This document shows, piece after piece, positions 1-64,000 of a stretch of 64,000 bases of DNA (position 1 is the first letter of the stretch; every line of letters begins with the position of its first letter). Source of the DNA: Reyranella soli. GTDB taxonomy: Bacteria; Pseudomonadota; Alphaproteobacteria; Reyranellales; Reyranellaceae. A program made the translations under genes and the position numbers. Location: contig NZ_BKAJ01000072.1 of NCBI RefSeq assembly GCF_007992495.1, positions 1 to 64,000 of the forward strand. Direction: 5' to 3'. The notes under the pieces were generated by a model that saw only the letters and a program-made list of their open reading frames with translations, searched no databases and was not told the DNA's origin.

Positions 1-26
1 GGTCCCTCGCTACGCTCGGGATGACA
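1..26. repeat. Right arm of intergenic palindromic repeat, cut by window start
   Basis: The first 26 bases read GGTCCCTCGC, a 3-base spacer, then GCTCGGGATGACA. They match the right arm of the complete palindrome at 13447-13515 apart from one spacer base. The left arm lies outside the window. The element sits just after the stop codon of the minus-strand CoA-transferase gene. Confidence 0.75.
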
Positions 27-29
27 ACA

Positions 30-1244
30 CTACTGCGGCCCGGCGACAACCCTGTCGTCATGGAGCTTGCCGATCTCGCGATCGGAGAGCCCTAAAATAC
101 CCGACAAGATCTCATCCGTGTGCTGGCCCAAAGTGGGGGCGACGCGCGGCCGCTGGCGCTCGAAGGCGCCGAACTGGAAGGGCGTCGCCGCCACCGGATA
201 GCGGCCGATGCCGGGCTGGTCGAGGACAGTGAACATCGGGTTGTCGAGCACATTGGCCTTGTCGGCCGCGAGTTCTCGGAAGCTCTGGTACGGCGCCCAG
301 AGCGCGCCGGCCTTCTTCAGCGCCGCGCTGACCTCGGCGGCGGTCTGTGCCGCCACCCATGGCTCGATGACGGCGCAGAGTTCGGCGCGCGCCGTCCAGC
401 GACCGGCGTCGGTCTTGAGGTCGACGCCTTTGCTCGCCTCGATCTTCTTGAACGCCTTGGCGAAGCCGCCGGCCTCGGCCAGGGCATCGACATGGCGGTC
501 GGAGAAGATGCAGATCATGACGAAGCGGCCGTCCTTGGTTTTGAAGTCGCGGCCGAAGGTGCCGAAAATCTCGTTGCCGAAGCGCGGGCGGTCGACGTTG
601 TTGACGGCGGCTTCGCCGATGTAGCCAAGCGCCGAGGTGGCGGCCAACGCCATGTCCTGCAACGGCAGCACGATGCGCTGCCCCTGCCCCGTCATGCGGC
701 GATGGCGCTCGGCGGCGACGATGGCGAGCGCGCCGGCATAGGCGGTGGCGAGATCCCAGGGCGGCGCCACGGCATTCACCGGTCCGTCATGGCCGACCGG
801 GCCGGTGACCATGGGGAAGCCGGTGATGGCGTTCACCGTGTAGTCGACATGCGCGCTGCCGTCGCGCGCGCCGACGATGTTGAGCGCGATCAGGTCGGCG
901 CGCTTCTTCGCCAGCTCCTCGTAGGAGAGCCAGCCGCGCGCCGGCATGTTGGTGGTGAAGATGCCCGCGCCTTCGCCCGGCGCGGTGATCAGCGCGGTCA
1001 GAAGCTCGTGGCCGCGCGGGTTGCGCAGGTCGACGGCGATCGAGCGCTTGCCCTTGTTGAGGCCGGCCCAGTAGATCGACCGGCCGTCCTTGGTGATCGG
1101 CCAGCGGTCGCTGTCGAGCCCGCCCTTGATGTCGTCGAACCGGATCACGTCGGCGCCGAGCTGCGCCAAGGTCATGCCGCCCAGCGGAGCAGCAATGAAC
1201 GCCGAGCCTTCGACGATGCGAAGGCCGGCCAGAATGCCTGTCAT
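30..1244 (-). CDS. CaiB/BaiF family CoA-transferase, 2-methylfumaryl-CoA isomerase-like
   Basis: This 404-residue protein is a family III CoA-transferase. The N-terminus GLRIVEGSAFIAAPLGGMTL and the motif WAGLNKGKRSIAVDLR closely recall mesaconyl-CoA C1-C4 CoA transferase (2-methylfumaryl-CoA isomerase) of the 3-hydroxypropionate bicycle, and the C-terminal GLSDREIGKLHDDRVVAGP also fits. Asp164, in PPWDLATAYA, is at the expected place for the catalytic aspartate that forms the acyl-CoA anhydride. It lies 21 bp downstream of an Old Yellow Enzyme gene on the same strand, so the two are probably co-transcribed. Without the other bicycle enzymes nearby, the true substrate may be a different dicarboxylic or branched CoA ester. 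The family call is sure; the reaction is inferred from remembered similarity. Confidence 0.85.
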   Translation of the reverse strand: MTGILAGLRIVEGSAFIAAPLGGMTLAQLGADVIRFDDIKGGLDSDRWPITKDGRSIYWAGLNKGKRSIAVDLRNPRGHELLTALITAPGEGAGIFTTNMPARGWLSYEELAKKRADLIALNIVGARDGSAHVDYTVNAITGFPMVTGPVGHDGPVNAVAPPWDLATAYAGALAIVAAERHRRMTGQGQRIVLPLQDMALAATSALGYIGEAAVNNVDRPRFGNEIFGTFGRDFKTKDGRFVMICIFSDRHVDALAEAGGFAKAFKKIEASKGVDLKTDAGRWTARAELCAVIEPWVAAQTAAEVSAALKKAGALWAPYQSFRELAADKANVLDNPMFTVLDQPGIGRYPVAATPFQFGAFERQRPRVAPTLGQHTDEILSGILGLSDREIGKLHDDRVVAGPQ

Positions 1245-1265
1245 CTTGCGTTTCCCGTGTCTGTC

Positions 1266-2393
1266 TTACTTCTTCAAGCCGACGAGGTTGTTCTTGCGCT
1301 TGTCGAGCCACCAGCCGTATTCGGGCGTCCACATCTCGAAGTCGCTGTCGCAGCCCAGCTCCTGCGCCGCGTGCAGCGCCCAGAACGGGTCGTAGAGGGC
1401 CTGGCGGCCGATTGCGATCAGGTCGGCGTCGCCCGCCTGCAGGATGGCCTCGGCCTGCGGGCCATCGAGGATCAAGCCGACCGCCATGGTGGTGATGCCG
1501 GCCTGGCGCTTGACCGCCGCGGAAAACGGCACCTGGAAGCCGAGCGAACGCTTGACCGGCAGGGCCGTCGAAAGACCGGTGAGGCCGCCCGAGGAGACGT
1601 CGATCACGTCGACGCCGAGCTCCTTCAGCGCCTGCGCGAACACCACCGTGTCCTCGACCTCCCAGCCGCCGGCGCCGTCGACAGCCGACACGCGGATGAA
1701 CATCGGCTTGTGCTCGGGCCAGTTCTCGCGCACCGCCCTGGCCGCGGCGAGCGGGAAGCGCATGCGGCCGGCGCGGTCGCCGCCATACTGGTCGTTGCGC
1801 TTGTTGCTGATCGGCGACAGGAACTGCGCCAGCAGATAGCCGTGCGCGCCGTGAATCTCGATCACGTCGTAGCCCGCCGCGTCGGCGCGCCTGGCGGCCT
1901 CGCCGAACCTCTTCACCAGGTCTTCGATATCGGCGGCCTCGAGCTGGCGCGGGATCGTCCAGCCCTTGTCCGCCGGCAGCTCGGACGGACCGACTGTCTG
2001 CCATTTTTGCCAGCCCGCGCCCTCGGGCCCGAGTTGCCCCGGCTTGTCGAAGGAGCGCGGCGTCGACCCCTTGCGGCCGGAATGGGTGATCTGCGTGCCG
2101 GCGAGCGCGCCCTCCTGCTTGAGGAAGCGCACCAGCCGCCTGTGGCCCTCGATCTGGCCGTCGTCCCACATGCCGAGGTCGCCCTGGGTGACGCGCCCGC
2201 GCGGCTCGACGGCGCAGTTCTCGGTGAAGACGATGCCGAACTTGCCGAGCGCGAACTTGCCGAGATGGACCAGATGGTAGTCGTTCACCTCCCCGTCGGT
2301 GGCGCGGTACTGGACCATGGGCGAGACCACGCAGCGGTTGGGCGCGGTGACGCCGCGCAGCTTGAGCGGCTGGAAGAGAAGCGGTTTCTGCAA
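1266..2393 (-). CDS. NADH:flavin oxidoreductase, Old Yellow Enzyme family (YqjM-like)
   Basis: This 375-residue FMN-dependent ene-reductase/NADPH dehydrogenase has a TIM-barrel fold. The N-terminal LFQPLKLRGVTAPNRCVVSPM is the usual opening of the class. QITHSGRKGS carries the flavin-adjacent residues, and EIHGAHGYLLAQFLSPISN is the signature strand and loop. The C-terminal half has RVSAVDG and the phosphate-binding ADLIAIGRQALYDPF. Members reduce activated C=C bonds of enones, or act on cyclic amines and esters. Here it is the promoter-proximal gene of a pair with the CoA-transferase. Its start at 2393 faces the deacylase gene across 79 bp, so the two promoters lie in that gap. The physiological substrate is unknown. 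Confidence 0.92.
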   Translation of the reverse strand: MQKPLLFQPLKLRGVTAPNRCVVSPMVQYRATDGEVNDYHLVHLGKFALGKFGIVFTENCAVEPRGRVTQGDLGMWDDGQIEGHRRLVRFLKQEGALAGTQITHSGRKGSTPRSFDKPGQLGPEGAGWQKWQTVGPSELPADKGWTIPRQLEAADIEDLVKRFGEAARRADAAGYDVIEIHGAHGYLLAQFLSPISNKRNDQYGGDRAGRMRFPLAAARAVRENWPEHKPMFIRVSAVDGAGGWEVEDTVVFAQALKELGVDVIDVSSGGLTGLSTALPVKRSLGFQVPFSAAVKRQAGITTMAVGLILDGPQAEAILQAGDADLIAIGRQALYDPFWALHAAQELGCDSDFEMWTPEYGWWLDKRKNNLVGLKK

Positions 2394-2472
2394 AGGTCGG
2401 TCCCCCGGACGGGATGGCTTGTGTGGGTCGGGAACATAGACCGGCCGGCGGGGTGCGGCCTATCCTTGCGCC

Positions 2473-4170
2473 ATGTTTGACCTCGTCATCCGAAACGGAA
2501 CCGTTTTTGACGGCTCGGGCGGTCCGCGCCGCGTGGCCGATGTCGCCGTGCAGGACGGCAGGATCGCGGCCGTCGGCCCCAAGCTCGGCAAAGGCAAGCG
2601 CGAGATCGATGCCGGCGGCCTGATGGTGACACCGGGCTTCGTCGATATTCACACGCACTATGACGGCCAGGCGACCTGGGACCCATTCGTCACGCCCTCA
2701 TCGTGGCACGGCGTGACCACCACGGTATTCGGCAATTGCGGCGTCGGCTTCGCGCCGGTGCGGCCGGGCAAGTCGCCCTACCTGATCAACCTGATGGAAG
2801 GCGTCGAGGACATTCCCGGCACGGTGCTGAACGAAGGCGTGAAGTTCGACTGGGAGTCGTTCCCCGACTATCTCGATACGCTGGCCTCGATGAGCCGCGC
2901 CGTCGATGTCGCGGCCCAGCTGCCGCACGGCGCGCTGCGCTTTTACGTCATGGGCGATCGCGGCGCCGATCACGCCGAGGTGCCGAGCGAGCGCGAGATC
3001 GAGGAGATGGCGCGACTGACCGAGGAAGCCTTGCGCGCCGGCGCGATGGGCTTCACCACCTCGCGCACCACCAAGCACAAGGCCAAGGACGGCCGCTTCA
3101 CGCCCTCGCTCAGCGCCCGCGAGGCCGAGCTTTTGGGCATCGCGCTCGGCATGAAGCGCGCCGGGCGCGGCGTGCTGCAGGTCAATTCCGACTTCGGGCC
3201 GGGTGAATTCGATGCATTGGAAGCAGCGTCGGCCCTCGCCGGCCGGCCACTGTCGTGCCTGCTGGTGCAGGTCGATGCCCAGCCGAAGCTGTGGCGCGAG
3301 ACGCTCGACCAGATCCACGGCGTGCGCAAAGCCGGCCGCCTGGCCAATGCGCAGGTCGGCTCGCGGCCGATCGGCGTCATCATGGGCCTGGAGACGACGG
3401 CACATCCCTTCGCCGCGCATCCGGCGTGGCTGGAAATGCGCAAGCTCTCGCCGGCCGAGCGCTATCAGCGCCTCGCCGCCGACGCCGAGCTGCGTCGCCG
3501 CCTCGTCGAGGAACCGGCGGGCCCGCGTGCCTTCATGGCCGACTCGTTTCACAAGATGTTCCCGGTGAGCGACAGGCCGGACTACGAGCCAGACGCCAAC
3601 GATTCGATCGCCGCCATCGCCCAGCGCAGCGGAAAGACGCCGCAGGCCGTCGCGCTCGACGAGCTTTTGGCGCGCAACGGCAAGGGCCTGCTGATGTTGC
3701 CGTTCGAGAACTACGCCTACGGCAGCCTCGACGTGGTGCACGAGATGATCACCGATTCGGCGACGGTGCTCGGCGTCGCCGACGGCGGCGCGCATGTCGG
3801 CGTGATCTGCGATGCCTCCTCGCCGACCTCGTTGCTGACCTTGTGGGGCCGCGACCGCACGCGCGGGCCGAAGCTGTCGCTGGAATTCCTGGTGGCCAAG
3901 CAGACGCGCGGCACGGCGGAGGCCTACGGCCTCTGCGATCGCGGCCTTTTAGCGCCGGGGCACAAGGCCGACATCAACGTGATCGACTACGACGCCCTCA
4001 CGCTGAAGCGGCCCGAGGTGGTCTACGACCTGCCGGCGGGCGGCCGCAGACTGATCCAGCGCGCCTCGGGCTACCGCCACACCTTCAATGCGGGCGTCGA
4101 GACGGTGCACAATGACGAGTTGACCGGCGAGCGGCCGGGCACGCTTGTACGAGGGGCGCAACAGCCGTAA
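2473..4170 (+). CDS. N-acyl-D-amino-acid deacylase family amidohydrolase
   Basis: This 565-residue protein belongs to amidohydrolase family 3. It has the small N-terminal beta-sandwich (FDLVIRNGTVFDGSGGP), the metal-binding GFVDIHTHYDGQ (HxH plus Asp), the conserved metal-ligand cysteine in FGNCGVGFAPVRP, and DGGAHVG near the end of the barrel. Length fits D-aminoacylases and N-acyl-D-glutamate/aspartate deacylases, which release D-amino acids from N-acylated forms. Members with this layout are also annotated as dihydroorotase-like or D-hydantoinase-like, so specificity is open. The ATG at 2473 is close behind the divergent promoter region. It reads toward the DUF4239-like gene, 21 bp away, and both may share a transcript. 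Confidence 0.85.
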   Translation: MFDLVIRNGTVFDGSGGPRRVADVAVQDGRIAAVGPKLGKGKREIDAGGLMVTPGFVDIHTHYDGQATWDPFVTPSSWHGVTTTVFGNCGVGFAPVRPGKSPYLINLMEGVEDIPGTVLNEGVKFDWESFPDYLDTLASMSRAVDVAAQLPHGALRFYVMGDRGADHAEVPSEREIEEMARLTEEALRAGAMGFTTSRTTKHKAKDGRFTPSLSAREAELLGIALGMKRAGRGVLQVNSDFGPGEFDALEAASALAGRPLSCLLVQVDAQPKLWRETLDQIHGVRKAGRLANAQVGSRPIGVIMGLETTAHPFAAHPAWLEMRKLSPAERYQRLAADAELRRRLVEEPAGPRAFMADSFHKMFPVSDRPDYEPDANDSIAAIAQRSGKTPQAVALDELLARNGKGLLMLPFENYAYGSLDVVHEMITDSATVLGVADGGAHVGVICDASSPTSLLTLWGRDRTRGPKLSLEFLVAKQTRGTAEAYGLCDRGLLAPGHKADINVIDYDALTLKRPEVVYDLPAGGRRLIQRASGYRHTFNAGVETVHNDELTGERPGTLVRGAQQP

Positions 4171-4191
4171 AGCTTGGCGGCTGCCCCGCCG

Positions 4192-4950
4192 ATGACTGCG
4201 CTGCCCCCGCTCCTCCTACTGCTCGTCCTCGTGGCCGGCGCGCTCGCTGCTGCGGAAGTCGGCCACTGGCTGGGCCGGTGGACCGGCCCACGCGACGAGG
4301 TGTTCGACCGCCAACTCGGCATCGTGCGGGGCGCCACCTTTGCGGTGGTGGCCTTCCTGATCGGCTTCGCCTTTTCCGGCGCGGCCTCACGCTACGTCGA
4401 CCGCCTCGACATCATCGTCAAGGAAGCCAACGCGCTGGGAACGGCCTGGCTGCGTGCCGAGACGCTGCCGGAGCCGGCGCGGGGCAAGCTGAAGGAGGCG
4501 CTGCGCGACTACGCGGCCGATCGTGTCGCCCTGCTGCAGGAAGAGGACATGGCGGCAATCCTTTCCCGCATCGCCAAGGCGGGCGGCTTCCACGACCGGC
4601 TGTGGAAGGCAGCGCTGGAGGGCACTCAGGGCAATCAGACGCTCACGCTGCTTGTCCTGCCGTCGATCAACGACGTCATCGACCTGCACACCGTCCACCT
4701 CTCGGCCGCGCGACGCCACCTGCCGACCGCCATCTTCGTGGCCTTGCTCGTGACCGCCGGACTGAGCCTCGGCCTGGCAGCCTTTGGCCACGGCCAGGTC
4801 GGACGACGATTCACGGCGCTCGATGCAACGTACGGAGTCGTGCTGGCGGCCGCCCTGTGGATGACGATCGACCTCGACTATCCGCGCTACGGCTTCATCC
4901 GGACCAACATCGCGCCGCTGGTCGAGACGCTCGACGGCATGAAGGTCTGA
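4192..4950 (+). CDS. DUF4239-like (bestrophin-type) integral membrane protein
   Basis: About 252 residues with two N-terminal hydrophobic segments (PPLLLLLVLVAGALAAAEV, then a segment ending IGFAFSGAASRY), a soluble middle with charged helices, and two C-terminal membrane segments. VDRLDIIVKEANALGTAWLRAE followed by an RDYAADR-type helix is characteristic of the DUF4239 bestrophin-like family, whose members may be anion channels. I chose the ATG at 4192; an in-frame TTG at 4174 would add six residues. The gene follows the deacylase by 21 bp. It ends 4 bp from the stop of convergent urtE, leaving no room for a separate terminator. Function is unproven. Confidence 0.7.
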   Translation: MTALPPLLLLLVLVAGALAAAEVGHWLGRWTGPRDEVFDRQLGIVRGATFAVVAFLIGFAFSGAASRYVDRLDIIVKEANALGTAWLRAETLPEPARGKLKEALRDYAADRVALLQEEDMAAILSRIAKAGGFHDRLWKAALEGTQGNQTLTLLVLPSINDVIDLHTVHLSAARRHLPTAIFVALLVTAGLSLGLAAFGHGQVGRRFTALDATYGVVLAAALWMTIDLDYPRYGFIRTNIAPLVETLDGMKV

Positions 4951-4954
4951 GCCG

Positions 4955-5650
4955 CTAGACCGTCATGTGACGGCGCACGGCCTCGGTATCGAAGGTCTCG
5001 CGTGTTCCCGACATCACGATCTCGCCGCGGTCCATCACGGCGAAATCGTCGGCGAGCTCGTGGGCGAAGTCGAGATACTGCTCGACCAGCAGGATCGCCA
5101 TGTCGCCGCGCTGGCGCAGGAAGGTGATGGCGCGGCCGATGTCCTTGATCACCGACGGCTGGATGCCCTCGGTCGGCTCGTCGAGCACCAGGAGCTTGGG
5201 CCGCATGGTGAGCGCACGGCCGATGGCGAGCTGCTGCTGCTGCCCGCCCGACAGGTCGCCGCCGCGGCGACGCAGCATCGACTGCAGCACCGGGAAGAGC
5301 TCGAACACCTCGTCCGGCACCTTCTTGTGGTCGCGGCTGACCGGCGCGAAGCCGGTCTCGAGGTTCTCCTTCACCGTCAGCAGCGGGAAGATCTCACGGC
5401 CCTGCGGCACGAGGGCGACGCCGCGCCGCGCGCGATCGTAGGGCGGCAGGCGCGACACGTCCTGGCCGTCGAGTGAGATCGAGCCCGACGCGATCGGCTG
5501 CAGGCCGCAGATGGCGCGCAAAAGGCTGGTCTTGCCGACGCCGTTGCGGCCGAGCAGGCAGGTGACGCGGCCGATATTGGCGCTGAGCGACACCGAGCGC
5601 AGCGCCTGGGCGGCGCCATAGAAGAGGTTGATGTTCTGGACCGTGAGCAT
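4955..5650 (-). CDS. urtE: Urea ABC transporter ATP-binding protein UrtE
   Basis: This 231-residue ABC ATPase is the second nucleotide-binding subunit of the high-affinity urea importer. It shows Walker A GRNGVGKTS, the signature LSGGQQQQLAIGRAL, and Walker B LLVLDEPTEGIQPSVI. The EGIQPSVI tail and the N-terminal LTVQNINLFYGAAQALR are typical of UrtE rather than the LivF branch. It is the last gene of urtABCDE, with 4 bp between the urtD stop and its own start, so translation is probably coupled. It acts on the inner face of the cytoplasmic membrane with UrtB, UrtC and UrtD. Confidence 0.95.
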   Translation of the reverse strand: MLTVQNINLFYGAAQALRSVSLSANIGRVTCLLGRNGVGKTSLLRAICGLQPIASGSISLDGQDVSRLPPYDRARRGVALVPQGREIFPLLTVKENLETGFAPVSRDHKKVPDEVFELFPVLQSMLRRRGGDLSGGQQQQLAIGRALTMRPKLLVLDEPTEGIQPSVIKDIGRAITFLRQRGDMAILLVEQYLDFAHELADDFAVMDRGEIVMSGTRETFDTEAVRRHMTV

Positions 5651-5654
5651 CGCG

Positions 5655-6416
5655 TCAGCGCCCGAGATAGACTTCGACGACGCGCGGATCGGCGCTCACC
5701 TGGTCGAGCGTGCCCTCGGCCAGCATCGAGCCTTCGTGCAGCACCGTCACCTTGACGCCGAGCGCGCGCACGAAGCTCATGTCGTGCTCGACCACGACGA
5801 CCGAGTGCGTCTTGTTGATCTCGCGCAGCACCTGGGCGGTGGTCTCAGTCTCGACGTCGGTCATGCCGGCCACCGGCTCGTCGACCAGAAGCAGCTTGGG
5901 ATCCTGGGCGAGCAGCATGCCGATCTCCAGCCACTGCTTCTGGCCATGGCTGAGACGTGCCGCCAGCATGTGCTGCTGCGGCTCCATGCGGATGATCGAC
6001 AGAATCTCGTCCAGCCGGTTGTTCTCGGCCTTGGTCGGCGCGGCGAGCAGCAGCTTGTACCAACTGCGCAGGCCCGCCAGCGCCAGCAGAAGATTGTCGC
6101 GCACCGTGTGGTTCTCGAACACGGTAGGCTTCTGGAACTTGCGGCCAATGCCCAAGGTGGCGATGTCGGCCTCGTCGAGCTTGGTGAGGTCGGCCTTGCC
6201 GTCGAACACGACCTCGCCCTCGTCCGGCCGCGTCTTGCCGGTGACGACGTCCATCATGGTGGTCTTCCCGGCGCCGTTGGGGCCGATGATGGCGCGCATC
6301 TCGCCCGGCTCGACCAGCAGGGAGAGGTTGTTCAACGCCTTGAAGCCGTCGAACGACACGGTGACGCCGCTGAGATAGAGCAGCGCTGAGGTGCTTCTCT
6401 GCTCGGTCATGCTCAT
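5655..6416 (-). CDS. urtD: Urea ABC transporter ATP-binding protein UrtD
   Basis: This 253-residue ABC ATPase is paired with UrtE. It has Walker A GPNGAGKTT, the UrtD-type signature LSHGQKQWLEIGML in place of the usual LSGGQ, and Walker B LLLVDEPVAGMTD. The reading frame stays open further upstream into urtC, but ATG 6416 (or 6410) is the sensible start. It lies 10 bp after the urtC stop and gives the expected family length. Position and motif together separate it from LivG-type branched-chain amino acid ATPases. Confidence 0.95.
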   Translation of the reverse strand: MSMTEQRSTSALLYLSGVTVSFDGFKALNNLSLLVEPGEMRAIIGPNGAGKTTMMDVVTGKTRPDEGEVVFDGKADLTKLDEADIATLGIGRKFQKPTVFENHTVRDNLLLALAGLRSWYKLLLAAPTKAENNRLDEILSIIRMEPQQHMLAARLSHGQKQWLEIGMLLAQDPKLLLVDEPVAGMTDVETETTAQVLREINKTHSVVVVEHDMSFVRALGVKVTVLHEGSMLAEGTLDQVSADPRVVEVYLGR

Positions 6417-6426
6417 GCCCTTGTCC

Positions 6427-7545
6427 TCATGCGGGCACCTTCGCCTTGCGCGTCGTGCCGCGTGAGCGGATCTGCGACCACAGGCCGACCACGCCCTTGG
6501 GCAGGAACAGGGTGACGGCAATGAAGAGGGCGCCCAACGCGAACAGCCAGACCTCGGGCAGCGCGCCCGTCAGGTAGGTCTTGCCCCAGTTGACCAGGAA
6601 GGCGCCGATCACCGGCCCGATCAGCGTGCCGCGGCCGCCGACGGCAACCCACAGCACGGCCTCGATCGAGTTGCCGGGCGAGAACTCGCTGGGATTGATG
6701 ATGCCGACCTGCGGCACGTACAGCGCGCCCGCGATGCCCGCCATCGCCGCCGACAGCACGAAGACGAAGAGCTTGTAGCCTTCGACTCGGTAGCCCAGGA
6801 AGCGCATGCGGCTTTCGGCATCGCGCACCGCGGTCAGCGCCTTGCCGAAGCGCGAGCCGACGACGGCGGCCGAGATCACCAGGAAGATCGCCAGCACCAG
6901 CGCCGAGGCGAAGCACAGCGTGGCACGTGTGGCGTCGGACTGCACGGAGAAGCCCAGTATGTCCTTGAAGTCGGTCATGCCGTTGTTGCCGCCCAGCCCC
7001 ATGTCGTTGCGGAAGAAGGCGAGCATGAGGGCGAAAGTCATCGCCTGGGTGATGATCGACAGATAGACGCCGGTGACGCGGCTCCTGAAGGCGAACCAGC
7101 CGAGCGCCAGGGCAAGCAGGCTCGGCACCAGGACGATCATGATGGCGGCGAACCAGAACTGGTCGAAGCCGTGCCAGAACCAGGGCAGCTCCTTGTAGTT
7201 CAAAAACACCATGAAGTCGGGCAGCAGCGGATTGCCGTACTGGCCGCGGCTGCCGATCTGGCGCATCAGGTACATGCCCATGCAGTAGCCGCCCAGCGCG
7301 AAGAAGGCGGCGTGGCCGAGCGTGAGGATGCCGCAGAAGCCCCAGACGAGGTCGACGGCGAGCGCCAGCGAGGCGAAGCACAGGTACTTGCCGATGAGCT
7401 GCAGCACCCAGGCCGGCACGTAGAGCGCGTTGCTGGCCGGCATGAGCTGGTTCAGGAGCGGCAGGATGATGCCAATCGCCAGCACGAACAGCACGGCGAC
7501 GCGCAGGCTGGGGCCCATGCCCTGCCAGAGGAAGCGCGTGATCAT
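6427..7545 (-). CDS. urtC: Urea ABC transporter permease UrtC
   Basis: This 372-residue polytopic membrane protein of the LivM/UrtC permease family has many hydrophobic helices. It carries the conserved GFCGILTLGHAAFFALGGYC loop typical of branched-chain amino acid/urea permeases. ATG 7545 overlaps the urtB stop as ATGA (7542-7545), showing translational coupling; the frame remains open upstream inside urtB but that part is antisense-like sequence. The C-terminus, LPKGVVGLWSQIRSR, is typical of the family. It forms the transmembrane channel with UrtB for periplasmic urea delivered by UrtA. Confidence 0.95.
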   Translation of the reverse strand: MITRFLWQGMGPSLRVAVLFVLAIGIILPLLNQLMPASNALYVPAWVLQLIGKYLCFASLALAVDLVWGFCGILTLGHAAFFALGGYCMGMYLMRQIGSRGQYGNPLLPDFMVFLNYKELPWFWHGFDQFWFAAIMIVLVPSLLALALGWFAFRSRVTGVYLSIITQAMTFALMLAFFRNDMGLGGNNGMTDFKDILGFSVQSDATRATLCFASALVLAIFLVISAAVVGSRFGKALTAVRDAESRMRFLGYRVEGYKLFVFVLSAAMAGIAGALYVPQVGIINPSEFSPGNSIEAVLWVAVGGRGTLIGPVIGAFLVNWGKTYLTGALPEVWLFALGALFIAVTLFLPKGVVGLWSQIRSRGTTRKAKVPA

Positions 7546-9155
7546 TCGACAGACCGGCCCTTCAGCGCGAACAGCCCGCGCGGCCGACGCTGGATGAACA
7601 GGATGATGAACACCAGCACCAGGATCTTGCCCAGCACCGCGCCGGCATAGGGTTCGAGGAACTTGTTGACGATGCCGAGCGCGGTCGCGCCGACCAGCGT
7701 GCCGAACAGATTGCCGACGCCGCCGAACACCACGACCATGAAGGAGTCGATGATGTAACCCTGACCGAGGTTGGGGCTGACATTGTCGATCTGGCTCAGC
7801 GCCACGCCGGCGAGACCGGCGATGCCCGAGCCGAGGCCGAAGGTCAGCGCATCGACGCGCGGGGTGCGGATGCCCATGGCCGAGGCCATCGGCCGGTTCT
7901 GGGTGACGGCGCGCATGTAGAGGCCGAGCGGCGTCTTGCGCAGCACCAGGATCAAGGTGGCGAACACCAGGAGCGAGAACACCACGATCCACAGGCGGCC
8001 GTAGGTGATGGTGAGCTGGCCCAGCTGGAAGGCGCCCGACATGAAGGCTGGCGCGCCGACCTCGCGATTGGACGGACCGAAGATCGAACGCACGGCCTGC
8101 TGCAGCACCAGCGACAGGCCCCAGGTGGCGAGCAAGGTATCGAGCGGCCGGCCGTACAGGAAGCGGATGATGCCGCGTTCGATGGCGATGCCGACGACGC
8201 CCGCGACCAGGAAGGCGAGCGGCAGGGCGATCAGCAGCGAGGCGTCGAACAGGTGCGGAAACGAGGTGCGGATGATGTCCTGCACGACGAAGGTCGTGTA
8301 GGCGCCCAGCATCACCATCTCGCCATGCGCCATGTTGATCACGCCCATGGTGCCGAAGGTGATGGCGAGCCCGATGGCGGCCAACAGCAGCACCGAGCCG
8401 AGCGAAATGCCGTACCAGACGTTCTGCGCAGCCTCCCAGCCGGCCAGGGTCTGGCGCACCGAGGCCGCCGCCGCCGTGGCCGCGGCTTTCACCTCGGGAT
8501 CGGATTGGCTGTTGATGGCCGCCTGCAACACGCTCAGCGCGTCGCGATTGCCCTTGTCGCGCACGACCTCGAGCGCGGCGAGCTTGTCCTGCTTGGACGC
8601 ATCGGAGGTAAGCACGACCGCCGCCCGCGCCTCCTGGAAGGCGGTCTTGATGCGCGCATCCTTCTCGGCGGCGATCGCCGCGTCGAGGGCGCCGAGCGCC
8701 GTGGGGTCGGGACGCTTGAACAGCGAGTCGGCCGCGTCGCGCCTAACACGGGCGTCGGGGCTCATGAGGGTGAGCGAGCCGACGGCAGCCTCGATGACGC
8801 CGCGCAGCCGGTTGTTGACGCGCACCCGGTCGAGCTCGGCCTCGGTGCCGCTGCCGGCCGGCTTGCCGGACACGGCTTCACTGAGCGCAAGCTTGTTGCC
8901 GTCGGCCTTGCCGATCACCACGACGTTGTCGGCCTTGCGGACATAGAGCTGGCCTGCCGCCAGCGCCTCGAGGATGGGCGCGGCGCGCGCCTCGCCCGAG
9001 GCGACCAGTTCGCTGATCGCCTTCTCGCGATCACCGAAACCGCCGGTGGTGAGGTTGGTCACGAGGGTCTGAAGATCGGCAGCCCAGGCCGTCGCGGTGA
9101 TCAACACCACGGCCAGCGCCGACGACACCCCCGTTAGCAGGCGCAGGAAAAACAT
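7542..9155 (-). CDS. urtB: Urea ABC transporter permease UrtB
   Basis: This 537-residue protein has a signal-like N-terminus (MFFLRLLTGVSSALAVVLIT), a roughly 200-residue extracytoplasmic helical-repeat region, and then a LivH-type permease domain (FGTMGVINMAHGEMVMLGAY; FGVGNLFGTL-like GGVGNLFGTLVGA). The long N-terminal periplasmic region separates UrtB from LivH. I chose ATG 9155, which begins the signal peptide; the frame is open to 9284, but that stretch spans the urtA-urtB hairpin and is not protein-like. It is separated from urtA by 94 bp with a strong stem-loop, unlike the other tightly joined urt genes. Confidence 0.94.
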   Translation of the reverse strand: MFFLRLLTGVSSALAVVLITATAWAADLQTLVTNLTTGGFGDREKAISELVASGEARAAPILEALAAGQLYVRKADNVVVIGKADGNKLALSEAVSGKPAGSGTEAELDRVRVNNRLRGVIEAAVGSLTLMSPDARVRRDAADSLFKRPDPTALGALDAAIAAEKDARIKTAFQEARAAVVLTSDASKQDKLAALEVVRDKGNRDALSVLQAAINSQSDPEVKAAATAAAASVRQTLAGWEAAQNVWYGISLGSVLLLAAIGLAITFGTMGVINMAHGEMVMLGAYTTFVVQDIIRTSFPHLFDASLLIALPLAFLVAGVVGIAIERGIIRFLYGRPLDTLLATWGLSLVLQQAVRSIFGPSNREVGAPAFMSGAFQLGQLTITYGRLWIVVFSLLVFATLILVLRKTPLGLYMRAVTQNRPMASAMGIRTPRVDALTFGLGSGIAGLAGVALSQIDNVSPNLGQGYIIDSFMVVVFGGVGNLFGTLVGATALGIVNKFLEPYAGAVLGKILVLVFIILFIQRRPRGLFALKGRSVE

Positions 9156-9184
9156 GACTCTGACGAATAACCCCAAGATCAGAA

Positions 9185-9208
9185 CGGGGCGACTCGAAAG
9201 TCGCCCCG
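9185..9208 (-). terminator. Stem-loop between urtA and urtB (attenuator or mRNA-stabilising hairpin)
   Basis: A perfect 10-bp inverted repeat, CGGGGCGACT / AGTCGCCCCG, encloses a 4-base loop. On the minus (transcribed) strand only a short, interrupted T-rich run follows, so it is likely a partial terminator or a 3'-end stabiliser. That would leave urtA mRNA more abundant than urtBCDE, as is common for periplasmic receptors. Confidence 0.65.
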
Positions 9209-9249
9209 CCCCCTGTTGATTTAAATGGGCGAGTTGAGCGAACTCTGGA

Positions 9250-10542
9250 CTACTTGCCCTTGCCGCCGCACTTGCCCGAGACAACGTTGAAGTTGCCGCA
9301 GTTCATGGGCTTGCGCCAATCGGCGATCAGGTCCTTGGAGTCCGGCAGGTAGGGCGACCACTCTTCCGCGACCACCAGGCCCGGGGTCTGCCACACCGTG
9401 TCGAACTGGCCGTTGCCCTGGATCTCGCCGATCAGGACGGGCTTGGTGATGTGGTGGTTCGGCATCATCGCCGAGTAGCCACCCGACAGGTTCGGCACGG
9501 TGATGCCGATCATGGCGTCGATCACCGCGTCGGGATCCGTCGTGCCGGCCTTCTTCACCGCCTCGATCCACATGTTGAAGCCGATCACATGGGCTTCCAT
9601 CGGATCGTTGGTCACGCGCTTCGGGTTCTTGGTGAAGGTCTGCCAGGCCTTGATGAAGGCCTCGTTGCTCGGGTTCTTCACCGACTGGAAGTAGTTCCAG
9701 GCCGCGAGGTGGCCGAGCAGCGGCTTGGTGTCGATGCCGGCGAGCTCTTCCTCACCGACCGAGAACGCCACCACCGGGATGTCCTTGGCCTTGATGCCGG
9801 CGTTGCCCAGCTCCTTGTAGAACGGCACGTTGGCGTCGCCGTTGATGGTCGACACGACGGCCGTCTTCTTGCCGGCCGAGCCGAACTTCTTGATCTCCGC
9901 CACGATCGACTGCCAGTCGGAATGACCGAACGGCGTGTAGTTAATCATGATGTCTTCCTGCTTGACGCCCTTCTGCTTGAGGTACGCCTCGAGGATCTTG
10001 TTGGTCGTGCGCGGATAGACGTAGTCGGTGCCGGCCAGGACCCAGCGCTGCACCTTCTCGTTGTTCATCAGGTAGTCGACGGCCGGGATCGCCTGCTGGT
10101 TCGGCGCGGCGCCGGTGTAGAACACGTTGCGCGAGCTCTCCTCACCCTCGTACTGAACCGGGTAGAACAGGATGCCGTTCAGCTCCTCGAACACCGGCAG
10201 CACCGACTTGCGGCTGACCGAGGTCCAGCAGCCGAATACCGCGGCGACCTTCTCCTTCTGCAGGAGCTCGCGCGCCTTCTCGGCGAACAGCGGCCAGTTC
10301 GACGCCGGATCGACGACCACGGCCTCGAGCTTGCGGCCGAGCACGCCGCCCTTCTTGTTCTGCTCCTCGATCAGCATCAGCATGACGTCCTTCAGGGTCG
10401 TCTCGCTGATTGCCATCGTGCCCGACAGAGAATGCAACACGCCGACCTTGATCGGCGCCCCCTGCGCCAGGGCGCTGCCCGCGGCGCCGGCCAACAGGCC
10501 AGCGGCGACCACGCCTGTCTTGAGAATCGATCCCAACTTCAT
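9250..10542 (-). CDS. urtA: Urea ABC transporter substrate-binding protein UrtA
   Basis: This 430-residue periplasmic receptor has a Sec signal peptide (LKTGVVAAGLLAGAAGSALA, cleaved near AQG). The mature protein starts PIKVGVLHSLSGTMAISE, the classic UrtA/AmiC type I binding fold. FGCWTSVSRKSVLPVFEE and FYPVQYEGEESS are hallmark urea/short-amide receptor segments. The Cys-containing C-terminus (NCGNFNVVSGKCGGKGK) is also typical. An AAAAAGGAGAG ribosome-binding site lies a few bases before ATG 10542, and a sigma-54 type promoter lies about 50 bp upstream. It follows hupE/ureJ of the urease operon on the same strand. Confidence 0.96.
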   Translation of the reverse strand: MKLGSILKTGVVAAGLLAGAAGSALAQGAPIKVGVLHSLSGTMAISETTLKDVMLMLIEEQNKKGGVLGRKLEAVVVDPASNWPLFAEKARELLQKEKVAAVFGCWTSVSRKSVLPVFEELNGILFYPVQYEGEESSRNVFYTGAAPNQQAIPAVDYLMNNEKVQRWVLAGTDYVYPRTTNKILEAYLKQKGVKQEDIMINYTPFGHSDWQSIVAEIKKFGSAGKKTAVVSTINGDANVPFYKELGNAGIKAKDIPVVAFSVGEEELAGIDTKPLLGHLAAWNYFQSVKNPSNEAFIKAWQTFTKNPKRVTNDPMEAHVIGFNMWIEAVKKAGTTDPDAVIDAMIGITVPNLSGGYSAMMPNHHITKPVLIGEIQGNGQFDTVWQTPGLVVAEEWSPYLPDSKDLIADWRKPMNCGNFNVVSGKCGGKGK

Positions 10543-10589
10543 CCCGCTCTCCTTTTTGTCGACGGAATACCCCCGCCAACTGCCGCAAG

Positions 10590-10605
10590 AGCGAAAGCCG
10601 TGCCA
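10590..10605 (-). promoter_or_regulatory. Sigma-54 (RpoN) promoter for urtABCDE
   Basis: The minus strand reads TGGCACGGCTTTCGCT. This matches TGGCACG-N4-TTGCW at every fixed base except one (TCGC for TTGC). The key GG and GC dinucleotides have the canonical spacing. It lies 48 bp upstream of the urtA ATG, which leaves about 35 bases of leader. It implies nitrogen (NtrC) control of urea uptake. No NtrC site was identified by eye. Confidence 0.7.
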
Positions 10606-10632
10606 AACCCCTGCTAGGGTCCGGCATAACTT

Positions 10633-11202
10633 TTAATGGGCGATCAGAACGACCGCGCCGGCCGCGAGCACGACGCCGCCCAAAGCACGCAGGGCGAGAT
10701 CGCCCACAGCCCTGTGCACAACCCAGCCGATCGCCAGGCCGACGCCCTGAAGAAGTGCCGTTGCCGCAAGGAAGCCCAAGATGTAGCTGCCCGCTGCCGT
10801 GGGAGGTGCTTCGAGGGCGTGGGCATAGCCGTGGAACACTGCAAACAGACCGACGACGGCCATCGCCCAGGCCACCGGCAAGCGCACTGCACCTATGATG
10901 AGACCGCCGATCACGAACACCGAGGCCAGGATCGCCGCCTCAACAAGAGGCAGTTTTATGCCCGCAAAACCGGCAGCTGCTCCGATCGCCATCATCACCA
11001 GGAAGGCGGCCGGCACGGCCACGGCGATCACCGGCTTGCGGCCGGCCATGAAGGCGGCCCACAGGCCGACGCCGACCATGGCCAGCATGTGGTCCAGGCC
11101 GGTGAAGGGGTGCAGGAAGCCCGAGGCCTCGTGGCCAGGATGGGCGAGCGCCGGGCCGGCGGCCACGAGCAGCAGAGCGGTCAGACCGATTTTCAAACGC
11201 AT
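10633..11202 (-). CDS. HupE/UreJ family nickel permease
   Basis: This 189-residue membrane protein has a cleavable signal (MRLKIGLTALLLVAAGPALA) followed directly by HPGHEASGF and HPFTGLDHMLAM, the histidine-rich hallmark of HupE/UreJ secondary nickel/cobalt transporters. GYAHALEAP in a later loop is also diagnostic. Five to six further hydrophobic segments follow. In urease operons it supplies Ni2+ for the active site. ATG 11202 begins the signal peptide 17 bp after the ureG stop, so it belongs to the ure transcript. It is the last ure gene before the urtA promoter. Confidence 0.93.
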   Translation of the reverse strand: MRLKIGLTALLLVAAGPALAHPGHEASGFLHPFTGLDHMLAMVGVGLWAAFMAGRKPVIAVAVPAAFLVMMAIGAAAGFAGIKLPLVEAAILASVFVIGGLIIGAVRLPVAWAMAVVGLFAVFHGYAHALEAPPTAAGSYILGFLAATALLQGVGLAIGWVVHRAVGDLALRALGGVVLAAGAVVLIAH

Positions 11203-11219
11203 CACAAAGGTTCCCCTCT

Positions 11220-11846
11220 TCACTTCCCCGGCCGGGCGGGCAGCCCGCCCTGCCGTACGATAAACGCCGCAATATCGTCGACCCCCTTGTTCTCCTTGAG
11301 ATTGGAGAACAGGAACGGCCGGACCCCGCGCATCTTGCGAGCATCGCGGTCCATGACATCGAGGTTGGCGCCGACGAGCGGCGCCAGGTCGATCTTGTTG
11401 ATCACCAGCAGGTCGGACCGGGTGATGCCGGGTCCGCCCTTGCGCGGAATCTTCTCGCCGGCCGCCACGTCGATCACATAGATCGTGAGATCGGCCAGCT
11501 CGGGCGAGAAGGTGGCGGCGAGATTGTCGCCGCCCGATTCGACGAACACGATTTCCAGCTTGGGCCACTTGCGGACGATGTCGGACACGGCCGCCAGGTT
11601 GATCGAGGCGTCCTCGCGGATCGCCGTGTGCGGGCAGCCGCCGGTCTCGACACCGACGATGCGCTCGGGCGCCAGCGCGCCGGCGCGGGTCAGGAACTCG
11701 GCGTCTTCCTTGGTGTAGATGTCGTTGGTGACGACGGCGATGTCGTAGTCCTCGCGCATCTTCTTGCACAGGCGCTCGACCAGCGCGGTCTTGCCCGACC
11801 CGACGGGACCGCCCACTCCCACCCTCAGGGGGCCACGCAGACTCAT
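11220..11846 (-). CDS. ureG: Urease accessory GTPase UreG
   Basis: This 208-residue SIMIBI-class GTPase drives nickel delivery to apourease. It shows the P-loop [15 protein letters not shown], the Ni-binding [12 protein letters not shown] (Cys-Pro-His), [19 protein letters not shown], and the base-recognition NKIDLAP. ATG 11846 overlaps the stop of the upstream DUF3995 gene as ATGA. The small membrane gene between ureF and ureG is an unusual interruption of the normal ureEFG order. All UreG key residues are present and the length is standard. Confidence 0.97.
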
Positions 11847-12274
11847 TGACGCTCCATCTCCCCGGCCAGCAACGCGAGGTAGCTGATGCCGATCAGCAGG
11901 CAATATGGCGAATAGTACCGTCTGTTGCGCGTGGCAAACGGCTCGTCGCGAAAATGCAGGCGCCAGGTCGGCGTATAGCCCGCCACACCGCGCGCCATGA
12001 ACACGCCGGCGATGATGAAGGTGACGGACTGGACCCAGGTCTCCTCGTCGCGGCCCAGCAAGATGAACGGCCAGATCGATACGGCCGCGAAGGCGCAGGC
12101 GACTATGTAGCATTGCCAGGCCGGCGGCATGCGGCGGCGGCCATCGCCGACGACGCTCTTCGCCAGCGCCTCTTCGCTGGCCTCGGGCCAGTTGTAGCCC
12201 ATGCCCCACATCGCATGGACGACGGCTGGAGCGGCGACGCCGATGAACAGCAGGAGGGCGAACAACACGGTCAT
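11843..12274 (-). CDS. DUF3995-like small membrane protein inside the urease operon
   Basis: About 143 residues with four predicted hydrophobic helices ([69 protein letters not shown]). The [19 protein letters not shown] and GRRRMPP segments are as I recall the DUF3995 family. The start ATG 12274 overlaps the ureF stop and its stop overlaps the ureG start, both as ATGA, so it is translationally coupled on both sides. The family has no known function. The setting suggests a role tied to urea, nickel or ammonia handling, but that is inference. No catalytic motif is seen. Confidence 0.75.
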
Positions 12275-12954
12275 GAGCGGAACAGCCGCGTGTACTGGGT
12301 CTCGTGGCTGAGCGAGCACCAGTCGAGCAGCGGCGTGGCGGTGCCGACTTCGTCGAGCGAGGTCACCGACAGCGCGGCCTCGGACGCCTGGCGCACGGCG
12401 GGTTCCAGCGCCGCCAGGGCGATCTGGCCGTCGCTCTGGCCGAGCGGCACGGTGCGCACCGCGGCCGAGATCAGGTTGGCGGTGAAGGCGTGCAGGTAGC
12501 CTTCCAGGGCGCGGTCGAGGGCGATGCCGTGCACCGCCGCCGCGAGCGCGACGGCGACCGGCAATGCGAGTTCGCCACTCAGCCTCTCGTGCACGGCATC
12601 AAGTGACGGATGCGGCCAGGCGGTACGCGTGATCGAGAGGAACGAGCCGCCCTGCTGGCGCGATTCCAGCGCCATCTCCGAGGTGCCGCGCCAGGCCGCC
12701 GCGCGCTCGGCAATGGCGTCGAACGACGTCCAGTCCTCGGCCTCGACGGTGCGCCAGGCGGCCACGAACAGCGCGCCATCGACGACGCCCGTACCCTGCA
12801 GCAGGACGCTTGCCAGCCAGGTCACAAGCGTCGCGCGATCCCTGATGAAGCCCGCCTCGACCGCGGTCTCGACGCCGTGGCTGTAGCTGAAGGCGCCGAT
12901 GGGATAGGCGGGCGACAGCCAGGCGAGCAGGCGATAGAGCGGGTCAGTCGCCAT
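12271..12954 (-). CDS. ureF: Urease accessory protein UreF
   Basis: About 227 residues, all-helical. The hallmark [21 protein letters not shown] opens the protein, and [17 protein letters not shown] and [32 protein letters not shown] follow the family closely. UreF joins UreD and UreG in the complex that gates nickel insertion and GTP hydrolysis. The start ATG 12954 lies inside the 3' end of ureE, an 11-bp overlap; a longer upstream reading would run through the His-rich ureE tail and is rejected. It overlaps the next gene by ATGA. Confidence 0.95.
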
Positions 12955-13438
12955 GACGGTTTTCGTGCAAGGGGCCGTGGCGATGGCCGAGGTCATGATT
13001 GTGCTGGCCGTAGGCGCCGCCTTCGGGATCGAACGGCGCCTTGACCTTGCGCACCTCGGCGCCCAGGCCTTTCAGCATATCGATGATGACATGGTCGTCG
13101 CGGATCAGGATGCGGTCGGCGGTGATCTGGGCCGGCAGATGGCGATTGCCGAGATGCCAGGCGATGCGCGCGAACGACGCCGCATCGCGACCACGCACCT
13201 CGACCAGGTCCTCCTCGGCCGCCTTGACCTCGACGAAGCCGCCCTCTTCCAGCCGGAGGCCATCGCCGGTGTGCAGGACGATGGGCTCGACGAGATCGAG
13301 CAGGAAGTCGAGGCCATTGTCTCCCAGCATGCGCAGGCGGCGACGATAGCGGTCGTCGAACAGCAGCGTGACGGTGTCGGTGCGCTCGGCCGCCGGCCAA
13401 TGGCCGGCGCGTGCAACTTCAATCGCTCTCTTCATCAC
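12944..13438 (-). CDS. ureE: Urease accessory nickel chaperone UreE
   Basis: This 164-residue chaperone has the UreE N-terminal peptide-binding domain, a metal-binding C-terminal domain with AWHLGNRHLPAQI and RDDHVIIDMLKGLGA, and a His-rich tail ([20 protein letters not shown]) for nickel storage. Two ATGs at 13438 and 13435 are possible; either gives a normal N-terminus. It is separated from ureB::ureC by about 100 bp that hold a palindromic repeat. The ureE 3' end overlaps ureF. Confidence 0.95.
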   Translation of the reverse strand: MMKRAIEVARAGHWPAAERTDTVTLLFDDRYRRRLRMLGDNGLDFLLDLVEPIVLHTGDGLRLEEGGFVEVKAAEEDLVEVRGRDAASFARIAWHLGNRHLPAQITADRILIRDDHVIIDMLKGLGAEVRKVKAPFDPEGGAYGQHNHDLGHRHGPLHENRHGD

Positions 13439-13446
13439 GAACTCGA

Positions 13447-13515
13447 TGTCATCCCGAGCAAAGCGAGGGACCTTTCCTGCGGCCTCAAAGGTCCCTCGCT
13501 GCGCTCGGGATGACA
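13447..13515. repeat. Palindromic intergenic repeat, complete copy (ureC-ureE gap)
   Basis: TGTCATCCCGAGC, 3-base spacer, GCGAGGGACCTTT, an 11-base centre, then the exact inverse arms ending GCTCGGGATGACA. The two 13-bp arm pairs are perfectly complementary, giving a 69-base foldback. It lies between the ureB::ureC stop and the ureE start. Related copies occur at 1-26, 23911-23977, 41010-41125, 54201-54314 and 55151-55218. Confidence 0.9.
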
Positions 13516-13540
13516 GGTGTGGTGGTTCATCGAACGTGCG

Positions 13541-15586
<2,046 letters not shown>

Positions 15587-15595
15587 TGTCGGGCC

Positions 15596-15898
15596 TCAGC
15601 GGATCGGCGCGTGGACAGTGACGAGCTTGGTGCCGTCGGGGAAGGTCGCCTCGACCTGGATCTCCTCGATGATGTCGGCCACGCCTTCCATCACCTGCTC
15701 GCGGCGCAGCACGTGAGCGCCGGCCTGCATGAGGTCGGCCACCGAGCGGCCGTCGCGCGCGCCCTCGACGACGAAGTCGGTGATCAGGGCGATGGCCTCG
15801 GGATGATTGAGCTTCACGCCGCGCTCGAGGCGGCGGCGGGCCACGACGGCCGCCATGGCGACCAGAAGCTTGTCCTTTTCACGCGGCGTCAGATTCAT
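15596..15898 (-). CDS. ureA: Urease gamma subunit UreA
   Basis: This 100-residue gamma subunit has [52 protein letters not shown] and [19 protein letters not shown], matching the family end to end at the usual length. It is a structural subunit of the (alpha-beta-gamma)3 enzyme. It lies 42 bp downstream of ureD and 9 bp upstream of the fused ureB::ureC frame in one transcript. Confidence 0.97.
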
Positions 15899-15940
15899 CG
15901 AGCATTTCCCCCGTATTGGGCCCGACTATAAGAGGCTGCA

Positions 15941-16771
15941 TCAAACATGCCAGACTCGCGGCAGGCGGCAGCCGCGAAAATCGGTGAGAAAGCGGATGAC
16001 GGCAGCACGGACCATCGTCGCTTCGCCCAGTATTCGCGCGACCATCACGCCGTTCACCAGCGTCACCCCGGCACGCACCTCAGCTGCAGTTTCGAGCAAC
16101 GCCCGAGCCTTCTCGAACCGCGGCTGCGGCTCGTCCCACACGCCGATCACCGTGGCGAGCGCATTGGCCGTGCCGAAGCCTGCGCCCGTCGGCGTCTCGC
16201 CCTCGACGCGCAGCGTGTCGGTCCAGACCAGCCGTCCAGATTTGCGCGGACCTGGCCGCCGCACGGACCACGAATCGAGCAGCAGGCCGCGGGTGAACCG
16301 CTCGCCCGCGGCTGCGCGGCCAAGCACCACCATCTCGCAGGCGAGCAGCGACCCGCCCGGCTCGACCTCGGCCACGGTGCGGCGTTTCAGCCGCGCGCCC
16401 TCGAACACGATGGTCTCCTGCGGCAGCCAGTCGAGGACGGCGTCCCCGCTTACGCGCACGGCGACGTCGATGGCGCAATGGCCGCCGCCCTTGGCGGCGC
16501 GATAGATCTTTTCCGCCGCCTGGGTGGTGGCCACGGCCGAGGCCCCGGGGCCGATCTCGATGGCCATTTTGAGGGAATCGCCGTCGGTCACCCCGCCCGA
16601 GGTGGTCAGCATGACCGCCAAAGGGGGTTCCCCCGGCTCGGGTTCCGGGAACAAAACCCGGCAGGGATCGCGTTGATAGAGATCAGCAAGCCGCGTTCGG
16701 CCGTCCCGCAGGTCGAAGGCGACACGGCTTTCGCCGCTGGCGCGCTGCAGGCGGGGGGAACTGGTGGTCAT
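15941..16771 (-). CDS. ureD: Urease accessory protein UreD
   Basis: About 276 residues, the scaffold that binds apourease and carries nickel through its tunnel with UreF and UreG. Recognisable segments are LQRASGESRVAFDLRDGRTR, VMLTTSGGVTDGDSLKM, TTQAAEKIYRA (in family members TTQAxEKxYR) and WLPQETIVFEGARLKRR. I chose ATG 16771; the frame stays open for almost 600 bp upstream, but that part is antisense to greB. It is the first gene of the ure transcript. Its start is only 30 bp from the divergent greB start. Confidence 0.93.
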   Translation of the reverse strand: MTTSSPRLQRASGESRVAFDLRDGRTRLADLYQRDPCRVLFPEPEPGEPPLAVMLTTSGGVTDGDSLKMAIEIGPGASAVATTQAAEKIYRAAKGGGHCAIDVAVRVSGDAVLDWLPQETIVFEGARLKRRTVAEVEPGGSLLACEMVVLGRAAAGERFTRGLLLDSWSVRRPGPRKSGRLVWTDTLRVEGETPTGAGFGTANALATVIGVWDEPQPRFEKARALLETAAEVRAGVTLVNGVMVARILGEATMVRAAVIRFLTDFRGCRLPRVWHV

Positions 16772-16801
16772 CGGCCTCGACTTGATAGAGTAGGTATCGA
16801 A

Positions 16802-17353
16802 ATGAGCAAGGCCTTCACCAAGGAAAGCGACGGCGACGACGACGACGATCTCCCCGACGAGATCGTGGGCCTGCCCGCCGGCGCCAAGAACTACATGACC
16901 CCGCAGGGCTTCGAGCGCATGCGCGAGGAGTTGATGACGCTCATGCGCAAGGAACGGCCCGAGGTCGTGCAGGTCGTGTCGTGGGCCGCCGCCAACGGCG
17001 ACCGCTCGGAGAACGGCGACTACCTCTACGGCAAGAAGCGTCTGCGCGAGATCGACCGGCGCATCCGGTTCCTCAGCAAGCGCCTGGAGCGCTCGGAGGT
17101 CGTCGACCCGGCCAAGCGGCCCCCGACCAAGCAGGTCTTCTTCGGCGCCACTGTGACCTGGGCCAACGAGAAGGACGAAGAGCGCACCGTCAAGATCGTC
17201 GGCGTCGACGAGGTCGACCTCACCAAGGGCCATGTGAGCTGGATCTCGCCCATCGCCCGCGCCCTGATGCGTGCGTTCGAAGGCGACGTGGTGAAGATGC
17301 GAACGCCGGCCGGCGAGGAAGAGATCGAGATCGTGAAGGTCGACTACGTCTGA
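16802..17353 (+). CDS. greB: Transcription elongation factor GreB
   Basis: This 183-residue RNA polymerase cleavage factor rescues backtracked complexes. It has the N-terminal coiled coil (YMTPQGFERMREELMTL; ENGDYLYGKKRLREIDRRIRFLSKRLE) with the acidic tip expected for Gre factors, and a C-terminal FKBP-like domain (FFGATVTWANEKDEERTVKIVG; WISPIARALMRAFEGDVV). The GreB-type GKKRLREIDRRIRFL motif separates it from GreA. The N-terminus carries an extra acidic run of about 20 residues (DGDDDDDLPDE). ATG 16802 is chosen because the longer open frame upstream is antisense to ureD. Confidence 0.95.
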   Translation: MSKAFTKESDGDDDDDLPDEIVGLPAGAKNYMTPQGFERMREELMTLMRKERPEVVQVVSWAAANGDRSENGDYLYGKKRLREIDRRIRFLSKRLERSEVVDPAKRPPTKQVFFGATVTWANEKDEERTVKIVGVDEVDLTKGHVSWISPIARALMRAFEGDVVKMRTPAGEEEIEIVKVDYV

Positions 17354-17756
17354 CCGCATGGCCTCTAGTCAAGCCGACTGGGTCTTAGAGCCACGACGGC
17401 TGCCTGATTACATCATACCTGGGCAATAGCAGTGCTCGTTTTCAGCAAGTTCGCGCCCTCTCGGAGCCACGTGAGCTGTCACCAGCATGCCTTCGGAGGC
17501 GGGCGAAGTCAATAACTTTAGTGCTCATTTCATGACTTCAGTGCAAATGCGCGTACGATAGTTTTTGCGTGCCGTATAGGGAGGCCCGTACAGGGCAGGA
17601 TTCGTTTGCCGCGAGGCGCTTGCAGCGTGACGCCAAACGCAAGAATCAGGCGCCCCCGTCAAAGGCCCGCCCCGCCCCGCAAATCCGCGCTATGCCAGCA
17701 CTGACAGCAGCATCAGGCGCGTTCCGGAAGGTCTCCGCTCCCGGCGGCCAATCCGA
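17354..17756. other. Intergenic region of about 400 bp with no convincing gene
   Basis: Between greB and the class II aldolase-like gene. Base composition is lower in GC than the flanks around 17500-17570. No frame here reads like a protein; a 66-codon frame beginning at 17569 lacks family features. The region holds one member (17512-17703) of a pair of similar segments, the other being near 54.4 kb. Confidence 0.6.
17512..17703. repeat. Dispersed segment A, similar to 54413-54549
   Basis: Three blocks recur in the same order and orientation at both sites: ATAACTTTAGTGCTCATTT (17512-17530; 16 of 19 bases shared), AGTTTTTGCGTGCC (17560-17573; 13 of 14 shared) and TGCCAGCACTG (17693-17703; 11 of 11). 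Spacing differs between sites. It may be the remnant of an unknown small element or integration site. Confidence 0.5.
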
Positions 17757-18503
17757 TCAAGTCGCGTAGTCCGGGCTTTGACGGTCGAGGCGGCGCTTGA
17801 GGGCAGCCCACGGGCGCCGGCCCTTGCCCTCGAAGCTTTCGAACTGGCTGGCCGTGTGTTCGGCCACGGAGTCTGGAGGCATCACGACTTTCTGGCCGCC
17901 CTGCGTGGCGGCGACCTGCAGGCGGCAGGCTTGCTCGAGGTAGTACATCTCGTAGAAGGCGTCGCCGACCGTGCGGCCCGTCGTCAGCAGGCCGTGATGG
18001 CGAAGGATCATTGCGCTGTTGTCGCCGAGATCGCGCACCAGCCGCTCGCGCTCGTCGAGATCGAGCGCAATGCCTTCGTAGTCGTGGTAGCTCGTGCGGC
18101 CGAAGAACTGCATCGACATCTGGTTCAACGGCAGCAGGCCCTGCTCCTGCGCCGCCACGGCCATGCCGGCCGTGGTGTGGCTGTGCATGACGCACTGCGC
18201 GTCCTCGCGCGCCATGTGCACCGCCGAATGGATGGTGAAACCCGCATTGTTGATCTTGGCCTCATCGATCTCCTCGATGGCATGGCCTTCGGGATCGACG
18301 GCGATCAGGCTCGACGCGGTGATCTCGTCAAACAGATAACCGAATGGATTGAGCAGGAAGCGATGATCCTTGCCCGGCAGCCGCACAGACAGGTGGGTGA
18401 AGATCAGGTCGTCCATGCCGAAATGGGCAAACAGGCGGTAGGCCGCCGCGAGATCGCAGCGCAGTTCCCATTCCTGAGGATCGATGTTGGGTCGGTCCGT
18501 CAT
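17757..18503 (-). CDS. Class II aldolase/adducin family protein
   Basis: This 248-residue zinc-dependent aldolase-fold protein is related to L-fuculose-phosphate aldolase and L-ribulose-5-phosphate 4-epimerase. The zinc ligands are visible in VMHSHTTAGMAV (HxH) and LRHHGLLTTGRTV. FAHFGMDDLIFTHLSVRLPG and FLLNPFGYLFDEI are typical of the decarboxylase/aldolase subgroup often annotated only as family members. It is the last gene of the dipeptide-type transporter/enolase-superfamily cluster, 57 bp after the GFA gene. It could cleave or decarboxylate the sugar-acid-like product of the upstream dehydratase; that role is inferred from context. Confidence 0.88.
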   Translation of the reverse strand: MTDRPNIDPQEWELRCDLAAAYRLFAHFGMDDLIFTHLSVRLPGKDHRFLLNPFGYLFDEITASSLIAVDPEGHAIEEIDEAKINNAGFTIHSAVHMAREDAQCVMHSHTTAGMAVAAQEQGLLPLNQMSMQFFGRTSYHDYEGIALDLDERERLVRDLGDNSAMILRHHGLLTTGRTVGDAFYEMYYLEQACRLQVAATQGGQKVVMPPDSVAEHTASQFESFEGKGRRPWAALKRRLDRQSPDYAT

Positions 18504-18560
18504 TATTCCTCACCACGGGTCGGTCTGGGTTCATGATAAGCCAAAGCCACCCTCACCGCA

Positions 18561-18962
18561 CTAGCTCGGAAACTCGTCGTGCTGCGGCAGGTCGTCAGTG
18601 ATGGTGAACCAGGGCGCCTTGGAGCCGACGAAGATGTGCCGGCTGGGCCGGATCGACGGCGCGTCGACCAAGGTGCCCATGGCGACATGGACGAAGGCGC
18701 CGTCCCGGACGACGGAAAACAGCAGCGAGCCGCACTGGCGGCAGTGCGTGTTGTTGGTCTTGTCGTCGCCGTAGATCATGAGCTTGTCCCTGCCCTGGGT
18801 GACGGCGAGCTTCTCACGCTCGATGCCGGCGAACGGCTTGAAGGCCGAGCCGGTGGTGCGTCGGCAGTTCGAGCAATGGCAGTTCATGGCGTAGCGGAAG
18901 GCGTCGGTGACCTCATAGTGGACGGCGCCACAGTAGCATTTACCGGCAAGCATCTTTGGCAT
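18561..18962 (-). CDS. GFA-family (glutathione-dependent formaldehyde-activating fold) zinc protein
   Basis: This 133-residue GFA/CENP-V fold protein has the full set of zinc-binding cysteine motifs: GKCYCGAVHYEV, MNCHCSNCRRTTGSAF and HCRQCGSLLFS. Founding members accelerate formation of S-hydroxymethylglutathione, but most relatives have no proven function. It lies 12 bp downstream of the enolase-superfamily gene and 57 bp upstream of the aldolase-like gene, and so probably shares their transcript. A second start at 18953 (MLAGK) is possible. The family call is certain; a detoxifying role for an aldehyde made by the cluster is only an idea. Confidence 0.9.
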   Translation of the reverse strand: MPKMLAGKCYCGAVHYEVTDAFRYAMNCHCSNCRRTTGSAFKPFAGIEREKLAVTQGRDKLMIYGDDKTNNTHCRQCGSLLFSVVRDGAFVHVAMGTLVDAPSIRPSRHIFVGSKAPWFTITDDLPQHDEFPS

Positions 18963-18974
18963 CGAAGACTGCCC

Positions 18975-20102
18975 CTAACCCTTCACGTCGAAGCGCCGGC
19001 GCGCCAGCATCGCCTCGTCGACCGCGAGGCCAAGCCCTGGCCCCTCCGGCACGACCAGACATCCGCCATCGGGCTTGGGCGCATTGACGAACGTGTCGGC
19101 GGCGCGCGCCCAGCCGTCGGCGAGCTCGGCGGGCTTGGTCGCCTGCATGACGGTCGAGAGCACGTGCAGGTTGGCGGCATTGCCGATCGCAGGCTGGGTC
19201 TGATGCGGCACGAACTCGACACCATGGGCGTGGCAGAGGGCGGCGCACTGCATCAGGCCGGTCACGCCCCCCATCTTCACGATGTCCGGCTGGACCATCC
19301 GCACACCGCATTCGATCAAGGTCGCCACCGACTGCAGCGTATAGGACTGCTCGCCGGCCGACACCGTGATATCCAGCCGCTGCGCGACCTCGCCCATCGC
19401 CTTGGGATGGTAGTACTCGACGGGCTCCTCGAACCAGATGAAGCCCAGCTCCTCGAGCACCCGGCCCACCCTGATCGCGGCGCCGACCGAGTAGCGGTTG
19501 TTGGCGTCGAACGCCAAGGGGAAGCCGTCGCCTACCAGCTTGCGCACGGCGCGGGCCTTGGCGATGTCACCCGCGATGTCGCGATCGATCTCGCCACGCG
19601 CGCCATCCCAGCGGATCTTGATCGCCGACGGCTGCTCCGCCTTGAACCGCGCCTCGACCGTTCTCAGCATGCCGTCGACGTCGCGGTTGGCGTTGCCTCC
19701 GATCGACGCATAGAACGGGATGCGCGTGCGCCATGCTCCACCAAGCAGCTTGTAGATCGGCTGCCCGAACGCCTTTCCCTTCAGGTCCCACAGGGCAATG
19801 TCGACCGCCGCCAGGGCGCCCGTCACGATGCCGTCGGGACCGAGCTTGATCAGCTTGTGCAGCAGGCGATCCAGGGTGACGGCATGGTCGAGCACATCGG
19901 CGCCGATCAACGCCGGCGCCATGTCGCGGGCGATGACCTGCAGCGAGGCCACTCCGTTCTGCATGGGCGAGGCCTCGCCAAGGCCGACCAGTCCGTCGGC
20001 GTGGATGGCGACGACGGCGGTCGCCGCGCTGGTGGCGGCCTCGAGGGGCTGCGAGACATCGCCCCAGCGCACCAGAAACGTTTCGACCTTGGTGATCTTC
20101 AT
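18975..20102 (-). CDS. Mandelate racemase/muconate lactonizing enzyme family protein (enolase superfamily)
   Basis: This 375-residue protein has the enolase-superfamily capping domain and TIM barrel. The barrel shows SAIKIRWDG (KxR at strand 2), metal ligands in AFDANNRY (Asp), FEEPVEYY (Glu) and SAGEQ (Glu), then [10 protein letters not shown] and [11 protein letters not shown], the latter offering an Asp and a His for a mandelate-racemase-type dyad. Members are sugar-acid dehydratases or racemases. The start ATG 20102 overlaps the stop of the transporter ATPase gene as ATGA, so it is coupled to the transporter. This suggests that its substrate is what the transporter imports. The exact substrate cannot be read from sequence. 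Confidence 0.9.
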
Positions 20103-21108
20103 GAGGACCTTCCGCGTTGATTTGGGCCGAGAGGATTGGGTTGGGCGAAATGGCAGGCAGCAGAATGGCCTGAGGCGACCGCTCCGAGCGGCGGCCGCTC
20201 GCGCGCGCAGACCTCCTGGGCGATCGGACAACGCGTGCGGAAGCTGCAGCCCGAGGGGATCGCCGACGGGCTGGGAACGTCACCCGACAGAACGATGCGT
20301 TTCTGCGAACGGCCCGGCCGCGCCTCGGGAGCCGCCGACAACAGCGCCTGGGTATAGGGATGATGCGGCGCCCGGAAAACCTCAGCCTTCGGACCGATCT
20401 CGACGATGCGCCCGAGATACATCACCGCCACGCGGTCGGCGATGTGACGCACGACGGCGAGGTCGTGGCTGATGAACAGATAGGAGAGCCGCCGCTGCTT
20501 CTGCAGGTCCTGCATGAGATTGATGATCTGCGCCTGGACCGAGACGTCGAGCGCCGACACGGGCTCGTCGGCCACGATCAGGCTGGGCCCGAGCGCGATC
20601 GCCCGGGCGATGCCGACGCGCTGCCTCTGCCCGCCGGAGAACTGATGGGGAAAGCGGCCCATGACCGAAGGCGACAGGCCGACGCTGTCCAGCAGCTCGG
20701 CGACCACCTCGCGGCGGTGCGCCGGCGAACGGATCAGGCCGTTGGCGTCGAGCGGTTCGGCAACGGTCTGCAGGATGGTCCGCCGTGGACTGAGCGAGCT
20801 GCGCGGATCCTGGAACACCATCTGCATGCGCCGGCGCGCCTGGCGCAGCTCGCTGGCCGAAGCGTCGGTGATGTCCTTGCCCTCGAAGACGACGCGGCCC
20901 GCCGAAGGCTCGATCAGGCGCATGATCAGGCGGCCGGTCGTCGACTTGCCGCAGCCCGACTCGCCTACCAGCGCCAGGGTTTCGGACGGGGCAATCTCCA
21001 TCGACAGGTCGTCGACGGCCCGCACCACCGATTTCCCGCCGCCGAACGCGCTCCAGCGGCTGCGCGCCGCGAAGTGCTTGGCCAGTCCCTCGGTGCTGAG
21101 CAGAGCCG

Positions 21109-21112
<4 letters not shown>
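20099..21112 (-). CDS. Dipeptide/oligopeptide-type ABC transporter ATP-binding protein (DppF-like)
   Basis: About 337 residues. Walker A is GESGCGKST, the signature is [15 protein letters not shown], and Walker B is [18 protein letters not shown]. The C-terminal Cys-containing oligopeptide-transporter domain ([16 protein letters not shown]) is present. Start 21112 overlaps the stop of the paired ATPase as ATGA. Such transporters import peptides, but also nickel, opines, oligosaccharides or sugar acids. Here the coupled downstream enolase-superfamily gene argues for a non-peptide carbon source. Confidence 0.93.
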
Positions 21113-22085
<973 letters not shown>

Positions 22086-22089
<4 letters not shown>

Positions 22090-22967
22090 TCGTCCCGCAC
22101 TTCCGGATCGAGGATGTCGCGCACGGCGTCGCCCAGCATGTTGAAGGCGAGCACCGTCACCGTGATGGCGAGGCCCGCGGCGACGATCGGCCAGGGCGAG
22201 CCGAAGAGATTGCCGAGCCCGTCGCGGATGATGTTGCCCCAGCTCGCCTTGGGCGGCTGGGTGCCCAGGCCGAGGAAGCTCAGCGTCGCCTCGAGCCGCA
22301 CCGCCGTCGCCACCCACAGCGTCAGCACCACGACGATCGAGCCCGCGATGTTGGGCAGGATGTGATGCAGCATGATCGCGGGCGTTCGCATGCCGCTGGC
22401 AATCGCGGCCTCGATGAAGGCCTCGGACCGGATGGCCATCGTCGAGGCCCGCGCGATTCGGGCAAAGCGCGGCGCGAAAGCGACGGTCAGCACCACCACC
22501 ATGTTCCAGAAGCCCGCGCCCAGGGCCGCCGCGATCAGGATGCCCAGCAGCAGGGCCGGGAAAGCGAGGAAGATGTCGAGGAACCGGCCGATGATGCGGT
22601 CGGTCCAGCCGCCGAAATATCCCGCCGTGACGCCGAACAGCGTGCCGATGACGGCGGCAATCACCGGGGCTGTCACACCGAGCAGCAGCGACGTGCGCGC
22701 GCCGTAGATGATGCGGGACAGCACGTCGCGACCGAACTGGTCGGTCCCGAGCCAGTGTTCCGCCGACGGCGGCAGGTTGATGCTCAAAAGGCTCTGCGCG
22801 ATCGGATCGTAGGGCGCGATCTCGGGCGCGAACACCGCGACCAGGACGATGGCGACCAGCACGACGAAGAAGGACAGCGAAACCCGGTCGCGCGCGATGC
22901 TGATGGCGATCTGTGCCAGCACGCCTCGCTCGGGGGCGACCGCCAAGGTTTCCGCGGTTGGGGTCAT
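22086..22967 (-). CDS. Dipeptide/oligopeptide-type ABC transporter permease (DppC-like)
   Basis: About 293 residues with the N-terminal OppC-type cytoplasmic and first membrane segment (SLSFFVVLVAIVLVAVFAPEIA), the HWLGTDQFGRDVLSRIIYGAR motif, and the EAA loop region (EAFIEAAIASGMRTPAIMLHHILPN) that contacts the ATPases. FLGLGTQPPKASWGNIIRDG is the conserved C-terminal segment. The start ATG 22967 overlaps the DppB-like stop as ATGA. Longer frames upstream are out-of-frame readings of the neighbour. Confidence 0.93.
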
Positions 22968-23902
22968 CGCACTGCCCCCACCCGCGGGTCGATGAAGACG
23001 TACAGCACGTCCATCACGAGGTTCACGACCACGACGAACATGGCGAAGACGACGATACCGGCCTGGATCACCGGGTAGTCGCGCGTCTCGATGCCGGTGA
23101 TCAGCATGCTGCCGATGCCGGGCCGTCCGAAGATGAACTCGATGGCGACCGATCCCGACAGCGTCGACAGGATGCTGAGCCCGAGCCCGGTGACCACCGG
23201 CAGGAGGGCATTCCTGAGGGCATGGCGGTAGATGACGCGCGGTTCGCGGCCGCCCTTGGCGCGCGCGGTGCGGACGAAGTCCTTGTTCAGGACCTCCAGC
23301 AGCGAGGAGCGCGTGAGACGGCTCACGAAAGCCGCCTTGATGAAGGCGAGCGCGATCGCCGGCAGGAACACGTGGTACATCCGGTCGGCGAAGCCCTGCC
23401 CGCCGCCGTTGATGGGAAACCAGCCGAGGTTCAGCGAGAACGTGATCAGGAGCAGCGCGCCGAGATAGAAATCGGGGATGGCGAAGCCCGCCAGCGAGAA
23501 CAGCCGCGTCACGTAGTCGGTTGTCTTGCCCCGGTGCGTCGCCGCCACAACGCCCAGCGGAATGGCAGCGATCGTGCCCAGCAGCGTCGAGACGATCGTG
23601 AGCTCGATCGTGTAGGGCAGGTTCAGCCCGACCATCGCCGCCACCGACTGGGAATTCACGAACGACTTGCCGAAGTCGAAGGTGAGCGCGTTCCACAGGA
23701 AGCGCAGGTACTGCTGCCACAGCGGGACATCGAGCCCGAGGCGGGCGCGCATCGCCTCGATCTGCGCCGGTGTCGCATGGTCGCCCAGCAGGGTGACCGC
23801 GGGGTCGCCCGGCAACAGACGCATCGCCACGAACACCAGTGTCAGCACCAGGAACATCGTCGGGATCGCGTCGAGCACGCGGGAGGCCACCAGGCGCCAC
23901 AT
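22964..23902 (-). CDS. Dipeptide/oligopeptide-type ABC transporter permease (DppB-like)
   Basis: This 312-residue permease has an N-terminal membrane helix (IPTMFLVLTLVFVAMRLLPGDP, with the conserved PGDP), FLWNALTFDFGKSF, and the EAA loop DFVRTARAKGGREPRVIYRHALRNALLPV. FGRPGIGSMLITGIETRDYPVIQ is the standard family C-terminal block. It heads the coupled set dppB-C-D-F-enolase, in which every junction is an ATGA overlap. It is separated from the receptor gene by about 110 bp containing a palindromic repeat. Confidence 0.93.
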   Translation of the reverse strand: MWRLVASRVLDAIPTMFLVLTLVFVAMRLLPGDPAVTLLGDHATPAQIEAMRARLGLDVPLWQQYLRFLWNALTFDFGKSFVNSQSVAAMVGLNLPYTIELTIVSTLLGTIAAIPLGVVAATHRGKTTDYVTRLFSLAGFAIPDFYLGALLLITFSLNLGWFPINGGGQGFADRMYHVFLPAIALAFIKAAFVSRLTRSSLLEVLNKDFVRTARAKGGREPRVIYRHALRNALLPVVTGLGLSILSTLSGSVAIEFIFGRPGIGSMLITGIETRDYPVIQAGIVVFAMFVVVVNLVMDVLYVFIDPRVGAVR

Positions 23903-23910
23903 TACAGGTT

Positions 23911-23977
23911 GTCACCCCGAGCGCAGCGAGGGGCCTTTAGAGGCACAGGAAGGGTCCCTCGCTTCGCTCGGGATGAC
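23911..23977. repeat. Palindromic intergenic repeat between dppA-like and dppB-like genes
   Basis: GTCACCCCGAGC, spacer, GCGAGGGGCCTTT on the left, then AGGGTCCCTCGC, spacer, GCTCGGGATGAC on the right. The arms pair with a few mismatches or wobbles. It starts 8 bp upstream of the DppB-like ATG and could set the receptor-to-permease transcript ratio. Confidence 0.85.
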
Positions 23978-24011
23978 AGCGAGGCTGCGTCACGCAACTC
24001 GACTCCCATTC

Positions 24012-25616
24012 CTAGGCCTTCACGACCCGGGCACGCTTCAGCGGCCAGTACGCGTAGCCCGAGCGGACCTTGTAGCCGAGGTCGATTCGCGGATTGCGGA
24101 CGATGACGTAGGACAGCGAGCCCAGCGAGATCACCGGCAGGTCGCGCAGGATCTGGATCTCCATCTGCTGCACCGACTTCACGATGGCGTCGAAGCTCGG
24201 CTCGTTGTCCAACGCCTCCAGCATGCCGTCGATGCCGGGCATGACCGCGCCATAGTGGCTGAAGTTGATGCCGCCCGTGCCGTCCGCCTTGACCTCGGAC
24301 TCCTTGGCAAGCTGGTCGATGAAGATCTGCGCCAGCGTCGGCGGATAGCTCGACGAGAACATCACCAGCGTATTGAGGTTCTTGCGGTTGTTCAGGTGAT
24401 AGGTCGTGTGGTCGATCATGGACATGTCCATGTTCATGCCGACCTTGCGCAGTTGCTCCTGCACGATGAGCATGTTCGAGCTGTAGTCCTCGCGCGTGCT
24501 CATGTAGTTGGCGAAGGACAGCCCCGACGCGAATCCAGCCTCGGCCAGAAGCTTCTTGGCGCGATCGGGGTCGTACTTGTAGCGCAGCTCAGCCGGCAGT
24601 TCGGCCTCGGTCACGGCGCCCGCATAAGTGGGCGCCATCAGGCCCACCATCGGCTTGCCCATCGGGGCGAGGCTCTTGGCGATCGCTTCCTTGTCGATGG
24701 CATAGCGCACGGCCTGGCGAACGCGGAGGTCGTCGAACGGCTTGCGCGTCATGTTCATGTGCAGCGTGTTGATGCTGCCGGGCGCCGTCATGTCGAACTG
24801 CAGGTCCTTCTTGCGCGCCTGGATCGAGGGGATCCAGCCCGGCGCCCGCACGCCCTCGATCATGTCGACCTTGCCCGCGAGCAGTGCCAGCGTGCGCGCG
24901 GTCGTGTCGAGGATGTAGGAGAAGCGCAGCTCCGGTACGCCCGGCGGGCTTTCCCAGTGCTGGGCGAAGGCCTTCAGGAACACGCCGTTCGCGGGATCGA
25001 TGCGATCGAACTCATAGGCGCCGGTGCCGATCGGGTTCATGGCATGCTTGTCGCCACGCTCGGTCGAGGCCTTGCGCGAGACGATGCAGCCGCCGCGGGT
25101 ATAGAGGATGCTGCCGCAGAACAGCGGATCCGGCCGCTTGAGCTTGAAAACGACGGTGCTAGGGCCTTCCGCGGTGATGCTTTCCAGGGTGCCGGCGTAC
25201 AAAGGCTGGCGATCAACCGGCCGCTTGGGATCGAGCAGGCGTTCGAAGGTGAACTTGACGTCGTCCGACGTCATCTCGCCGTAGCCGCCGTGGAACTGAA
25301 CGCCCTTGCGCAGCTGGAACGTCCAGGTGCGCCCGTCGGCCGAACTGGTCCAGCTCTCCGCCAGCGAGGGCTTGAAGTCGCCCGGGGTCACCGCGAAGGT
25401 CCCGTCCTCGGGCCGCACCAGGGTGTCGAAGATCTGCATATTCACCCAGTTGTCGGCCCCCTGGACGACGACTGCCGGCTCGAGCGAATTGGCGCTGCGC
25501 GCGGCAAGGGCGAAGGTCATGACCCCGGCGTCCTGCGCCTGGGCGCGCGGCAGGAAAGGGCCAGCGGCAGCAGCCGCGATCGAAGCGCCCAGGAATTGTC
25601 GCCTGTTCGGTCTCAT
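24012..25616 (-). CDS. ABC transporter substrate-binding protein, family 5 (DppA-like)
   Basis: About 534 residues. The start ATG 25616 gives a Tat-type signal peptide (RPNRRQFLGASIAAAAAGPF). Family 5 landmarks include SLEPAVVVQGADNW, SLAESWTSSADGRTWTFQLR, VQFHGGYGEMTSDDVKFTFE, NPIGTGAYEF and VRQAVRYAIDKEAI. It is the receptor for the adjoining permease/ATPase set and the first gene of that operon. An earlier in-frame start at 25691 would bury the twin-arginine motif and is rejected. The ligand is unknown; linkage with the enolase-superfamily enzyme and aldolase suggests an acid sugar or a hydroxy-acid conjugate. Confidence 0.92.
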   Translation of the reverse strand: MRPNRRQFLGASIAAAAAGPFLPRAQAQDAGVMTFALAARSANSLEPAVVVQGADNWVNMQIFDTLVRPEDGTFAVTPGDFKPSLAESWTSSADGRTWTFQLRKGVQFHGGYGEMTSDDVKFTFERLLDPKRPVDRQPLYAGTLESITAEGPSTVVFKLKRPDPLFCGSILYTRGGCIVSRKASTERGDKHAMNPIGTGAYEFDRIDPANGVFLKAFAQHWESPPGVPELRFSYILDTTARTLALLAGKVDMIEGVRAPGWIPSIQARKKDLQFDMTAPGSINTLHMNMTRKPFDDLRVRQAVRYAIDKEAIAKSLAPMGKPMVGLMAPTYAGAVTEAELPAELRYKYDPDRAKKLLAEAGFASGLSFANYMSTREDYSSNMLIVQEQLRKVGMNMDMSMIDHTTYHLNNRKNLNTLVMFSSSYPPTLAQIFIDQLAKESEVKADGTGGINFSHYGAVMPGIDGMLEALDNEPSFDAIVKSVQQMEIQILRDLPVISLGSLSYVIVRNPRIDLGYKVRSGYAYWPLKRARVVKA

Positions 25617-25775
25617 CGTTCCTCCCGTGCCCTTCTCGGTACCGCCGGGAGCACTGCCGCCAAAGGTGTCTGCTTTCCCGATGAGCCGCAACCGCTCTAG
25701 CTGTGAGCTTTCAACGAGGCGCGGCGACGCGACCGCCGGCAGCCATCGAGGCCGCTGGGCAGTCGCGTTCAGGCG

Positions 25776-27596
25776 TCACAATTTCGAAAGGTCCAGCTGC
25801 TGTCGGTCGCCGATCCACATCTTGGCAAGGTCCGCTTCCAGCCGGCTCGCCATATCCGTCTTGCCGCGCGCCTTGTAGAGCTCGGCAAGCCCGTACCATG
25901 ACCAGCCGTTGTTCGGGGCGCGCTTCAGCGCGCGCTGGAATTGTTCCTCCGCGTCCTCGAGTCGGCCGGCCTGCATCAGCGCGACGGCAAGCGACTGCCG
26001 CACCGGGTAGTACCAGTAGGGCGGCTCCATGTAGGGCAAGCCGTCCTGCAGGGCCGCCGCCCGCTCGAACTTCGCGACTGCCTCGGCCTTGTCGGACTGA
26101 CGCTGCGCGATGCGGGCTTCGATCACAGTGCGCGCCAGCGCCAGCACGTCCTGTGCCGGGACACCGGAGGCTTTGAGCAACGTGAAATCCGCGCCCTCGA
26201 GCGCTGCGATCGCATTGGCCTCCGCCTTTGCAGCGGCAACGTCATTCTGCGCCACGTACGCAATGCCGCGTGCGTAGTGCCACATGGCCTTGACGTACGG
26301 AATGGCGTCGCCGGGATCGGGAAGTGCGAGAACGGTCGCGGAAGGGCTGAACAGCGCATGAGCGAAGTAGGGCGCTGCCTTGACGGGTTGCACCAGCGCA
26401 ATGCCGCGCGCGACCTCGTCGGGAATGAGGCCACGCAGCTTCTCGGCTGCCGCGATGACCGTGGGTCCGTCACCCGCCATCTGGGCCGACGCCAGCACGA
26501 AATGGACGTTGTGCGGATAGTACCCGAGACGGTACACGCCCATCGGCGCATTGGTCGCCGCCAGATATTTCTCGTCCACCTCGCTCGCCGTCTTGTTGTC
26601 GGCCAGCGCGTCCAGATAGCGTCCGACCCGATAGTAGATGTGGCTCGGCATATGCACGAGGTGGCCGGAGCCGGGGATGGCCCCTCGCAACCGGTCCGCA
26701 TAGGGCTCGGCGCGCTCCGGCCGATCCGACGCCTCCACCGCGTGGATGTAGTAGTGGATCGCACCAGGATGATTCGGGTCGCGCGCCAGCACGCGTTCGA
26801 GCGTCGGTACGATGGCAACGCTCTGCCGATTTGGCTCCCGGCCGCCGGGCTGCCAGTAATCCCACGGGCTGAGGTCCATCACCGATTCGGCGTAGAGCAC
26901 CGCGACCTCGTTGTCGTCCGGGAACTGCGTCGCGACCTTCTCCATGGCGGCGGCGTAAGCAGCGTCGAGCGGCGCCCGATCCCCTTTGGCCTCCTTGGCG
27001 TAGCGGGTCGAGAGTGCCACAATCAGCGCCTGCTCCCGCGGGCTGGCCTTGGCGGCGAGCGTGCGCGCCTTCTCGGCTGCCGCGAAGGCCGGCGCAACAG
27101 CGTCGTCCTGCATCGGCAGATTGATGTTGGGGCCAAGCACCAGCGCTTCGCCCCAGAAGCACATGGCGCAGGCAGGATCGAGCTTCTGCGCTTTGCGGAA
27201 CGCGCGCTGCGCCTCGCCATGATTGAACGCGTAGGTGAGCCGCAGCCCTTGATCGAAGTAGGTCTGCGCTGCCTCATTTGCGGTCGTGACCTTGTACGTC
27301 ACCCCGCCTAGGCCCTCCCACAGCGGAGGATCCGTGTCGGCGAATGTCCCCGCCGGGGCGGCCGCCTGCATTTCCGCTTTCGGCACTTCTGTTTGTGCCT
27401 GGGCCAAGCGCATCATACCGCCGGGTCCTCCGCCCAACGGCGATCCATGACAGATGGGGAAGTTGGCGCCGAACTGCCGCTGGGTAGCGGCGATACCTGT
27501 ACTGTCCGTCGGAGCCTTGCCAACGGCGAACGGGGCAAACCAGCCCAGCGCAGCACTTGCCACGAGAAGCGACGGAAAGAGATAAATCACCCGCAT
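25776..27596 (-). CDS. Exported tetratricopeptide-repeat protein
   Basis: This 606-residue protein has a signal-type N-terminus (RVIYLFPSLLVASAALGWFA) and a helical-repeat body. TPR-like units are visible at about residues 110-150 (AQTYFDQGLRLTYAFNHGEA; the segment ending CAMCFWGEALVLGPNINLPM) and at the C-terminus (EQFQRALKRAPNNGWSWYGL; LYKARGKTDMASRLEADL). HPGAIHYYIHAVEASDRPERA and the segment around HMPSHIYYRVGRY give His/Tyr-rich conserved patches. Such proteins are widespread and usually annotated only as TPR proteins. It stands alone, 159 bp from the dppA-like gene, and its function is unknown. Confidence 0.85.
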   Translation of the reverse strand: MRVIYLFPSLLVASAALGWFAPFAVGKAPTDSTGIAATQRQFGANFPICHGSPLGGGPGGMMRLAQAQTEVPKAEMQAAAPAGTFADTDPPLWEGLGGVTYKVTTANEAAQTYFDQGLRLTYAFNHGEAQRAFRKAQKLDPACAMCFWGEALVLGPNINLPMQDDAVAPAFAAAEKARTLAAKASPREQALIVALSTRYAKEAKGDRAPLDAAYAAAMEKVATQFPDDNEVAVLYAESVMDLSPWDYWQPGGREPNRQSVAIVPTLERVLARDPNHPGAIHYYIHAVEASDRPERAEPYADRLRGAIPGSGHLVHMPSHIYYRVGRYLDALADNKTASEVDEKYLAATNAPMGVYRLGYYPHNVHFVLASAQMAGDGPTVIAAAEKLRGLIPDEVARGIALVQPVKAAPYFAHALFSPSATVLALPDPGDAIPYVKAMWHYARGIAYVAQNDVAAAKAEANAIAALEGADFTLLKASGVPAQDVLALARTVIEARIAQRQSDKAEAVAKFERAAALQDGLPYMEPPYWYYPVRQSLAVALMQAGRLEDAEEQFQRALKRAPNNGWSWYGLAELYKARGKTDMASRLEADLAKMWIGDRQQLDLSKL

Positions 27597-27999
27597 GGTG
27601 CCCTCCTGTCTGCCGAACGGAGTTCAGGCGGAGCGCGGCACGGTCAGCGGTACGCGACCGCCTAGCGACGGAGGGTACTCCTGGCAATCCGCCACGGCAA
27701 CGAGACGGCGGTCGAATAATGCATTGGGGACGATTCCTCGCCGACGATGTCCTCGTCGCGCGCGTTGTGTTCGACCGGGACAGGCTTACAGAAAGTCCGT
27801 CGCCAAGAGTGCCGAGACGAGTCCCAATGCCAGGACGAAGATCGCCTGGTTCAAAATTCGCAGCGCCGCGTTCGTTCTCCCCGCTTCTTGGGAAAACCAT
27901 AGGCGCAGTACGAAAAGCCTACTGTGTTCAGGATGTGATCAACGTTGCGGCTTTGCGACCGGGGGCTCCGAAAGGCCCGTGCGTTGGGACGCCGCTCGA
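27597..27999. other. Intergenic region of about 400 bp
   Basis: Between the TPR gene and the lysR gene, both on the minus strand. No convincing gene is present. One short minus-strand frame ending at 27786 finishes with a single hydrophobic stretch (NQAIFVLALGLVSALLATDF) and could be a micro-membrane protein. It has no clear ATG start or ribosome site, so I do not call it. Confidence 0.5.
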
Positions 28000-28866
28000 T
28001 CATGCCGTCCAGGCCTCAGCCAGCGCCCGGAACACCGCATCGATGTTGCGGTTGCCCGCATCGGCACGGCGCCGCACCAAGGCGATCTGCCGCGTCGGCC
28101 CGCCGCGACCGAGGGCGAGCGCGCGCACGCCGTGCGCCTCCAGCAGGGCCTTGCGCGGCTGCGGCACGATCGAGACGCCGAGCCCGGCACCGACCATGGC
28201 GACGATTGCATCAATGGAACGCACCTCCATGACGAGGCGCGCCTCGGGAAAGACGCGCCGCACATACTGGGCAGCGATGCGGCCGCCGGTGAGCGCGGTG
28301 TCGTAGCGGATCAAGCCGGCGCGCAGCAGTTCCCGCGGCGACGAAGGCGGCACGCCGGGCGGCAGCAGCATCACGAAGGGCTGGCGCGCGAGGTCGTGCC
28401 AGACCAGACGCGTCGAGCCACCGGACGCGGGCCGTACCAGCACGGCGGCGTCGATGCGGCCCGCCTTCACCGCAGCGATCAACTCGTCGGAGTCAGCAAG
28501 GGAAACTTCTACCCGCAGGTCGGGATGGCGATCGCGCGTCAGGCGCAGAGCCTGCGGCAGGTCGCCGGTCTGCACTGTGGCGATGGCGCCCAGCCGTACC
28601 CGGCCCGACACCCGCGCAGCCGGCCGCGTCCTCAAGCCGTCCAGCCGGCCGGCGACGTCGCGCGCCACCGTCGCAGCTTCGAGCGCAAAGGGCGTCGGCT
28701 TGGCGGTGCGCGCCGAGCGGTCGAACAGGAGCTGGCCGAACCAGGCCTCGAGCTGCTTCACCTGCAGGCTGACGGCGCTCGGCGTGCAGCCGACCTCGTG
28801 CGCGGCAGCGGCGAAACTGCCGCGATCGACGATCGCCACCAGGGTTTTCAGCACGGCGACATTCAT
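28000..28866 (-). CDS. LysR-family transcriptional regulator
   Basis: This 288-residue regulator has an N-terminal winged helix-turn-helix (VDRGSFAAAAHEVGCTPSAVSLQVKQLE spans the motif) and a periplasmic-binding-like effector domain (RVRLGAIATVQTGDLPQALR; GAGLGVSIVPQP). It is divergent from the L-threonine aldolase gene across 74 bp containing an inverted repeat typical of LysR sites. It most likely controls that gene and itself. The serine-rich effector lip and length are normal. Confidence 0.94.
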   Translation of the reverse strand: MNVAVLKTLVAIVDRGSFAAAAHEVGCTPSAVSLQVKQLEAWFGQLLFDRSARTAKPTPFALEAATVARDVAGRLDGLRTRPAARVSGRVRLGAIATVQTGDLPQALRLTRDRHPDLRVEVSLADSDELIAAVKAGRIDAAVLVRPASGGSTRLVWHDLARQPFVMLLPPGVPPSSPRELLRAGLIRYDTALTGGRIAAQYVRRVFPEARLVMEVRSIDAIVAMVGAGLGVSIVPQPRKALLEAHGVRALALGRGGPTRQIALVRRRADAGNRNIDAVFRALAEAWTA

Positions 28867-28872
28867 GAGAGA

Positions 28873-28893
28873 TTCTCACTTTTTATCTGAGAA
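28873..28893. promoter_or_regulatory. Putative LysR operator between lysR and threonine aldolase genes
   Basis: TTCTCA-N9-TGAGAA is a perfect 6-bp inverted repeat with the T-N-A dyad form of LysR boxes. It begins 7 bp upstream of the lysR start codon and 48 bp from the divergent ATG. Its place over the lysR leader fits autorepression with activation of the opposite gene. An AT-rich tract follows at 28894-28912. Confidence 0.55.
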
Positions 28894-28940
28894 CATATCG
28901 ATTTTCTTATCCTAGCGGACGGCTAGCCTCGCGGTCGACC

Positions 28941-29978
28941 ATGCACGACTTCAGAAGCGACACCGTTACCCTGCCCACGCCGGAGATGCGCGCCGCGATC
29001 GCCGCGGCGCGGCTGGGCGATGCAGCACGCGGCGACGATCCGACCGTGGCCGAACTGGAGCGGCTCGCCTGCGCCATGACCGGCAAGGACGACGCGCTGT
29101 TCGTGCCGTCGGGCACCATGGCCAACCTGGCGGCATTGATCGCGCACGGTTGCCGCGGCGGCGAGGTGATCGTCGAGGAGACAGCGCACATCTACAATTC
29201 CGAGGGCGGTGGGCTCTCGGTCCTGGCCGGTGCCGTGCCGCGGCCGGTCAAGGGCAAGCGCGGCATCCTGGCGTCAACCGACGTCGAGCAAGCGATCCGC
29301 GACGGCGGCGACCTCGCGCAGGCGCCGACGCGGCTCATTTGCCTCGAGAACACCCACAACGCCGCGGGCGGCACGGTGACGACGCCCGCGACCATGGCTG
29401 CCATCCATGCCGTGGCGCGGCGGGCCGGCATTGCCGTCCATCTCGATGGCGCGCGGCTGTTCAATGCGGCGGCCTTCGTCGATGTGCCGATCGGCGAGCT
29501 CTGCCGTCATGTCGATTCGCTGTGGTTCGCGCTGTGCAAGGGCCTGGGCGGGCCGGTCGGCGCCATCCTCGCGGGCGACGCGGCGTTCATGCTGAAGGCA
29601 CGGCGTGCTGCGCGCATGCTGGGCGGCGGCATGCGCCAAGCCGGCCTGATCGCGGCACCCGCCATCGTCGCCCTGCAGGACCCCTATCCCGGTCACCGCC
29701 GCGACAACGCGTTGGCGCGGCGGCTGGCCGAGGGCCTCACCGCCCTCTCGCCGGCGCTGATGGATGGCGACGTGCAGACCAACATCGTGAACTGCTTCAT
29801 CGATGACGCGCCCGCGATTACGCGTGCACTCGGCGAACGACACGTGCTGGCGCTGGCCAAGGGGCGCCGGATCCGCTTCGTCACCCACGCTCAGGTCGAC
29901 GAGACCTCGATCGACGCCGCGATCGCAGCGCTCGCCGATGTGCTGGCGATGCACAGCAGGAGGAGCGCGCATGCATAG
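28941..29978 (+). CDS. Low-specificity L-threonine aldolase (PLP-dependent)
   Basis: This 345-residue fold-type I PLP enzyme cleaves L-threonine or allo-threonine, and related beta-hydroxy amino acids, to glycine plus an aldehyde. It opens with DFRSDTVTLPTPEMR, the family signature. Other landmarks are GDDPTVAELE, FVPSGTMANLAALIAHG, EETAHIYNSEGGG (His83 stacks on PLP), HLDGARLFNAA (Asp169) and the Schiff-base lysine Lys200 in FALCKGLGGPVGAIL. It is divergent from a LysR regulator and overlaps by 8 bp a Bug-type receptor gene, so the two probably form one regulated unit. Confidence 0.93.
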   Translation: MHDFRSDTVTLPTPEMRAAIAAARLGDAARGDDPTVAELERLACAMTGKDDALFVPSGTMANLAALIAHGCRGGEVIVEETAHIYNSEGGGLSVLAGAVPRPVKGKRGILASTDVEQAIRDGGDLAQAPTRLICLENTHNAAGGTVTTPATMAAIHAVARRAGIAVHLDGARLFNAAAFVDVPIGELCRHVDSLWFALCKGLGGPVGAILAGDAAFMLKARRAARMLGGGMRQAGLIAAPAIVALQDPYPGHRRDNALARRLAEGLTALSPALMDGDVQTNIVNCFIDDAPAITRALGERHVLALAKGRRIRFVTHAQVDETSIDAAIAALADVLAMHSRRSAHA

Positions 29979-30936
29979 GATCGCCTCGCTGCTGCTCGCG
30001 GCTCTCGCCCTGGCTGAGCTGCCGGTAGCAGCGCAGGCGCAAGCCTGGCCCGACAAGCCGATCCGCTTCATCGTGCCCAGCCCGCCGGGCGGCGGCACCG
30101 ATTCGCTGACCCGGCTTCTGGCCAACAAGCTCGGCGAGACGCTGAAATGGCAGATGGTGGTCGACAACCGGCCGGGCGCCGGCGGCAATCTCGGCCTCGA
30201 CATCGCAGCCAAGGCCACGCCCGACGGCTACACGATCGTGATGGGCGAATCGAGCAACCTTGCGATCAATCCGTACCTCTACAGGAAGCTGCCGTTCGAC
30301 CCGGCCAAGGACGTGGCGCCAGTGGTGCTTCTCGGCACGGTACCGCTGGTGCTGGTGGTCTCGGCCAACGCACCGTTCGATTCGCTGAAAGCGCTGGTCG
30401 ACGCTTCGAAGAAAAAGCAGCTCACCTTCGCCTCGTCCGGCAACGGCACCGTCGGCCACCTGGTCGGCGAGATGTGGAAGCGCGCCGTCGGCAGCGACAT
30501 GATGCACGTGTCCTACAAGGGTGCAGGGCCGGTGGTGATCGACCTGGTGGGTGGACAGGTCGACCTGCATTTCGCCTCGCTGCCGGCGGCGCTGCCGTTG
30601 ATCGGGAGCGGCAAGCTCAGGGCGCTGGCGACGACCTCGGCCGAGCGGCTGCCGTCATTGCCCAACGTGCCGACGCTCGTCGAAGCGGGCTTTCCTGGTT
30701 TCGACTACTACGTGTTCTACGGCGTGCTGGTGCCTGCCGGAACGCCTGATGCCATCGTCGGCAAGCTCAATACCGAAATCGACCGCGCCATCGAAGCACC
30801 CGACATGCGCAAGAATCTCGCCGAGCGCGGCGTCGATGTCCGCGCCGGAACGGTGCAGCAGTTCGACGCCTTCCTGGCCAAGGAACGCGCCAAGTGGTCG
30901 GTTGCCGTCAAAGAATCGAGCGCGACAGTCGACTGA
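29971..30936 (+). CDS. Tripartite tricarboxylate transporter receptor (Bug/TctC family)
   Basis: About 321 residues with a signal peptide (HRIASLLLAALALAELPVAA) and the Bug-family body: AWPDKPIRFIVPSPPGGGTD, VVDNRPGAGGNLGLDIAAKA, and the SYKGAGPVVIDLVGGQVDL segment. Such periplasmic proteins bind carboxylates or amino acids, often as orphan receptors without TctA/TctB, as here. ATG 29971 overlaps the end of the threonine aldolase gene, so translation is coupled. It may bind a hydroxy-amino or carboxylic acid linked to that enzyme, possibly as a sensor partner. Confidence 0.92.
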   Translation: MHRIASLLLAALALAELPVAAQAQAWPDKPIRFIVPSPPGGGTDSLTRLLANKLGETLKWQMVVDNRPGAGGNLGLDIAAKATPDGYTIVMGESSNLAINPYLYRKLPFDPAKDVAPVVLLGTVPLVLVVSANAPFDSLKALVDASKKKQLTFASSGNGTVGHLVGEMWKRAVGSDMMHVSYKGAGPVVIDLVGGQVDLHFASLPAALPLIGSGKLRALATTSAERLPSLPNVPTLVEAGFPGFDYYVFYGVLVPAGTPDAIVGKLNTEIDRAIEAPDMRKNLAERGVDVRAGTVQQFDAFLAKERAKWSVAVKESSATVD

Positions 30937-30954
30937 TTCTCCCAGACCGCGCGG

Positions 30955-32490
30955 TCAACTCCTGAATTGCCGATAGATCTGCTCCAGCGCCAGGCACAGC
31001 CCGGCAGTATCGCAGGCGGCGGATGCCGCAAGGCGGGCGCGCATGCCGGCGCGCAGGGCAGCGAGGGAGGCTGGGGTAGCTGGGTCGGGCACCAACGCGC
31101 TCGCCTTGGCCACCAGATCGTCTTCATGGCTGGCGACCCAATCGTCGAGGCCCGCCGCCCGAAGAAGGGAGGCGCTCGTGCGAGCGACCCAGCGGTCGCC
31201 GACGTAAGTCAGGACAGGAACACCCTGCCACAACGCCTCGGTCGTTGTGGTGCCGCCGTTGTAGGGGAACGTATCCAGCGCAATGTCGATGCGATCGTAG
31301 CTCCGCAGGAAATCGAAGTGTGCCGCGCCACCCTCGAGGTCAACGCGCTCGCTTGCGACACCGCGGGCGGCCAGGCGAGCGTGCAGGTGGTCGCGATTGG
31401 AGGGTTCAGCGAGCGTGGACGCGCGGACCAGCAGGCGCGAGGTCGGCGCGGACCGCAGTATTCGCGCCCAGATGTCGAGGGTAAGATCGTTCAGCTTGTA
31501 CGCCGAAGCAAGCGCGCCAAAAGTCAGTCTGCCCTGGTGGCTGCTGCAGGGCGGCGGCGCAACATCCGGCGCGGCATGAAAGACCTCGAACGCAAGGTAA
31601 GTGCCGCGGACGCGTAATACGCGCTCCGTGTAGAAGCCTTCCTCTACGGCTGGGATCACCACGTCGTCGCCGATGATGCCATCGAAGCAATCGAGACCCG
31701 ACGTCGCGTAGCTGTTGAACCAACCGAGCTGCACCGGTGCCGGCCGGTGCAGGAAAATTCGCAACCATTTCGGGGCGCTGTAGGCGTTGAGGTCGACAAG
31801 GACGTCGATACCGGCCGCGGCGAGCAGACGGGCGATCTTTTCATCGTCGCACGAGCCCACCTGCCAGATCACATCATGGTCGTGTTCCCTGTAGCCAGCC
31901 GACGCCGAAGGGTCGCCGCCCAGCGAGACCAGATGCACTTCGAAGCGATCGCGATCGTGGCGATTGATCACGCCGTAGACCGGCTTCATCCAGTTCGGCT
32001 TGTCGAAGAAGGCCGAAACGTAGCCGATCCGCAACTTCCCGCCCGACGGCGGCCGCGGCGGACGCTCCACCGGGCTGACGCCAGCGGCGAGGTGCCGCCC
32101 CCAGGCGTATCGCGCCGAGAACACATCAGCCTTTCCCGCCGAAGCGCTGCCCGGAATGATGATGGCGACGTTCTCTTCCGCCTTCTTGCGCATTGAATCG
32201 GCTGTGGCCGCGCGGCGATAGGCATAGATCGCCCGCTCAACGTCGCCCAGCCTGAACAGCGCCTCGGCCAGCAGGCCCCATGCCCCGACCTCCTCCGGCC
32301 GCAGGCGCACCGCGCGGCGCAATGCGTCGCTGGCCTCGCCGAAGGCGCCGGCTCGCAGCCGTGCGGCGCCGAGACCATGCCAGGCTGCGACATTGCCCTG
32401 GTCGGCGGCTATCAGCCGACGATAAGCGTCTGCCGCGGCGTCGATGTTACCGGCCAGATGCAGCGCATCTGCCGTTTCCAGGTCCATCAT
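30955..32490 (-). CDS. TPR-containing GT41 (O-GlcNAc transferase-like) glycosyltransferase
   Basis: About 511 residues. The first 110 residues carry three TPR units (AADAYRRLIAADQGNVAAWH; ASDALRRAVRLRPEEVGAWG; AIYAYRRAA). The rest is the GT41/SPINDLY-type catalytic region: LRIGYVSAFFDKPNW, VDLNAYSAPKWLRIFLHRPA, PVQLGWFNSYATSGLD and DTFPYNGGTTTTEALWQGVP, ending VGDRWVARTSASLLRAAGL. Family members O-glycosylate proteins with GlcNAc or other sugars. Tandem ATGs at 32490 and 32487 are possible. The ribosome-binding G-run lies inside the terminator of the preceding gene. Confidence 0.88.
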   Translation of the reverse strand: MMDLETADALHLAGNIDAAADAYRRLIAADQGNVAAWHGLGAARLRAGAFGEASDALRRAVRLRPEEVGAWGLLAEALFRLGDVERAIYAYRRAATADSMRKKAEENVAIIIPGSASAGKADVFSARYAWGRHLAAGVSPVERPPRPPSGGKLRIGYVSAFFDKPNWMKPVYGVINRHDRDRFEVHLVSLGGDPSASAGYREHDHDVIWQVGSCDDEKIARLLAAAGIDVLVDLNAYSAPKWLRIFLHRPAPVQLGWFNSYATSGLDCFDGIIGDDVVIPAVEEGFYTERVLRVRGTYLAFEVFHAAPDVAPPPCSSHQGRLTFGALASAYKLNDLTLDIWARILRSAPTSRLLVRASTLAEPSNRDHLHARLAARGVASERVDLEGGAAHFDFLRSYDRIDIALDTFPYNGGTTTTEALWQGVPVLTYVGDRWVARTSASLLRAAGLDDWVASHEDDLVAKASALVPDPATPASLAALRAGMRARLAASAACDTAGLCLALEQIYRQFRS

Positions 32491-32516
32491 AAAAAAACCC
32501 CGGACTGGGCCCGGGC
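32491..32516 (-). terminator. Rho-independent terminator overlapping the GT41 translation start
   Basis: On the minus strand, CCCGG-N7-CCGGGG is followed by seven T residues and then immediately by the ATGATG of the GT41 gene. The stem's 3' arm (CCGGGG) is also the only purine-rich sequence at ribosome-binding distance from that start. It ends the secreted lectin-like gene, which stops 10 bp upstream. Confidence 0.7.
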
Positions 32517-32525
32517 TCGCAACGA

Positions 32526-32993
32526 CTACTGGCGACGACAGTCCAGCACGATCGACTGACCGGAAGCTTCGGCACTGGCCGAGGCGTGACGCTCGTTGCC
32601 GCCGTCGCGGCACATGTAGCGCGCGTGGTAGTCCTTGGGGCAGCCCGGCCGGGGATCGCCGATCTGGCGACTGTCGACGCGGTAGACGCAATAGTCGCGG
32701 CCCTGGCACTGACGGGCAAGATCGCCGCTGACGTTGGTGCTGACGTTGCCGGCGCAATTGTTGCCGTAGGCGGCGCCCAGCACGCGGATCGACACGCCAC
32801 CCCCATAGGTCGGGTTCTGGTCCTGATAGCGCGGCTGATCCTGCTGTTGCTGCTGCGGTCCGATCTGGATGCCGCCGCCACTTCCCGGCAAGGGGATGGT
32901 TATCTGCGCCGCTGCCGGAGACATGCCGACGGCCAACAGCAGCAGCGCCGCCACGAGCGGACCGATGATCCTCTTGATCGACGCCTGAGCCAT
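32526..32993 (-). CDS. Secreted Cys-rich protein with SUEL-type lectin-like domain
   Basis: About 155 residues from ATG 32993, with a signal peptide (IIGPLVAALLLLAVGMSPAAA), a Gly/Gln-rich linker (IQIGPQQQQQDQPRYQDQN) and a C-terminal Cys-rich domain. The order VSIRVLGAAYGNNCAG, ARQCQGRDYCVYRV, IGDPRPGCPKDYHARYMC follows the spacing of sea-urchin-egg-lectin (rhamnose/galactose-binding) domains: AxYG, then C, CxGxxxC, GDP, K, YxC. The match is from pattern memory and needs a profile test. It is followed by a terminator and is divergent from an MFS transporter. It may bind sugars on surface glycans, and the downstream gene is a glycosyltransferase. Confidence 0.65.
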   Translation of the reverse strand: MAQASIKRIIGPLVAALLLLAVGMSPAAAQITIPLPGSGGGIQIGPQQQQQDQPRYQDQNPTYGGGVSIRVLGAAYGNNCAGNVSTNVSGDLARQCQGRDYCVYRVDSRQIGDPRPGCPKDYHARYMCRDGGNERHASASAEASGQSIVLDCRRQ

Positions 32994-33106
32994 GAACGCC
33001 TCCCCCGCTTCGATCTCTTTCCGCATCATACGTCGAATGCCGGTGTGCGAGCCAGAGACGCCTCGAACGCCTTGACCGGTCGGAAACGGCATCCGAGGCT
33101 TGGGCC

Positions 33107-34330
33107 ATGTCCGTCGCCACGCCGGCCCTTCCCGCCCGAACCGAGCGCTTCTGGGCGGCGCTGCTGGCGGCGACGCTGATGAACCTGCCCCTGGGATCGG
33201 TCTACGCCTTCAGCGTGCTGCTGCGCCCGATCGAGCAGGAGCTTGGCATCCCGCGCTCGGCTCTGTCGCTGGTCTTCGGTCTGGCGACTGTGGGATTCAC
33301 GGTGGGCTCGGTCGGCGCCGCCTTCCTCTACCGCGTCGCCCCGGCGCCGATCCTGGTGCTGGCGAGCGCGCTGGTGGCCGCGAGCGGCATCGCCCTGGCG
33401 GCGACAGCGAGCGGGCTTGCGCAGCTTTTGCTGGGCTACGGCATCGTGTTCGGCACCGGCGGCGGCGTGGCCTTCATCCTGTTGCAGCAGGGCGTGAATA
33501 TGCTGGTGCGGCGGCGCCAGGGGCTGGTGAACGGCTATATGGTCAGCCTCTACCCGATGGGCGCGATGATCGCGACACCGGCCTTTCATGCCTGCAACGA
33601 AGCCTTCGGCTGGCGCACCACCCTGGGCGGGCTGGCGACCGTGCTGGTGGTCGGCGGGATCGCGGCGGCGCTCCTCGCCCGGCACAGCGGGACGCGGCTC
33701 GTTGCCTCTGGGCATGGCGAGAGGGCGACAAGCGTGGCCACAGCGTCGACGACGGGCCCTGCGCTTCTCGGCCCGACCTTCCTGAAACTCTCGGCGACGT
33801 TCTTCCTGGCCGCCGCGGCGGGGCTGATGGTGCTGAGCCAAGCGCGCGAGATCGTGGCCACCTATGGTGGGGCGGCCACGCTGGCAGTGGCGGCCACGAC
33901 CGGCCTCACCGGCGCGATCGCCCTGGCGCGCATCAGCGGCGGCTGGCTGGTCGACCGCTTCGCCGTGCCGTACGTGGCGTGCGCGGCGCACGCGCTGGCG
34001 CTCGTCGGCGGGCTCTTGATGACGCTCCTGCCCGCGCCTGTCACCGCGGTCGTGGGGTTGGGGATGATCGGCCTGGGTTACGGCTTCGTCTCCGGTGCCA
34101 CCGCGGGCGGCATCGGCATCTACTGGCGGCCCAGCGACTACGGCCGTGTTGCCGGGCGCACCTACATCGCCTGGTGCCTGGCCGCCGTCAGCCTGCCGGT
34201 GCTGGCCGGCTACCTGTTCGACCTCACACGCGCCTACGACACGGCGGTGATGATCGCCGCCGGCGCCAATGTCTCTGGCATGGCGATGGCGCTCACCATG
34301 CCACGACACGGATGGCGGGAGCGAAGCTGA
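33107..34330 (+). CDS. MFS transporter, oxalate/formate antiporter (OFA)-like
   Basis: This 407-residue protein has 12 hydrophobic segments. NLPLGSVYAFSVLLRPIEQELGI near the N-terminus is the common opening of the OFA/monocarboxylate branch of the major facilitator superfamily. The A-loop region RRRQGLVNGYMVSLYPMGAM and ISGGWLVDRFAVPYV support MFS topology. Substrates of this branch include oxalate, formate and other monocarboxylates, but specificity cannot be read here. It starts 113 bp from the divergent lectin-like gene and has no obvious operon partner before the next gene at 34434. Confidence 0.88.
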   Translation: MSVATPALPARTERFWAALLAATLMNLPLGSVYAFSVLLRPIEQELGIPRSALSLVFGLATVGFTVGSVGAAFLYRVAPAPILVLASALVAASGIALAATASGLAQLLLGYGIVFGTGGGVAFILLQQGVNMLVRRRQGLVNGYMVSLYPMGAMIATPAFHACNEAFGWRTTLGGLATVLVVGGIAAALLARHSGTRLVASGHGERATSVATASTTGPALLGPTFLKLSATFFLAAAAGLMVLSQAREIVATYGGAATLAVAATTGLTGAIALARISGGWLVDRFAVPYVACAAHALALVGGLLMTLLPAPVTAVVGLGMIGLGYGFVSGATAGGIGIYWRPSDYGRVAGRTYIAWCLAAVSLPVLAGYLFDLTRAYDTAVMIAAGANVSGMAMALTMPRHGWRERS

Positions 34331-34433
34331 TCCGCCGCATGCGGGCGGCGCGAGATTGACTCGTAGAACGCCGCAACCCATCCTTACAACGCCGCTCCAG
34401 TCTGTCCGACCGCATTGGCGCTTGGAGGGTTAC

Positions 34434-35978
34434 ATGACGTCGTACCGGGTTCTCCGATTGCGTCGCGTGCTTTCCCAACTGGCGTTCCTCGCGGTCGCCG
34501 CGCTCGGCACGGCAGCCGCCGCGGCCCCGCCTGCGGGTCGCGTCACCATCGCCTGGCACGTGACGATCTCGCCGAGCTGGTTCGATCCGTCGACCGCGCC
34601 GCCGCAGATCACGCCGTTCGGCATGCTCTATGCGATCCACGATGCGCTCGTGCGGCCCTATCCCGGCCACAAGATGGGCCCGAGCCTCGCCGAGTCGTGG
34701 AAGGAAAGCCCGGACGGCAAGACTTACGAGTTCAAGCTGCGGGCGGGACTGAAGTTCCACAACGGCGACCCGGTGACGACCGAGGACGTGAAGTTCAGCT
34801 TCGACCGCTACAAGGGCGCCGGCGCGAAGGCCCTGCACGACCACGTCACCGAGGTCGAGATCGTCGATCCCCTGGTGGTGCGCTTTCACCTCAAGGAACC
34901 CTGGCCCGACTTCATGACGTTCTATGGCACGACCGCCACCTCCGCCGGCCTCGTCGTGCCGAAGAAATACCTCACCCAGGTGGGCGACGAAGGCTTCAGG
35001 AAGCACCCGATCGGCGCCGGCCCTTACAGGTTCGTCGGCAACAAACCGGGCATCGAGGTCGAGCTGGAGGCCTTTCCCGGCTATTGGCGCCGCGTGCCCA
35101 GCGTGAAGACGCTGATCATGAAGAGCGTGCCTGAAGCGACCACGCGCGCCGTGATGGTGAAGACCGGCGAAGCCGACATCGCCTACGCCATCGACGGCCC
35201 CGAGGCCGAGGAGATCCAGCGCGATCGGCGCCTGCAGGTGGTGGCGTCCAAACATGCGTCGATCTTCTGGATCGAGTTCACCGAGCAATGGGACGCCAAG
35301 TCGCCGTGGCACGACCCGCGGCTGCGCCGCGCCGCGAACCTGGCGCTCGATCGCAAGCGCATCAACGAGGCGGCGTGCCTCGGCTTCTGCCCGCCGGCGG
35401 GCGTGATCGTGCCGCGGGTCATGGACTTCGCGCTGCAGGTCGAGGCGCCGCCTTATGACCTGCGCAAGGCCAAGCAGCTCCTCGCCGACGCCGGCTATCC
35501 CAACGGCTTCGACGCCGGCGAGTTTGCCGCGATCCCCGGTTTCCCGACGGTGGCCGACGCCGTGGTGAACGACCTGAACGCGGCGGGAATCCGGGTCAGG
35601 CTGCGGCCGATGGAGCGCGCGTCGTTCTACGCCGCCTGGCAGGAAAAGAAGCTACGCGGCCTGTTCATGACCGCGGCCGGAAACTCCGGCAATGCTGCCA
35701 GCCGCGTGGAATCGTTCATCCAGTCCAAGGGCGCCTACGCCTATGGCGGATATCCCGACATCGATGAACTTTTCCAGCAACAGGCGTCCGAGCGTGACAG
35801 CGAAAAGCGCGAAGCCCTGCTGCACAAGATCCAGCAGCTCACGATCGAGCGGGTGATGTTCGCGCCGGTCATGGACCTCCGCACCCTGAACGCCGTCGGC
35901 CCGCGCATCGCCAAGCATACGATCACCGACGTCTGGATGAGCCCGTTCGCCTCCTGCGAGGATCTGGAACTCAAGTAG
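34434..35978 (+). CDS. ABC transporter substrate-binding protein, family 5 (orphan)
   Basis: About 514 residues. From ATG 34434 it has a signal peptide (SQLAFLAVAALGTAAAAA), then the family 5 fold: HVTISPSWFDPSTAPPQITP, SLAESWKESPDGKTYEFKLR, LKFHNGDPVTTEDVKFSFDR, HPIGAGPYRFVGN and RRAANLALDRKRINEAA. Unlike the receptor at 24-25.6 kb, no permease or ATPase lies beside it, so it is an orphan receptor using another transporter or one outside the window. An earlier in-frame start at 34269 would read through the MFS gene end and is rejected. It ends 7 bp from the convergent TPR gene. Confidence 0.9.
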   Translation: MTSYRVLRLRRVLSQLAFLAVAALGTAAAAAPPAGRVTIAWHVTISPSWFDPSTAPPQITPFGMLYAIHDALVRPYPGHKMGPSLAESWKESPDGKTYEFKLRAGLKFHNGDPVTTEDVKFSFDRYKGAGAKALHDHVTEVEIVDPLVVRFHLKEPWPDFMTFYGTTATSAGLVVPKKYLTQVGDEGFRKHPIGAGPYRFVGNKPGIEVELEAFPGYWRRVPSVKTLIMKSVPEATTRAVMVKTGEADIAYAIDGPEAEEIQRDRRLQVVASKHASIFWIEFTEQWDAKSPWHDPRLRRAANLALDRKRINEAACLGFCPPAGVIVPRVMDFALQVEAPPYDLRKAKQLLADAGYPNGFDAGEFAAIPGFPTVADAVVNDLNAAGIRVRLRPMERASFYAAWQEKKLRGLFMTAAGNSGNAASRVESFIQSKGAYAYGGYPDIDELFQQQASERDSEKREALLHKIQQLTIERVMFAPVMDLRTLNAVGPRIAKHTITDVWMSPFASCEDLELK

Positions 35979-35985
35979 CGGGAAT

Positions 35986-37287
35986 TCAGAGCGCCGCAAC
36001 ACCAAGGACGGGAACGCCGGAAGCACCCGGCCGGCGCACACCCAGCAGCTTTCGCGCGTCGTCCATGCGGTTGGCGCGGAGGCAGGCGCTCAACAGGGTG
36101 AAGTCGATCAGGTCGTGTTGCGCCCGGCTGCCGCCGATGCGTTCGTTTTGTCCCGCGAGCGGCGCCAGCGCCTCGATAGCGCCGGAATAATCCCCGCCTT
36201 CGAAAGCCGCGAAGCCGCGCGCCAGCGCGGGAAGATAGGAGCCTGACGGGTAGCGGCCCGCTTGCGCCAACGCCTCGATCTGGCGGGCCCGCGCGTCGGC
36301 GGAGGACTCATCCTGCATGACGGCCTGGGCCAGGACGACATGCAGATCGGCGAGCCCGTTGCCCGGCCGCGGCAACGCCTGGCGTGCGAAGGCGTGCAGG
36401 GCGCGCCAAGCCTCGGCGTCGCGCGGATGGCCCGCGAGCTCGGCCCGCCACAGGAATGCCGCGCCGTCGGAAACTTTCTGCTGGGGGCCGCCGCTGTGCC
36501 GGTCGAGGGCGATGGCATCACGATAGAGCCGCGACGCTTCGGTCCAATTGCCGGCCTGGATCTCGAAAAGCGAGAGATGCCAGCTGAGATGACCGTGGAA
36601 AAAGCCCTCCCGCGGATAGGTGGCGAGCCACGAGGAGAGGAAGGCCCTCGCCGTCTCCAGGTCACCGCTCTCGTAGCAGATATGAGCGACGCCATGCGCG
36701 CCATGCGCGTTGTTCGGGTTGGCCGCCACGGACTGCTCGATCTTCTTGCGCGCCAACGCGAGCTGCCCATCCTCGGAGAGCGACATGGCGTGATAGGAGA
36801 CGAACCAGAAATCGTCGCCATAGGCTGGCGCCAGGCTGTCCATCAGGGCGGCGATCCGCTGCTTCTGCCCGAGTTGGCCCGAGCCGCCAATCAAGCCATT
36901 GGGGTTCGCAGCACTGGCGACCACCAGGGCATCGCGCGGCCACGCCGCCAGATGGGCATACAAAGCCGAGAGCGCGGCCTCGATCTCGCCCGCGAAGACA
37001 AGGTCGAAGAAGGCGATGTGGCTTGCCTCACGCTCGGACACGCCTGCAGCGAGATCCTTGGCGGCCGCCAGCGCTGCCCGTGCGCCCTGGACGTCGCCCT
37101 GCCTCAGCAGGACTTGCGCCTTGCCGGCGTGGGCCAAGGCAAAGCCGGGATCGGCGGCGATGGCCCGGTCGTAGGCTTCCAGCGCACCGGGATAGAAAGT
37201 GAGCGCCAGGCCCGAGGCCTCCACGTAGGCATCCCGTGCGGCAGCCGATGCCGTCGTCAAGGCAAGGTCGTAGCGATCCTTCAGCAT
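35986..37287 (-). CDS. TPR protein, TTC38-like
   Basis: About 433 residues of alpha-helical repeats without a signal peptide, so probably cytoplasmic. Segments YDLALTTASAAARDAYVEAS, AYDRAIAADPGFALAHAGKA, the segment ending EREASHIAFFDLVFAG and NNAHGAHGVAHICYESGDLE resemble the TTC38 family found from bacteria to animals. I chose ATG 37287; an upstream start at 37404 adds a non-conserved tail. The gene is convergent with the orphan receptor. Function is unknown; TPR arrays mediate protein contacts. Confidence 0.82.
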   Translation of the reverse strand: MLKDRYDLALTTASAAARDAYVEASGLALTFYPGALEAYDRAIAADPGFALAHAGKAQVLLRQGDVQGARAALAAAKDLAAGVSEREASHIAFFDLVFAGEIEAALSALYAHLAAWPRDALVVASAANPNGLIGGSGQLGQKQRIAALMDSLAPAYGDDFWFVSYHAMSLSEDGQLALARKKIEQSVAANPNNAHGAHGVAHICYESGDLETARAFLSSWLATYPREGFFHGHLSWHLSLFEIQAGNWTEASRLYRDAIALDRHSGGPQQKVSDGAAFLWRAELAGHPRDAEAWRALHAFARQALPRPGNGLADLHVVLAQAVMQDESSADARARQIEALAQAGRYPSGSYLPALARGFAAFEGGDYSGAIEALAPLAGQNERIGGSRAQHDLIDFTLLSACLRANRMDDARKLLGVRRPGASGVPVLGVAAL

Positions 37288-37499
37288 GACACACTCGTTC
37301 GTTTGCGCCGCGCACTCGACGGTACCATCAGACGATCGCAATCGCGAGGTTCCTGCCGGCAGCCCGGTGTCAATGGGCGAAACTTCGACCCTTCGCGTTG
37401 TCACTGTTTGGTTTCAATTCGGGCGTCGACAACCCTTGCGAGCTATCCCGCGCAGCAGCAAGCTCAATACCTGTTCTGGCGGCAAGGAGGGGATGCCCG

Positions 37500-37631
37500 A
37501 TGGACAATATCAGCCGCGCCATTGACAGCGCGCCCGACGTTCCGGCCCAGGTGGCCCTTATGGTTCTCGTCAGCCTGTGGGGCTTCATGAGCTGCTCGGC
37601 CGTTCTCTCGTTCATGGCTATTGGCCCATAG
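37500..37631 (+). CDS. Small single-pass membrane protein (43 aa)
   Basis: A short frame from ATG 37500 encodes a polar N-terminus (DNISRAIDSAPDVPAQ) and one hydrophobic helix (VALMVLVSLWGFMSCSAVL). A strong AAGGAGG ribosome site at 37484-37490 sits at ideal spacing, which is the main reason to call it. It lies between the divergent TPR gene and an NmrA-like gene. No family is recognised. A competing overlapping ATG at 37493 opens a ten-codon frame only. Treat as a plausible microprotein. Confidence 0.45.
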   Translation: MDNISRAIDSAPDVPAQVALMVLVSLWGFMSCSAVLSFMAIGP

Positions 37632-37719
37632 GCCACTGCCTCGGGCGGAACCTATCCCAAGGGCCAGCTATCGCCGGCCCGACGAAGGGTGCATTGATCG
37701 CCTCACCAGGAGGTGATTC

Positions 37720-38475
37720 ATGAAGATCGTCATCATCGGCGGCACCGGCCTGATCGGCTCCAAGACCGTTGCCATTCTGCGCCGCGCGGGCCATGAGGTC
37801 GTCGCGGCTTCGCCCAACAGCGGCGTCAACACCATCACCGGCGAGGGCCTCAAGGAAGCCCTGACCGGCGCGCACGTGGTGATAGACCTCGCAAACTCAC
37901 CGTCCTTCGAGGACAAGGCGGTGCTGGCCTTCTTCGAGACTTCCGGCCGCAACCTGCTCGCGGCGGAGGCTACCGCCGGCGTCCAGCACCATGTCGCGCT
38001 TTCCATCGTCGGCACCGACCGGTCGCCCGACAACGGCTATTTCCGCGCCAAGGTCGCGCAGGAGAAACTGATCACGGCATCCGGCATTCCCTACACCATC
38101 ATCCGCTCGACTCAGTTCCTGGAGTTCCTGCGCGGCATCGCCGCTGAAGGTACGAAGGGAGATAAGGTCAGGATTTCGTCCGGCCTGTTCCAACCCATCG
38201 CGTCGGACGATGTTGCCGCCATCGTCGCCGAGGTGGCGCTCGGGGCGCCGCGCAACGGCATCGTCGAGATCGCCGGTCCGGAACGGGCGCCGTTCAACGA
38301 AATCATCGCCCGTTATCTGAAGGCGATCGGCGATCCGCGCGAGGTCGTGCGCGACCCCGAGGCGCGTTACTTCGGCAGCCGCGTCGAGGAGCGCTCGCTC
38401 GTGCCGCTGGGCGAGGCGCGCCTCGGCCGAATCGGCTTCGACGAATGGCTCCGCCGCTCGCAGGCGGCAGCCTGA
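37720..38475 (+). CDS. NAD(P)-binding NmrA-like/atypical SDR protein
   Basis: This 251-residue Rossmann-fold protein starts MKIVIIGGTGLIGSKTVAIL, with the atypical-SDR glycine motif GGTGLIG. SIVGTDRSPDNGYFRAKVAQE supplies the typical surface around the cofactor, and IPYTIIRSTQFLEFL is a hallmark of NmrA-like NAD(P)-sensing or quinone-oxidoreductase-like members. The classical YxxxK pair is only partly kept (YFRAK). An AGGAGG ribosome site precedes ATG 37720. It is followed after 29 bp by a secreted cupin, so the two are likely co-transcribed. Enzyme or redox sensor cannot be decided. Confidence 0.87.
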   Translation: MKIVIIGGTGLIGSKTVAILRRAGHEVVAASPNSGVNTITGEGLKEALTGAHVVIDLANSPSFEDKAVLAFFETSGRNLLAAEATAGVQHHVALSIVGTDRSPDNGYFRAKVAQEKLITASGIPYTIIRSTQFLEFLRGIAAEGTKGDKVRISSGLFQPIASDDVAAIVAEVALGAPRNGIVEIAGPERAPFNEIIARYLKAIGDPREVVRDPEARYFGSRVEERSLVPLGEARLGRIGFDEWLRRSQAAA

Positions 38476-38504
38476 TCCGCATCGGCCAATCGCAGGAGAA
38501 TCCC

Positions 38505-38918
38505 ATGAAGCGCATCTTCTGTTCACTGCTTCTCGCCACCTTGCCGTTCGGCAGCGCCCTCGCAGACGAGGCGGGGTTCAAGAACGCCAAAGTGACCCTC
38601 GTCGACCAGTACGAGCTGCCGAACGTGCCCGGCAAGAGCCTGCGCGCGGTGCTCGTCGAGTACGGGCCGGGTGGCGGGTCGCCGTCCCATCATCATCCGT
38701 CGTCGGCCTTCATCTATGCGCGCGTGCTCGAGGGCGCGATCCGCAGCAAGGTGAACGACGGGCCGGAGCGCACCTATCAAGCCGGCGAGAGCTGGACCGA
38801 AAGGCCGGGCGATCATCACCAGGTCAGCCAGAACGCCAGCACCACGGCGCCGGCGAAGCTGCTTGCGGTGTTCGTGGTCGACACGGCCGACAAGACGATC
38901 GTGATTCCGGACAAGTAG
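38505..38918 (+). CDS. Secreted cupin-domain protein
   Basis: About 137 residues with a signal peptide (KRIFCSLLLATLPFGSALA) and a single conserved cupin barrel. Metal-binding motif 1 is GGGSPSHHHPSSAFIYARVLEG and motif 2 is PGDHHQVSQNA. Small periplasmic cupins of this kind bind a metal and have unassigned functions. An AGGAGA ribosome site precedes ATG 38505. It follows the NmrA-like gene closely on the same strand, suggesting a two-gene unit. Confidence 0.87.
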   Translation: MKRIFCSLLLATLPFGSALADEAGFKNAKVTLVDQYELPNVPGKSLRAVLVEYGPGGGSPSHHHPSSAFIYARVLEGAIRSKVNDGPERTYQAGESWTERPGDHHQVSQNASTTAPAKLLAVFVVDTADKTIVIPDK

Positions 38919-39027
38919 TCGCCTTCCGGCCGTCAGCGGGCTTCTGACGCCGTGGCCTATTCGTGTTCGTTCGCCGGTTTATCCCCCGTGGGCTTTGTCT
39001 CAGAGGGCGCCTGCATACAATAGCGAC

Positions 39028-39216
39028 ATGCAAGACCATGCCGAAACGATGATCTTCCACATCCGCGGGACGGATCCCAGGAACAGCGAGCAGGTGGTCT
39101 ATGAGTGCGTCGGCTTTCCCATGGCGCACGCCAAGGCTGCCGAGCTGCGCATGAGCGGCTTCAAGGACGTGGTCACCTCGGTGGCCGCGCACGAGATGGA
39201 GCAGCGGACGACCTGA
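39028..39216 (+). CDS. Small conserved-type hypothetical protein (62 aa)
   Basis: From ATG 39028 the frame encodes a compact mixed protein: HAETMIFHIRGTDPRNSEQV, YECVGFPMAHAKAAELRMSG and FKDVVTSVAAHEME. It looks like a small alpha/beta domain. I do not recognise the family. A TTG at 38995 would extend it by eleven residues, but ATG is favoured. It converges tail to tail with the next minus-strand gene, 4 bp apart. Confidence 0.6.
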   Translation: MQDHAETMIFHIRGTDPRNSEQVVYECVGFPMAHAKAAELRMSGFKDVVTSVAAHEMEQRTT

Positions 39217-39220
39217 CGGT

Positions 39221-39520
39221 CTAGCGAGGCCGGACCGCCCCCATCTTCGCGCGCACCTCGGCCGGCACGGCGTAGTCGTCGAGGACCTGCTGGGTGAAGC
39301 GAAAGCCGCTGCAGTCGCGCTGCACGACGAAGTTCCAGAGGGCGTAGGCCGCCGCATCGACGAGACTTGCTCGTTGCGCGTCGCTGCTGCCCCCTCGCCG
39401 ATCGAAGGCCTCCAGCGCATCGAGGGCAGCCCGCAGCTCGCGGCCTAGGCGGCCGATCGTCGAGGCCTGCTCCTCGAGGATCTCGTATTGAAGGACGTCC
39501 CAACCAGTTTTCGGGCGCAT
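39221..39520 (-). CDS. Hypothetical protein, possibly DUF6665 family (99 aa)
   Basis: From ATG 39520 the protein reads RPKTGWDVLQYEILEEQAST, then a helical pair, YALWNFVVQRDCSGFRFTQ and VLDDYAVPAEVRAKMG. The pattern (bilobal helical protein with a WNFVVQRD motif) is as I recall DUF6665, but this needs a profile check. An upstream ATG at 39550 adds ten residues. It is divergent from the PQQ-island first gene across about 215 bp that must carry both promoters. Confidence 0.65.
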   Translation of the reverse strand: MRPKTGWDVLQYEILEEQASTIGRLGRELRAALDALEAFDRRGGSSDAQRASLVDAAAYALWNFVVQRDCSGFRFTQQVLDDYAVPAEVRAKMGAVRPR

Positions 39521-39736
39521 CACGACACCCCCTGTTCGAAGATAGTGCACGGGCTGGTCGTCGGGCGCGATGCGCCAAGTTGGCGCCTTGGCGAGCGCGC
39601 CAGCCCCTCTGTTATGCGTTCCGGCCGGCTTGAACGGGCCAATCCGCGGGCCTAGCCTCGGCGCTCGGCAGTGGACGCTCGATTGTTGAGTTCAGTCCGC
39701 GTGCGTCTCCTGTGCGACACAAGTGAGGAGACACCA

Positions 39737-40999
39737 ATGAGACGGCAGGAAACAGCTCTAGCGAAGGCATGCCTGGCAGGCGTCATCGCAGCCGTGTTCG
39801 GCTGCGCTTCGATGGCGGTGCAGGCTCAGGAACTCAAGAAGTACGATTCGAGCGGCAAGGACTTCTGGCTCAAGCCGCCGCCCGACTGGTTCCTCGGCGA
39901 CGAGAACAAGGAGCAGAAAGGCCAGACTCCCAACCCGGGCCAGCCGACTCCGACACCCAAGGCCGAGCTCGACAAGATCCTCGCCGGCATCAAGCTGCCG
40001 CCCGGCTTCAAGATCGCGGTATGGGCCGACAGCGTTCCGCAGGCGCGGCAGATGGCATGGGGCGACAAGGGCACGCTGTTCGTCGGCACCTTCGACAAAG
40101 GCACGGTGCATTCGGTCAGCGGGCCGGACGGACAGAAGGTCGTAAAACCCTTCATCACCGGCTTGCGCATGCCGACCGGTGTCGCCTTCCAGGACGGCGC
40201 GCTTTACGTCGTCGATATCGACAAGCTCTATCGCTACGACAATCCCGAGGCCAACCTCGAGAGGGCGCCGGAAGGCAAGGTCGTCTACGACGACTTCCCG
40301 CCCTACGTGCCGCACGGCTGGAAGTACCTGGTGCCCGACGGCAAGGGCTGGTTCTACATCCCCGTCGGCGTGCCCTGTAACATCTGCCTGCCGCCGGCCA
40401 GCACCGGCCACTATCGCCGCGTCGATCCCAAGACCGGCGCGGCCGAGATCGTGGCGCTGGGCGTGCGCAACAGCGTCGGCGGCGCAGTCGATCCCAGGAC
40501 CGGCCAGCTCTGGTTCACTGACAACGGGCGTGACTGGGTCAGCGACGACCTGCCGAACGACGAGCTCAACCGGGTGAGCAAGATCGGCGAGCATTTCGGC
40601 TATCCGTACTGCCACCAGGGCGACCTTGCCGATCCCAAGTACGGCGCCGATCGCAAGTGCTCGGAGTTCACGCCGCCGGTGTACAAGCAGGGCCCACACA
40701 TCGCCGGTCTCGGCATGAAGTTCTACACCGGCGACATGTTCCCGCCGGAATACAAGAACGGCATCTTCATCGCCCAGCACGGCTCGTGGAACCGGGCGAA
40801 GAAGCTCGGCTATCGCGTGCTCTTCCTGTCGGTCGATCCCGACGGCAAGAACCCGAAGGAACAGGTCTTTGCCGGCACCTGGCTCGACGACCAGAAGATC
40901 CTGGGCCGTCCGGCCGACGTCCTGCAGGCGCCCGACGGCTCCCTGCTGGTCGCCGACGACCAAGCCGGCGCGATCTATCGCATCAGCTATCAGAAGTGA
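39737..40999 (+). CDS. PQQ-dependent sugar dehydrogenase-like protein (sorbosone dehydrogenase family), copy 1
   Basis: About 420 residues with a signal peptide (AKACLAGVIAAVFGCASMAV) and a six-bladed beta-propeller of the soluble glucose/L-sorbosone dehydrogenase type: LPPGFKIAVWADSVPQARQM, FITGLRMPTGVAFQDGALYV, PHGWKYLVPD, PVGVPCNICLPP, NDELNRV, FGYPYCHQGD and IAQHGSWNR. The quinone-adjacent His and Arg blocks are kept. It opens the plus-strand PQQ block and is followed, after a palindromic repeat, by a dihaem cytochrome c that would accept its electrons. A paralogue at 49283-50512 has the same pairing on the other strand. Substrate is unknown. Confidence 0.88.
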   Translation: MRRQETALAKACLAGVIAAVFGCASMAVQAQELKKYDSSGKDFWLKPPPDWFLGDENKEQKGQTPNPGQPTPTPKAELDKILAGIKLPPGFKIAVWADSVPQARQMAWGDKGTLFVGTFDKGTVHSVSGPDGQKVVKPFITGLRMPTGVAFQDGALYVVDIDKLYRYDNPEANLERAPEGKVVYDDFPPYVPHGWKYLVPDGKGWFYIPVGVPCNICLPPASTGHYRRVDPKTGAAEIVALGVRNSVGGAVDPRTGQLWFTDNGRDWVSDDLPNDELNRVSKIGEHFGYPYCHQGDLADPKYGADRKCSEFTPPVYKQGPHIAGLGMKFYTGDMFPPEYKNGIFIAQHGSWNRAKKLGYRVLFLSVDPDGKNPKEQVFAGTWLDDQKILGRPADVLQAPDGSLLVADDQAGAIYRISYQK

Positions 41000-41009
41000 C
41001 GCCAACGGC

Positions 41010-41125
41010 GTCATCCCGACCAAGGCCCGAAGGGCCGCGTGGAGGGATCTCCTCTTGAACAACTCGCGTTGAAGAGGAGGTCCCTCGACTGCGCCGCCCG
41101 AAGGGCGGCTCCGCTCGGGATGACG
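41010..41125. repeat. Palindromic intergenic repeat with expanded centre
   Basis: Outer arms GTCATCCCGA (left) and GCTCGGGATGAC (right) match the family. The inner part holds a second foldback (GGAGGGATCTCCTCTTGAAC against GAAGAGGAGGTCCCTCGA) and extra GC-rich GGCCCGAAGGGCC and CGCCCGAAGGGCG palindromes. It separates the dehydrogenase gene from the cytochrome c gene. Confidence 0.75.
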
Positions 41126-41135
41126 GGAGTTTGTT

Positions 41136-41714
41136 ATGCGTTCAGTCGTAACCGCCTTGTTCGTGATGTTCGCAGCGCCGGCGTACGCGCAGTCGCAGCC
41201 GCCCATCAAGGCGCCGGCGATTGCCCAGACCTGCATCGCCTGTCACGGCATCCGGGGCATCTCGACCAGCAAGGACTCGCCCTCGCTGGCGGGCCAGCCC
41301 GACATCTTCACCCAGTACCAGCTCGTCTTCATGCGCGACGGCCAGCGCCAGCCCGGCGTCATGGCGGGCATCGTGAAGACGCTCACCGACGAGAACATCC
41401 GCGAGCTGGGCGCCTACTACGCGGCCTTGGCCCCGCCGCCGCCCTTCGCCAAGGCCGAGCCGGTCGACGCCGCCAAGGCGAACGCGATCATGGGGCCCCG
41501 GCGCTGCGCCAACTGCCACAAGGACGATTTTTCCGGTCAGGGCGAGACCGGGCGACTGGCCGGCCAGCGGCCCGATTACCTCATCAAGGCCCTGAAGGAC
41601 TTCCGCTCCGGCGCGCGGCGCGGCCGCGGCATGGGCGCGATGATGGAGGTGTCAGTCACGCTGCAGGACGAGGACATCGCGCTTATCGCCCACTATCTGG
41701 CGGCCAAGCCTTGA
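41136..41714 (+). CDS. Dihaem cytochrome c, copy 1
   Basis: This 192-residue exported protein has a signal peptide (SVVTALFVMFAAPAYA) and two class I cytochrome c domains. The haem motifs are CIACH (about residue 33) and CANCH (about residue 127), each followed by a Gly-rich loop, with candidate Met ligands in FMRDGQRQPGVMAGI and GMGAMMEVS. It sits between a PQQ dehydrogenase and pqqA, so it is the likely electron acceptor. A paralogue at 48727-49302 is paired with the second dehydrogenase. Confidence 0.92.
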   Translation: MRSVVTALFVMFAAPAYAQSQPPIKAPAIAQTCIACHGIRGISTSKDSPSLAGQPDIFTQYQLVFMRDGQRQPGVMAGIVKTLTDENIRELGAYYAALAPPPPFAKAEPVDAAKANAIMGPRRCANCHKDDFSGQGETGRLAGQRPDYLIKALKDFRSGARRGRGMGAMMEVSVTLQDEDIALIAHYLAAKP

Positions 41715-41768
41715 CACATTCTTCGAATCCTCGACATCATCCCAAAGCCACTTCCAAGGAGACCCGCC

Positions 41769-41846
41769 ATGGCTTGGAAAACACCGCGTATCGTCGAGAT
41801 CGCCGTCGGCATGGAAATCAACTCGTACGCTTCTGCCGACTTGTAG
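41769..41846 (+). CDS. pqqA: PQQ precursor peptide PqqA (25 aa)
   Basis: A 25-codon frame, MAWKTPRIVEIAVGMEINSY followed by five more residues. It has Glu16 and Tyr20 in the E-x3-Y arrangement that PqqE crosslinks to start PQQ synthesis. An AAGGAGA site at 41756-41762 lies at good distance from ATG 41769. It is followed by a stem-loop and then pqqB. Length and the EINSY core fit the family. It is too short for most gene finders. Confidence 0.95.
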   Translation: MAWKTPRIVEIAVGMEINSYASADL

Positions 41847-41855
41847 TCGCTGCTT

Positions 41856-41881
41856 CCGTCGCGGCCGATAGTCCGCGGCGG
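41856..41881 (+). terminator. Intercistronic stem-loop between pqqA and pqqB
   Basis: CCGTCGCGG / CCGCGGCGG pair as a 9-bp stem (one G-U) around an 8-base loop. No T-run follows, so it is not a classic terminator. It ends five bases before the GTG start of pqqB and may keep pqqA message in excess while limiting pqqB initiation. Confidence 0.6.
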
Positions 41882-41886
41882 TCACC

Positions 41887-42807
41887 GTGAAAGCCGTTGT
41901 TCTGGGGGCCGCCGCCGGCGGCGGCTTCCCACAATGGAACTCTAACGCCGAGGCATGTCGTCGTGCACGCGCCGGGGATAGCAAGGCCGCGGCCCGGACG
42001 CAGGCCTCGCTCGCCGTGAGCGGCGACGGCGAACGCTGGTTCCTGATCAACGCCTCCCCCGACCTTCGCCAGCAGATCCAGGCGCAGCCGATCCTTCATC
42101 CGCGACGGGCGCTGCGCTCCTCGCCGATCGAAGGCGTCATCCTGACCGGCGCCGACGTCGACGCCATCGCCGGCCTGCTGCACCTGCGCGAACGCCAGCC
42201 CTTCTCCCTCTACGCCACCCAGCGCGTGCTGGACGTGCTCGACGCCAATCCGATCTTCGGCGTGCTGTCGCCGGAGTGCGTTCTCCGCGAGGAAGTGCCG
42301 CTCGGCCAGCCATTCACGCTCAGCCATCTCGACGGCAGCGCGAGCGGGCTGGAGGTCGAGCTGTTCGACGTTCCGGGCAAGGTCGCGTTGTACCTCGAAG
42401 GCGGGCGCAACACCGATCTCGCCGGCCAACCGGGCGACACGGTCGGCGTAGAAATCCGCGCCGATGGGCAGCGGCTGATCTACATCCCGGGCTGTGCGCG
42501 CATGACCGATGCGCTGCGACGGCGGCTCTCCGGCGCCGCGGTGGTGCTGTTCGACGGCACGCTGTGGCGCGACGACGAGATGGTGGCGCTCGGGCTCGGC
42601 CCCAAGACGGGCCAGCGCATGGGCCACATGAGCGTCAGCGGTCCGGACGGCACGGTCGCCGCCTTCCGCGACATCCCGGTCAAGCGCCGCATCCTCATCC
42701 ACATCAACAACTCCAATCCGATCCTGCTCGATGATTCGGCCGAACGCATCGCCGTCGAGAAGGAAGGATGGGAAGTCGCCTATGACGGCATGGAGGTCAG
42801 TCCATGA
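41887..42807 (+). CDS. pqqB: PQQ biosynthesis protein PqqB
   Basis: This 306-residue metallo-beta-lactamase-fold protein hydroxylates tyrosine in the crosslinked PqqA-derived peptide. It starts with GTG at 41887. VVLGAAAGGGFPQWNSNAEA is the classic PqqB opening. Later blocks are TQASLAVSGDGERWFLINAS, ILTGADVDAIAGLLHLRE and GTLWRDDEMVALGLGPKTG, as well as RMGHMSV and RRILIHINNSNPIL. The stop overlaps the pqqC ATG as ATGA. Length is standard. Confidence 0.97.
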   Translation: MKAVVLGAAAGGGFPQWNSNAEACRRARAGDSKAAARTQASLAVSGDGERWFLINASPDLRQQIQAQPILHPRRALRSSPIEGVILTGADVDAIAGLLHLRERQPFSLYATQRVLDVLDANPIFGVLSPECVLREEVPLGQPFTLSHLDGSASGLEVELFDVPGKVALYLEGGRNTDLAGQPGDTVGVEIRADGQRLIYIPGCARMTDALRRRLSGAAVVLFDGTLWRDDEMVALGLGPKTGQRMGHMSVSGPDGTVAAFRDIPVKRRILIHINNSNPILLDDSAERIAVEKEGWEVAYDGMEVSP

Positions 42808-43556
42808 ATGCCGATTTGGGGAGCGATCGCCTGCTGGCACCTGACAAGCTCGAGGCCGAGCTGCGCGCCATCGGCGCGGTGCGCTACCACCATCTTCATC
42901 CGTTCCACAAGCTCCTGCACGCAGGCAAGCTCACGCGCGCGCAGGTCCAGGCCTGGGCGCTCAATCGCTACTATTACCAGGCGATGATCCCCATCAAGGA
43001 TGCCCACGCGCTGGTGCGGCTGCCGACCTCGGAGCTGCGCCGCGAATGGCGCCGGCGCATCATCGACCATGACGGCGACGGTCCCGGCAAGGGCGGCATC
43101 GAGCGCTGGCTGAAGCTGGCCGAGGGCGTCGGGCTCGATCGCACCTACGTGCAGTCGACCGAGGGCATTCTTCCCGGCACGCGCTTCGCAGTCGAGGCCT
43201 ACGTCAACTTCGTGCGCGACCGGCCGATCCTGGAAGGCATCGCGTCGTCGCTGACCGAGATGTTCTCGCCCGACATCATCGCCGATCGCGTGCGCGGCAT
43301 GCTGGCAGGGTATTCCTTCATCACCGAGGAGACGCTGGCCTACTTCACGCCGCGCCTCACCCAGGCGCCGCAGGACGTCGACTTCGCGCTCGGCTACGTC
43401 AAGCAGCACGCCACGACGCGCGCCGACCAGGAGGCCGTGCTGGCGGCGCTGCGCTTCAAGTGCGACGTGCTGTGGGCGCAGCTCGACGCGCTGCATTTCG
43501 CCTATGTCGAGCCGGGCCTGATACCGCCCGGCGCCTTCGTGCCGGAGGGGAAATGA
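42804..43556 (+). CDS. pqqC: Pyrroloquinoline-quinone synthase PqqC
   Basis: This 250-residue, all-helical, haem-oxygenase-like protein performs the final ring closure and oxidation to PQQ. Landmarks are the HHLHPFHKLLHAGKLTRAQV block, WALNRYYYQAMIPIKDAHAL, HDGDGPGKGGIERWLKLAEG, TEMFSPDIIADRVRGML and DFALGYVKQHATTRADQEAV. All are characteristic. ATG 42804 overlaps the pqqB stop; its own stop overlaps pqqD. It is not fused to PqqD as in some methylotrophs. Confidence 0.97.
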   Translation: MNADLGSDRLLAPDKLEAELRAIGAVRYHHLHPFHKLLHAGKLTRAQVQAWALNRYYYQAMIPIKDAHALVRLPTSELRREWRRRIIDHDGDGPGKGGIERWLKLAEGVGLDRTYVQSTEGILPGTRFAVEAYVNFVRDRPILEGIASSLTEMFSPDIIADRVRGMLAGYSFITEETLAYFTPRLTQAPQDVDFALGYVKQHATTRADQEAVLAALRFKCDVLWAQLDALHFAYVEPGLIPPGAFVPEGK

Positions 43557-43855
43557 TGGACCGCCTCGTCGTCTCCGCTGAGAGCGTGCTGAACTTCGCG
43601 CCGCACATCGTGTTCCGCTTCGACGAGGTGCGGAAGCGGTGGATCATCCTGGCGCCCGAGCGCTTGATGCTGCCCGACGAGCAGGCGGTCGAGATCCTGC
43701 AGCTGGTCGACGGCAAGACCGGCGTTTCAGGGATCGTCGATTCGCTCGCCGCCCGCTACAGTCAGGCGCCACGCGATCTTATCGCCAAGGACGTCACCGC
43801 CATGCTGCAGGACCTCGCCGACAAGGGATGTCTCGCCGGTGCCGGCCCGGGTTGA
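43553..43855 (+). CDS. pqqD: PQQ peptide chaperone PqqD
   Basis: This 100-residue RiPP recognition element binds the PqqA leader and presents it to PqqE. It has FAPHIVFRFDEVRKRWIILA, PERLMLPDEQAVEILQLVDG and DVTAMLQDLADKG, matching the winged-helix PqqD fold. ATG 43553 (MM start) overlaps the pqqC stop as ATGA, and the 3' end overlaps the pqqE GTG start by 17 bp. A longer upstream frame inside pqqC is rejected. Confidence 0.96.
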   Translation: MMDRLVVSAESVLNFAPHIVFRFDEVRKRWIILAPERLMLPDEQAVEILQLVDGKTGVSGIVDSLAARYSQAPRDLIAKDVTAMLQDLADKGCLAGAGPG

Positions 43856-44978
43856 TCCGCCGCTCGCCCTGCTCGCCGAGCTGACGCATCGTTGTCCGCT
43901 CGCCTGCCCCTATTGCTCCAACCCGGTGAACCTCGAACGCGCCGCGGGCGAGCTTTCCGAGCAGGACTGGCGCCGCGTGCTCGCCGAAGCGGCCGCGCTC
44001 GGCGTGCTGCAGGTGCATTTCTCCGGCGGCGAGCCGATGGCGCGGCGTGATCTTTTGGCCCTGATCGGCGAGGCGAACGGGCTCGGCCTCTACAGCAACC
44101 TCATCACCTCCGGCGCCTTGGGCGGCGCACGCGAGATCGAGGCCTTCGCCAAGGCAGGGCTGAAGCACGTGCAGCTGAGCTTCCAGGACTTTTCCGCCGA
44201 CAACGGCGATCGCATCGCCGGGCTTTCAGGCGCGCATGACCGCAAGACGCGCTTTGCGGAGGCAGTGCGCGCCGCCGGCCTGCCGCTCACGCTCAACCTG
44301 GTCGTACATCGCCAGAATCTCGACGGCGTGCCGCAGATGATCGAGATGGCGCTGAAACTGGGCGCGCGGCGCGTCGAGATCGCCCATGTCCAGTACTATG
44401 CCTGGGCATTCGCCAACCGCGCCGCTCTGCTGCCGACCCGCCGCCAGCTCGACCAGGCCACCGAGGCTGTCGAGGCGGCGCGCCAGCGGCTGAAAGGCGT
44501 GCTCACGATCGATTATGTCGTGCCCGACTATCACGGCGTGCGGCCGAAATCCTGCATGAGCGGCTGGGGTCGCCAGTTCATCAACATCATGCCGTCGGGC
44601 ATCGCCGTCCCATGCCATGCCGCCGAGACGCTGCCCGGCATCGCCTTCCCCTCGGTGCGCACGAACAGCCTTTCAGACATCTGGCACGAGTCCGATGCCT
44701 TCAACCGCTTCCGCGGCACCGACTGGATGGCCGAGCCTTGCCGCAGCTGCGATCGGCGCGAGATCGACTGGGGCGGCTGCCGCTGCCAGGCCTTCCTGCT
44801 GGCAGGCGACGCCGGCCGCACCGACCCGGTCTGCACGCTGTCGCCCGACCACAGCGTGGTCGCGGCCGCGGTGCAGGAGGCCGAAGGCCTCCCGCCGGCG
44901 TTCGTTTATCGGCGTTACAGTAACGCGCCTACTTCGACGCGTCCTTCGGGCGAACCGAATCGGCAACGCCCTGGATGA
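43839..44978 (+). CDS. pqqE: PqqA peptide cyclase PqqE (radical SAM)
   Basis: This 379-residue radical SAM/SPASM enzyme forms the Glu-Tyr C-C crosslink in PqqA. Cys19, Cys23 and Cys26 (HRCPLACPYCSN) bind the SAM cluster; SGGEPMARRDL is the SAM-binding GGE. The SPASM cysteines appear in RPKSCMSGWG, AVPCHAAETLPG and EPCRSCDRREIDWGGCRCQA. The start is GTG 43839. After the usual family end (FVYRRYSN) there is a tail of about 17 residues whose codons are antisense to the last codons of the convergent alcohol dehydrogenase. Confidence 0.96.
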   Translation: MPARVDPPLALLAELTHRCPLACPYCSNPVNLERAAGELSEQDWRRVLAEAAALGVLQVHFSGGEPMARRDLLALIGEANGLGLYSNLITSGALGGAREIEAFAKAGLKHVQLSFQDFSADNGDRIAGLSGAHDRKTRFAEAVRAAGLPLTLNLVVHRQNLDGVPQMIEMALKLGARRVEIAHVQYYAWAFANRAALLPTRRQLDQATEAVEAARQRLKGVLTIDYVVPDYHGVRPKSCMSGWGRQFINIMPSGIAVPCHAAETLPGIAFPSVRTNSLSDIWHESDAFNRFRGTDWMAEPCRSCDRREIDWGGCRCQAFLLAGDAGRTDPVCTLSPDHSVVAAAVQEAEGLPPAFVYRRYSNAPTSTRPSGEPNRQRPG

Positions 44979-47043
44979 AGGCGGTGAGCTTGACCACGTC
45001 GTCCTCGCTGAGCTTGCCGGTGAAGTTCGGCATGCCACGCGCGGCGTAGGCGTCGCTGAACACGATGGTCTTGAGATTGCGGATCGGATCGGCGCCGACA
45101 TAGGCGAGGTTGCGGACATTGCCGCCCCGGTCGACGCCGGGCACGCCGTGACAGATCGCGCAGTTGGAGACGTAGGCCAGCGTGCCCGGAGCGACGTCGG
45201 CCGGATCGTACTTCACGCCCGTCAGCAGGTTCTCCATCTGGTACTTGGTGAAGGCCGGCGGTGCCGCCTTGCCGCCCACCGCGAAGGTGTAGACGGTGCC
45301 CGGGTTGTTGGTCTCGGTGGCGCGCGCCGTCACGCCGTAGACGCCGCCCCAGCCCACCGCCACCGAAACGTACTGCTTGCCGTCGATCATGTAGGTCGAT
45401 GCCGCGGCCACCACGCCGGTACCAGTCGGCTTCTCCCACAGCTTCTCGCCGGTCGTGGCGTTGTAGGCGACGAAGCGGCCGTCGGCCGTGCCCTGGAACA
45501 CGAGATTGCCCGCCGTCGTGAGCGTGCCGCCGTTCCACGGCGAGACATGCTCTTGGCGCCAGGCCTCCTTCTGCTTCACCGGATCCCAGGCGATCAGCCG
45601 GCCGAACATCGGCGCGGTGGGCGGCGTCGCGTTGATGTCGTAGCCCACGTTCCAGCCGAGATTGCCCATGAACTCGCCGGGCTTCTTGGCGTCATGCTTC
45701 CAGTTCTTCTGGCCGGTCAGGTTTACCGGGATGTTCTGCGCCGGCAGGTAGACCAGCCCGGTGCCGGGATTGAACGACATCGGATGCCAGTTGTGCGCGC
45801 CATAGGGGCCGGGAACGGTGTCGAACGGCTTGTCCGGCGAGCGCGCCTCGGCCACCTCGATCGGCCGGCCGTTGGCGTCGTAGCCGGTGGCCCAGTTCAC
45901 GTCGACGAAGTTCTTGGCCGAGATGAACTCGCCGTTGGTGCGGTCGATGACGAAGAAGAAGCCATTCTTGGGCGCGTGCAGGATGACCTTGCGCGGCTGC
46001 CCGTCGATCGCGATGTCGGCCAGGATCATCGGCTGGGTCGACGTGTAGTCCCAGTTGTCGCCGGGCGTTTCCTGGTAGTGCCACAGGTATTTGCCGGTAT
46101 CGGCATTGAGCGCGACGATCGACGCCAGATAGAGATTGTCGCCGCCGGCCGGGCTGCGCAGGTTGCGGTTCCACGGTGAGCCGTTGCCGGTGCCGAGATA
46201 CACCATGTTGAGGTCGGGGTCGTAGGTGATGCTGTCCCACACCGTGCCGCCGCCGCCATTCACCCAGTAGTTGCCGGCAGGGTCCCAGGTCTTGGCCGCC
46301 GCCGCCATCGACTCGTCTTCGAAGGGTTTGGCAGGATCGCCCGGCACGACGAACCAGCGCCACGCCTGGTTGCCGGTCTCGGCGTCGTAGGCGGTGACGT
46401 AGCCGCGCACGCCATACTCGGCGCCGCCATTGCCGATGATCACCCGGCCGTTGGCGACGCGCGGCGCGCCGGTGATCGTGTAGGAATGCTTGTGGTCGAT
46501 GATGGTGTCCTTTTCCCACACCTTCTTGCCCGTCACGGCGTCGAGGGCGATCAGCCGCCCGTCATAGGCGCCGACGAAGACCTTGCCCTTGTGCAGGGCA
46601 ACGCCGCGATTCACGACGTCGCAACAGCCGCGGTAGCCCTTGTCGCGCGCCACCTCGGGATCGTAGGTCCAGATCTTCTTGCCGGTGCGCGCATCGATGG
46701 CATGGACGACGCTCCACGGCGCACTGACATACATGATGCCGTCGACCACGATCGGGGTCGCCTCGACGCCGCGCGCCGAGTCGAGATCGTAGGACCAGGC
46801 CAGGCCGAGCTCCTTGACGTTGGAGGCGTTGATCTGGTCGAGCTTGCTGAAGCGCGTCTCGCCGAAATCGAGGCCGATGGCAGGCCAGTCCTTCGACGTG
46901 GCGGCATTGCTCTTGATCCAGTTGCCGTCGACCGCCGACGTGACGGCCTTGATGTGACCGGGCGAGCCCTTGGCATCCTGGGCCATGGCGCCGGAGCAAA
47001 AGGCCAGCGCCGCTGCGCCCGCCAACAGCAGAGTACGTGTCAT
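44929..47043 (-). CDS. Quinohaemoprotein alcohol dehydrogenase (PQQ- and haem c-dependent)
   Basis: About 704 residues with a signal peptide (TRTLLLAGAAALAFCSGAMA). It has an eight-bladed PQQ propeller with tryptophan docking repeats, the adjacent disulphide Cys140-Cys141 (GYRGCCDVVNRG), Asn287, and the catalytic Asp332 in PGDNWDYTSTQ. The +2 position is Thr334, not Asp, which points to a Ca2+ rather than lanthanide enzyme. A C-terminal cytochrome c domain holds CAICH (628-632) and Met671 (GMPNF). This is the type II quinohaemoprotein ADH layout. The 3' end overlaps convergent pqqE by 50 bp. It lies 200 bp downstream of the exporter genes on the same strand. Confidence 0.93.
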   Translation of the reverse strand: MTRTLLLAGAAALAFCSGAMAQDAKGSPGHIKAVTSAVDGNWIKSNAATSKDWPAIGLDFGETRFSKLDQINASNVKELGLAWSYDLDSARGVEATPIVVDGIMYVSAPWSVVHAIDARTGKKIWTYDPEVARDKGYRGCCDVVNRGVALHKGKVFVGAYDGRLIALDAVTGKKVWEKDTIIDHKHSYTITGAPRVANGRVIIGNGGAEYGVRGYVTAYDAETGNQAWRWFVVPGDPAKPFEDESMAAAAKTWDPAGNYWVNGGGGTVWDSITYDPDLNMVYLGTGNGSPWNRNLRSPAGGDNLYLASIVALNADTGKYLWHYQETPGDNWDYTSTQPMILADIAIDGQPRKVILHAPKNGFFFVIDRTNGEFISAKNFVDVNWATGYDANGRPIEVAEARSPDKPFDTVPGPYGAHNWHPMSFNPGTGLVYLPAQNIPVNLTGQKNWKHDAKKPGEFMGNLGWNVGYDINATPPTAPMFGRLIAWDPVKQKEAWRQEHVSPWNGGTLTTAGNLVFQGTADGRFVAYNATTGEKLWEKPTGTGVVAAASTYMIDGKQYVSVAVGWGGVYGVTARATETNNPGTVYTFAVGGKAAPPAFTKYQMENLLTGVKYDPADVAPGTLAYVSNCAICHGVPGVDRGGNVRNLAYVGADPIRNLKTIVFSDAYAARGMPNFTGKLSEDDVVKLTAFIQGVADSVRPKDASK

Positions 47044-47243
47044 GGAAACCTCCCGATTGGCCTGTGGTGGACCAAGCGCGTTTCCGAACGACGCAGGACG
47101 ATGACGATAGCGAGAGGACGACGAACTCGTACGCGACAGTTGCCGATGACTATTGCGTCGCACGCGCTCAAGTGGATGGTGCGCCCGCGCCGGCAAACTC
47201 GTCAATGGGTCGCTAGATATGCACGATTACGACGCGGCCATGG

Positions 47244-48041
47244 TCATGCAGCAAGGGACCGACGCAGGATGCGGCCGCTGTCGTAGCGCCAGACCGCGAG
47301 GGCCATGGCGACGACGGTCATCACGACAGTGGCGACGAGGGCCGTGATGTCGAGCCGGCCATACAGGGCGAAGCGGACCAGCTCGACGGCGTGGCTGAAC
47401 GGATTGAGCCGCGCCACCTCGGCCAGCACGGCATTGGCGTCGCTGAGGCGCGACAATGGATAGAGCGCGGTCGAGCCGAAGAACACGGGGAAGATCACGA
47501 AGTTCATGACGCCCGCGAAGTTTTCCAGCTGCTCGACCAGCGACGACAGCAGCAGTCCCAATGCACCCAGCATCAGGCCCGCCAGGATGACCGCCGGCAG
47601 CGCGTAGAGATAGCCGCTGAGCGGCGGCCGCACGCCCCACAGCCAGGCGCAGGCCAGGAAGGCATAGACCTGGGGCAGCGCCACGATGACGCCTGCCACC
47701 AGTCGGCAGGTCAGCAGGTACCAGAGCGGCTGCGGGCTCACCAGCAGCACCTTCATGCTGCCCATCTCGCGGTCGAACACCATCGACAGGGCGATCTGCA
47801 TGCCGTTGAACAGCAGGACCAGCCCGACCAGCCCGGGCACGATGTAGTCCTCGTACGCAACGCCGGGCCCGTAGGGTGGTGTGCCTGACAAATCGACCAT
47901 CGTGCGCAGGCCGGTGCCGAAGATCACCAGCCAGACCAGCGGTCGCACCAGGGAGGCGAAGAAGCGGCTGCGCTGGCGCAGGAAGCGCAGGAACTCGCGC
48001 TCGACGATGCCGACGAAGCAGCGCAGGGCCTTGGCCGTCAT
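47244..48041 (-). CDS. ABC-2 type transporter permease of the PQQ-alcohol system (PedC-like)
   Basis: This 265-residue ABC-2 permease has six hydrophobic segments. GIVEREFLRFLRQRSRFFAS and VRPLVWLVIFGTGLR at the N-terminus, and FDREMGSMKVLLVSPQPLWY in the loop, match ABC-2 exporters. FPVFFGSTALYPLSRL is the conserved late motif. ATG 48041 overlaps the ATPase stop as ATGA. This permease is a known companion of PQQ-dependent alcohol oxidation clusters, whose transported substrate is not established. Its place between a cytochrome and the alcohol dehydrogenase fits that. Confidence 0.9.
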   Translation of the reverse strand: MTAKALRCFVGIVEREFLRFLRQRSRFFASLVRPLVWLVIFGTGLRTMVDLSGTPPYGPGVAYEDYIVPGLVGLVLLFNGMQIALSMVFDREMGSMKVLLVSPQPLWYLLTCRLVAGVIVALPQVYAFLACAWLWGVRPPLSGYLYALPAVILAGLMLGALGLLLSSLVEQLENFAGVMNFVIFPVFFGSTALYPLSRLSDANAVLAEVARLNPFSHAVELVRFALYGRLDITALVATVVMTVVAMALAVWRYDSGRILRRSLAA

Positions 48042-48730
48042 GATGCGAGGCCGGCGAAATAATCGGGCAGCGACGCGGCCGCGATGTCGCGACGATCGTC
48101 GCGAACCTGGCCTTCGTGCAGCACGATCGTGCGGTCGCCGGGCTCGACCTCGTCCGGCAGGTGAGTCGCCCACAGCGCCGTCGCCCCCTCCTCGGCACAC
48201 TGCGCCCGCACGCGCTGCACGATGGCGCGACGGCTCGGGACGTCGAGGCCCACCGTCGCCTCATCGAGCAGCAACAGGCACGGCCGGTGCAGCAAGGCGC
48301 GCGCGATTTCGACGCGGCGGCGCTGGCCGCCGGACAGGGTGCGCACCAGATCGTGCATGCGCGCGGCGAGGCCGAAGCGCTCGAGCTCCTGCTCGATCCG
48401 CTTGCGTGCATCGCTGCGCGACAGGCCGTGCAGCGCGGCGTGGTAGCGCAGCGACTGGGCTACCGTGAGATCGAGATCGAGCGCCGACTGCTGGAAGACG
48501 AAGCCGCAGCCGGCGAGGGCGGCGCTCCGTCCAACCTCATGCCCGAGCACACGGATCGATCCCTGCTGCAGGCCGAGCAGGCCTGCGATCAGCGAGAACA
48601 GCGTCGTCTTTCCTGCGCCGTTGAGGCCGAGCAACAGGACGAAGTCGCCGGGTTCGATCGAGAACGAGACTCCCCGCAGCGCCGGCTTGCGGTACGCATG
48701 GCTGACGTCACGGATCTCGAGCGCGCTCAC
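48038..48730 (-). CDS. ABC transporter ATP-binding protein of the PQQ-alcohol system
   Basis: About 230 residues. Walker A is [12 protein letters not shown], the signature [19 protein letters not shown], and Walker [18 protein letters not shown]. It starts with GTG at 48730, overlapping the cytochrome c stop as GTGA, and couples to the permease by ATGA. Such ATPases form a named subgroup linked with PQQ-dependent alcohol dehydrogenases. The frame is open far upstream, but that part is antisense or out of frame with the cytochrome gene and is rejected. Confidence 0.9.
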
Positions 48731-49302
48731 TGTCGCGCCGAAAAGTAGGCGAGATCCGGGATGTCGGCGTCGGGAATGGGCTGCATGACGTCGCCCATCG
48801 ACGCGTCGTATCCGGGACGCTGGTTGGTCTTGTATTCGCGCAGCGTCTTGACCAGGAAATCCTCGCGTTGACCGGCGATCCGCGGCACGGCTTCGCGGCC
48901 GGCCAGATCGGGGGCGTGGCAGACGTTGCAGCGATATTGCTGAACCAGCGCCTGCCCGCGCGCCATGCGCGCCGGATCGGCCGCCTCGTTTGCCGGCGCC
49001 GGCGGCGGCAGCTTGGCCAGCGCGTCGGCGAAGGTGCGCAGGTCGTCGTCGCTGAAACCCTTCACGGCCTCGTTCATGATCTCGTGGCGCCGCAGCTTCT
49101 CCCGAAAGAGGAAAAGCTGGATAAGAAGGTAAGGCGAAGTCTGCGCGCCGAGCGACGGGACCTCGGGCACGGCCGATTGCCCGTGCTCGCCGTGGCACGC
49201 CAGGCAAGGCGCAATGCGCTCCTGCAGCGCCTCCGCCCACGCACACGACGTCCAGGCGTAGAGCAGGATCAGGACAACCGGCTTACTGTGCGCGGCTGAC
49301 AC
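48727..49302 (-). CDS. Dihaem cytochrome c, copy 2
   Basis: This 191-residue exported protein has a signal peptide ([16 protein letters not shown]) and two cytochrome c domains with CLACH (about residue 33) and CNVCH (about 126). [10 protein letters not shown] offers a Met ligand. The organisation mirrors the copy at 41136-41714. Its start lies inside the 3' end of the second sorbosone-dehydrogenase-like gene (20 bp overlap) and its stop overlaps the ATPase GTG, so the unit is tightly coupled. It is the likely electron acceptor for the linked dehydrogenase or the alcohol dehydrogenase. Confidence 0.92.
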
Positions 49303-50512
49303 GATAGACGGCGCCGTTGAAATCGTCGGACACGAGCAACGAGCCGTCAGGCATGGGCAGGACGTCCACCGGACGTCCGACGTAGTTGTTGTCCTGGATG
49401 AAGCCCGTCATGAAAGGCTCCATCGACCGGAAGGTCCCGTCGTCGTTCAGCTTGATGGCCAAAACGTCGCCGCCGACCTTCACCGTGCGGTTCCAGGAGC
49501 CGTGCCGCGCGAGGAAGAGCACGCCGCGATAGTCATCGCCAAGGCCGTTGTCCGTGTAGAACTTCATGCCGAGCGCGGCCGAATGCGGGCCGACCAGGGT
49601 GACGGGCGCCGTGAACTCGCTGCACGACCGCCCCCAACCGAATTCCGGATCGGTGAAATTGCCCTGATGGCAATAAGGGAAGCCGAAGTGATCCTTGCCG
49701 GGCTGGGTGACCCGATTGAGCTTGTCCTCCGGCACATCCTCCGACAGCCAGTCGCGCGAGTTCTCGGAGAAATAGAGCTGCTTCAGCGTCGGATGCCAGT
49801 CCATGCCGACGATCTGGCGAATGCCGTGGGCGTAGACCTCGAGGCCCTTCCCGTCGAGGCCGACGCGATAGATCTTGGTGTGGCGGTCCGACGGCATGCA
49901 GATGTTGCAGGGCGCGCCGACCTGAAAATAGAGCTTCTCGTCAGGTCCGACGGTCAGGTATTTCCAGCCATGCGGCTCGTCCTTCGGCAGACCGTCGAGG
50001 ATGACGGTGGGCTTCGGTGGACTGTCGAGATTGTCCTCGATCTTGTCGATCCTGGAGATCTGCGAGAGCTCGGCGATGTAGAGCGTGCCGTCGTGCAGGG
50101 CGATGCCGTTCGGCCGATGCAGGCCGGAGGCGATCACCTTCACCTCGCGCTTGCCGTCCTTGGTGACGATGGCATGCACCTTGTCCTGCACGCGGCTCGA
50201 GACGAAAACGGTACCCTTGTCGCCGAGCCGGAGCGTGCGCGCGTTGGGAACGCCGGCCGCATAGACCTCGATCTTGAAGCCATCCTTGACCTTGAGCTTG
50301 TCGAGCGGAAGCTTGTCTGCCGGCGTGGGCAGCGGCGGCGGTGCGATCGGCGCCAGCTTGGAATCGACGATGGCCGCCGGCATGCCCTGCTTCCACGGTG
50401 GCGAGTCGGCCGCCTGCTGGGTTTGCGCCTTGGCGGCGGCGCTGACGACCAGAAACCCGATCAGGCCGATGCCGATCGCACGCATTGAAGAGAAAATGCC
50501 TGCACTTTGCAT
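49283..50512 (-). CDS. PQQ-dependent sugar dehydrogenase-like protein (sorbosone dehydrogenase family), copy 2
   Basis: This 409-residue exported beta-propeller is a paralogue of the protein at 39737-40999. Shared landmarks are [85 protein letters not shown] and [26 protein letters not shown] ribosome site supports ATG 50512 over the ATG at 50485. It heads a minus-strand unit with cytochrome c, exporter and alcohol dehydrogenase. The N-terminal lead is shorter than in copy 1. Confidence 0.88.
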
Positions 50513-50558
50513 GACGGCGCCTCCCTTGCGATCTTGGTTGTCTTCTCTGATCGACCGC

Positions 50559-53207
50559 CTATTCCGCGGCTTTGGGCATGGCCTCCTCTACTTCGGCGAA
50601 GCGGCGCAGGGCTTCGGCCATCTTCGCGCGGCCGTCTACGCCGGTCGCCACCACGTCGACCATGGTGAACGACGAGTGGAAGTGTCCGCCCGCCTGGAGC
50701 TGCTCTACCGGTACGCCGGCAGCGGCCAAGGCTTCGGCATAGGCGATGCCCTCGTCGCGCAAGGGATCGAACTCGCAGGTCACCACGAACGCGGCGGGCA
50801 GGCCCTCGAGCTTGCCGCGCAGCGGCGACGCGCGCGGATCGGTCCGGTCGGCCGGCGAACAGTAGAGGTCCCAGAACCAGTACATCAACGAGCGCGTCAG
50901 GAAGTAGCCCGTCGCGTTCTCGACGTAGGATGGCCGGTCGAACGTGCAGTCGGTGACCGGGTTTACCAGGAGCTGGCCGGCAATCGATGGTCCGCCGCGG
51001 TCGCGCGCCAGCTGACAGGTCACTGCCGCGATGTTGCCGCCGGCGCTCCAGCCTGCGACCAGCAGCGGGCCGGGCCGGCCACCGAGTTCCGCGGCGTGCT
51101 CGCCAATCCAGCGCAGCGCCGCGTAGCCGTCCTCGGCTGCCGCCGGAAAGCGATGCTCCGGCGCGTGCCGGTAACCGACGCTGACGAAGATCATGCCGCT
51201 GCGCCGGCACATGTCACGGCAGAACGGATCGTCGGACTGCGCATCCCCCAGGACCCAGCCGCCGCCATGGAAATAGACCACGATCGGATGCGGTCCCGGC
51301 GTCGCCGGTCGATAGAGGCGGTACGGCAGTGGACCGTCGGCGCCGGCCAACGTGCCGTCTAAAACCTCGCCGACCGGCCGGCCGGCGGGACGGGTCGCGT
51401 TGAACTGGGCGACGAAGCCGCGCGCGCCCTCGGCGCCGAACGATTCCAGTGGCGGCAAGTTCAGGTCGGCCAGCATGTTCAACACCAGCCGCACGTCGGG
51501 CTGCAGTCGAACGATCTCGCCGTCGTCGCATTGCGCGGCGCCATTGGGGCCGCTCAGCGTGAAGCCCAGCATGCCGCGGCTCACGACCTCGTCGCAGATC
51601 GTGCGGTAGGGGCCGACGCCGCCCGGATAGGGCATCAGGCCCGGCGCCTTGCCCGGCACGTTCGCTCCTGTGTACCAGGTGTTGGCCAGCCGATGCAGCG
51701 TGAGCTGCGAGCAGTCGGCCATGTGCCGCGCCCAACCGGCCTGGGCCGCTTCGGTCGCCTCGATGGCGGTGAACCCCGCCTCGCGCATCGCCATCAGGCA
51801 GTCGACGACCCAGTCGGCGTGCTGCTCGATCGACACGACCATGTTCGAGAACACCGACGGGCTGCCGGGTCCGGTGATCATGAACAGGTTGGGGAAGCCG
51901 GCCACGGTGAGCCCGAGATAGGTTTTAGGCCCGCTGGCCCAGACGTCGGATATCGATTTCCCACCGCGCCCCGCTATCGGATGGACCGACGTGATCGCGC
52001 CGGTCATGGCGTCGAAGCCGGTGGCGAACACGATCACATCGAGATCGAAACTGCGCCGGTCGGTCTTGATGCCCGACGCCGTGATCGCCTGGATCGGCTC
52101 CTGCCGCAGGTTGACCAGGGTGACGTTGGGTCGGTTGAACGTCGCGTAGTAGTCGGTCTCCAGACACGGGCGCTTGGACCCGAAGGGATGGTCGCGCGGC
52201 GTGAGCGCTTCCGCCGTTTCGGGATCCTTCACGATCGAGCGGATCCGCTCGCGCAAAAGATCGGACGCCAGCGCATTGCCCTCTAGGTCGCCGCCCTGAT
52301 CGGCCCACAGCTGGCTCAGCATGGCGACGAGATCGCCGGCGGCCAGCGCCTTCTCGAAACGCTGGCGACGTTCGGCCTCGCTCAGCTGCCAGCTGAACTC
52401 CGTGGCCCGCTCCAACGGCACGCCGGTCAGCGACATGCGGGCCTGCGCACGATAATCGGCGCGGTCTTTTTCCAGCGCCGCGACCCGATCGGCCGGCGAC
52501 GGGCCGTTGTGCGCCGGGAAAGCGAAGTTCGGCGTACGCTGGAACACCGTCAGACGCGCCGCCTGCTCGGCGATCTTTGGGATCGACTGGACGCCCGACG
52601 ACCCCGTGCCGATGACCGCGACGCGCTTGCCGGCAAGCTCGACGCCGTCATGCGGCCAGCGGCCGGTGAAGTAGATCTCGCCCTTGAAATCGCCGACGCC
52701 GTCGATCTCCGGCGGCTTGGGCGCAGAAAGGCAACCGCTCGCCATGATGTAGTAGCGGCAGGACACGGGCTTGCCGTTGTCGGTCGTGAGCAACCAGCGT
52801 TGCGCGGCCTCGTCCCAGGTCGCCGTCAGTACCTTGGTGCCGAAGCGGATGTCGCGCCTGAGGTCGTAGCGATCGGCGACGAAGCCCAGGTAGCGCAGGA
52901 TCTCGGGCTGGGTTGCGTACTTCTCCGACCAATGCCAGGCGCTCTCCAGCTCCGGATCGAAAGTGTAGCTGTAGTCGGTGGTCTGGATGTCGCAGCGGGC
53001 GCCGGGATAGCGGTTCCAGTACCAGGTGCCGCCGACATCGTCGGCCGTGTCCAGCGCCACGGCCGTGAAGCCCGCCCGGCGCAGGCGAATGAGCAGATAC
53101 AGGCCGGCAAAACCGGCACCGACCACGGCGACGTCGACCTGTTGCGCATCCTGCGCGCCGGCGGCGCCCATCTCACTTGGCGTCTGCGAAGCACTTGGGA
53201 GTGGCAT
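50559..53207 (-). CDS. Fusion: Baeyer-Villiger-type flavin monooxygenase + HSL-family alpha/beta hydrolase
   Basis: An 882-residue two-enzyme protein. Residues 20-550 are a class B flavin monooxygenase: FAD fold GAGFAG (30-35), [22 protein letters not shown] fold GTGSSG (200-205), and Arg346 in [20 protein letters not shown]. The Baeyer-Villiger fingerprint reads F174-x-G176-x3-Phe180-T-x2-W184-P, with Phe where His is usual. Residues 600-880 are a hormone-sensitive-lipase-type esterase: HGGG 647-650, Ser721 (GWSAGG), Asp814 and His842 or His844. Coupled activity would turn a ketone into an ester or lactone and then hydrolyse it. ATG 53207 is chosen; the frame beyond is antisense to the SDR gene. 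It is divergent from that SDR. Confidence 0.93.
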
Positions 53208-53308
53208 GATGGCGCTCCTCCTGTTGCGTCTTGTTCGGATGGAACCGACTGGCTCCGGCAGCAATAATGCCCCCGTTTGCTCACGGCGTCGATTCATCGG
53301 AGAACAGC

Positions 53309-54055
53309 ATGAAGCTTGCGGGAAAAATCGCCCTTGTAACCGGCGGGTCGCGCGGGATCGGCCGCGCCACGGCGCTGGCCTTCGCGGCCGAAGGCGCGGA
53401 CATCGCCTTCTGCCATCTGAACGACGACGCCAAGGCCGACGAAACCGCCGGCGAAATCCGCGCTCTGGGTCGGCGCACCCTGCACCGCTCGGTCGATGTT
53501 GCGGATATCGCGGCCGGACGAGGCTTTGCCGAACAGGCGGCACGCGAGCTGGGACCGATCGACATCCTGTTCAACAATGCTGGCATCAACATCCGCAAGC
53601 CCTTCGAGGGCTACACCGAGGAGGAGTTCGACCGCATCTTCGCCGTCCATGTGAAGGGGATGTTCTTCATGGCCCAGGCGATCTACCCGGCGATGGTGGC
53701 TCGCGGACAGGGCTGCATCATCAACGTCGCCTCGCAGCGTGGCCTGAAGGGCGCAGTGAACTCCGCACCCTACTCCTCCGCCAAGGCCGCCATCATGGGC
53801 TTCACGCGCGCGCTGGCGTGGGAAGCGACACCGAAGGGCGTCCGCGTCAACGCCATCGCGCCCGGCCCGGTCGTCACCGACCTGACGGCGACCATGACAC
53901 CCGCGGATCGCCAGGCCTTCATCGATGCCCTACCGGTCGGCCGCTTCGGCCGGCCGGAGGAAATCGCCGCGACCGCCCTGTTGCTGGCCGGTCCGGACGG
54001 CGGCTTCTATGTCGGCGCGACGCTGTCACCCAACGGCGGCGACGTCATGTACTGA
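53309..54055 (+). CDS. Short-chain dehydrogenase/reductase (classical SDR)
   Basis: This 248-residue protein starts with [20 protein letters not shown] (cofactor motif TGxxxGIG), then [13 protein letters not shown] (NNAG), INVASQRGL (catalytic Ser) and [20 protein letters not shown] (YxxxK), then [14 protein letters not shown]. Ala/His-rich residues after strand 2 (FCHLNDDAK) do not decide NAD versus NADP. It is divergent from the monooxygenase-esterase fusion across 100 bp and could supply its ketone by oxidising a secondary alcohol. A start at 53231 is possible but would read through the divergent promoter region. Confidence 0.93.
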
Positions 54056-54200
54056 GACGCCGCCCGACAGTGCATGCACTGCCGTCAGTGGTGCGGGAGG
54101 TTAGCGCCCTTTCCGCCCTTTCCGGTAGTCCCTGCGTAGCGGATTGCACTGGCGTGCCCCCCTATTAGTTGGGCACCACAGATGCATGATACAGCCCCGC

Positions 54201-54314
54201 TGTCATCCCAAGCGCAGCGCCTGCTCTGAGCGAAGCCGAAGGGAGGGACCTTTCCTGCTGCCTAAAGGCCCCTCGCTTCGGTAAGCGCGGGGTAACCCCC
54301 GCGCCGGGTGACAG
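54201..54314. repeat. Palindromic intergenic repeat, diverged copy with insertion
   Basis: Left arm TGTCATCCCAAGCGCAGCG and a GGGAGGGACCTTTCC core match the family. The right side keeps AAAGGCCCCTCGCTTCG, then carries an extra GCGGGGTAACCCCCGC foldback before GGGTGACA. It is located 3' of the SDR gene and could act as a bidirectional terminator. Confidence 0.7.
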
Positions 54315-54412
54315 ATTCCTCTGCCGCGCGCAGTGTCGGCGGCAGCCTTTTGGTCTCGGATCAACGATGCATAGAGCGGGAGCGTCAGGGAGCAACGCAA
54401 CGATTCAACAAT

Positions 54413-54549
54413 ATAACTACAGTGCCCATTTGTCAACCACTGTGGTCAAGGTCAGCCAGTTTCGTTTTCGCGAGTTTTTGCGCGCCATAGAGGGGTCTGA
54501 AGCGCAATAACGCCACGCCTTGTGTCGCCGGCCGCGAGTGCCAGCACTG
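54413..54549. repeat. Dispersed segment B, similar to 17512-17703
   Basis: Blocks ATAACTACAGTGCCCATTT (54413-54431), AGTTTTTGCGCGCC (54473-54486) and TGCCAGCACTG (54539-54549) recur in the same order as at 17.5 kb, with different spacing. Both copies lie in AT-richer intergenic DNA. Origin unknown. Confidence 0.5.
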
Positions 54550-54573
54550 CTTTCAACCCGCCGGATCTGCTGA

Positions 54574-55053
54574 TCAACCGCGGCGCGCCGCCTCGATCTT
54601 GGCGACGTCGATCTTCCTCATGTCCATCATCGCGTCGAACGCGCGCTTGGCTTCATCGCCGCCGGCCGCCATCGCCTCGGTCAGCACGCGCGGCGTGATC
54701 TGCCAGGAGAGGCCCCACTTGTCCTTGCACCAGCCGCACGCGCTCTCCTGGCCGCCATTGCCGACGATGGCGTTCCAGTAGCGGTCGGTCTCCTCCTGAT
54801 TGTCGGTGGCGATCTGGAACGAGAAGGCTTCGTTGTGCTTGAACATCGGTCCGCCGTTGAGGCCGATGCAGCGGATGCCGGCGACGGTGAACTCGACCGT
54901 CAGTACGTCGCCCTTCTTGCCGGACGGAAAGTCACTGGGCGCACGAAAAACGGCGCCCACCGAGCTGTCGGGAAAGGTCTTGGCATAGAAGCGGGCCGCA
55001 TCCTCGGCGTCCTTGTCGTACCAGAGGCAGATCGTGTTCTTCGCCGTTGCCAT
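54574..55053 (-). CDS. VOC-family (PhnB/3-dmu-9_3-mt-like) protein
   Basis: This 159-residue protein belongs to the glyoxalase/vicinal-oxygen-chelate group once labelled 3-demethylubiquinone methyltransferase-like. Typical blocks are NTICLWYDKDAEDAARFYAK, FPSGKKGDVLTVEFTVAGIR, LNGGPMFKHNEAFSFQIATD and CGWCKDKWGLSWQITPRVLT. It is a small cytosolic domain protein and the true reaction is unknown. It stands alone between repeat-containing gaps. The family call is firm; the methyltransferase name should not be trusted. Confidence 0.9.
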   Translation of the reverse strand: MATAKNTICLWYDKDAEDAARFYAKTFPDSSVGAVFRAPSDFPSGKKGDVLTVEFTVAGIRCIGLNGGPMFKHNEAFSFQIATDNQEETDRYWNAIVGNGGQESACGWCKDKWGLSWQITPRVLTEAMAAGGDEAKRAFDAMMDMRKIDVAKIEAARRG

Positions 55054-55150
55054 TACATGTCCTTTCGCGTTTGAACCAAATATCAGCTAGTCTCGAGGTA
55101 GGTTGCCCAGTCGGATTTCTCCACCCTCGAAGTGAAGACGATCTAGCGGC

Positions 55151-55218
55151 TGTCACCCCGACCGAAGCGAGAGGCCTTTACGGCAGCAGTGAAGATCCCT
55201 CGCTGCGCTCGCGATGAC
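55151..55218. repeat. Palindromic intergenic repeat between GST and VOC genes
   Basis: TGTCACCCCGACCGAAGCGA and GAGGCCTTTA on the left, GATCCCTCGCTGCGCTCGCG and ATGAC on the right. Arms pair imperfectly. It lies 8 bp past the stop of the GST gene. Confidence 0.8.
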
Positions 55219-55225
55219 GCCGAGG

Positions 55226-55882
55226 CTATTGCCCGGCCATTTCGGCGGCCACCTTTGCAGCCCATGCCTTTGTGGCCTGACATGTTTCCATGGCTCGCTT
55301 GTAGGCTTCGCGTCCGCTGGTGCGGGCCACATACGCGCGCTCTGTTTTGCCAAGGACGAAGCAGCGAGTCCTTTGGGCGAATTGCAGGGCGTAGGTCACC
55401 GAGATGTCAGCAGCCGTAAACCGATCGCCTGCCAGATAGGGCGAGCGCGCGAGTTGCCTTGTCACCAGCCTCAGGCGGCTTTCGAAGACTTCCAGCGCCT
55501 TGCCGGCCCCCCAGTTCTCCCGCTCGGCCTCGGGCGCGAAATGGCGGCTGACGACGACGAAGTACATCGGCGTGGCGAGGCCGGCTTCGCCGAGGTGAAG
55601 GAATTGCTGATAGGCGGGGAAAGCGGGATCGTGCGGCTGTGGGGCGAGCGGCGTCGGCCCATGCCGCGCCATCAGGTACTCCATGATCGCGATCGACTCG
55701 ACCATGGTGGCGTCGCCATCCTTGATCGCAGGGATGAATCCGGCAGGGTTGATGGCCAGATATTCCGCGTCGTGCTCGACGCCGGCCAGCATATCCACCG
55801 GCCTCAGCCGGTATGGAAGCCCCATCTCCTCCAGCAGCCAGACGACCCGGAACCCTCTCCCTTCGCCAAAGACAGTGATCAT
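55226..55882 (-). CDS. Glutathione S-transferase family protein
   Basis: This 218-residue protein has an N-terminal thioredoxin-like domain (ITVFGEGRGFRVVWLLEEMG; NPAGFIPAIKDGDATMVESI, with the cis-Pro and glutathione-binding Glu-Ser) and an all-helical C-terminal domain (LAGDRFTAADISVTYALQFA, the conserved N-capping box). The fold is beta- or theta-class-like. It conjugates or otherwise uses glutathione on electrophiles. It is monocistronic between a repeat and the amidohydrolase promoter region. Substrate unknown. Confidence 0.93.
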   Translation of the reverse strand: MITVFGEGRGFRVVWLLEEMGLPYRLRPVDMLAGVEHDAEYLAINPAGFIPAIKDGDATMVESIAIMEYLMARHGPTPLAPQPHDPAFPAYQQFLHLGEAGLATPMYFVVVSRHFAPEAERENWGAGKALEVFESRLRLVTRQLARSPYLAGDRFTAADISVTYALQFAQRTRCFVLGKTERAYVARTSGREAYKRAMETCQATKAWAAKVAAEMAGQ

Positions 55883-56058
55883 CCTCGAAGTCCTTGGTTG
55901 ACGAGTTCAACTCGATTCCGCCGCTGATAGTTAACCATTACGTTAAGTGTATGGGTGCTGGCCACTCGGAGTCAAGATGACCATCGGTCTATCTGACGGA
56001 ACGGGGCGATCCCGTGGGCCCAAGCGAAGTCGAGGCGAGTTCGGTCGAGACGACGAGT

Positions 56059-57204
56059 CTAATCCGGCCGATTCGCCCAATCGTTCGTCACGTCGAAGCC
56101 ATACACGCGGGCGGTGTTGCCGCCGACGATCTTGGCCTGCTCGTCGTCGGGCACGCCGGCCAGGATCTCCGACAGGATCTTGCGCGACTGGGGAAACGTC
56201 GATTCGCTGTGGGGATAGTCCGAGCCCCACATCATGTTGTCGACGCCGATGACGTCGCGCAGGCGGATGCCGATGGCGTCTTCCTGGAAGCTCAGCACGA
56301 CATTGCGATGGAAGAAGTCGCTCGGGATCATGCCCTCCTTGAAGCGGTAGATCGCCTCGCCGTGGCGCTCGCGGTACGTATAGTCCATGGAGGAGAGCAC
56401 ATGGGGCACCCATGACAGCTCGAACTCGACGATGGCGAGCGTGAGCTTCGGGTGACGCTCGAAGACGCCGGAGAAGATCAGGTCGCACATCGAGAGCGCG
56501 GGATAGTGGGCCTTGGTCGAGCGGCTGCTGGCATCGCGCAGCGTCTTTTCGCCGAAGCCGCGGATCTTGCCCTGCCGCCGCGTCGCCGTGTGCAGGCTTA
56601 TAGGCAGGCCAAGCGCCGCCGCGGCCGCCCAGAACGGCTCGTACTCGGGCTGGTCGTAGCGCCGGTCTTCCAGGGGATATTCGGTGATCATCGCACCGGT
56701 GAGGCCGAGCCGGGCTGCCCGCTCCAGCTCCCTGATCCCGTCCTGGACGTTGTCCAGATTGATCATGGCGATGCCCTTCAGCCGGGCCGGATCGGCGCGG
56801 CAGAACTCGGCCAGCCAGTCGTTGTAGGCGCGGAAGATGGCGGACATCAGAGCCGAATCCGCCAGCCTGAAATAGAAGAGTCCCTGCGAGGGATAGAGCA
56901 CCTCGCCCGCCACCCCATCGAGCGCCATGTCCTTGAGATGCTGCTGCGGATCCCAGCCGCCGCTCAGCACGTCTTCCATGCGCCCATGGGCAGAGATCGT
57001 CTCCGGCGCCTCGAACCGCGCGCCGGCGTTGGAGATGAGGCCGATGCCAGAGAGGACCTGATCCGCCTCGACCACGATCTGGTCGGCGCCGTCGATGCGC
57101 TCGATGCGCGGCGCGCGATCCCGGAACGCCGCATCGATGCGGGTCTGCCAGAGATCGGCCGGCTCGAAGACGTGCGAGTCGGACGAGAGAACCAGGGACG
57201 CCAC
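56059..57204 (-). CDS. Amidohydrolase family 2 protein (ACMSD-like decarboxylase/hydrolase fold)
   Basis: About 381 residues. Starting with GTG 57204, behind a GGGAGGAG ribosome site, the protein opens VLSSDSHVFEPADLW, the SDxHxxEP signature of this family. Later landmarks are GLPISLHTATRR (metal His), HPKLTLAIVEFELSWVPHVL, WGSDYPHSESTFPQSRKIL (the catalytic metal Asp) and IVGGNTARVYGF. Relatives decarboxylate or hydrolyse aromatic and dicarbonyl acids. The frame continues open upstream, but that part is antisense to the Cys-rich gene and is excluded. It is divergent from that gene. Confidence 0.88.
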   Translation of the reverse strand: MASLVLSSDSHVFEPADLWQTRIDAAFRDRAPRIERIDGADQIVVEADQVLSGIGLISNAGARFEAPETISAHGRMEDVLSGGWDPQQHLKDMALDGVAGEVLYPSQGLFYFRLADSALMSAIFRAYNDWLAEFCRADPARLKGIAMINLDNVQDGIRELERAARLGLTGAMITEYPLEDRRYDQPEYEPFWAAAAALGLPISLHTATRRQGKIRGFGEKTLRDASSRSTKAHYPALSMCDLIFSGVFERHPKLTLAIVEFELSWVPHVLSSMDYTYRERHGEAIYRFKEGMIPSDFFHRNVVLSFQEDAIGIRLRDVIGVDNMMWGSDYPHSESTFPQSRKILSEILAGVPDDEQAKIVGGNTARVYGFDVTNDWANRPD

Positions 57205-57331
57205 CGGCAGCTCCTCCCACTTGATCAGGACGGCAGCTTTGGCAAATGGCTCATCACCGTCAAGACGGCAGGCTGCAGAGCTGCCGGAGACTGCGTTATC
57301 CTGCCCAGCGGATATTGCCGGGGATGGCCAC

Positions 57332-57829
57332 ATGCGCGGCTCCGTTGGAATCACCCTATTGGTCGCAACACTTTTCGCCTTCGGCAGCGCCTCGGCCGAC
57401 ACTCGGTCGGCCTGCATAACAGCGTGCGATGCGACGGCGCAGGCCTGCATCCGTACGGCGCACGACACGTATGAGGCCTGCATCCCAACAGCCCGAAGAG
57501 AATGCGCGCCGAAGCCGCCGTCGGAACAGTCCGCCTGCCTGACCACGGCGGCCAGGGCGTGCCGCTCGACCCATTCGGACCAGACCGATCCCTGCCTCAC
57601 GACCTTCAAGACGTGCCATGCCGCGTGTGGTCCCCGCCCCGCCAACCAGTTCGAGTTCTGGTGCCGACTGAATGCGGATACGCCGGGCGGAAGCGGCAAG
57701 ACTTACAAGGATGCATTCTGTGCCGGCACGCCGGGGCGACCGCCATTGGATCAACACGCCCAGTGCATGGCGCTCTTCACGCCCAGCAATCAGGCGGTCG
57801 GGTTTTCGCTCGACTGCGATCCACTGTAG
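57332..57829 (+). CDS. Cysteine-rich secreted protein of unknown family
   Basis: This 165-residue protein from ATG 57332 has a signal peptide (GSVGITLLVATLFAFGSASA). Its helical region has regularly spaced cysteines: RSACITACDATAQACIRTAH, TYEACIPTARREC, SACLTTAARAC, DPCLTTFKTCHAAC. The C-terminal third has WCRLNADTPGG and further Cys. C-x3-C and C-x6-C spacing suggests helical hairpins tied by disulphides, or metal binding. I do not recognise the family. The last 40 bp are antisense to the end of the SulP gene. Confidence 0.7.
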   Translation: MRGSVGITLLVATLFAFGSASADTRSACITACDATAQACIRTAHDTYEACIPTARRECAPKPPSEQSACLTTAARACRSTHSDQTDPCLTTFKTCHAACGPRPANQFEFWCRLNADTPGGSGKTYKDAFCAGTPGRPPLDQHAQCMALFTPSNQAVGFSLDCDPL

Positions 57830-59502
57830 CCAGCCTGCCCCTGTGCAGCGGCGACAGCCTGCTCGACCGTCCGATGCGAAACCAGCGTGCCGAGGTCGGC
57901 CTCGGCGCCCCGCGCCTGCAAGTCCTCCCGCAGGTCGTCGCGCAGCTCCGCGAGGTGCAGCGCGATGCCCCGCCGCGCAAGCGATCGTGCCAGGGACCTG
58001 AGGCCGGCGGTCGCCGTGAGGTCCATCGTGGGGACCATGGAAAAATCCAGGACCACCGCATCGATCGGCCGGCCGGCCGCGGCCAGCAACTCGAGCAGGC
58101 GCCGGTTGATCTGGTCGACATTGAAGTAGAGCCAGCCGCCGGCGGTGCGCAGCACCAGCACGGATGACCGACCTGCGACCTCTGCCAAGCGCGCGTGGTT
58201 GATGTATCGCCCGCTCGCCGGATCGCGCGCCAGCACCGCGACCACGGGATGCGAGGCCCGCGCCACCAGGGCGATGATGCAGCCGACCGCCGCCAGCAGC
58301 AGGCCCTGCAGCAGCCCGAACAGCAGGACTCCGACCAGGGCGATGAGGGCGAGGTGGAACTCCATGCGCGATGCCCGCCGGAGCTCGCGCAGGTCCTCGA
58401 CCTTCACCAGGTGCTTGGCCGCCATCAGCACGATCGCCCCCAGGATCGGCTCCGGCAGATGGCGGAACAGGCCGGCAAGGAACAACAGCGTCAAGGCAAC
58501 GGCGCCGGAGGTGACGATCAGCGACATCGGCGAGGTGGCGCCCCCCATGTCGTTCACCGCCGACTGCGACATGCCGCCGGTGACGGGGAAGCCGCGCACC
58601 ATCGACGTCGCCAGGTTGGACGCGCCGACGGCCAGCAGCTCGCGCTCGGGATCGATGTCGTAGCCGTTCTTCTGCGCGAAGGTACGGGCCACCGAGATCG
58701 CCTCGCTGTAGGCGAGCAGGAAACAGGCGAAGGCGGTCGGCAGCAGGGCGACAAGGTCGTCGGCCGACAGGTCAGGCAGAGCCGGCATGGGCAGGCCCTG
58801 CGGCAGCTCGCCGACCAGCTTCACGCCGTACCTGCCGGGATCGAAGACCGAGGCGAGCGCGATCGCCGCGCCGACCACGATCAGGGTCGTCGGCCGGCCA
58901 GGCAGGGCGCGCTCCAGGGCGAGGAAGAGCACGATCGCCGCCGCGCCGACGGCGAAGGAGGGCCACGAAGCGTCGGGCAGGCCGTGCGCGACCTCGACGA
59001 GCCGCTCGAAGAAGTTGCCATGGCCGCCCTCGAGGCCCAGCAGCTTGGGAAGCTGGGTCGACGCGATATAGAGAGCCGCTCCGGTCTTGAAGCCCGCGAC
59101 GACGGCATCGGACAGGAAGTACGCCAGGTTGGCGAGCCCGACGAACCGTCCGACGATGCAGATTATGCCGACCACCAGCGCGATGCCCGACGCCAGGGCG
59201 ACGGCGCGGCCGGGATCGCCGGCCGCAAGCGCGCCGATCCCCGCCGCCACCGCGATCGACATCGCCGAGGTCGGGCCGATGGCGGCCTGCCGGCTGCTGC
59301 CGATCAGCGCGTAGGCCAGCCCCGCCACCAGGTAGCAGTACAGGCCGGAGACCGGCGGCAGGCCGGCCAGCGAGGCATAGGCCAGCGATTCGGGAATGGC
59401 GAAGGCGGCAAGCGACAGGCCCGCGATCGCGTCGAGTCGGAAGCGACGCGGCGCATAGCCCGCGAGCCAATCCAGGACAGGCAAATCGCCAATGCCTCGC
59501 AT
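57790..59502 (-). CDS. SulP-family anion transporter with C-terminal STAS domain
   Basis: About 570 residues. The membrane domain has FAIPESLAYASLAGLPPVSG, the SulP signature, and AIGPTSAMSIAVAAGIGALA, NLATSMVRGFPVTGGMSQSA and LLQGLLLAAVGCI. A STAS domain follows (LVLRTAGGWLYFNVDQINRR; AVVLDFSMVPTMDLTATAGL). SulP proteins move sulphate, bicarbonate, chloride or C4 acids. ATG 59502 is the first suitable start; sequence upstream lacks ATG, GTG or TTG in a helix-like context. It follows the beta-lactamase-fold gene by 53 bp on the same strand. Confidence 0.93.
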   Translation of the reverse strand: MRGIGDLPVLDWLAGYAPRRFRLDAIAGLSLAAFAIPESLAYASLAGLPPVSGLYCYLVAGLAYALIGSSRQAAIGPTSAMSIAVAAGIGALAAGDPGRAVALASGIALVVGIICIVGRFVGLANLAYFLSDAVVAGFKTGAALYIASTQLPKLLGLEGGHGNFFERLVEVAHGLPDASWPSFAVGAAAIVLFLALERALPGRPTTLIVVGAAIALASVFDPGRYGVKLVGELPQGLPMPALPDLSADDLVALLPTAFACFLLAYSEAISVARTFAQKNGYDIDPERELLAVGASNLATSMVRGFPVTGGMSQSAVNDMGGATSPMSLIVTSGAVALTLLFLAGLFRHLPEPILGAIVLMAAKHLVKVEDLRELRRASRMEFHLALIALVGVLLFGLLQGLLLAAVGCIIALVARASHPVVAVLARDPASGRYINHARLAEVAGRSSVLVLRTAGGWLYFNVDQINRRLLELLAAAGRPIDAVVLDFSMVPTMDLTATAGLRSLARSLARRGIALHLAELRDDLREDLQARGAEADLGTLVSHRTVEQAVAAAQGQAGYSGSQSSENPTA

Positions 59503-59555
59503 GATCGCCTTCAGCCCGATGGCCGGCACGAAGCCAGCCAGACATAGAAAGCCTG

Positions 59556-60803
59556 TTACCGCGCAGCTTCCACGAGTTGATAGGCGCCTCGCTCGAACGC
59601 GTCGTAGACGCCCAACGCCTTGCTGTCGGCGAATGGCAGGTACTGCATCATGATGACGCCGGCGATGCCGCGCGTGGGATCGACCCAGAAAAACGTGTTG
59701 TTGATGCCGCCCCAACTCAGGCTGCCGGGCGAACGCCTGCCGGGAATCTGATCGGCCGTGATGAGGAAGCCCAGGCCCCACTTGTCGCGGCCGTCCGCGA
59801 TGAAGGTGAAGTCGGCGCTGCGCGGCAGGGCACTCTTGAGCGCGGGCACCGAGATCGTACCGATGTGGTTCTGGCCCATCAGCGTCACCGTCTCGGCCTT
59901 GAGTATCCGCACCCCATCCAGCACGCCGCCGTTGAGCAGCATGCGCACGAAGCGCCCGTAGTCGCTCGCGGTCGAAGCGAGGCCGCCGCCGCCGATCGGC
60001 GACGCTATGGTGAGCCCAGGCTGGGGCTTTTGAAGCTCGATGGCGCCGTCCATGCACTCGCCGGCGCGCTGCTGTTGGGCGACGAGGCGCGGCCCCTTTG
60101 CCTCCGGCACGTTGTAGGACGTGTCGTCCATCTTGAGCGGGGCAAAGATATGCTGGCGGAAATAGTCCTCGAGCTTCTGGCCGGACACCACCTCGACCAG
60201 CCTGCCGACCACATCGGTGCTGGTGCTGTAGTACCAGCGCTCGCCCGGATCGAACAGCAGCGGTCCGCCGAACGGATAGGTTTCGCCGGCGCGCGGCTTG
60301 AAATCGCGCCAGGTCGCGCTTGTGAACGGGTAGGCCAATCCGGACGTGTGCGTCAGGAAGTGCCTGGCCGTCGCCGGTCGTGACGCCGGACGAAGCTGAT
60401 AGGCTCCGGTCGCCGCGTCGAACGATTCAAAGACTTTCAGGCCTGCCAGCTCGGGCAAGTATTTTTCGGCCGGGTCATCGAGACCGAGGCGGCCTTGCTC
60501 GACCAGCTGCATCAAGGCCAGCGACGTGATCGGCTTGGTCATCGAGGCGATGCGAAACAGCGCGTCGGTGGTGAGCGAACGCCCGGTCGCGACGTCCGCC
60601 ACACCGAAAGCGCTCTGATAGAGCACGCGCTCGCGATCGGTTATCAGCGCGACCACGCCCGGCACATCCTTGCGCTCAACCGCGCCGCTCAAGCTTGCGT
60701 CGAGGGCTGCACTCACTGGTGAGTTCTGGGCGATCGCGGTGTCGGCCAACGCGGCAAGCACGGTGCTCATGGTCAAGACAATCCCGATGGTCCTTCGCTT
60801 CAT
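59556..60803 (-). CDS. Serine hydrolase, beta-lactamase/class C PBP family
   Basis: About 415 residues. From ATG 60803 it has a signal peptide (IGIVLTMSTVLAALADTAIA) and the penicillin-binding fold of esterase EstB and class C beta-lactamases. Motif 1 is Ser87-Met-Thr-Lys90 (RIASMTKPITSLAL), motif 2 YSTSTDVVGRLVE (Tyr base), and the third motif is WGGINNTFFWVDP. FLTHTSGLAYPF is the usual conserved loop. Members are mostly D-aminopeptidases or promiscuous esterases rather than true beta-lactamases. An upstream ATG at 60845 is less likely because it delays the signal peptide. Confidence 0.92.
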   Translation of the reverse strand: MKRRTIGIVLTMSTVLAALADTAIAQNSPVSAALDASLSGAVERKDVPGVVALITDRERVLYQSAFGVADVATGRSLTTDALFRIASMTKPITSLALMQLVEQGRLGLDDPAEKYLPELAGLKVFESFDAATGAYQLRPASRPATARHFLTHTSGLAYPFTSATWRDFKPRAGETYPFGGPLLFDPGERWYYSTSTDVVGRLVEVVSGQKLEDYFRQHIFAPLKMDDTSYNVPEAKGPRLVAQQQRAGECMDGAIELQKPQPGLTIASPIGGGGLASTASDYGRFVRMLLNGGVLDGVRILKAETVTLMGQNHIGTISVPALKSALPRSADFTFIADGRDKWGLGFLITADQIPGRRSPGSLSWGGINNTFFWVDPTRGIAGVIMMQYLPFADSKALGVYDAFERGAYQLVEAAR

Positions 60804-61009
60804 GAAAGCCTCCCTATTGATCGTAGCCCGGGCAACGCCGCGCAACTCACCAACTGAGGCCAGACTTAATTCTTTGAGGCCAGCCAGTTGACGGCGACAA
60901 TGGAATGCCGCCGCAGGAGCCAGCCTCGTTGTGACCCTAGCACCCGCAACCCGTCCCGTCTCGAATTGTCGAAATCGCGAATGCGGCGGTCCGCGGCGTA
61001 TGGCGCGGG

Positions 61010-61658
61010 GCCGAGCTCAGGCGGCATGGCGTTTCCTGCCGGATCGTCGGCAAGAACGACGGGCCTACCCGCGACACCCGGGCCGCTGCCATTCAGGCGC
61101 GCACGCTGAAAATCCTGGAATCCCTCGGCCTCGCGCAGGAGTTCGTCCAGGCCGGCAACATCTGCCATGCCAAGGCGACCTATACGTCTGACCACAAGCT
61201 CATCAAGTGCCTGACCTTTGACGAGTTGGACTCGGCTTTTCCCTTCGTCCTGCAACTGCCACAGAGCCGGACGGAGCGCATGCTGGCCGGATATCTGGCG
61301 CGTCTCGGCACGGAGGTGGAACGACGTGTCGAGCTCGTTGCATTCGAGCAGGACGCAGGCGGCGTCCGCGCGACACTCGACGGCGGAAACGCACCGGCGA
61401 CTGCAGGCCCTGGCCGACGCAACCATGCGCGCGCATCCAGGCCGCATCGCCACGCACCTGATCGTCCCGCACGAGCTTCCCGAGGACCTGGCCGGCAAAG
61501 GCGAAATACTCCTGGATCCGAGAGGCGAGCTGCATCATCGCTATGGCGCCCGGAGTGCCTGTCTGTACGTGGTCCGTCCCGACGGCTACATCGGCTTCCG
61601 CAGTCAACCTCCCGACGCCGACGCGCTAAGGTCGTACTTCACCCGGATATTCCTCTAA
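61010..61658 (+). pseudogene. Remnant of FAD-dependent aromatic-ring hydroxylase (PheA/TfdB/MhpA family)
   Basis: One frame keeps the early part of a phenol-hydroxylase-type monooxygenase: AELRRHGVSCRIVGKNDGPT, RAAAIQARTLKILESLGLAQ, FPFVLQLPQSRTERMLAGYL. After about 61390 the homology moves to the +1 frame and resumes at the C-terminus: LVVRPDGYIGFR-type sequence (YVVRPDGYIGFRSQPPDADA) to a stop at 61658. The GxGxxG FAD motif, the start and roughly the middle half (with the GDAAH motif) are missing. This is a decayed gene with an internal deletion and frameshift. The intact ancestor would have hydroxylated a phenolic substrate. Confidence 0.8.
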
Positions 61659-61675
61659 AGAGCAAAGGACCGATC

Positions 61676-62110
61676 ATGAAAATCCTCGTCGTCCACGGTG
61701 CCGGCATGAACATGCGCGGCAAGTCGCAGGTCGAGATCTTCGGGCCGATGAAACTGCCGGAGTACGATGCGAAGATCCGCGCCTATGCCGACGAGCTCGG
61801 GGTGGAGATCGAGATCTTCCATTCCAACATCGAAGGCGAGGTGATCAATCGCCTCTACGCGGCGCACGACGAGGCCATCGCGGGCGCGATCATCAACCCG
61901 GCCGGATATTCGCGCGGCTACCCGGCGCTGGTCGCCGCCATCGTCAATGTCGGGTTCCCGACGATCGAGGTCCACATCTCGAATCCGGCCCGGCGAGGCA
62001 ACGTCTCCGAAGTGACGAACGGCTGTCTCGGTACCGTTACCGGCTTCGGCATCGCGGGCTATGCGCTCGCCCTGCGCGGCCTCAGGGACCGGGCCAAGGC
62101 CCAGGCTTAA
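61676..62110 (+). CDS. Type II 3-dehydroquinate dehydratase-like (AroQ) paralogue with altered active site
   Basis: This 144-residue protein has the flavodoxin-like AroQ fold. FHSNIEGEVINRLYAAHDEA, AIINPAGYSRGYPALVAAI and PTIEVHISNPARR align with AroQ without gaps. But in the N-terminal lid HGAGMNMRGKSQVEIFG replaces NGPNLxxLGxRxxxxYG: the catalytic Tyr is Phe and the lid Arg is changed. In the INPGAYTHTS loop the His is Arg. His in EVHISN is kept. It therefore may not be a normal dehydratase. It follows a hydroxylase pseudogene and its stop abuts the convergent dioxygenase stop with no gap. Confidence 0.85.
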   Translation: MKILVVHGAGMNMRGKSQVEIFGPMKLPEYDAKIRAYADELGVEIEIFHSNIEGEVINRLYAAHDEAIAGAIINPAGYSRGYPALVAAIVNVGFPTIEVHISNPARRGNVSEVTNGCLGTVTGFGIAGYALALRGLRDRAKAQA

Positions 62111-62977
62111 CTAACCAACCTCCTGCAACGACGAGCACGTTCCGCTGACGCGGGTCTGGCGCATGTAGCGGCGGTGGCGGTCGGCGTCGTAGCCGCTGCC
62201 GGCGTGGAGCAGGCAGCGGTTGTCCCAGAAGACGACGTCGCCCGGTTGCCAGACGTGGACGTATACGTGCTCAGGCTGGATCGCCTCTTCGGTCAGCTCG
62301 TCGATCAGGGCGCGGCCGGCGGCCTGGTTCATGCCCTCGATCTCCCGGACGTGGGAGCCGAGGAACAGGTTCCTCGTTCCTGTCGCCGGATTGGTCCGGA
62401 CGAGCCGCTGGCGCACGGGCGGCAGCGAGGCTGCCAGCTCGGGCGATACGGCATCGGGAGCAACCTTCGAGCGCGAATAGACGTAGTCGTGGATCGCGAT
62501 CAGGGGATCGAGCTCGGCCTTGCGCTCAGGGGAGAGGCGATCGTAGGCCGCGCGCAGGGAGACGAACATCGTCGTGCCGCCCTCGGCCGGCGTTTCGTAG
62601 GCGCACATGATCGAGAGAAACGCCGGCACCGGTTTGAACGAGGCATCGGAGTGCCACATGTTGTTTCCGGTGAGGAAGATGGTCTTCTTGTGCGAATTGC
62701 CAAGTACCGTGCCGTCCTTCTGGACGTTGCCGATGGTGCCGAAATATTCGACCTTGCCGAGGCTGGTGTGGCTCGGCTCGGGATTGCCGAACTGGCGCGT
62801 GAGGGCGAACTGGCGGTCGTCGTCCATCGACTGGTCGGGGAAGCAGACGAACGAATACCGATCGATCGCCGCCTTGATCTCCTGGGTCAGGTCAGGTGTG
62901 AGCGGCTTGGCGAGGTCGATGCCGCGGACGCTGGCGCCGAACTCGGGATGCAGCTCTTCGTATCGTAGCTGGGACAT
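62111..62977 (-). CDS. TauD/TfdA-family 2-oxoglutarate-dependent dioxygenase
   Basis: This 288-residue non-haem Fe(II) enzyme has the facial triad WHSDASF (HxD) and, near the end, DNRCLLHAGSGYD (His), with the 2-oxoglutarate Arg in DRHRRYMRQTRVSG. ASFKPVPAFLSIMCAYETPA and GGTTMFVSLRAAYDRLSPER resemble TfdA (2,4-D dioxygenase) more than TauD. Relatives cleave ethers or sulphonates by hydroxylation. It is 12 bp downstream of the pcaB-like lyase on the same strand. A TfdB-like hydroxylase remnant nearby would fit a former aryl-ether pathway. Confidence 0.93.
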   Translation of the reverse strand: MSQLRYEELHPEFGASVRGIDLAKPLTPDLTQEIKAAIDRYSFVCFPDQSMDDDRQFALTRQFGNPEPSHTSLGKVEYFGTIGNVQKDGTVLGNSHKKTIFLTGNNMWHSDASFKPVPAFLSIMCAYETPAEGGTTMFVSLRAAYDRLSPERKAELDPLIAIHDYVYSRSKVAPDAVSPELAASLPPVRQRLVRTNPATGTRNLFLGSHVREIEGMNQAAGRALIDELTEEAIQPEHVYVHVWQPGDVVFWDNRCLLHAGSGYDADRHRRYMRQTRVSGTCSSLQEVG

Positions 62978-62989
62978 GGCTTCTCCACA

Positions 62990-64000
62990 CTACCTGCGCT
63001 TCAGATCGGCCAGCAGCCGATCCACGAACTTCGGCGAATACCCGAGCAGCGCCAACTCGTCCGACAGCTCCTTCTCGAGCTGCCCCAGCGCCTCGATGAA
63101 CGAGCCGCCTTTCGCCAGCGCCTCCTCGACGAGCTTGCCGGCCTTCTGCTTGCCCATCTTCTCGGCCAGCAGGAACGTCGCGCGCTCGGCGAGCACCGCG
63201 CCTTCGGTGGCGTCCATGTTGGCCTGCATGGCGTCGGGATCGATGGTAAGGCCGGGGGCGACCTCGTGCATCGCCTGCACGGCCGAGGCCAGCGTCTCGA
63301 TCAGCGCCGCCATGGTCGGCCATTCGGCCTGCCAGCCACCCAGGGCACGCTCGTGCTCCTGCGGCAGGGCGGCGACGATGGTGGCGGCGAGCATCGGCGC
63401 GCGGCCGGCGGCCGACAGCACCAGCGCCGCGCCGACGGGATTGCGCTTGTGCGGCATGGTCGAGGAGCCGCCGCGGCCCGGGCCGCTGGGCTCCGCGGCC
63501 TCGCCGACCTCGATCTGCATCATCAGCGAGATGTCGCGCGCGGCCTTGGCCAATGCGCCGACGACCAGGGCGGCGTCCTGTGCGAAAGCGGCGACGCGCA
63601 CGCGCTGGGTGAACCAGGGGGCGTCGGGCAGGTCGAGCTTCAGGCGTTTCGCCAGCGAGAGCATCACCGGCTCGGCCTTGTCGCCCAGCGCCGACAGGCT
63701 GCCCGAGGCGCCGCCGAACTGGACGACCTGCGTCTCCTTGAAGCTCGCCTCGAGGCGGCGCGCGGCGCGGGCGATGTCGGACGCCCAGCCGGCGATCTTC
63801 TGACCAAGAGCGATCGGCGTCGCGGGCTGCAGCAGGGTGCGGCCCAGCATGGGCGTGCGGCGGTGCTTGCGCGCGAGGTTGGCGAATGCTGAGACAATAT
63901 CGTCGAGTTCCTTCAGCAGCGGCGGCAGCGCCTCGCCGAGCTGCAGCACCATCGCGGTGTCGATGACGTCCTGGCTGGTGGCGCCCCAATGCACGTAGCC
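62990..64000 (-). CDS. 3-carboxy-cis,cis-muconate cycloisomerase-like lyase (partial, 5' end beyond window)
   Basis: At least 336 residues of a fumarase/aspartase-superfamily lyase; the reading continues past the window end. YVHWGATSQDVIDTAMVLQL (catalytic His region), LGRTLLQPATPIALGQKIAG and GRGGSSTMPHKRNPVGAAL (the SSxMPxKxN signature loop) match PcaB more than PurB. QEHERALGGWQAEWPTM is a PcaB-type segment. It converts 3-carboxymuconate to carboxymuconolactone in the protocatechuate branch of the beta-ketoadipate pathway. It is coupled to the TfdA-like gene 12 bp downstream. The missing N-terminus prevents a full check. Confidence 0.88.
   Translation of the reverse strand, partial: GYVHWGATSQDVIDTAMVLQLGEALPPLLKELDDIVSAFANLARKHRRTPMLGRTLLQPATPIALGQKIAGWASDIARAARRLEASFKETQVVQFGGASGSLSALGDKAEPVMLSLAKRLKLDLPDAPWFTQRVRVAAFAQDAALVVGALAKAARDISLMMQIEVGEAAEPSGPGRGGSSTMPHKRNPVGAALVLSAAGRAPMLAATIVAALPQEHERALGGWQAEWPTMAALIETLASAVQAMHEVAPGLTIDPDAMQANMDATEGAVLAERATFLLAEKMGKQKAGKLVEEALAKGGSFIEALGQLEKELSDELALLGYSPKFVDRLLADLKRR

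What the first reader, a model, noticed from the sequence alone, without database searches (positions are those of the whole stretch)
50559..53207. Natural fusion of a Baeyer-Villiger-type monooxygenase with an HSL-family esterase
One uninterrupted frame of 882 codons holds a complete flavin monooxygenase (both dinucleotide folds, late ATGxD-type segment) and a complete esterase (HGGG, GWSAGG, Asp814, His842/844). In known pathways a Baeyer-Villiger enzyme and a separate esterase act in sequence (ketone to ester/lactone to acid plus alcohol). Here both are covalently linked, with an SDR that could provide the ketone divergent 100 bp away. This is a compact three-step oxidation module, and the fusion may channel reactive or toxic lactone.
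Basis: partly seen in the sequence, partly recalled or inferred. Interest (0 to 1): 0.75.

Follow-up and report, generated by a model that had tools for sequence, protein, structure and literature searches.

The report
Ketone-oxidizing enzyme fused to an esterase
Many soil bacteria make one long protein that joins an enzyme resembling those that turn ketones into esters with an enzyme that cuts esters, so that two successive steps of breaking a carbon chain probably sit on a single molecule.

Summary
On the minus strand, 53207-50559, one frame of 882 codons carries a Baeyer-Villiger-type monooxygenase (48% identical to PAMO) and an HSL-family esterase. It is no sequencing error: the fused frame occurs in 8 of 65 genomes of the window's genus (own included) and in 126 of 146 Bradyrhizobium genomes, 121 of these to the esterase's end, and in other proteobacterial and actinobacterial records. 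Both halves keep their catalytic residues and are under purifying selection. Fused forms make four separate groups in my trees, one in reverse order, and unfused adjacent pairs are common. A two-step enzyme turning ketone into acid plus alcohol is the best reading.

Two signatures mark the window's clade: the His of the published BVMO fingerprint is absent (0 of 39 have it; 88 of 102 unfused do), and the esterase elbow is GWSAG or GYSAG, not G[D/E]SAG. Motif-based BVMO surveys could miss it; I found no description of such a fusion in the open-licence papers searched.

The SDR three-step idea is weakly supported: the window's SDR stays near the fusion only in close strains, though other SDRs lie near three further copies. 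Channelling, substrate and chemistry are untested.

The parts
50559..53207 (-). Fused monooxygenase-esterase gene, 882 codons
   Evidence: homologous fused frames
51555..53147 (-). BVMO-type flavin monooxygenase domain, about residues 21-551; D73 and R346 align with PAMO D66 and R337; fingerprint-2 His replaced by F180
   Evidence: PAMO alignment; fingerprint counts
51501..51554 (-). Inter-domain segment, residues 552-569, conserved in the close clade; 14-16 residues between aligned domain ends in 28 of 28 clade rows; modelled with pLDDT 83-89 per 10-residue block over 541-570
50562..51500 (-). HSL (family IV) esterase domain, residues 570-882: HGGG 647-650, GWSAGG with S721, D814, H844
53231..54055 (+). 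Divergent SDR (adh_short); ortholog kept near the fusion in close strains only; partnership possible, not shown
49283..50512 (-). GSDH/DUF7133-like protein 46 bp downstream on the same strand; possible co-transcription; beside the fusion also in L156 only
44929..47205 (-). PQQ-dependent type II quinohemoprotein alcohol dehydrogenase at the end of a same-strand run (fusion, GSDH-like, cytochrome c, ABC ATPase, PedC-type permease, this gene); possible local alcohol-to-ketone supplier
   Evidence: shared with L154 and L156

Best explanation
The gene encodes a bifunctional enzyme. The N-terminal FAD/NADPH-dependent domain inserts an oxygen next to the carbonyl of a ketone (Baeyer-Villiger reaction); a PAMO/steroid-monooxygenase-like aryl or linear ketone is my guess. 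The C-terminal HSL-type esterase then hydrolyses the ester to an acid and an alcohol through Ser721-Asp814-His844. Shown here: the fusion, its conservation, conserved catalytic residues in both domains, purifying selection on both. Inferred: FAD/NADPH use, ketone as substrate, order of the steps. Not shown: channelling. The simplest benefit of fusion is obligatory co-expression and proximity of the two steps.
For: Sequence and fold matches to PAMO (48% identity, TM-score 0.90 to 1w4x) and to Est8/EST2. The Asp and Arg aligned with PAMO D66/R337 are conserved in 150 of 150 BVMO domains aligned. S721, D814 and H844 are invariant in 34 of 34 aligned fusions. dN/dS 0.11-0.24 for the BVMO part and 0.09-0.18 for the esterase part in nine comparisons. 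Fused frame in 8 of 65 genus genomes and 126 of 146 Bradyrhizobium genomes. Separate fused groups in both orders. Adjacent gene pairs: in the plasmid collection 22 of the 23 annotated rows among the 30 listed name separate oxidoreductase and hydrolase genes. BVMO and a separate hydrolase acting in sequence are proposed in PMC9836352 (passages) and PMC6304351 (passages).
Against: The published fingerprint FxGxxxHxxxW[P/D] is not met (F180), so the chemistry may differ. No substrate, cofactor or product was tested. The window's neighbours are not conserved outside close strains, so context gives no substrate. In 5 of 127 Bradyrhizobium places the match stops inside the esterase (residues 618-788): one of these lies at a contig end, another in a single-contig genome, so some lineages may have damaged copies. 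Loop residues 398-404 and 509-523 of the monooxygenase are poorly modelled.
Confidence: 0.7

Rival explanations
1. Tether without channelling: both activities are real and act in sequence, but fusion only fixes stoichiometry and co-expression; the ester diffuses freely between the sites. (A variant of the best explanation, not exclusive of it.)
For: Fusion occurs in both orders and unfused adjacent pairs exist, so no one geometry is needed.
Against: In the window's clade the linker length is constant (28 of 28 rows at 14-16), its sequence is conserved and it is modelled as ordered, which would suit a fixed arrangement.
Confidence: 0.5
2. The monooxygenase half no longer oxidizes ketones but oxygenates something else (sulfide, amine, aldehyde), and the esterase serves a different bond of the same substrate.
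For: 0 of 39 members of the clade have the fingerprint His, while 88 of 102 unfused relatives keep it.
Against: The Asp and Arg aligned with PAMO D66/R337 are conserved in 150 of 150. A fungal BVMO with Gln in place of the His (BVMOAf1) still oxidizes a bicyclic ketone as well as sulfides, though not phenylacetone or cyclohexanone (PMC3762062, passages).
Confidence: 0.18
3. Esterase first: the esterase releases a hydroxy- or keto-product from an ester, and the monooxygenase then oxidizes it.
For: The esterase comes first in 3 reverse fusions and 8 gene pairs of 150 loci classed.
Against: Domain order need not follow reaction order. The two BVMO pathways whose passages I read run from ketone to ester or lactone to cleavage (PMC6304351, PMC9836352).
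Confidence: 0.12
4. Artefact: a sequencing or assembly error joined two genes.
For: Unfused relatives exist, one in the same frame with only a stop between the genes (Nocardia farcinica).
Against: The same fused frame is found in over 130 genomes, and the junction around codons 540-620 is open in all 34 aligned fusions.
Confidence: 0.01

Closest known systems
Phenylacetone monooxygenase (PAMO) and steroid monooxygenase, type I BVMOs
   Same: About 48% identity over residues 19-551, same fold, conserved Arg and Asp, first fingerprint
   Different: Solved chains of about 540-550 residues without an esterase; fingerprint His present in PAMO, Phe here
HSL/family IV esterases Est8, EST2
   Same: HGGG, nucleophile elbow, Asp and His; match over the whole domain
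   Different: Asp before the nucleophile Ser in both chains aligned, Trp here; no monooxygenase attached
Unfused BVMO + hydrolase gene pairs (Polaromonas JS666 plasmid 2, Roseomonas marmotae plasmid; Sphingobium AntQ-1 anthraquinone clusters, PMC9836352, passages)
   Same: Same two kinds of enzyme, proposed to act in sequence in the last
   Different: Two polypeptides; the more highly expressed AntQ-1 cluster has a luciferase-like type II enzyme
BVMOAf1 of Aspergillus fumigatus (PMC3762062, passages)
   Same: A BVMO with a natural C-terminal extra domain and a replaced fingerprint His
   Different: Extra domain is a putative polynucleotide synthase, not an esterase; His is Gln; a truncated version was made for study

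Membership tests
Type I BVMO | Two GxGxx[G/A] dinucleotide motifs | tested here: met
   GAGFAG 30-35, GTGSSG 200-205
Type I BVMO | Fingerprint [A/G]GxWxxxx[F/Y]P[G/M]xxxD | tested here: met
   [15 protein letters not shown] 59-73 (motif as given in PMC4498894)
Type I BVMO | Fingerprint FxGxxxHxxxW[P/D] | tested here: not met
   [12 protein letters not shown]: His replaced by Phe180; 0 of 39 sequences of this fused clade have His. Hence called BVMO-like, not filed as a formal type I BVMO
Type I BVMO | Active-site Arg and Asp (PAMO R337, D66) | tested here: met
   R346, D73; their catalytic role is recalled, not from a call
Type I BVMO | FAD- and NADPH-dependent ketone to ester conversion | not testable with these tools
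   needs assay
HSL / family IV esterase | HGG(G) oxyanion motif, GxSxG, Asp-His triad, Abhydrolase_3 | tested here: met
HSL GDSAG or GTSAG-type subfamily | Asp/Glu, or a hydrophilic residue, before the nucleophile Ser (as described in PMC6986724, passages) | tested here: not met
   Trp720; 21 of 22 clade rows Trp, one Tyr; all 29 other rows Asp or Glu
LipP1 equivalog (NF058653) | score at or above the curated cut-off 350 | tested here: not met
   338.3 bits
Chloramphenicol hydrolase (NF033149) | score at or above 500 | tested here: not met
   253 bits
Pentalenolactone D synthase PtlE (NF045818) | score at or above 1100 | tested here: not met
   315.1 bits

The most novel reading that the evidence does not exclude
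The window's clade is a distinct class of bifunctional C-C-cleaving enzyme in which the monooxygenase was re-tuned after it became tied to an esterase: the fingerprint His, kept by most unfused relatives, is missing in three of the four fused groups, and in the window's clade the esterase gained a Trp or Tyr at the nucleophile elbow. If so, the His has a role (domain rotation, product release) that the fused partner takes over, and the two sites work as one unit. Because BVMO surveys filtered on that His, an enzyme carried by most Bradyrhizobium genomes went unseen.
Probability: 0.25. Interest if true: 0.75.

Novelty: new variant of a known kind. Interest (0 to 1): 0.55.

Why it matters
Ketone to ester to acid conversion is run by two separate enzymes in the two pathways whose papers I sampled. 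A single polypeptide for both, carried by 126 of 146 Bradyrhizobium genomes sampled and by other proteobacteria and actinobacteria, would be a natural cascade enzyme for biocatalysis and a testable case of whether fusion channels an ester. The missing fingerprint His means that motif-screened BVMO sets may overlook it, and it offers a natural test of what that His does.

Tried and rejected
SDR as a fixed part of the system: not established. So the window's SDR is not conserved, but an SDR-family partner remains possible. The check used two SDR queries at E 1e-8 on 25 loci and may miss other SDRs. Hydrolase-BVMO-SDR-ADH gene sets also exist elsewhere, as on the Polaromonas JS666 plasmid.

PQQ alcohol-dehydrogenase cluster as a fixed partner: beside the fusion in the window, L156 (complete) and L154 (without the GSDH-like and cytochrome c genes there); no match in about 8 kb downstream in L155 or in the stretches held for L157-L160 (L158 has only about 1 kb downstream). 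Kept as a local possibility.

Internal restart giving a separate esterase: M546 exists, but it is Leu in L104 and not conserved in distant fusions, and I saw no clear ribosome-binding site in the 30 bases upstream. Not pursued.

Link between fusion and loss of the fingerprint His: 30 of 33 fused and 14 of 68 unfused rows lack it, but only four independent contrasts exist (2.7 of 4 on average in the same direction, 0 opposite, sign test p 0.25). Suggestive only. The Bacillota fusions keep the His.

Bradyrhizobium neighbours: a divergent carboxylesterase-family gene lies upstream in 6 of 8 loci (family assigned on L021). It gives no substrate.

Literature: nine searches ran (some concerned motifs). 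In none did I see a natural BVMO-esterase fusion described; most papers I saw only as listings, and I read passages of seven. Only the open-licence library was searched, so absence from print is not shown.

Rows dropped: 15 of 45 fused and 34 of 88 single rows were thinned before the BVMO tree; L151-L160 were not classed; two contig-cut fused rows (L040, L045) were left out of the esterase tree. Some rows are one genome under two handles (L025 and L125), so counts of sequences are not counts of independent events.

Full report
What is there. The finding's coordinates are right; the gene is on the minus strand, 53207 down to 50559, 882 codons and a stop. Residues 19-551 match PAMO (nearly its whole length) and 568-867 match the esterase Est8. 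Pfam Abhydrolase_3 scores far above its cut-off, and FAD/NAD(P)-binding and FMO-like models also pass theirs. A predicted structure (mean pLDDT 82.8, pTM 0.77) fits PAMO 1w4x with TM-score 0.90 by the target's length; I had no coordinates or error matrix, so domain packing was not examined. The junction is modelled with pLDDT 83-89 per block (residues 541-570); 1-18, 159-163, 398-404, 509-523 and 875-882 are below 50.

Is it real. Yes. In the window's genus 8 of 65 genomes carry the frame (own included; the other seven 77-94% identical), without stops. In a sample of 398 genomes of the phylum, ten (own included) carry it at 79% identity or more, one of them twice, and one more carries a 43% identical fusion. 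In Bradyrhizobium 126 of 146 genomes carry it, at 127 places; 122 places in 121 genomes reach residue 872 or beyond, and five end early, between residues 618 and 788. A named-genome scan, capped at 80 loci, found it also in Vineibacter, Pseudonocardia and Mycobacterium and in records labelled Acidimicrobiia, Gammaproteobacteria, Burkholderiaceae, Chromatiales and others. Synonymous change far exceeds amino-acid change in both halves (dN/dS 0.11-0.24 and 0.09-0.18 in nine comparisons). The 17-codon linker is too short for its ratios to mean much.

How often fusion happened. I classed 150 loci: 45 fused monooxygenase-first, 3 fused esterase-first, 6 monooxygenase-first and 8 esterase-first adjacent pairs, 88 without an esterase gene within 300 bp. 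In the BVMO tree the window's clade is one group of 24 rows (SH-aLRT 99). Bacillota fusions (100) and a small group (Solirubrobacterales MAG, Actinomadura madurae, one alphaproteobacterium; 99) lie elsewhere. The reverse fusions are one group (99) joined to a Streptomyces gene pair (95). The label 'fused' needs at fewest four changes on this tree. In the esterase tree the window's clade is again one group (100/99), the reverse fusions fall in a group with seven esterase-first pairs (100/100), and the Bacillota esterases join a split pair (96/92); there well-supported branches force only two of the three forward origins. I read this as separate gene pairs fused about four times.

Two signatures. 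First, the published BVMO fingerprint FxGxxxHxxxW[P/D] lacks its His in the whole clade: 0 of 39 have it (33 Phe, 3 Val, 1 each Ser, Leu, Tyr). The reverse fusions have Val, Ile and Val, the small second group Ser, Leu and Thr; the three Bacillota fusions keep His. Unfused relatives keep it in 88 of 102. A 2015 survey began with a motif-restricted search and reports that all its sequences show this motif (PMC4498894, passages), so such a screen would tend to pass over these proteins. A fungal BVMO with Gln at this place is active on a bicyclic ketone and on sulfides but not on phenylacetone or cyclohexanone (PMC3762062, passages), so loss of the His need not abolish Baeyer-Villiger activity. 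Second, the residue before the nucleophile Ser is Trp in 21 of 22 clade rows and Tyr in one, against Asp or Glu in all 29 other rows. The HSL subfamilies described in PMC6986724 (passages) are GDSAG and a GTSAG type with hydrophilic residues; 'GWSAG' does not occur in that paper, nor in any of the ten papers listed, of 54,914 matching at least one term.

How it most likely works. Domain 1 would bind FAD and NADPH, form the flavin peroxide and insert oxygen beside a carbonyl; domain 2 would cleave the ester. Domain content, catalytic residues and conservation are shown; the chemistry is inferred from the families. The active-site stretches align closely with PAMO, so an aryl or linear ketone is my guess at substrate, with low confidence. 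A second-type fusion on a Bradyrhizobium plasmid sits near genes annotated as a 4-hydroxyphenylacetate 3-hydroxylase-domain protein and muconolactone isomerase, which fits aromatic catabolism; I did not place it in the trees.

Surroundings. The window's SDR is divergent. Orthologs (95-96% identical) lie about 0.1 kb from the fusion in L154 and L155 and about 2 kb away in L156; none was found in L157-L160 or the 18 named loci searched. Other SDRs (about 30% identical to the window's) lie immediately upstream on the same strand in L160, about 0.4 kb upstream in L024 and about 1.3 kb upstream in L022. So the exact SDR is not conserved, but SDR-family neighbours recur; I have no background rate to judge this. 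On the same strand after the fusion come a GSDH-like protein, a cytochrome c, an ABC ATPase resembling the PQQ-system family (289.5 bits, below its 302.25 cut-off), a PedC-type permease and a type II quinohemoprotein alcohol dehydrogenase; pqqB, pqqC and pqqE lie beyond. This too could supply a ketone locally, but it is shared only with L156 and, in part, L154. Of the window's other neighbours none was found beside the Bradyrhizobium copies. The fusion gene seems to persist or travel on its own.

Against my reading. The BVMO fingerprint is not fully met, so formal membership in type I BVMOs is not claimed. Substrate, cofactors and products are untested. Five Bradyrhizobium places lack part of the esterase match. 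The link between His loss and fusion rests on four contrasts and is not significant.

Verdict. A real, widespread bifunctional variant of the known BVMO-plus-esterase theme, not described in what I saw. Literature was limited to open-licence papers; the nine searches are named in Tried and rejected.

Noticed in passing
39671-50512: A PQQ module: pqqB, pqqC, pqqE, a type II quinohemoprotein alcohol dehydrogenase, cytochrome c, PedC-type ABC permease with ATPase and two GSDH-like proteins.
   Followed up: partly
L133:373-3120, L135:415-3120, L057:5932-8478: Reverse-order fusions, esterase first then monooxygenase, in Alphaproteobacteria (Pfam on L133 and L057).
   Followed up: partly
L168:4019-6496 (Bradyrhizobium sp. 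CB82 plasmid pCB82_1): An 825-residue fused monooxygenase-esterase annotated only as alpha/beta hydrolase fold protein, in an aromatic-catabolism neighbourhood.
   Followed up: partly
L160:11926-12690, L024:4857-5591, L022:3948-4682: SDR genes not orthologous to the window's SDR lie upstream of fused copies on the same strand.
   Followed up: partly
L027:5896-10950 and five Bradyrhizobium places: Copies whose match ends inside the esterase; possible frameshift, truncation or contig end.
   Followed up: no
L045: A contig labelled Bifidobacterium breve MAG whose contig-cut fusion groups with an actinobacterial MAG fusion; probably mislabelled or misbinned.
   Followed up: no
H31, CAKLQF020000036.1: A record named Acinetobacter phage MD-2021a holds hapE-like monooxygenase, dehydrogenase and lipase genes; looks like bacterial DNA under a phage name.
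   Followed up: no
L041:5734-8550 and L167:2398-5541: Monooxygenase and esterase genes adjacent in the same frame, separated by only a few codons or one stop; near-fusions or fissions.
   Followed up: no
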